Of a DNA stretch of 20,855 nucleotides, positions 1 to 20,855 are shown one piece after another. The notes beneath the pieces were generated by a model. It searched no databases. It was not told the origin of the DNA and saw nothing but the letters and a program-made list of their open reading frames with translations. This stretch comes from a virus. A program made the position numbers and the translations under genes. The first letter of the stretch is position 1. Each line of letters begins with the position of its first letter. The stretch covers positions 1 to 20,855 of the IMG/VR virus record IMGVR_UViG_3300032322_001555, one strand, 5' to 3'.

Positions 1-242
1 GAGAATTAACAACAAGATTGAAAAATATCATTGTTGCTATTGATGGTGAATCTGGAAGAGCAACGGTAAATAACTTTGTTGATAACGAATTGTTTGCGGT
101 TGATTCACGAGCCCTTCGTGCTCATATCAAGGATATGTCACCTGACCTCGATATGACTTTCACATTTGTTTCAGATACCACGGGTGAGGTAAAGGAGATG
201 GAAATCCCTATGGGAGTTTCATTTTTTTGGCCTGGGTCTTAA
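1..242 (+). CDS. Baseplate hub / tail assembly chaperone protein, gp26-like, C-terminal part
   Basis: The reading frame is open from the window edge (codons begin at base 3) to a TAA at 240-242, so this is the C-terminal part of a gene that starts outside the window. A TTG at base 18 could be read as a start but the frame stays open before it. The pattern 'IDGESGRATVNNFV', then 'DSRALRAHI', then 'PDLDM' and a terminal 'FFWP' matches my memory of the T4 baseplate protein family (gp26, PF12322). Relatives I recall often carry a Cys-x2-Cys pair between the last two blocks; this copy has no cysteine at all and reads 'SDTTGEVKE' there. In T4, genes 26 and 51 sit next to each other near the tape measure gene, the position of lambda G/GT chaperones. 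It overlaps the following gp51-like frame. Family membership is fairly sure; the exact role (hub subunit or chaperone) is inferred. Confidence 0.72.
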   Translation, partial: ELTTRLKNIIVAIDGESGRATVNNFVDNELFAVDSRALRAHIKDMSPDLDMTFTFVSDTTGEVKEMEIPMGVSFFWPGS

Positions 243-447
243 TTATAAGATAGGATTACATGAAGAGATATTCTCTTTATGTTATCATGGTAGAGGTGGT
301 TTTACTTGGGATGAAGTTTATAATCTTCCTATTCACTTGAGACGGTTTTACATACAACAAGTTTCAAAAGCAATAGAAGAAAGAAATAAAGCAGAACAAG
401 GACAGGTAACTAAAAAACCTGCACCACCTCCAAGATTTAACAGATAA
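229..447 (+). CDS. gp51-like extension, apparently expressed by frameshift from the gp26-like gene
   Basis: Frame +1 relative to the gp26-like gene is open from base 193 to a TAA at 445-447. It encodes a coherent segment: 'GLGLNYKIGLHEEIF', then a 'GRGGFTWDEVYNLPIHLRRFY' core, then a charged tail ending 'APPPRFNR'. The 'YNLPIHLRRFY' pattern is typical of gp51 (hub assembly catalyst) proteins of T4-like marine phages, as I recall them. No ATG, GTG or TTG exists in this frame before the TTG at 337, which would delete the conserved core. The overlap lies on a run of seven T (222-228), where a Phe tRNA on TTT could move +1 (or the ribosome -2) and read GGC at 229. I infer a gp26-gp51 fusion made by programmed frameshifting, analogous to lambda G-GT. 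Coordinates give the part read after the shift. Alternative: CTG (232) or ATA (250) start, or a sequencing error. Confidence 0.62.
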   Translation, partial: GLGLNYKIGLHEEIFSLCYHGRGGFTWDEVYNLPIHLRRFYIQQVSKAIEERNKAEQGQVTKKPAPPPRFNR

Positions 448-451
448 TTTG

Positions 452-488
452 TGGTCTACATATTTATAGATATGTAGACCATTTTTTT
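452..488 (+). terminator. Rho-independent terminator after the gp26/gp51-like genes
   Basis: A perfect 12-bp stem (452-463 pairs with 470-481) closes a 6-base loop TTATAG and is followed directly by seven T (482-488). It begins five bases after the stop codon at 447. The stem and loop also hold the octamer ATATTTAT (460-467) that recurs before other genes. Confidence 0.88.
460..467 (+). promoter_or_regulatory. ATATTTAT motif, copy 1 (candidate promoter element)
   Basis: Octamer ATATTTAT lies 37 bases before the ATG at 504, inside the terminator stem-loop. It is one of five intergenic copies. A start about 7 bases downstream would leave a leader holding the GGAG at 492-495. Being inside a hairpin weakens the promoter reading for this copy. 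Confidence 0.3.
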
Positions 489-503
489 ATTGGAGACATT
501 TAT

Positions 504-725
504 ATGTTAAAAGAATCATTGCTAGATACTATTGTAGATTTTATTGCTAAACGAAAAGTTGATGCACTTACAACTGCTTTTATAAAAAATCAAAAACTTG
601 TTGGTGCAATCAAAGACTTAAATCGTTCATATAAGCAAATGGAACTACAAATAGATGATTATTGTAAAAGATACCCTGAAGCTTGTAAGAGAGCGGAGGA
701 AAAGAAAAAGGCCGCTGGTTTATAA
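504..725 (+). CDS. Small helical protein of unknown function upstream of the tape measure gene
   Basis: A 73-residue protein starts at ATG 504 with GGAG at 492-495, eight bases away. It is predicted to be almost all helix, with a hydrophobic N-terminal half ('LLDTIVDFIAKR') and a charged Lys/Glu-rich end ('AEEKKKAAGL'). Cysteines occur at residues about 54 and 61. Its stop at 723-725 is only four bases before the tape measure start, so the two genes are probably translationally coupled. Position between chaperone-like genes and the tape measure suggests a tail assembly or virion role, but nothing in the sequence proves this and I do not recognise the family. Confidence 0.8.
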   Translation: MLKESLLDTIVDFIAKRKVDALTTAFIKNQKLVGAIKDLNRSYKQMELQIDDYCKRYPEACKRAEEKKKAAGL

Positions 726-729
726 ATAA

Positions 730-3700
730 ATGGCAAAACAATCTGAAAATATCGGTAATGAGAAAAAATTAAAATCGGAGATACTATCTCTCGATAGTCA
801 ATTGCTTTCTGTCAGGAAGAAGATACAGGAACTCGAAGAACAAGGTCTTAAAAATAGTAAAGAATATGAGTCTTTACGAGAGAAAGAATTAAAAGACCAA
901 CGAAAACTTCGTGACACAGAAAAAGAATTAGAGAAATTACGAGATAAAAAACTCGAACAAGAGCAAGAGTTAAAAACTTTTGGAGAAGACCACATCAAGT
1001 CCATGGCAAAGCAAAAAGCTTTGATGGACAGTCAATCCAAAACAACAAAAGACATACTCGCTAATAACGATTTTTCTGCAAAACTAAACGATGACATTTT
1101 AAATAAAATAGAAAACTCTGTTGACTTATTAAAAGAACAGGGTTCTTTATCGTCTGCTTATGTTCGTAACTTACAAGAAGCAAAATCATTTGGTGAATCT
1201 ATTAGCAATATTCAATCTGAAATTGCAAAACAAGCGGACAAAGCCGCCGCTGGCGAATATACGGCAGTGGATTTATCGCAGCAAAAATTAGATTATGCTT
1301 CGTTATTAGAAAAGTTACAAAAAGAAAAAAACAATATGTCTGTTGACGAAAGGATAAACACCGTCCAGATGTTACGTGCATATAAACAGGCGATAAATCA
1401 ATCAGAGTCCATGAACAAGGCACTCGAAGAAAGTGCAAAAACAGCCGGAAAAGTTTTAGGTGTATTTGATAGTGTGACTAATTTAGATATAAAAGGTGCT
1501 TTGATAAAAGGATTTGGATTAGATGATATACAAGAACAAGTAAAGAAAAAATTAGGCGGTTCGCTTGTAAATATATTTACCGCAATTCGTGGTGAAGGTG
1601 GATTAGTTGGTGGATTCAAAGCTGCAGGACAGGGATTAGGTGACTTAGTTAAAATGGCACCAAAACTTCTCACTGCACTTGGTATTGGTGCAATTGTTGC
1701 ACTTGGAAGTTTTCTCATAAAAACATTTTTAGAAGCCGATAAAGAAGTTGCTCAACTTGGTAAAGACTTTGGTATAAGTAAAAATGAAGCAAAAGAACTT
1801 CACCACACAGCCGTTGATGTTGCCAACGAAATGAAAATAGTTGGTATCAATTCTGAACAAGTTGCTAAGGGATTAAAAACCGCAAGTGAAAATCTTGGCG
1901 GAATGGACTTAACTGGTGCATTTAACAGTGGAAATAAAGCAGTTCAACAAATGGTAAAAGACACAACAATCCTTACTGAAAAATTCGGATTGAGTGGAGA
2001 AGAGGCTGGTAACTTAAATAACATAGCCGCCATCAGTGGTAAATCTGTTGGTGAAATGAGTATGATGGCAACTAAACTTGGAAACGGTATCTTTTCTGCA
2101 AAAGAATCCATGAAGATACTCGCTGGTATTCCAAAAAGTGTTGTATCATCTATGTCTAAAATGCCAGAGGCAATGATAAAAACTGCCATGCATGCCAAGT
2201 TACTTGGTATGAACATGAAACAGATTGCAGATATTGGTAGAAAGAGTTTGGATATAGAAGAATCTCTTGAAGCAGAAATGGAAGCTAGAGCGATTCTTGG
2301 TAAAGATATAAATCTTGATAAGATGCGAGCAGCTGCACTTGATGGTGACCAAGAAACTGTTATGAACGAATTGTTAAATGCCGCCGGTTCAATGAATGAT
2401 TTTAACAAAATGAACGTCATTCAGAAAGAAGCTCTTGCAAAAGCCGCTGGTATGGAAGTTGACCAACTTGCAGAAATGTTGGGTAAACAAGAGGAATTAA
2501 ATAAAGCCGGTTTGTCTCAAACAAAATTACAAGAATTACAATCAAAAAATGCGGCAGACCTTGCAGCTGAAGCGGCTGGTACAAATGATGCAAATAAAAA
2601 GGCATATATTGAAAAATTAGCGGCAGAAAAGAAATCAGAAGAAACACAAGCTGCTATGGCAGACCTTATGAAGAGAATACAAGAACTTGCGGTTAAACTT
2701 GTTACTCCAATTATGGACATGGTTGACGGTTTAATGAACGGTAAAGATGGGGCAAATGCTCTCGACGGTATATTAAACTTGGTCAGTGGAACTATAAAAG
2801 GTATAGTCCCATTCATAAAAATTATATCAACAACTATTGGATATTTAATAAAACCATTGACTTGGATATTAGGTGCATTTTCTTCAACAGAAGAAACAAC
2901 CGAAGGTGTTGCTAAGGGTGTGGAAAAGGTTAGTGGTGCAATTAAACCAGTAGAAGCTGGTTTTGGAAATGTTCTTGGTGTAGTAACTGCCATAGGGGGA
3001 TTGTTTGCTGGGAAAGCTCTTCTCGGTAAAGGTCTTGATATGCTCAAAGGCAAGGCAGGTGATTTGGGCTCAACTCTTGTTTCAAAAGTAGGTGGTCCAC
3101 TTGGTAAAATAGGTGGTAAACTTTTTGGTGGTGGTAAAAAAGAAGAAGCCGGTGGAATCGGTGGTGGTGATAAATCTGCCGTCGGTGAAGCAGAAAAAGG
3201 CAAGAACATGGTATCGGGAATACTCGATAAAATGAAATCAATTATTGACTCCATAAAAGGTGTTGTTCAATCTGCTATTGGATTTGTCAGAGACGTTGGT
3301 AAAGATTTACTTGCAACATTAAACGATATTGTTAAGGGTATAGGTGATATTTTAAAAACAGGTGCCGATATTATATTTAATGTTGGAACAACCCTCGCAG
3401 AAGGCGCAATGAAGATATTGAATATCATTATGGATGGATTGGCAAGTGCTGCAAAAAGACTACCAGACATAATGGGTGCACTTGGAAAAGCAGTAGTTGC
3501 ATTTTTTGAACCATTGGCTTCATTAGTAAATCCGATGGTAATTGCGGGTATAGCTATATTTACCGGTGCAATGATTGGATTAGGATATGCGTTTAAACTT
3601 CTTGGTGAAGGTATCGGTGCAGCTGCACCTGGTATAAAAACGTTTTTTGAAGGCGTTGGTGTTCTAGTCGAATCTGTTGGTGAGGCGATTTCAAAAGTAA

Positions 3701-4380
3701 TTGAAACGATAACAACATCGATAATTAGATTACAAGATATTGACGGTGGTAAATTATTAACAACCGCCGCTGGTATAGTTGCAATAGGTGGTGCGATGGC
3801 CGCACTTGGTGCAGGAAAAGCGGCAGAAGGATTTGGTTCTTTTGTTGGTGCGATTTTTGGTGGCGGTGATGACCCATTTGAGAAATTAATAAGTTTTTCA
3901 GATAGAATGAATCCAGAAAAATTAGTAGCCACTGCAAATGGTATGAAAGTATTAGGTGACGTATTCAAGAGTGTTGCGGACTCTGTACAACTACTTGCAA
4001 GTTCATTAGATAAAATAGACCTATCAAAAATGGATTCTGCCCTTGAGAAATTAAAAGAGGCAAAGGAATTGACAGATATGTCAGTTGGTGAAGGTATTGC
4101 TGCCGCGGCAGAATCTTTTGTTGGTGGTATAACAAGTATATTCGGTTCATCGGAAGAACAAAAGACACAAGGAGTTGCAAGTACAGCCGGTGGTGGAGGT
4201 GGTAAAGGTGGTGATAAAATAGACCAAGTTATAGGATTACTTGCCCAAATACTTAGTACCACAAACCAACCAACAGTTATCAAGTTTGGTGATAAGACTG
4301 TGGAAGAAATTAAAGGTCAACTGAACTTCAAAAAAGCATATACGATAGGAACAGATAATAGTTATGGTCGTTCAATCTAA
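730..4380 (+). CDS. Tail tape measure protein
   Basis: The 1216-residue product has the build of a tape measure protein, which sets tail tube length and is ejected with the DNA. Residues 1 to about 120 are a Lys/Glu/Leu-rich coiled coil. Residues about 140-250 are further helix. A strongly hydrophobic stretch lies at about 309-333 (from 'MAPKLLTALGIGAIVALG'), another at about 936-960 (from 'MVIAGIAIFTGAMIGLGY'), and several Gly/Ala-rich hydrophobic blocks follow a linker 'GGGKKEEAGGIGGGDKS'. The C-terminal third is low-complexity helix and ends with a Gly-rich linker and a short charged tail. No peptidase or lysozyme motif was seen. There is no good Shine-Dalgarno sequence near ATG 730; translation probably continues from the upstream gene. 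By the usual rule of about 0.15 nm per residue the length would match a tail near 180 nm, clearly longer than that of T4 (gp29, about 590 residues). The large open frames on the opposite strand are shadows of its Gly/Ala-rich codons. Confidence 0.88.
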   Translation: MAKQSENIGNEKKLKSEILSLDSQLLSVRKKIQELEEQGLKNSKEYESLREKELKDQRKLRDTEKELEKLRDKKLEQEQELKTFGEDHIKSMAKQKALMDSQSKTTKDILANNDFSAKLNDDILNKIENSVDLLKEQGSLSSAYVRNLQEAKSFGESISNIQSEIAKQADKAAAGEYTAVDLSQQKLDYASLLEKLQKEKNNMSVDERINTVQMLRAYKQAINQSESMNKALEESAKTAGKVLGVFDSVTNLDIKGALIKGFGLDDIQEQVKKKLGGSLVNIFTAIRGEGGLVGGFKAAGQGLGDLVKMAPKLLTALGIGAIVALGSFLIKTFLEADKEVAQLGKDFGISKNEAKELHHTAVDVANEMKIVGINSEQVAKGLKTASENLGGMDLTGAFNSGNKAVQQMVKDTTILTEKFGLSGEEAGNLNNIAAISGKSVGEMSMMATKLGNGIFSAKESMKILAGIPKSVVSSMSKMPEAMIKTAMHAKLLGMNMKQIADIGRKSLDIEESLEAEMEARAILGKDINLDKMRAAALDGDQETVMNELLNAAGSMNDFNKMNVIQKEALAKAAGMEVDQLAEMLGKQEELNKAGLSQTKLQELQSKNAADLAAEAAGTNDANKKAYIEKLAAEKKSEETQAAMADLMKRIQELAVKLVTPIMDMVDGLMNGKDGANALDGILNLVSGTIKGIVPFIKIISTTIGYLIKPLTWILGAFSSTEETTEGVAKGVEKVSGAIKPVEAGFGNVLGVVTAIGGLFAGKALLGKGLDMLKGKAGDLGSTLVSKVGGPLGKIGGKLFGGGKKEEAGGIGGGDKSAVGEAEKGKNMVSGILDKMKSIIDSIKGVVQSAIGFVRDVGKDLLATLNDIVKGIGDILKTGADIIFNVGTTLAEGAMKILNIIMDGLASAAKRLPDIMGALGKAVVAFFEPLASLVNPMVIAGIAIFTGAMIGLGYAFKLLGEGIGAAAPGIKTFFEGVGVLVESVGEAISKVIETITTSIIRLQDIDGGKLLTTAAGIVAIGGAMAALGAGKAAEGFGSFVGAIFGGGDDPFEKLISFSDRMNPEKLVATANGMKVLGDVFKSVADSVQLLASSLDKIDLSKMDSALEKLKEAKELTDMSVGEGIAAAAESFVGGITSIFGSSEEQKTQGVASTAGGGGGKGGDKIDQVIGLLAQILSTTNQPTVIKFGDKTVEEIKGQLNFKKAYTIGTDNSYGRSI

Positions 4381-4396
4381 TAATCCAACGTTTTAG

Positions 4397-4404
4397 ATAT
4401 TTAT
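4397..4404 (+). promoter_or_regulatory. ATATTTAT motif, copy 2 (candidate promoter element)
   Basis: The octamer sits 20 bases before ATG 4425 in the 44-base gap after the tape measure gene. It is the centre of the 14-mer AGATATTTATTGTA (4395-4408), which occurs again exactly at 14826-14839, also just before a gene. The AGGT at 4415-4418 serves as ribosome binding site. Confidence 0.42.
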
Positions 4405-4424
4405 TGTAAATAACAGGTATCAAA

Positions 4425-7400
4425 ATGGCATTATTAGATTTATCATCCGACTTATCAAGATTTCGTTCCGAAACTTCAAAAGAGGCAAAAAATACTCCTG
4501 AAGCTTCGAAGGCAACGAACAATAAGAATTTTGCAACGATGCAACCTATAACTCAAAAGTTGTCATCGTTCTCCCCTACAATCAATAAGGTTGAAACCAA
4601 AAAGTTAGAAGACAATCTTGGTTCCACCCGATTGGATGATATACGCAAATTTGCAATGGAGAATCTCCTAATAAATTCTGTATCCAGATTCTCAGATGTA
4701 AATCTTGCCTTTAAAGAAGAAAGTTTAGGACAGATTTCAACAGAACAAGTTGCATCCAGATACAACAAATTGCAACAAGGTGGATTCGTTAGTCGCCTTG
4801 ATAAATCAAATACTCTTGTTGTAAAGACAACACAAGGAACAAACAATCTAACTTCTCCAATTGATATAGTTGTAAATAAGAATGATGCATCGGATAACAT
4901 TCAAAATCCGAATATAAACATCACACCGTCTCAACTTACATTTGACCGAGCAAACACAACTCCAAATATCAAACCAGTTGTTGGTGATGCCACGGATAAT
5001 ATCACGAATCCAAACATTGATATAATTCCGGGTCAACTTACATTTGATAGAAGTAACTCAAGTCCAAATATTTCGGTAAACAAAAATGATGCATCCGATA
5101 ATATTACAAACCCAGATGTTGTAATCAACAATGTTCCTTTAACATTTGATAGAACAAAGTCCAGTCCAAATTTAGTTATCAAACAAGATGATGCAACTGA
5201 CAATATCACAAATCCAAATGTTGATATAGTAAAGAAGGCACTTTCATTTGATAGAACAAAACAATCTGTAAATATTAATACTGATTTGGTTTCTCCGATT
5301 AACAACATCGTTGACCCAAAGATTGCACTGGAAACAACAACACTTGTTTTTGATAGAAAGAATGAAACACCAAACATAATAACCGATACAATAAAAGAAG
5401 GTTTGGTTACTGACCCTAATACAAAAACATTCAAAGTCGAGAATGGTAAATTCCATTTGACAGATGAAAGTAGATTGAATCCTGATGGTATGCCAATTAA
5501 ATTTGTTGTATCATCAAAACTTGTAAACAAAAGACCACAACAAGATGTGGATGTAAAAGTTTACAATCAACAATCACAACAACTAAAGGACAACAGTCGT
5601 TTAAATGTTGATAAGGTAGAAAAAACAATACCATCTGGTAGAAATGAAGACCCAAACAAATCAAAGTTTGCAATAATTGGAACTCAAAGTGTAAACTTCT
5701 TCCCAGATACAAACGGAAGTGGATTTACAACAAAACCACAAAAAGGTGTTTCTCTTTATACAGACAGTTCTGAATATAGTTGGAAAGGTAGTAGAAACGA
5801 TGCACCTTCAACGAATTTCATTACAGATGTAAATGGAGTTGGTTTCAATACATTTGTTAAGAACAATGAAACTCTTTACAAGAATGAAACATCCATTTAT
5901 GGCTTCACTAAGATACCAGAAACTAATTTCTTTGATATTAATCAAAACTATACAAGTGAAGGATTCAAATCTTTTGTAAGTCAATTGAAATCGGTGTTTC
6001 AAAAAGACTCCTCATCTTACACATTTAAAGGTAGTCCACAAAATGCACCTGAAACAAACTTCTTTGATGTTTCTGGTAACAACACATCAAAAGGGTTTGA
6101 AAAATTTACACAGCAACTTGTAAGTAGATACAATAAAGATTCATCAAGATTTGATTTTGATGGTTCAAACCAAAATGCACCTGAAACAAACTTCTTTGAT
6201 GTTAATGGAACATATACAACAAAGGGATTTGAAAAATTTGCTCAAAAATTACAAAGTAAGTATGTAAGAGATGTTTCTGCATTTGGATTTGCTGGTTCAA
6301 AACAAAGTGCACCAACTACGGATTTTTTTGATAATTCAAAGGCAAGTGGATTTACAAAGTTTCCACAAAAAATGCAATCGGAGTATTCAAGAGATTCTTC
6401 CGAATTTACATTTAAGGGAACAACACCGAAAGCTGTAAATTTCTTTGATAATACATCGGCAGATGGATTCACGAATAAGATTGGTAAACTTGAAAGTAAA
6501 TATAAGAAAGACATTTCTGGTTTTACATTTAAGGGGACTCTACCAAAACCAGTTGATTTCTTCCAAAATACAAATGCAGTTGGATTTGAAAACAAGATAC
6601 AACAGAATGTAACAAAATACAAAAAGGATAGTTCCAATTTTACATTTAAGGGAACAACTCCAAAATCAGTTGACTTTTTTGATAATTCAAATGCAACTGG
6701 ATTCACTAATAAAATCGCTAAGAATGAAACGAAATACATTCCAGATTCAAGTGAGTTTACATTCAAAGGTTCTTCGCAAAATGCACTGACGGTAAATTAC
6801 ATACCAGATACATTCAATGCTGGATTTACGAAGTTTCCAAAGTCATTAGAATCGGAATATATAACAGATGTTTCAAGATATGGATTCAAAGGAACTCGTG
6901 CAACTGCACCGAATGCAGATTTCCTAACAAATACAAATGGAAAGGGATTTACAAATTTAGTACAAGCATTAGAAACAGATTACGATGTAAAATCAAGTAA
7001 GTTCACTTGGGTAGGAAGTAGACAACAAGCACCTGCCGTTGATTTCTTCAAGATACCCGGTAACAATCCAAATGGAATTAGTGGATTTGATACATTATTT
7101 GATGATAAAACAAAAACAAAATACTCAGATAGTTTATCATCACTTTCAATAGAAAGTTCAAATAACAAATCAACCGTTAGAAATGTTCCCTTTACAACGT
7201 TCTTTGGTTACAGACCTGCCGAACGTTCTGGATTTATGGTAAACATGAGTACATTTGATGGTACGTTATATCCTATAATAGAACCAAAATTAAAATATAG
7301 CGATAGTCAAGGAACAAGATTTTCCGTTGCATCTTCACGGTCTGTTTCTGGTGGATTATCAAGTGTTGATTTAGAAACATATGCACCACTTTCTCTTGGT

Positions 7401-9932
7401 AAAAGACCGTGGGCAAATGGAACATTGTTTTCAACACTTGACACACAAGTACCGAATATAAAGACAAAAGGAATTGCAGGTTCATACTCAAACAAATATG
7501 AACGTGGTGTAAAAGATAACACAGAACGCCAAGGGTATCTTACAAAATGGGCAACCACGAGAAATTCACCATCTCCTTTGGATGAGCAGTACCTTAAATA
7601 TAAACTTCAAAACGAATCCGTAAATAGAGAAGTTGCTGCATTTAATCAACCATATGTTGTTCGTGGAATTCAACGTCATGGTGAAGTTGAAAATCAACGT
7701 TGGGGATTTGGTGTAACATTTGACGATGGGATAGTTCGAGGTGGTGCGGTAACACAAGCGGAAAGAATACTTCAAGATGTATTTCGTATAGGTAAATTCA
7801 CTGCAAGTGTTAAAGGCGGATTATTCGTAGTAAAACAACTTGGATTACAGGCAATGAATCCGGCCGTTGATGTTGACCCTAAAACTCCAACGAGTGGATT
7901 GTTTGGAGTATCTGCAACATTAGGATATAATCCATTAACGATGTTGGCAAACGTTGCAACTGCAAGAGGTGGTGTTCATTTAGCAAGACATGGTTTGTTC
8001 CCATTTGACTCGGATTACTTAAACAAATACGGAAAAGCAACTTCAAATAGAGAATTAAATCAAAGATTTATAGACCCTGCATATAAATCATTTGAAAATT
8101 TAGGGACACCAAATGAAGCACTAAGAGACCCCGGTGGTTATAGTAGATTGATTGGATTGATGAAAGAACTTTTACCAAATTCATTCAAACCTACTAATAA
8201 AGAAAAATCACCAAGTATGGCACAACAACTAAAAGAATTGGTTGGTATATCTTCTATTGCAAGAATATCCAGTACATTTGGTGGTGCCCAATCTTATTTT
8301 GGAATAGGTGGTACATCTATTCGTCGTGCAGGTCACCCATATTTGACAAATTATACAACATCCCCAACATTAGAGAAATCTGTTTCTGGCGGTACAGCCG
8401 AAGATATTTTAAACGCAGTATCACAGACACAACCGCAATATTTGGATTCTGCAAAAAGAGATACATATTATGCAGCAACAAAAGTATATGGACAACAGGA
8501 TGTTGGTAATATTGGTGAAAAAGACTTAAAACAACTTACTTATACGTTGGGTGGAGCCAAAATATCCGGTGAAGAAAGTAATAATGGTGATAGAAATAAG
8601 ATTGGATTCCAATCAGAAATAATTGATGCCATAGAAAAATATAATCCATTCAGCCCAAAATATCCTGTTCCTGCCGATAAGTTTAAGAAAAAAACAGGAA
8701 ACACTTTTAAAGAAACTTTAAATGATGGGCCTAATCCATATGATGTGGATTCATCAAATCTAATAAAACAGTATAGAACTGTATCTTATGGTAAACTTCA
8801 AAAAGCAAAGAAAGGTGTTGCTGGAAGGTCTAACACATTTAATGATTTTAGACATGATTTGACATTGAGCGGTTCAGAGTCGTTTATAACAAATCCAAGC
8901 GTCGCAAGATATGATTCTCGTAATTTAGAAGATTACTTTGGTCTTGGTAAACAAGGGAAAATTGGTGCTCAAAGAAATTTGCCTTTCGTCACAAACATAG
9001 AATATAGAGCCGGTTCTACACAACCAATTGTAAAATCAAACCAAGAATTTAGAGGCGATAGAATTAATATAATAGATTATAAACGTCATGATAAGCCCCT
9101 ATCAAAAGATTTGGTATATGAAAGAGGAATTTATAACAATCCAACACTCCCAGGTGCGGAAGATTTCGTAGAATTTTATTTCAGTTCGATTACATTAAAT
9201 GGTGGCAAAAATAATCCGGCAGAGGCAATAGTATTCCGTGCAACATTTGATAGTATAACAGATAATCATAAACCAAGCTGGAGCTCCGTTAAATACATGG
9301 GACGGGCAGACCCACTTTATGTTTATCAAGGATATGAGCGTTCTATTTCATTTGGATTTACCGTTCACATCGGTTCTCGTGACGAAATGAAGGCATCTTG
9401 GAGAAAGTTAAATTATCTTGCGTCTTGGACTGCACCTGAATATACAAAGGCTGGTTTTATTAAAGGACCGATGATTAGATTGAACATAGGTAATTTATAC
9501 AGAAAAATGCCTGGTTATTTGGCAAATCTTACATATACTTTCGATAATACACAAACAAATTGGGAAACCGCAAAGTTGGTGGAAGACCAAAAACTATCAG
9601 GACAAAATTCATCATTATCAATGCCTGGTGTTTTACAATTACCAAAAACTATTCAAGTTTCTTGTGAGTTTGTCCCAGTTGGTGTATATCGACCAGAATA
9701 TGGTGGAACTATGTATTCTCTATTTGATGATACAACTGGTGGTGGTATGGAGAATGGATTGATGCCTACTGAAAAGGGTAAGGTGAATTATTTTAAAACG
9801 TTTGATAATGATACTCTTGATAGCAATGATAATACGGCATATTTACCAATACCACCTGGTAAAGAAACAGAAATACCAACACAAACTGGTGATGTTGACA
9901 AATTATTTGATGTAAGTGGAAGCTCAGTATAA
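4425..9932 (+). CDS. Giant repeat-rich tail/baseplate protein with tube-cap-like C-terminal domain
   Basis: The 1835-residue product has four regions. Residues 1-153 are polar and Ser/Asn/Lys-rich. Residues 154-323 are five 34-residue tandem repeats with core 'DATDNITNPN...LTFDR'. Residues 424-924 are about twelve units of about 37-52 residues with core 'NFFD....GF...Q...S.Y..DSS.FTFKGS...AP'. The rest is non-repetitive. A segment near residues 1045-1200 ('RWGFGVTFDDGI', 'GLFVVKQLGLQ') and one near 1580-1790 ('FRATFDSITDNHKPSWS', 'YMGRADPLYVYQGYERSISF', 'KLNYLASWTAPEY', 'LPKTIQVSCEFVPVGVYRPE') resemble phage tail proteins of the tube-initiator or cap type that I recall from T4-like phages (gp48/gp54 role). 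It lies between the tape measure and the LysM and hub genes, as expected for such a protein. T4 gp48 and gp54 are only about 320-360 residues, so the repeats are a large addition. Start ATG 4425 has AGGT six bases upstream. Structural role is confident; the exact T4 counterpart is not. Confidence 0.78.
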   Translation: MALLDLSSDLSRFRSETSKEAKNTPEASKATNNKNFATMQPITQKLSSFSPTINKVETKKLEDNLGSTRLDDIRKFAMENLLINSVSRFSDVNLAFKEESLGQISTEQVASRYNKLQQGGFVSRLDKSNTLVVKTTQGTNNLTSPIDIVVNKNDASDNIQNPNINITPSQLTFDRANTTPNIKPVVGDATDNITNPNIDIIPGQLTFDRSNSSPNISVNKNDASDNITNPDVVINNVPLTFDRTKSSPNLVIKQDDATDNITNPNVDIVKKALSFDRTKQSVNINTDLVSPINNIVDPKIALETTTLVFDRKNETPNIITDTIKEGLVTDPNTKTFKVENGKFHLTDESRLNPDGMPIKFVVSSKLVNKRPQQDVDVKVYNQQSQQLKDNSRLNVDKVEKTIPSGRNEDPNKSKFAIIGTQSVNFFPDTNGSGFTTKPQKGVSLYTDSSEYSWKGSRNDAPSTNFITDVNGVGFNTFVKNNETLYKNETSIYGFTKIPETNFFDINQNYTSEGFKSFVSQLKSVFQKDSSSYTFKGSPQNAPETNFFDVSGNNTSKGFEKFTQQLVSRYNKDSSRFDFDGSNQNAPETNFFDVNGTYTTKGFEKFAQKLQSKYVRDVSAFGFAGSKQSAPTTDFFDNSKASGFTKFPQKMQSEYSRDSSEFTFKGTTPKAVNFFDNTSADGFTNKIGKLESKYKKDISGFTFKGTLPKPVDFFQNTNAVGFENKIQQNVTKYKKDSSNFTFKGTTPKSVDFFDNSNATGFTNKIAKNETKYIPDSSEFTFKGSSQNALTVNYIPDTFNAGFTKFPKSLESEYITDVSRYGFKGTRATAPNADFLTNTNGKGFTNLVQALETDYDVKSSKFTWVGSRQQAPAVDFFKIPGNNPNGISGFDTLFDDKTKTKYSDSLSSLSIESSNNKSTVRNVPFTTFFGYRPAERSGFMVNMSTFDGTLYPIIEPKLKYSDSQGTRFSVASSRSVSGGLSSVDLETYAPLSLGKRPWANGTLFSTLDTQVPNIKTKGIAGSYSNKYERGVKDNTERQGYLTKWATTRNSPSPLDEQYLKYKLQNESVNREVAAFNQPYVVRGIQRHGEVENQRWGFGVTFDDGIVRGGAVTQAERILQDVFRIGKFTASVKGGLFVVKQLGLQAMNPAVDVDPKTPTSGLFGVSATLGYNPLTMLANVATARGGVHLARHGLFPFDSDYLNKYGKATSNRELNQRFIDPAYKSFENLGTPNEALRDPGGYSRLIGLMKELLPNSFKPTNKEKSPSMAQQLKELVGISSIARISSTFGGAQSYFGIGGTSIRRAGHPYLTNYTTSPTLEKSVSGGTAEDILNAVSQTQPQYLDSAKRDTYYAATKVYGQQDVGNIGEKDLKQLTYTLGGAKISGEESNNGDRNKIGFQSEIIDAIEKYNPFSPKYPVPADKFKKKTGNTFKETLNDGPNPYDVDSSNLIKQYRTVSYGKLQKAKKGVAGRSNTFNDFRHDLTLSGSESFITNPSVARYDSRNLEDYFGLGKQGKIGAQRNLPFVTNIEYRAGSTQPIVKSNQEFRGDRINIIDYKRHDKPLSKDLVYERGIYNNPTLPGAEDFVEFYFSSITLNGGKNNPAEAIVFRATFDSITDNHKPSWSSVKYMGRADPLYVYQGYERSISFGFTVHIGSRDEMKASWRKLNYLASWTAPEYTKAGFIKGPMIRLNIGNLYRKMPGYLANLTYTFDNTQTNWETAKLVEDQKLSGQNSSLSMPGVLQLPKTIQVSCEFVPVGVYRPEYGGTMYSLFDDTTGGGMENGLMPTEKGKVNYFKTFDNDTLDSNDNTAYLPIPPGKETEIPTQTGDVDKLFDVSGSSV
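4884..5393 (+). repeat. Five in-frame 102-bp (34-residue) tandem repeats
   Basis: Units begin at residues 154, 188, 222, 256 and 290 of the tail protein. Each has 'D(A)(S/T)DNI.NP' at its start, '(L)(T/S/V)FDR' at positions 18-22 and '(S/T)(P)N' near 25-28. Units 1-4 are close to each other; unit 5 is diverged ('SPINNIVDPK'). All five are exactly 34 residues, so length is under constraint even where residues vary. Confidence 0.92.
5694..7196 (+). repeat. About twelve in-frame repeats of about 37-52 residues
   Basis: Each unit starts with [N/D]F[F/I/L], has a conserved GF 8-12 residues later, then 'Y..D(S)S.(F/Y).(F/W).G' and often '(Q).AP' before the next unit. Units 6-9 are shortest (about 39 residues) and share the nucleotide run TTTACATTTAAGGG. 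The last unit is longer and diverged, and a partial thirteenth follows with 'TFFGYRPAERSGF'. The aromatic/Gly spacing suggests small beta-rich beads on a string. Confidence 0.9.
6039..6203 (+). repeat. Exact 33-bp direct repeat within the bead array
   Basis: The 33 bases at 6039-6071 recur exactly at 6171-6203, a period of 132 bp (44 residues). They encode the 'NAPETNFFDV' junction between units 3/4 and 4/5. Identity at the DNA level, while flanking parts differ, points to a recent duplication or gene conversion of one unit. Confidence 0.9.
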
Positions 9933-9948
9933 ATAAGGATTGAAAAAA

Positions 9949-10284
9949 ATGTCAAACAGATATGAAAAATCGTATTTAATACCAAATGCTAGAAAAGTAG
10001 AATCTGACGGAAATGTAAAAACTGTCCGTAGAATCTCCACAGTAATGTACCCTAATTTTAATACACCCGAAGATACACAGATAGTTTCACAGGAAGGTGA
10101 TAGATTAGACCTTCTAGCGAAAGAATATTACGGTGATGAGAGTTTGTGGTTTACAATCGCTCGTGCAAATGGTTTAGGTAAGGGTAGTATGATGGTTCCC
10201 GCTGGAAAAATAATTAGAATACCATTCTATCAAGATTTCACAGGTATAAGTGCACTGTTAAATAGTTTCAATGAGGATAGATAA
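9949..10284 (+). CDS. LysM-domain baseplate protein (gp53-like role)
   Basis: The 111-residue product has a LysM-type core near residues 45-92: 'VSQEGDRLDLLAKEYYGD', then 'LWFTIARANGL', then 'MVPAGKIIRIP'. Small LysM proteins (T4 gp53, P2 gpX class) hold baseplate wedge and tube parts together rather than acting as enzymes. ATG 9949 is preferred over an in-frame TTG at 9940, because AAGGA at 9935-9939 is nine bases before the ATG but directly abuts the TTG. It follows the giant tail protein by 16 bases and its stop overlaps the next start by one base (TAATG at 10282-10286), so the two are translationally coupled. Confidence 0.8.
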   Translation: MSNRYEKSYLIPNARKVESDGNVKTVRRISTVMYPNFNTPEDTQIVSQEGDRLDLLAKEYYGDESLWFTIARANGLGKGSMMVPAGKIIRIPFYQDFTGISALLNSFNEDR

Positions 10285-12305
10285 TGCCAAAAATTGGTAA
10301 GAAATATGTAAACCCATTTTATCAACAGGTGGATGGTTTTGTTAGAAATGAATTAAATACTCGTGCCTCCTATTACGGTAGAAGAGTACGGAGTGCTGGT
10401 CAATCTGTTCCTAAAAATCTTCTTTGGTCATATGAAAAAGTTGCATGGGGACACGTTATTTCGGTCGATTATCCAAATATTAAACTTGGATTTCCTGGGT
10501 CAAAGGTGATGTCAGATAAAGAGGGTAATTTGACACTGTATAGTTCACAACGTAACGTTCCTAAAAAACCACTTTTGACAGGAATAGAAATATCAAACGA
10601 AGGAACTATGGGTTCTCTTTTAAAAGGTAAATTTACCTTTACAGTTTTTCCAGTATTGACTTCGAATGGATTTGATTTAGGAACACTTGAAAAGGCATTT
10701 TTTACACCCGGTAAAGAAGTTGAAGTTTCTTGGGGATGGAGTGTTGCTGCAAATAATCAACAAGCTTGTTCTCAACAATTCACTGGTATCATTTACAATT
10801 TCAACTGGACGTTTAATAATGATATGTCTATAACTGCCGATGTTTCTATTGTATCTGCGGCAAGTATAGCAATGGGTCAATCTGGTGACCAATCCGTCCT
10901 TAAAAAAGAGGAAGGGGAAGAAGGTTCCGACCCAGCTGGTAGGGCATTAAATCCTGGACAAAATCTTATTAAAGTAATTGACAATGATTTGGCACAACTT
11001 ACGGGTTCAAATATTCTGACAAAAGGACAATCAAACTACATACCACAGGATAAAACCGTTTCAAAGTATTTGGATTATGTTGTAATAGGATTACCATTTC
11101 AAGAATCTTCCGATAATCAAACTAATCCTAATCAAAAAACTCCACCGGTAGAAAAAACTTTTTGGTATGTGTCACTTGGTCGAATTGCTGAATTTGCACA
11201 AAAATTAATATCGGGTACGGAGTTTGCCCGAATATATTCAATACAATGTGTCAACAATGAAACTGATTATAACAAGGATATAAAGTCTGCGTATCCAATT
11301 GACGTTTATTTTCCAGATAATGAAATGGGTTCATACGGAGAATTACAACCATTTCCAGATTCTGGAAAATCTCAATTAAGAACATTTTTTGACGATTCTG
11401 GTGTCGGTAGTGTTCAACCAGATGTAATCAATATAGGATATATCTTACTTGGAGTTGATTATGTTAAAAAAACATATGAACAGTTTGTAGTAGATAATGC
11501 AACAAATATACCTTATAAGAATATAACAAATTTCTTTGATACTCTTATAAAAAAAATAAATGTGGCTAGTGGTGACATTTATCAATTAACTCCACAAATG
11601 TACGAACCAAAATCACCGTCTGGAAAAATAAATTCAACTGCTGAAAAAATTGGTTCAACGGACTCACCCAAAGCGATTCTTTCAATAGAAGATTCGAATC
11701 TGTCAAAAAAACATACTGAAACGGTGATTCCATACAAATTTGAAGGCACTATATTTAAACCACTAATCAAAAACATACAAATTTCATCAAAACCACCAGG
11801 ACCTCTCGCAACAGCAGCATTCGTACAGGCTAGAGAAGGGGCAGTAACACCTGTTAATAGTGATGTTTCAACATCAAGAAAGTCTGACAAAGAACTTTCT
11901 AAATTCACCGACGAGTATATAAAAACTGACGATGAAATTAAAAAAAGTGTAAAAGAGGCATATGCCTCAGGTTTTAATGATGCTTGGTCAGAGGGTTATC
12001 GTGGAAATCTTGTAAAGATAAAAAAATTAAAAACTGAACCTAATGGTAAAAATGGCGCACACTGGTTGAATCAGGCAATTTATCCAGTCGATTTATCCAT
12101 AACAATAGACGGTATATCTGGATTTAAATTTGGTGATGTTATTACTACAACTCTAATTCCAAAAGAATATTATGAAAAATACAAAATGGTTTTTACTGTC
12201 ACAAAAATAACACATAGTATAAAAGATGGAACATGGGAAACAACACTAAATACAAAATCTCGAATCAGCATGGATGGTACAGAAGGTAATCAAAACATGG
12301 GATAA
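10284..12305 (+). CDS. Baseplate hub protein (gp27 / gpD-like)
   Basis: The 673-residue product looks like the hub ring protein on which the tail tube and spike sit. The N-terminal part contains 'ISVDYPNIKLGFPG' and 'GKFTFTVFPV', then 'PGKEVEVSWGWS' and 'FTGIIYNFNWTF', which fit the beta-barrel hub domains. The C-terminal part has 'PVDLSITIDGISGFKFGDV', then 'FTVTKITHSIKDGTWETTL', the hallmark end of gp27/gpD/VgrG-type hubs, where the protein tests for a tube-like domain. A Ser/Lys/Asp-rich linker lies near residues 525-565. GAGGA at 10273-10277 is six bases before the ATG. It lies between the LysM gene and another structural gene. No lysozyme domain is fused. Confidence 0.82.
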   Translation: MPKIGKKYVNPFYQQVDGFVRNELNTRASYYGRRVRSAGQSVPKNLLWSYEKVAWGHVISVDYPNIKLGFPGSKVMSDKEGNLTLYSSQRNVPKKPLLTGIEISNEGTMGSLLKGKFTFTVFPVLTSNGFDLGTLEKAFFTPGKEVEVSWGWSVAANNQQACSQQFTGIIYNFNWTFNNDMSITADVSIVSAASIAMGQSGDQSVLKKEEGEEGSDPAGRALNPGQNLIKVIDNDLAQLTGSNILTKGQSNYIPQDKTVSKYLDYVVIGLPFQESSDNQTNPNQKTPPVEKTFWYVSLGRIAEFAQKLISGTEFARIYSIQCVNNETDYNKDIKSAYPIDVYFPDNEMGSYGELQPFPDSGKSQLRTFFDDSGVGSVQPDVINIGYILLGVDYVKKTYEQFVVDNATNIPYKNITNFFDTLIKKINVASGDIYQLTPQMYEPKSPSGKINSTAEKIGSTDSPKAILSIEDSNLSKKHTETVIPYKFEGTIFKPLIKNIQISSKPPGPLATAAFVQAREGAVTPVNSDVSTSRKSDKELSKFTDEYIKTDDEIKKSVKEAYASGFNDAWSEGYRGNLVKIKKLKTEPNGKNGAHWLNQAIYPVDLSITIDGISGFKFGDVITTTLIPKEYYEKYKMVFTVTKITHSIKDGTWETTLNTKSRISMDGTEGNQNMG

Positions 12306-12308
12306 ATT

Positions 12309-12965
12309 ATGGCATTTCGTAAAAAAATATATTACCCCGAAAATCAAATTGAGAGAAATCTTTTCACAAAAGGAAAAGAGTGGATGACTCTTGACGATTG
12401 GAAAGAATACAATGGGTTTTATCACCAATATGCAACTGGTGAAGTTTTTACAGAAAAAGACTGGGACCCAATACGTTCAAAGGCATTAGTTCGATATAGG
12501 GATAAACGTGAATCTTATTTTAAATACTTAGACTTAAAACATTATACTGTTGTTGGTGGTGAGAAGAAATTGATAATTGGTGGCGGTGGAAATCAATTTT
12601 ATAGATATATTGCACCTCGTGCAGTTAAAAGATTGCCAACCGAAGTCGAAAAACAAGATGGAGTAATGACTCGTTATTTTGTTTATAAGAGAAATGAACA
12701 AAATCGTGTGTTCTTTGAAGTGGATAAAGACCAAACAGACGATTATGAAAGAGACCATACAGGTATTAATCAGTATTTATATGGTTTGGTCGAAGTGCCT
12801 TGGAAAATAGATGGACCGGAGAAAGACGTTTATAAAAATGGTTTAGTCATAACCCCCGGTGTTGTAGATACAAATCTAAGAATTGTTGATAGATTCTCGG
12901 AAAAATTTCCTATATTAAGGAAACTTTTAAACAACCCACGAGAATTTACAAAATACGATAAGTAG
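12309..12965 (+). CDS. Probable virion structural (baseplate-region) protein
   Basis: The 218-residue product starts at ATG 12309, three bases after the hub stop; GGGA at 12299-12302 is the likely ribosome binding site. The segments 'YNGFYHQYATGEVFTEKDW', 'VMTRYFVYKRNEQNRVFFEV' and 'NQYLYGLVEVPWKIDGPEKD' resemble a structural protein found beside baseplate genes in several large marine myoviruses, as I remember it: an embellishment of 'GYYH.Y..G', 'TRYFV..RN', and '(I)RW.(L)(T)G'. No enzymatic motif is visible. Gene order, spacing and composition tie it to the hub gene. Function beyond structural is not known to me. Confidence 0.7.
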   Translation: MAFRKKIYYPENQIERNLFTKGKEWMTLDDWKEYNGFYHQYATGEVFTEKDWDPIRSKALVRYRDKRESYFKYLDLKHYTVVGGEKKLIIGGGGNQFYRYIAPRAVKRLPTEVEKQDGVMTRYFVYKRNEQNRVFFEVDKDQTDDYERDHTGINQYLYGLVEVPWKIDGPEKDVYKNGLVITPGVVDTNLRIVDRFSEKFPILRKLLNNPREFTKYDK

Positions 12966-12970
12966 GAGTT

Positions 12971-14185
12971 ATGTTTCAAGATACCCCAAGTATCTGTATT
13001 CCATTCTTTTCAAACAACAATCTACATCCATCCCAAACGGAAGTAGTTGGTTTGTATTTATACTTTACGGATGGAACTACACAGTTAATAAACTTCACCC
13101 ATCCCGATGCACTTCCATCTGAGTATGACTTGTCCAATATAAAACTCCACAGAAATTCACTTGTTCTAAACAAAAAAAGTATGTTATATCATACTTTTGA
13201 AGAAGGTATAGACCTAAATTCATATCTTCATTATTATATCCATGACCACATCAATATACAAGAATATTACCCAACTGTCATGGAGAATTTCTATTCTAGA
13301 TTTTATGAATCGAACAAGCTAACTAAAATCATACCACTTTCAAAATTGATTGAGTTTGCAGAGAACATCATTCTATTCGTACTTCCGTATTATAAACCAG
13401 AAAAGATTTCACAGGAATGTATCGATTACTGTGAGGAATTTACATACAACTTTAAAAAGATAGAGGACGAAGAAATACCATTTGGTGACGATATGAAAAA
13501 GCAAAACTATATGTGGTACACCGCAACTTCACGTCCAAGTAACTCATGGAACAACTTCAACTTCTCTGCCCTGAATAAAAATGATGGTACACGTAATAAG
13601 ATTCATTCTAGATTTGAAAACGGGAAGATAGTTCAGTTTGACTATGATGCTTTTCACATCAAACTACTGGCAAAGATTCTTGATTATAAGTTTACCAAAC
13701 ATCCATATGAAGAAATAAAAGAAGAGTTGGGACTGGATATTCCATATGACGAAGTAAAGTCAAGGGTATTCCAAAACATCTATGGAACAATTACAGACCA
13801 ATTCTTACAACATCCATTCTTCCAAAGAGTTCAGGCAATGATTGATGAACTATATCAAGAGTATATTGAAAAGGGTTATACCGAATCATACTTCTATCAT
13901 AAGAGATTCCGTGAAATAGAAGACCCAACACCAAATAAGGTCTTCAATTACTTCTTACAATCATTAGAGACGGAATATAACGTTCGTAAATTAAAAACCG
14001 TTCTACCGATGTTACAAGACCAAAGAACGGTATTGTGTATGTACCTCTACGATGCCTTTGTATTTGATGTTCCATCTGATGAAATGGAATTTATACCACA
14101 ACTTAAACGAGTATTTGAAACGGATGGTATGACTACTAAATGCTCTATCGGTGAGAATTTTGGTAGTATTAAAGAATTTAATTGA
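12971..14185 (+). CDS. Family A DNA polymerase, polymerase domain without 3'-5' exonuclease
   Basis: A 404-residue protein whose residues about 180-400 carry the family A (Pol I) palm and fingers motifs. 'TATSRPSN..NNFNF' (184-198) matches the T..RLSS..PNLQNIP block. Motif A is 'FDYDAFHIKLLA' (223-234) with catalytic D224. Motif B is K263-x3-F267-x3-Y271-G272. N326-x3-Q330 matches the Klenow N845-x3-Q849 pair. Motif C is 'LYLYDAFVFDVP' with D361. Oddities: the steric-gate Glu of motif A (E710 in Klenow) is His229, the Arg four before the motif B Lys is Tyr259, and the HDE of motif C reads YDA. Residues 1-170 lack the DxE and DxxxD exonuclease motifs; 'VVGLYLYFTDGTTQLINF' may be a remnant of that fold. 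Total length is far below the 580-930 residues usual for Pol I. T4 uses a family B enzyme, so this resembles Rhodothermus phage RM378, which I recall as having a split family A polymerase. TAGGAG at 12963-12968 precedes ATG 12971; the gene follows a structural gene by five bases. Confidence 0.84.
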   Translation: MFQDTPSICIPFFSNNNLHPSQTEVVGLYLYFTDGTTQLINFTHPDALPSEYDLSNIKLHRNSLVLNKKSMLYHTFEEGIDLNSYLHYYIHDHINIQEYYPTVMENFYSRFYESNKLTKIIPLSKLIEFAENIILFVLPYYKPEKISQECIDYCEEFTYNFKKIEDEEIPFGDDMKKQNYMWYTATSRPSNSWNNFNFSALNKNDGTRNKIHSRFENGKIVQFDYDAFHIKLLAKILDYKFTKHPYEEIKEELGLDIPYDEVKSRVFQNIYGTITDQFLQHPFFQRVQAMIDELYQEYIEKGYTESYFYHKRFREIEDPTPNKVFNYFLQSLETEYNVRKLKTVLPMLQDQRTVLCMYLYDAFVFDVPSDEMEFIPQLKRVFETDGMTTKCSIGENFGSIKEFN

Positions 14186-14192
14186 TATTTAT
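14185..14192 (+). promoter_or_regulatory. ATATTTAT motif, copy 3 (candidate promoter element)
   Basis: The octamer overlaps the end of the polymerase stop codon and lies 31 bases before ATG 14224. The same gap holds a direct repeat TATATGTA (14190-14197 and 14206-14213). Confidence 0.38.
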
Positions 14193-14223
14193 ATGTATCC
14201 AAAACTATATGTAAAGGTGATTT

Positions 14224-14394
14224 ATGAATGAGGTAATAGACGAAATAGTGAATGAATGGTCAAAAAGAATACCGTCTGGTATAATCGATATGAACAATCA
14301 AAATCATTTAGAAGAATTATTTCGTGTTATGGAGAGTTACATTGGAGACACACAAATCATTCAGGAGTGGATAGATAATATGAAGAGGTTCTAA
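14224..14394 (+). CDS. Small conserved-looking phage protein, 56 residues, unknown function
   Basis: This gene is easy to miss because it encodes only 56 residues. It starts at ATG 14224 with AAAGGTGA at 14213-14220, and stops at TAA 14392-14394. The product begins 'MNEVIDEIVNEWSKRIPSGI' and continues with 'IDMNNQNHLEELFRVM' and 'IQEWIDNMKRF'. The spacing W-x2-RI-x2-G-x2-D-x2-N-x2-HL-x2-L resembles an N-terminal module of 'EWS.RV..G.PD..N..HL..L' type that I have seen in many phage proteins; I cannot assign a function to it. Codon pattern, ribosome binding site and the ATATTTAT motif upstream support a real gene. Confidence 0.72.
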   Translation: MNEVIDEIVNEWSKRIPSGIIDMNNQNHLEELFRVMESYIGDTQIIQEWIDNMKRF

Positions 14395-14421
14395 TTTTGT
14401 ATTACAAATGAGAGAGAGGTA

Positions 14422-14811
14422 TTGAAGACACAATTGGTATGTACGTTCGTAAAAAAGCATCAGATAGAAAATACAATAGATGATATAGTTGATAACTTTT
14501 CGGTATTAAATAATAAAGTATTCTTACTGAGGTCAACCACAGTTCAGAATGAACTTATATTATCATATAATGTTATATTGGATTCACACAAAAACTTTTT
14601 ACCTGGTTCGATACTTGTTCATCGTAAAAAAGAAACAAATACAATTTACACGATTAACGCACTGAACGAGTTGATTATGAATTTAAACAATGGTGTCCTT
14701 GATAAATCATTCCCAATAGAATGGGATAGATACAAAGACACGATGTTGTTGAAAAAACCAGATGGTCTTAAAACCTTGCAAATAGAAGTAGTTAAGGTCT
14801 ATTCCATATAA
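14422..14811 (+). CDS. Conserved phage hypothetical protein
   Basis: The product is up to 129 residues. The frame has no ATG near its start. TTG 14422 is just two bases after the purine-rich AGAGAGG (14413-14419); TTG 14434 has fourteen bases of spacing. I keep 14422 with doubt. The C-terminal half, 'NTIYTINALNELIMNLN', 'GVLDKSFPIEWDRYKDTMLL' and 'LKTLQIEVVKVYSI', strongly resembles a small protein found in several T4-like phages in which 'YTINALNELI', 'GILDKS..V.W..Y.N..LL' and a terminal 'KL.T.L.KI' are fixed, as I recall. It has no known enzymatic motif. It ends about 50 bases before the next gene. Confidence 0.75.
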   Translation: MKTQLVCTFVKKHQIENTIDDIVDNFSVLNNKVFLLRSTTVQNELILSYNVILDSHKNFLPGSILVHRKKETNTIYTINALNELIMNLNNGVLDKSFPIEWDRYKDTMLLKKPDGLKTLQIEVVKVYSI

Positions 14812-14827
14812 AATTTGGAATTGTCAG

Positions 14828-14835
14828 ATATTTAT
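14828..14835 (+). promoter_or_regulatory. ATATTTAT motif, copy 4 (candidate promoter element)
   Basis: The octamer is 24 bases before ATG 14860. The 14-mer AGATATTTATTGTA around it (14826-14839) is identical to that before the giant tail protein gene. Confidence 0.42.
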
Positions 14836-14859
14836 TGTATATTGGATAATGGAAATAAT

Positions 14860-15186
14860 ATGAAAATGGATAAATACGATAGTCTTATAGAAGAAACAAA
14901 TTCTCTTTTAAAGTATATGAAAGAAAATTTCAACGTCGTCACCGAGGGTGATGGTATTGATAATCTATTCAATGATTTAAAAGGTAAATTGCCGAACATA
15001 TCAATGTTGCCAAATAACACAATCAATGCCGGCAAATATCAAGAACACCAAATAGTTGATGTATTGAAAACACTTGGATATGAATACAAAAAACCTATGG
15101 GTAATAAACTCCATTTCTTCAATAAGAAAACAAGTATAAGTATTTACATCGGCCAACAGAATAGATACATAACACTTCAACCGTAA
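14860..15186 (+). CDS. Small protein of unknown function
   Basis: The product is 108 residues. A longer frame from TTG 14815 runs through the promoter-like motif, so ATG 14860, with GGA at 14851-14853, is the better start; ATG 14866 is also possible. The N-terminal half is helical and charged ('YDSLIEETNSLLKYMKENF'). The C-terminal half, 'YQEHQIVDVLKTLGYEYKK' then 'KLHFFNKKTSISIYIG', has a helix followed by beta strands that loosely recalls small RNA-binding HicA-like folds, but the GSHH-type active site is missing, so I do not assign it. Its stop is followed 13 bases later by the next start. Confidence 0.75.
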   Translation: MKMDKYDSLIEETNSLLKYMKENFNVVTEGDGIDNLFNDLKGKLPNISMLPNNTINAGKYQEHQIVDVLKTLGYEYKKPMGNKLHFFNKKTSISIYIGQQNRYITLQP

Positions 15187-15199
15187 TTTGGGGAATACA

Positions 15200-15859
15200 A
15201 TGAGTAATAAGAGAATGAAAATTAACGAAGATATTGCAGATACAATAGCTGCACCATTACGATATGCTGCATTTATTGATGCCGGTTCTTATGTTACTCG
15301 TGGTAACGGAATGTTAACGATGATATTCCCAGAATTAGGCCCAGCTCAAATTTCAAAATGGTTTAGACAACTTGGAAGAACAGAGACATTTAAGAAAAGT
15401 GAAAATGAATTCAAAAGTATTTCTTCTCGCTTTTCTTCAAGTCCTGCCCTTAAAGGTCTTTATGTTACCTTGAAAAATTTGAAGAAGAAAGAAGTATCGG
15501 ATGAAAATAAAGAATCACACGAAAATGATTTACAACTCGTGATTAATAAGATTGGTAAGATAATCAGTAGTAAACTAACAGAAGAAGATTCTGCTTTATT
15601 TGATGCGGTATCGGCCGAATTAGATGCAATATCCAAAACTATTGCTGCAAAGATAGATGGTTCCGTGGTATCAACTGAACCTGAAGAACCAACGGAGGAA
15701 CCAGCAGAAGAACCTTCTGACGAAGAAACATCGGAACCTGAAGTCGATGATACAACGTCGGAGCCAACAGAGGATGATAAAAAAACATCAGAGTCACTTC
15801 AACGACGTGTCAAAAATATTGTTAGAGAAATTTTAAGAAAATCTGTAACCAAAAAGTAA
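15200..15859 (+). CDS. Unknown protein with long acidic Pro/Glu linker and basic C-terminal helix
   Basis: The product is 219 residues from ATG 15200; GGGGAA at 15190-15195 sets this start rather than the TTG at 15188 that lies before it. Residues about 1-60 look folded ('PLRYAAFIDAGSYVTRG', 'FPELGPAQISKWFRQLG'). Residues about 60-155 are helical. Residues about 155-200 are almost only Glu, Pro, Thr, Ser and Asp ('EPEEPTEEPAEEPSDEE'). The end is a basic helix 'SLQRRVKNIVREILRK'. Ends of the type 'L..IVREIL' occur on several phage structural proteins that I recall, so a virion or assembly role is possible. I do not recognise the family. Confidence 0.72.
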   Translation: MSNKRMKINEDIADTIAAPLRYAAFIDAGSYVTRGNGMLTMIFPELGPAQISKWFRQLGRTETFKKSENEFKSISSRFSSSPALKGLYVTLKNLKKKEVSDENKESHENDLQLVINKIGKIISSKLTEEDSALFDAVSAELDAISKTIAAKIDGSVVSTEPEEPTEEPAEEPSDEETSEPEVDDTTSEPTEDDKKTSESLQRRVKNIVREILRKSVTKK

Positions 15860-15902
15860 TTGGTGGGTTCTTGATAGACAACCATTTACAAAAGGAGTTT
15901 TT

Positions 15903-16523
15903 ATGAAGACAATGTTACTTTCGATTATTACTGTTATTGGTCTTGCATTGGTTACAGGTTGTTCAAACACAGAGACTGGCCCAACAGAACCGAACGCAAT
16001 TTATTATACAACGATGGTTGCTAATCCAGATGGAACGGTATCAGAACAAGTGATAGAAAGACCAAAGCCAGATAATGGTAAGAAGGTTGAGTCGAGTCCA
16101 TTCGTTGACCTTCTTCGTCTTTTAAATCTTACACCAGAACAAAGACCACTTGTAGAAAGACTACTTACACAACATAAACAATGCACACAATCTTGTATCG
16201 AAACACTCAAGAGAGCTGAACGTGAAATTCTCATGAACGCAAGAATTGAAGAAAAGAAAATTAAGGATGGAGTAAAAGCAGGTACAATCACAAAAGAAGT
16301 CGCAAGACGTGAATTGGCGCAACTCAAACAATCAACTCAAGAAAAACTAAAAGCACTTCCAAAAGATAAGGTTCGTGAATGTCTACAAGGGTGTGATACA
16401 CAATTCCTAAATTCACTCAAAGAAATTCTTACACCTGAACAGAAGATTATACTTGAAAAGTGGATTGCCTCTCGTCAAAAGAGAGGAACCACAGACGATA
16501 AGAATCCAAAGGGTCGGGGTTAA
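15903..16523 (+). CDS. Phage-encoded lipoprotein with two LTPEQ and two CX3C motifs (Spy/CpxP-like)
   Basis: The 206-residue product has a lipoprotein signal: residues 1-19 with 'MLLSIITVIGLALVTG' and lipobox LVTGC, so the mature N-terminus would be lipidated Cys20. A polar linker (21-65) is followed by a helical domain. That domain carries LTPEQ twice (76-80 and 176-180), the LTxxQ signature of Spy/CpxP periplasmic chaperones, and two CX3C pairs (C94/C98 and C160/C164). The middle helices are strongly charged ('EEKKIKDGVKAG'). I infer an antiparallel helical hairpin that may be held by disulfides in the periplasm. Spy/CpxP are not normally lipoproteins, so this is an atypical member if related. 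Strong AAAGGAG lies at 15891-15897. It stands between unknown genes and a terminator, like a self-contained accessory gene. Possible roles (superinfection exclusion, envelope stress relief, lysis timing) are guesses. Confidence 0.8.
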   Translation: MKTMLLSIITVIGLALVTGCSNTETGPTEPNAIYYTTMVANPDGTVSEQVIERPKPDNGKKVESSPFVDLLRLLNLTPEQRPLVERLLTQHKQCTQSCIETLKRAEREILMNARIEEKKIKDGVKAGTITKEVARRELAQLKQSTQEKLKALPKDKVRECLQGCDTQFLNSLKEILTPEQKIILEKWIASRQKRGTTDDKNPKGRG

Positions 16524-16547
16524 TTCTCTGACCCTTTTGGGTTTTTT
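16508..16547 (+). terminator. Rho-independent terminator after the lipoprotein gene
   Basis: Arms AAAGGGTC (16508-16515) and GACCCTTT (16530-16537) pair over 8 bp, extendable by four G-C/G-T pairs towards a TTAATT loop. A run of six T (16542-16547) follows after TGGG. The stem contains the lipoprotein stop codon region at 16521-16523, so the gene ends within its own terminator. Confidence 0.8.
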
Positions 16548-16558
16548 ATCCACACCTA

Positions 16559-16587
16559 TTGACTTTTAACATTTAATTTCGTATATT
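16559..16587 (+). promoter_or_regulatory. Sigma70-type promoter of the gp32-like / recombinase operon
   Basis: TTGACT (16559-16564) and TATATT (16582-16587) are separated by exactly 17 bases. The -10 region TTTCGTATATTAG is repeated exactly at the promoter before the 5' nuclease gene. Transcription would start near 16594, just after the terminator of the upstream gene, giving a leader of about 69 bases. Confidence 0.75.
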
Positions 16588-16603
16588 AGTATTATCAATT
16601 AAC

Positions 16604-16636
16604 AATTGACCTGATAACACTTATCAGTTCACAATT
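16604..16636 (+). promoter_or_regulatory. Leader stem-loop before the gp32-like gene (candidate autoregulatory site)
   Basis: CTGATAA (16611-16617) and TTATCAG (16621-16627) form a 7-bp stem with a CAC loop. Beyond a small internal loop, AATTG (16604-16608) pairs with CAATT (16632-16636). An alternative hairpin TCAATT/AATTGA (16595-16609) competes for the same bases. The ribosome binding site AGGAG (16651-16655) lies 15 bases downstream. T4 gene 32 is translationally self-repressed through a structured leader, so the same is inferred here. Confidence 0.45.
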
Positions 16637-16662
16637 ATCATTTACCTTTTAGGAGTACCTAC

Positions 16663-17418
16663 ATGGCAATCAATCTTGATGCTATCCGCAACCGTTTGAA
16701 CAATCTGAAGAATGCGAACAACCGCACTTCAAATATTTGGAAGCCAGAACCTGGCGAACACCAAATCCGAATTGTTCCGTATATCCACAACCGAGAAAAT
16801 CCTTTCATCGAGTTGTTTTTCCACTATAACTTTGGAAACAAGAAGTCAATCTTGTCACCACAATCATTCGGCCGTCCTGACCCAATTGCTGCTTTTGGAG
16901 AAAAGCTGAAGCAACAAGGTGATAAGGAAAGTTGGTTGATGGGACGTGGCTTGGAACCAAAGATGCGTACATATGTTCCTGTTATTGTTCGTGGCCATGA
17001 ACACGAGGGTGTTAAGTTTTGGGGATTCGGTAAGGGTCTCTATCAAGAACTTCTTGGTTTTATTGCAGACCCTGACTACGGCGATATTACAGACTTGAAG
17101 GAAGGTCGCGATGTTGTAGTAACTGTAAAGTCAGCCGAAGAAGCTGGTAAGAGTTATGCAGAAACAACAATCCGTATCAAGCCAAAGCAAACACCAGCAA
17201 CAGAAAATCCTGACGTTATCGAAAAAATAAAGCAACAACCACAGATTACTGAACTTTATCCTGAACCAACATATGAAGAGTTGAAGACGTATCTTGATAT
17301 TCACATGGGTCTCAAGGATGGAACTCAGGAAGTAGAATACAAGAAGCCAGCTGAAGCTCCAAAGCAGACAGTATCAAAGGCAGAAGTTGAAGATGCGTTT
17401 GATGACCTCTTCAACTAA
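16663..17418 (+). CDS. Single-stranded DNA-binding protein, gp32-like
   Basis: The 251-residue product has a gp32 layout. A basic N-terminal segment 'LDAIRNRLNNLKN' would serve cooperative protein contacts. A core follows with 'WKPEPGEHQIRIVPY', 'FIELFFHYNFG', and 'KFWGFGKGLYQELLGFIADPDYGDITD', the last being typical of T4-like ssDNA-binding proteins. The C-terminus is acidic, ending 'VEDAFDDLFN', the tail that contacts replication partners. T4 gp32 binds zinc through Cys residues; this protein has no cysteine, so the zinc site is lost. Lys codons are almost all AAG, unlike the AAA-rich tail genes. AGGAG lies seven bases before ATG 16663. It forms an operon with the recombinase 12 bases downstream. 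Confidence 0.87.
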   Translation: MAINLDAIRNRLNNLKNANNRTSNIWKPEPGEHQIRIVPYIHNRENPFIELFFHYNFGNKKSILSPQSFGRPDPIAAFGEKLKQQGDKESWLMGRGLEPKMRTYVPVIVRGHEHEGVKFWGFGKGLYQELLGFIADPDYGDITDLKEGRDVVVTVKSAEEAGKSYAETTIRIKPKQTPATENPDVIEKIKQQPQITELYPEPTYEELKTYLDIHMGLKDGTQEVEYKKPAEAPKQTVSKAEVEDAFDDLFN

Positions 17419-17430
17419 TAGGAGTCAGTT

Positions 17431-18576
17431 ATGGCAAAAAACAAAATGGAACTCACCGATGAACTCGGTGGTGTGATTGCTGAAACTATCAACAAGCAAT
17501 TCAAATCTCAAAATCTCAAAACGGCTTACTTCTTGGAAGGTGACGATGATGCACCAACCATCGTGAAGGAATGGGTATCTACGGGGTCAACTATCCTTGA
17601 CCTTGCCATCTCAAACAGAAAGAATGGTGGATTTCCCGTTGGTCGTGTTTGTGAAATAACAGGGTTGGAACAGAGCGGTAAGTCACTACTTGCCGCTCAC
17701 ACCCTACTCAACACTCAAAAGAAGGGTGGTCTTGCTGTCTATATTGACACAGAAAATGCCCTTTCAACAGAGTTTCTTTCAGCCATCGGTCTCAATCTAA
17801 AAGAGATGTTATACATCCCACTCGAAACGGTGGAAGACATCTTTGAAACGGTAGAGACCATTATCGAGAAGGTTCGTTCATCAGATAAGAACCGACTTGT
17901 GACTATCGTTGTTGACTCTATTGCAGGAGCTTCAACAAAGACAGAAATGGCGGCTGACTTTGATAAGGATGGTTATGCAACTGCTAAGGCACTCATCATC
18001 TCAAAGGCGATGAGAAAGATTACGAACTTGATTGGTCGTGAACGTATCTGCCTTATCTTTACAAACCAACTTCGTCAAAAGTTGAATGCACCGGCTTTCT
18101 CTGACCCGTGGACAACTCCCGGTGGTAAGGGAATTCCATTCCACGCCTCGGTACGAATCCGTCTATCATCTGTTGGTGCCATCAAGGCAAAGGTGAACGG
18201 ACAAGATACAATCGTGGGTTCACGAGTAAAGGCAAAGCTCGTGAAGAACAGGTGCGGCCCTCCTCTACGTGAAGCCGAGTATGCCGTCTATTTTGATAGC
18301 GGTATAGATGATTATGGTTCTTGGTTGGAAACAATGAAGGATTATAATCTGGTGAAACAAAGTGGTGCTTGGTATGAATGGACAGACCAAACAACAGGAG
18401 AGATTATCAAGTTCCAAAGTAAGGACTTTGTATCAAAGATAATCAGTAACCCTGAATACAAAGAAGTGGTCTACGATTCCATCGCCGAAAAGGTGGTGAT
18501 GCAATACCAGAAAACAGATGAAGTCAGAATTGATGATGTATCAATTACGGACGAACCGCTGTTAGATGAGGTTTGA
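17431..18576 (+). CDS. RecA/UvsX-family recombinase
   Basis: The 381-residue ATPase forms filaments on single-stranded DNA and catalyses strand exchange, the basis of recombination-dependent replication in T4-like phages. Walker A is 'GLEQSGKS' (78-85), the catalytic Glu lies in 'YIDTENAL' (E108), and Walker B is 'LVTIVVDSIAG' (156-166, D162). The DNA-binding loop 2 region reads 'TNQLRQKLNAP' then 'TTPGGKGIPFHASVRIRL', which follows bacterial RecA ('INQIR', 'TTGGNALKFYASVRLDI') more closely than T4 UvsX. The end 'SGAWYEW' also recalls RecA 'AGAWYSY'. The C-terminal domain of bacterial RecA is replaced by an acidic tail ('VSITDEPLLDEV'). AGGAG at 17420-17424 is six bases before ATG 17431. Confidence 0.9.
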   Translation: MAKNKMELTDELGGVIAETINKQFKSQNLKTAYFLEGDDDAPTIVKEWVSTGSTILDLAISNRKNGGFPVGRVCEITGLEQSGKSLLAAHTLLNTQKKGGLAVYIDTENALSTEFLSAIGLNLKEMLYIPLETVEDIFETVETIIEKVRSSDKNRLVTIVVDSIAGASTKTEMAADFDKDGYATAKALIISKAMRKITNLIGRERICLIFTNQLRQKLNAPAFSDPWTTPGGKGIPFHASVRIRLSSVGAIKAKVNGQDTIVGSRVKAKLVKNRCGPPLREAEYAVYFDSGIDDYGSWLETMKDYNLVKQSGAWYEWTDQTTGEIIKFQSKDFVSKIISNPEYKEVVYDSIAEKVVMQYQKTDEVRIDDVSITDEPLLDEV

Positions 18577-18581
18577 TTTAG

Positions 18582-18613
18582 TATGGGGTGAAGAAAAAAA
18601 TCTTTACCCCATA
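18582..18613 (+). terminator. Strong hairpin after the recombinase gene, probable terminator
   Basis: TATGGGGTGAAGA (18582-18594) pairs with TCTTTACCCCATA (18601-18613) over 13 bp with one G-T pair and a six-A loop. It follows the stop codon by five bases. The T tract is weak (TTTATAT), so termination may be partial. The right arm runs into the ATATTTAT motif. Confidence 0.6.
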
Positions 18614-18618
18614 TTTAT
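18611..18618 (+). promoter_or_regulatory. ATATTTAT motif, copy 5 (candidate promoter element)
   Basis: The octamer overlaps the 3' arm of the hairpin and lies 35 bases before ATG 18654. Confidence 0.35.
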
Positions 18619-18653
18619 ATCATATAACCAAAGTATTTTTTTTGGAGTCCAAA

Positions 18654-19091
18654 ATGAAATTGTCAAGTAGAAAAGAACTTCTGAAAGAATCAGAACTAAC
18701 ACTCAAATCAATCAAGAAGTCCTTGAATGAATCTGCTGTTTCACAAAGTGAGTTTGAATCTGCTGTTAAATGGATTTCTGATGCAATTAGACTTGGAATG
18801 ACTAATAAAAATAAAGATAGATACACACTACTTCTTAAAAAAATTTCCAATTATAATCAAATACCAAACGTTTCACCAGATGATGCAAAAAAATACGCAA
18901 AGGATATATCACTGAACTCACTTATAATACTTTCTTTATTTAAGGATGTAAAGGAAAATATTACAAAAGAGGAGAAGAATTTCGAAAAGGCGCAAAATCG
19001 TCTAGTAAAACTAAAAAAAATGCGAGATGAACTCCCCGAAATACAAAAGATTATTGGATCAATCCAATCCGATGTTGACAAAATGATATGA
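18654..19091 (+). CDS. Coiled-coil protein of unknown function
   Basis: The product is 145 residues from ATG 18654, set by TTGGAG at 18641-18646. An in-frame ATG at 18588 lies inside the hairpin and has no ribosome binding site, so it is rejected as the start. The protein is nearly all helix: 'MKLSSRKELLKESELTLKS', a central 'FESAVKWISDAIRLGM', and a long Lys/Glu coiled coil 'EEKNFEKAQNRLVKLKKM'. No catalytic motif was seen. It stands alone between a hairpin with an ATATTTAT motif and a strong terminator, so it is probably its own transcript. I do not recognise the family. Confidence 0.77.
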   Translation: MKLSSRKELLKESELTLKSIKKSLNESAVSQSEFESAVKWISDAIRLGMTNKNKDRYTLLLKKISNYNQIPNVSPDDAKKYAKDISLNSLIILSLFKDVKENITKEEKNFEKAQNRLVKLKKMRDELPEIQKIIGSIQSDVDKMI

Positions 19092-19112
19092 ATCGCATAA
19101 GACGATAATAAT

Positions 19113-19137
19113 AAAAGGGAACTTCGGTTCCCTTTTT
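19113..19137 (+). terminator. Rho-independent terminator with UUCG tetraloop
   Basis: AAAAGGGAAC (19113-19122), loop TTCG (19123-19126) and GTTCCCTTTT (19127-19136) make a perfect 10-bp stem with the extra-stable tetraloop, ending in five T (19133-19137). It ends the unknown coiled-coil gene transcript. Confidence 0.92.
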
Positions 19138-19140
19138 CAT

Positions 19141-19169
19141 TTGGAAATCTCATAAAAATTTCGTATATT
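19141..19169 (+). promoter_or_regulatory. Sigma70-type promoter of the 5' nuclease / helicase genes
   Basis: TTGGAA (19141-19146) and TATATT (19164-19169) are 17 bases apart. The -10 region repeats the 13-mer TTTCGTATATTAG of the gp32-like promoter. It begins four bases after the terminator T tract. The predicted start near 19176 gives a leader of about 17-26 bases. Confidence 0.68.
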
Positions 19170-19192
19170 AGAACTCACTAAATAATAACGGG

Positions 19193-20248
19193 ATGGTTGT
19201 GATGATTAGAAAGTATAAAGAACTTCTAAACGAAGTAGAACAAGAGCATAAAGATTCAGAGAACCTCCATAGGGATAGTAGGGTTCTTATAGTTGATTCA
19301 ACCAACACATTCATCAGATGTTTCAGCGCAATCCCCACACTCTCGGAAGATGGAGAACACATCGGAGGATTAGTAGGCACTTTGAAATCACTCGGTGCTG
19401 CAATTCGTATGATTCGTCCAACACGAGTTATAATGGTCTTTGATGGAAAAGGTGGGTCTCATCGTAGACGTAAGATTTACAATAACTACAAAGAAAGACG
19501 TGCAATCAAATCACGACTAAATCGTGCCGTAGGGTTTGAAGATATAACTGATGAACAAGCTTCAATGAAATTCCAAATGGTTCGTCTTTATGAATACCTA
19601 CAAAATCTCCCAGTTACAACAATAGTCATTGATAATATTGAAGCCGACGATACCATCGCTTACTTGGCATCCTACTTCAAGGAAAAGGTTTACATCCTAT
19701 CCAATGACCGAGATTTTCTTCAATTGGTTTCAGAGAGGGTAAACATCTATGTCCCTACAAAAAAGAAAATGTACAACCCTCAAAACTTGGTAGAGGAATA
19801 TGGAATCTCGTGTGAAAACTTCACCATCTACAAAGCTCTACTCGGTGATAACTCCGACTCCATTCCAGGAATCCGTGGTATGGGAGATAAGACAATTCAA
19901 AAACACTTTCCACAATTAGCAGAACCGAGAAGAATTCCTTTGGAAGAGTTCATAGAAAGTTGTAAATTGTATGATGGTAAAGCCAAAGTCATGACAGAAC
20001 TAAAACAAAACATTCCTAACCTAGAAAGAAATTATCAGTTGATGCAATTGTTAGACGTTGATATTCCATCTTCAACAAAGTCAAACATACGTGGTATGGT
20101 TGACGGAGAGATTGGTGGTCTAAATAAAATTCAACTTGAAACAATGTGTCTTCAAGATAAACTTCGTGGTGTAATAACGAATTGGGATGAATGGCTCCAA
20201 AACAATTTCAGTAATCTAAATTCCCTACGGGACAAAAATGCAGGATAA
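19193..20248 (+). CDS. 5'-3' exonuclease / flap endonuclease (T4 RNase H-like)
   Basis: The product is up to 351 residues and removes RNA primers and flaps from lagging-strand DNA. The metal-binding acids of the FEN family are in order: D35 in 'VLIVDSTNTFIRCF', D84 in 'VIMVFDGKGGSHRRRKIY', E150/D152/D153 in 'NIEADDTIAYL', D172/D174 in 'LSNDRDFLQLV', and D219/D222 in 'LLGDNSDSIPGIRGMGDKTI', which also starts the helix-3-turn-helix DNA clamp. T4 RNase H is about 305 residues; here there is an added charged N-terminal helix of about 28 residues. ATG 19193 has a weak GGG upstream; ATG 19202 (three residues shorter) is equally possible. Its 3' end overlaps the helicase start by 11 bases, so they share one mRNA. 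Confidence 0.9.
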   Translation: MVVMIRKYKELLNEVEQEHKDSENLHRDSRVLIVDSTNTFIRCFSAIPTLSEDGEHIGGLVGTLKSLGAAIRMIRPTRVIMVFDGKGGSHRRRKIYNNYKERRAIKSRLNRAVGFEDITDEQASMKFQMVRLYEYLQNLPVTTIVIDNIEADDTIAYLASYFKEKVYILSNDRDFLQLVSERVNIYVPTKKKMYNPQNLVEEYGISCENFTIYKALLGDNSDSIPGIRGMGDKTIQKHFPQLAEPRRIPLEEFIESCKLYDGKAKVMTELKQNIPNLERNYQLMQLLDVDIPSSTKSNIRGMVDGEIGGLNKIQLETMCLQDKLRGVITNWDEWLQNNFSNLNSLRDKNAG

Positions 20249-20855
20249 TTTAGCAGAGTACGGGCATACGTTTCAAACAAAAGTTATTTCCTGTCTTATT
20301 AGTGATAAGGCGTTCTTGGGACAAGTCAGTGATTTATTAGAACCTGGATACTTTGAATCCCAATCCAATAACTGGATAGTAGAACGTATTTTAGATTACC
20401 ATCGTAAGTTCAAATCTCAACCAACCCAAGAAGTTTTCAAATCTCTTCTCGTTCCGATTGAAGATAAACTACTCCGTACTGGAATTGTAGACAATCTCAA
20501 AGAGGCGTATAAACTTCAAAATTCACCTGACTTGGAATATGTCAAGAGTGAAGTGATAGAGTTCTCGAAAAATCAGCGTATGAAGTGTGCGATTTTGGAA
20601 TCGGTTGATTTGCTGAAGAATGGTAAGTTTGAGCAGATAAAGAAAAAAATTGATTCTGCGATGAAATTAGGTGCAGACAAAGACGTTGGACACGAATACA
20701 AAGACCAAATCGAAGAACGATATTCAGAAGGTGCTCGTAATTGTGTTGCAACAAACTGGGACGTTATCAACGATATTATGTCAGGTGGTCTTGCTGGTGG
20801 TGAGTTAGGTGTTGTAGTTGCTCCTGCCGGTGGTGGTAAGAGTTGGGGTCTTATC
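20238..20855 (+). CDS. Replicative DNA helicase, DnaB/gp41-like, N-terminal part
   Basis: The frame is open from ATG 20238 to the window edge (206 codons) and continues beyond it. The N-terminal helical domain begins 'MQDNLAEYGHTFQTKVISCL' and has 'LLEPGYFESQSNNWIVERIL', as in DnaB-type N domains. After a helical linker the RecA-like motor domain starts with 'TNWDVINDIMSGGLAGGELG' and a Walker A 'APAGGGKSWGL', where the first Gly of GxxxxGKS is Ala; this is also seen in other T4-like gp41 proteins as I recall. It would unwind the replication fork ahead of polymerase. The start overlaps the 5' nuclease stop in another frame, which suggests translational coupling; ACGGGA near 20228 is a weak ribosome binding site. 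Confidence 0.87.
   Translation, partial: MQDNLAEYGHTFQTKVISCLISDKAFLGQVSDLLEPGYFESQSNNWIVERILDYHRKFKSQPTQEVFKSLLVPIEDKLLRTGIVDNLKEAYKLQNSPDLEYVKSEVIEFSKNQRMKCAILESVDLLKNGKFEQIKKKIDSAMKLGADKDVGHEYKDQIEERYSEGARNCVATNWDVINDIMSGGLAGGELGVVVAPAGGGKSWGLI

Follow-up and report, generated by a model that had tools for sequence, protein, structure and literature searches.

Vladimirov, Gautam and Davidson reportedly recognized in 2022 (Virology 566:9-15) that the gp26/gp51-type genes are the chaperones of T4-like phages. A later paper cites their work in connection with -1 signals of the polyT kind that T4-like TAC-N genes contain (PMC12846349). In long-tailed phages, frameshifting of the G/GT type is general and can proceed by -1, -2 or +1, T4 being the named exception (PMC5009743). 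In this context, the following systems can be compared: (i) phage lambda, in which gpG and gpGT are linked by a -1 shift; (ii) T4, where genes 26 and 51 are separate and located on opposite strands, and gp51 includes an N domain of its own; (iii) cyanophage S-PM2, with the order N, T and next large gene and a T domain apparently reached by -1 (its site reads TCT TTT TTC GCA TAA, the T domain follows in the -1 frame, and the annotated gp51 starts at an internal ATG); and (iv) HSTV-2, a contractile-tailed archaeal virus whose tail chaperone undergoes a G/GT-type shift that is very likely +1 (PMC5009743).

The locus described here is found at the beginning of a linear IMG/VR virus record (hereafter, the window, i.e., the whole stretch of 20,855 nucleotides that was analyzed). 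The record begins within a gp26-like gene and, since its first base falls inside this gene, the start of the gene can be read only in relatives. Judging from the sequence, it is very probable that a T4-type phage with a contractile tail makes its tail assembly chaperone from this locus, as TAC-N and TAC-NC, through programmed +1 frameshifting on UUU or CUU followed by U. When compared with the above-mentioned systems, (i) the shift would be +1, in contrast to the -1 of lambda, and the N domain belongs to the T4 gp26 family; (ii) the N-domain family (phrog_150, PF12322) is common to the T4-like chaperones, whereas the separate genes of T4 are unlike the arrangement in the window; (iii) the order of the genes is that of S-PM2; and (iv) a contractile tail and a G/GT-type shift that is probably +1 are features by which it resembles HSTV-2. 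The features of the locus are:

3 to 242, plus strand: 3' end of the short chaperone gene (TAC-N; T4 gp26-like, phrog_150/PF12322 family), frame 0, with its 5' end truncated by the contig
193 to 228, plus strand: portion of the +1 ORF located 5' of the slip, lacking a start codon and probably untranslated in +1; just 8 nt in some relatives
222 to 233, plus strand: slip site TTT TTT TGG CCT, with T7 at 222-228; proposed +1 slip of Phe-tRNA from 225-227 to 226-228 while UGG is the A-site codon
229 to 447, plus strand: T domain (TAC-C; gp51-like), in the +1 frame after the slip, stop codon included; predicted three-helix domain
240 to 242, plus strand: frame-0 stop codon TAA, which ends the short form, 18 nt from the start of the slip site
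730 to 4380, plus strand: tape measure protein of 1216 aa, on which the chaperone is expected to act, with matches to phages immuto and Mel-JY01

In frame 0, the codons of the window are TCA (219), TTT (222), TTT (225), TGG (228), CCT (231), GGG, TCT and TAA (240), and the C-terminal end of this frame (3-242) is VSFFWPGS followed by the stop. The +1 ORF (193-447) has 84 residues and its product begins GLGLNYKIGLHEEIFSLCYHGRGGFTWDEVYNLPIHLRRFY. A re-reading of the sequence agrees with the original prediction in every coordinate: positions 193-447 are open in +1 relative to the gp26-like frame; the two frames overlap at the run of seven T; a +1 slip from 225-227 to 226-228 is followed by GGC at 229; and no ATG, GTG or TTG precedes the core, the sole such codon being a TTG at codon 36 of the +1 ORF, within HLRRFY itself.

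A search of IMG/VR with the +1 protein as query returned 63 related loci, and TTTTTTTGGCCT (T7 followed by GGCCT) is unchanged in all of them. The flanking wobble bases do differ: the Ser codon before the T run can be TCA, TCC or TCG, and the bases past CCT vary. A wider scan with the chaperone alignment gave at least 594 relatives among the matches listed; the best 80 of these, more distant, were examined at the site, and TTT YTT T(GG, AC or TC) CCT is kept in 79, the remaining one ending before the site. In 145 loci (110 unique sequences) from many assemblies, and in isolate genomes, the site has the form TTT YTT T(GG/AC/TC) CCT. The T run, the overlap and the frame are, as the original prediction had proposed to check in related phages, conserved across the lineage.

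Homopolymers are error-prone on some sequencing platforms, and a run of six or eight T through an indel was the case that the original prediction named against itself. An indel error or a pseudogene in the contig has, nevertheless, a negligible probability: T7 GGCCT recurs in 63 of 63 related loci despite the varying wobble around it, the same site is present in the 145 loci, and there is protein-level constraint on both frames. The case of six or eight T is excluded, and it is confirmed that the original observation is real.

Among the 110 unique sequences, the first slip codon is always TTT and the fourth always CCT. The second is TTT (91) or CTT (19), never TTC or any other Leu codon, and the third is TGG (105), TAC (3) or TTC (2), with U as its first base throughout. 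The frame-0 stop lies 15-27 nt downstream, and the +1 frame remains open for at least 69 codons. In the same gene, Phe is encoded by TTT 866 times and by TTC 231 times, and CTT accounts for 547 of 2774 Leu codons. As the loci share descent, such counts are not independent and parsimony offers a fairer test. On a tree of 137 sequences, the third bases of slip codons 1, 2 and 4 changed 1, 1 and 0 times, respectively, as compared with 8-42 times at 55 other conserved codons (12 and 10 times in the two other Phe columns).

In a codon-by-codon comparison, third positions vary freely in frame 0 as far as the codon preceding the T run, TTT TTT TGG CCT shows no variation at all, and from CTN onward third positions are free in frame +1. 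This passage of wobble freedom from frame 0 to frame +1 is the mark of a single protein read across a frame change. The constancy of CCT and TGG can be attributed to both frames being coding; that of TTT and YTT is not explained by dual coding and, therefore, these codons appear to have been retained for slipping. It is very unlikely that the fusion arises instead from RNA polymerase slippage, which at T7 would yield mRNAs with six or nine U and would dispense with a ribosomal shift. Such slippage would agree with the invariance of T7 across the clade of the window, but the same overlap and T domain occur at CTT TGG, TTC TTT TGG and TTT CTA TTC, that is, without a long homopolymer, and the constraint falls on YTT T rather than on the length of the run.

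Regarding initiation, 24 of the 110 unique sequences have no start codon whatsoever ahead of the T-domain core. One relative (L029) lacks any start codon in its whole +1 ORF, in another and its kin (L026) the +1 frame is closed 8 nt 5' of the T run, and no start of its own for the T ORF is conserved in the 110. Two divergent loci, L178 (2220-2552) and L183 (2220-2511), do encode the T domain in an ORF of its own, which opens with an ATG located 2 or 5 nt past the frame-0 stop and adds an N-terminal extension (MENIDNLLREIQ.. and MNIDRFLQELQ.., respectively). In both, the +1 frame is no longer open, on account of which they are regarded as a derived alternative and not as a refutation; a switch from frameshifting to reinitiation is probable there. 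The relatives with a start of their own, which according to the original prediction would speak against it, are L178 and L183. That the T domain is in general made separately, from an alternative start or by ribosomes that reinitiate where the gp26-like gene ends, finds its model in L178 and L183; it is, nonetheless, likewise very unlikely, as neither the window nor most relatives have a conserved start, L029 has none, and the third-base conservation of the slip codons would be left unexplained.

The original prediction left the direction as +1 (or -2). A ribosomal -2 shift, as reported for phage Mu (PMC5009743), would link the same two frames with one extra residue. For the T7 sites alone, re-pairing is also possible in this manner: TTT TTT T permits Phe-tRNA to pair two bases back, CTT can move to TTC, and the resulting frame is identical. 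Three other junctions are informative: (i) TTC TTT TGG CCT in a sister clade of 14 loci (L168-L177 and L179-L182); (ii) TTC TTT CGT in Streptococcus phage GXN1 (L073, 2212-2220); and (iii) TTT CTA TTC in the 484-kb record LR756508. A -2 shift would put Phe-tRNA on UCU at the first two and on ACU at the third, whereas after +1 it re-pairs on UUU/UUC. The +1 direction is favored for this reason, and -2 is considered unlikely. A UUU or CUU codon re-pairing by +1 on the next U or C would be the one rule that fits the sequences of all the sites. In the window, most likely, UUU (225-227) occupies the P site and UGG (228-230) is the next codon; re-pairing at this site requires an A-site codon beginning with U.

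The proposed +1 slip resembles two cases from elsewhere. In prfB (release factor 2), a +1 frameshift takes place at CUU UGA C. The likeness lies in a P-site CUU or UUU that moves to UUU on the following U, and 19 unique sequences here have CUU U, mostly as CUU UGG C. But the A site is here UGG, UAC or UUC and not a stop codon, and there is no adjacent internal Shine-Dalgarno, which sets the site apart from the prfB type. The PA-X protein of influenza A is produced by a +1 shift at UCC UUU CGU; the site of GXN1 (UUC UUU CGU) is alike in the core UUU CGU alone, and gene and host are unrelated.

As for stimulators, no conserved downstream RNA structure was found: the consensus fold is weak (-3.4 kcal/mol), and the hairpin of the window folds well (z -2.9) yet is disrupted in several relatives. 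RNA folding in immuto and RM378 gave nothing above shuffles. The sequences just upstream in the related IMG/VR loci contain no Shine-Dalgarno-like element close 5' of the slip. Further away, 25-30 nt 5' of the slip site, the window has a Shine-Dalgarno-like AAGGAG (192-197), and AAG GAG is kept in 26/27 and 26/29 clade sequences despite a preference for AAA and GAA elsewhere in the gene. It was rejected as a stimulator, the distance being too great for known roles and the element being missing in two relatives (L041 and L050).

The gp26-like fragment of the window is too short for profile scoring, and its family was assigned by means of relatives. The phrog_150 (baseplate hub) profile matches the N domain of the Mel-JY01 homologue (9e-12), RM378 (2e-17) and SP-15 (3e-31), while PF12322 recognizes SP-15 and RM378 and gives no match for Mel-JY01 and immuto. 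T4 gp26 and T4 gp51 both match phrog_150, and PF12322 over almost its full length; since both match PF12322, T4 gp51 can be described as the N domain plus ~45 further residues and T4 gp26 as the N domain alone. An AlphaFold model of the N domain of a near relative (pLDDT 87) matched T4-type baseplate hub assembly proteins in a viral library (E 2e-14). Among solved structures, the model is closest to 2OB9, the tail assembly chaperone of HK97 (Z 4.7 and rmsd 4.6 over 93 residues), where a Z below 8 can be due to chance.

The T domain was modeled as three helices, and the model found among solved structures small helical matches only (Z <3); a PHROG scan of T domains returned nothing significant. 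The T-domain profile matches the T domains of the jumbo phages Atu_ph07, PA5oct and RAS14 (probability 93-95), though those are read in -1. With the C terminus of T4 gp51 (hhalign E 0.011) and with S-PM2 (E 0.002), it aligns in register, yet weakly; the E-values of the link to T4 gp51 do not convince by themselves, and a further comparison gave no significance. When the profile of the fused protein was compared directly with T4 gp51, the match was not significant, and single-protein scans of IMG/VR with the RM378 and SP-15 chaperones recovered only the queries themselves.

Over 356 positions, the product of 730-4380 is 27% identical (4e-22) to the protein annotated as tape measure in Flavobacterium phage immuto, and across its whole length it is 42% identical to the Mel-JY01 homologue. 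In Mel-JY01, the order is sheath, tube, chaperone, T, a 71-aa ORF and the tape measure homologue. Both in Mel-JY01 and in immuto the chaperone is placed between the tail tube and tape measure genes; the tube gene of the window's phage lies outside the window. Two overlapping ORFs, the second without a start of its own, together with a conserved slippery site, are what characterizes the G/GT type, and all are present here.

Other elements accompany these genes. After the stop of the T domain, and before a 73-aa ORF and the tape measure gene, the window (452-488) has a perfect 12-bp hairpin followed by seven T, similar to an intrinsic terminator, which could determine how much chaperone is made relative to tape measure protein; a terminator-like hairpin is found at the same place in 29 of 111 unique relatives, Mel-JY01 among them. 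The 73-aa ORF (504-725), which separates the T domain from the tape measure gene, has its counterpart in the similar 71-aa ORF of Mel-JY01, in the equivalent place and with an IAKRKV motif, which belongs to no known family. On the 3' side of the tape measure gene, positions 4425-9932 encode an 1835-aa protein with many degenerate repeats of ~40 residues (e.g., SSEFTFKGTTPKAVNFFDNTSADGFTN) and no Pfam match.

In general terms, the locus would operate as follows. Most ribosomes would terminate at 240-242 and release the short form, TAC-N. In a minority, the P-site Phe-tRNA would slip +1 from UUU (225-227) onto UUU (226-228) while UGG waits as the A-site codon; these ribosomes would continue with GGC CTG and add a T domain of 72 residues, giving rise to TAC-NC (...VSFF-GLGLNYK...). 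On the analogy of lambda G/GT, the tape measure protein, produced immediately downstream, would be covered by many copies of TAC-N and few of TAC-NC, with the T domain as the presumed recruiter of tail tube subunits. The slip is probably ribosomal, and it is from the same analogy that its efficiency, the ratio of the two products and their need for tail assembly are presumed.

The idea that gp26 and gp51 are the T4-type equivalent of G/GT, advanced in the original prediction, is supported by the common phrog_150/PF12322 family, but it restates the one attributed to Vladimirov 2022, and T4 itself does not have the arrangement. Similarly, the claim of a same genomic position holds for S-PM2 (apparently -1) and not for T4, with its genes on opposite strands. 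As regards the direction, described as uncommon, +1 is less common but not rare: forward shifts make up 350 of the 2718 in the PRFect training set, and, according to PRFect, no general forward motif has been identified (PMC10274946). The apparently new elements are the +1 direction in the gp26/gp51 chaperone family, its wide spread (at least 594 relatives in one scan, with 79 of the best 80 keeping the site) and the change of strategy among homologues.

It seems reasonably likely that a single chaperone family alternates among (i) -1 frameshifting (S-PM2, PA5oct, Atu_ph07, RAS14); (ii) +1 frameshifting (the lineage of the window, immuto, SP-15, GXN1, RM378); (iii) a T domain encoded apart and probably reached by reinitiation (L178, L183); and (iv) gene duplication (T4), and that in the +1 branch the signal is minimal, i.e., YUU then U, the A-site codon being a sense codon, and neither stop codon, Shine-Dalgarno element nor conserved structure. 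The outcome of a short and a long chaperone would be preserved while the decoding trick differs. For annotation, this means the correction of a gene pair currently labeled "hypothetical" or "baseplate hub", whose T domain is missed or given a false start. A large group of uncultivated phages carries this tightly conserved, probable +1 slip site, and its natural variants, which number in the hundreds, belong to a simple kind of site for which general rules are so far missing.
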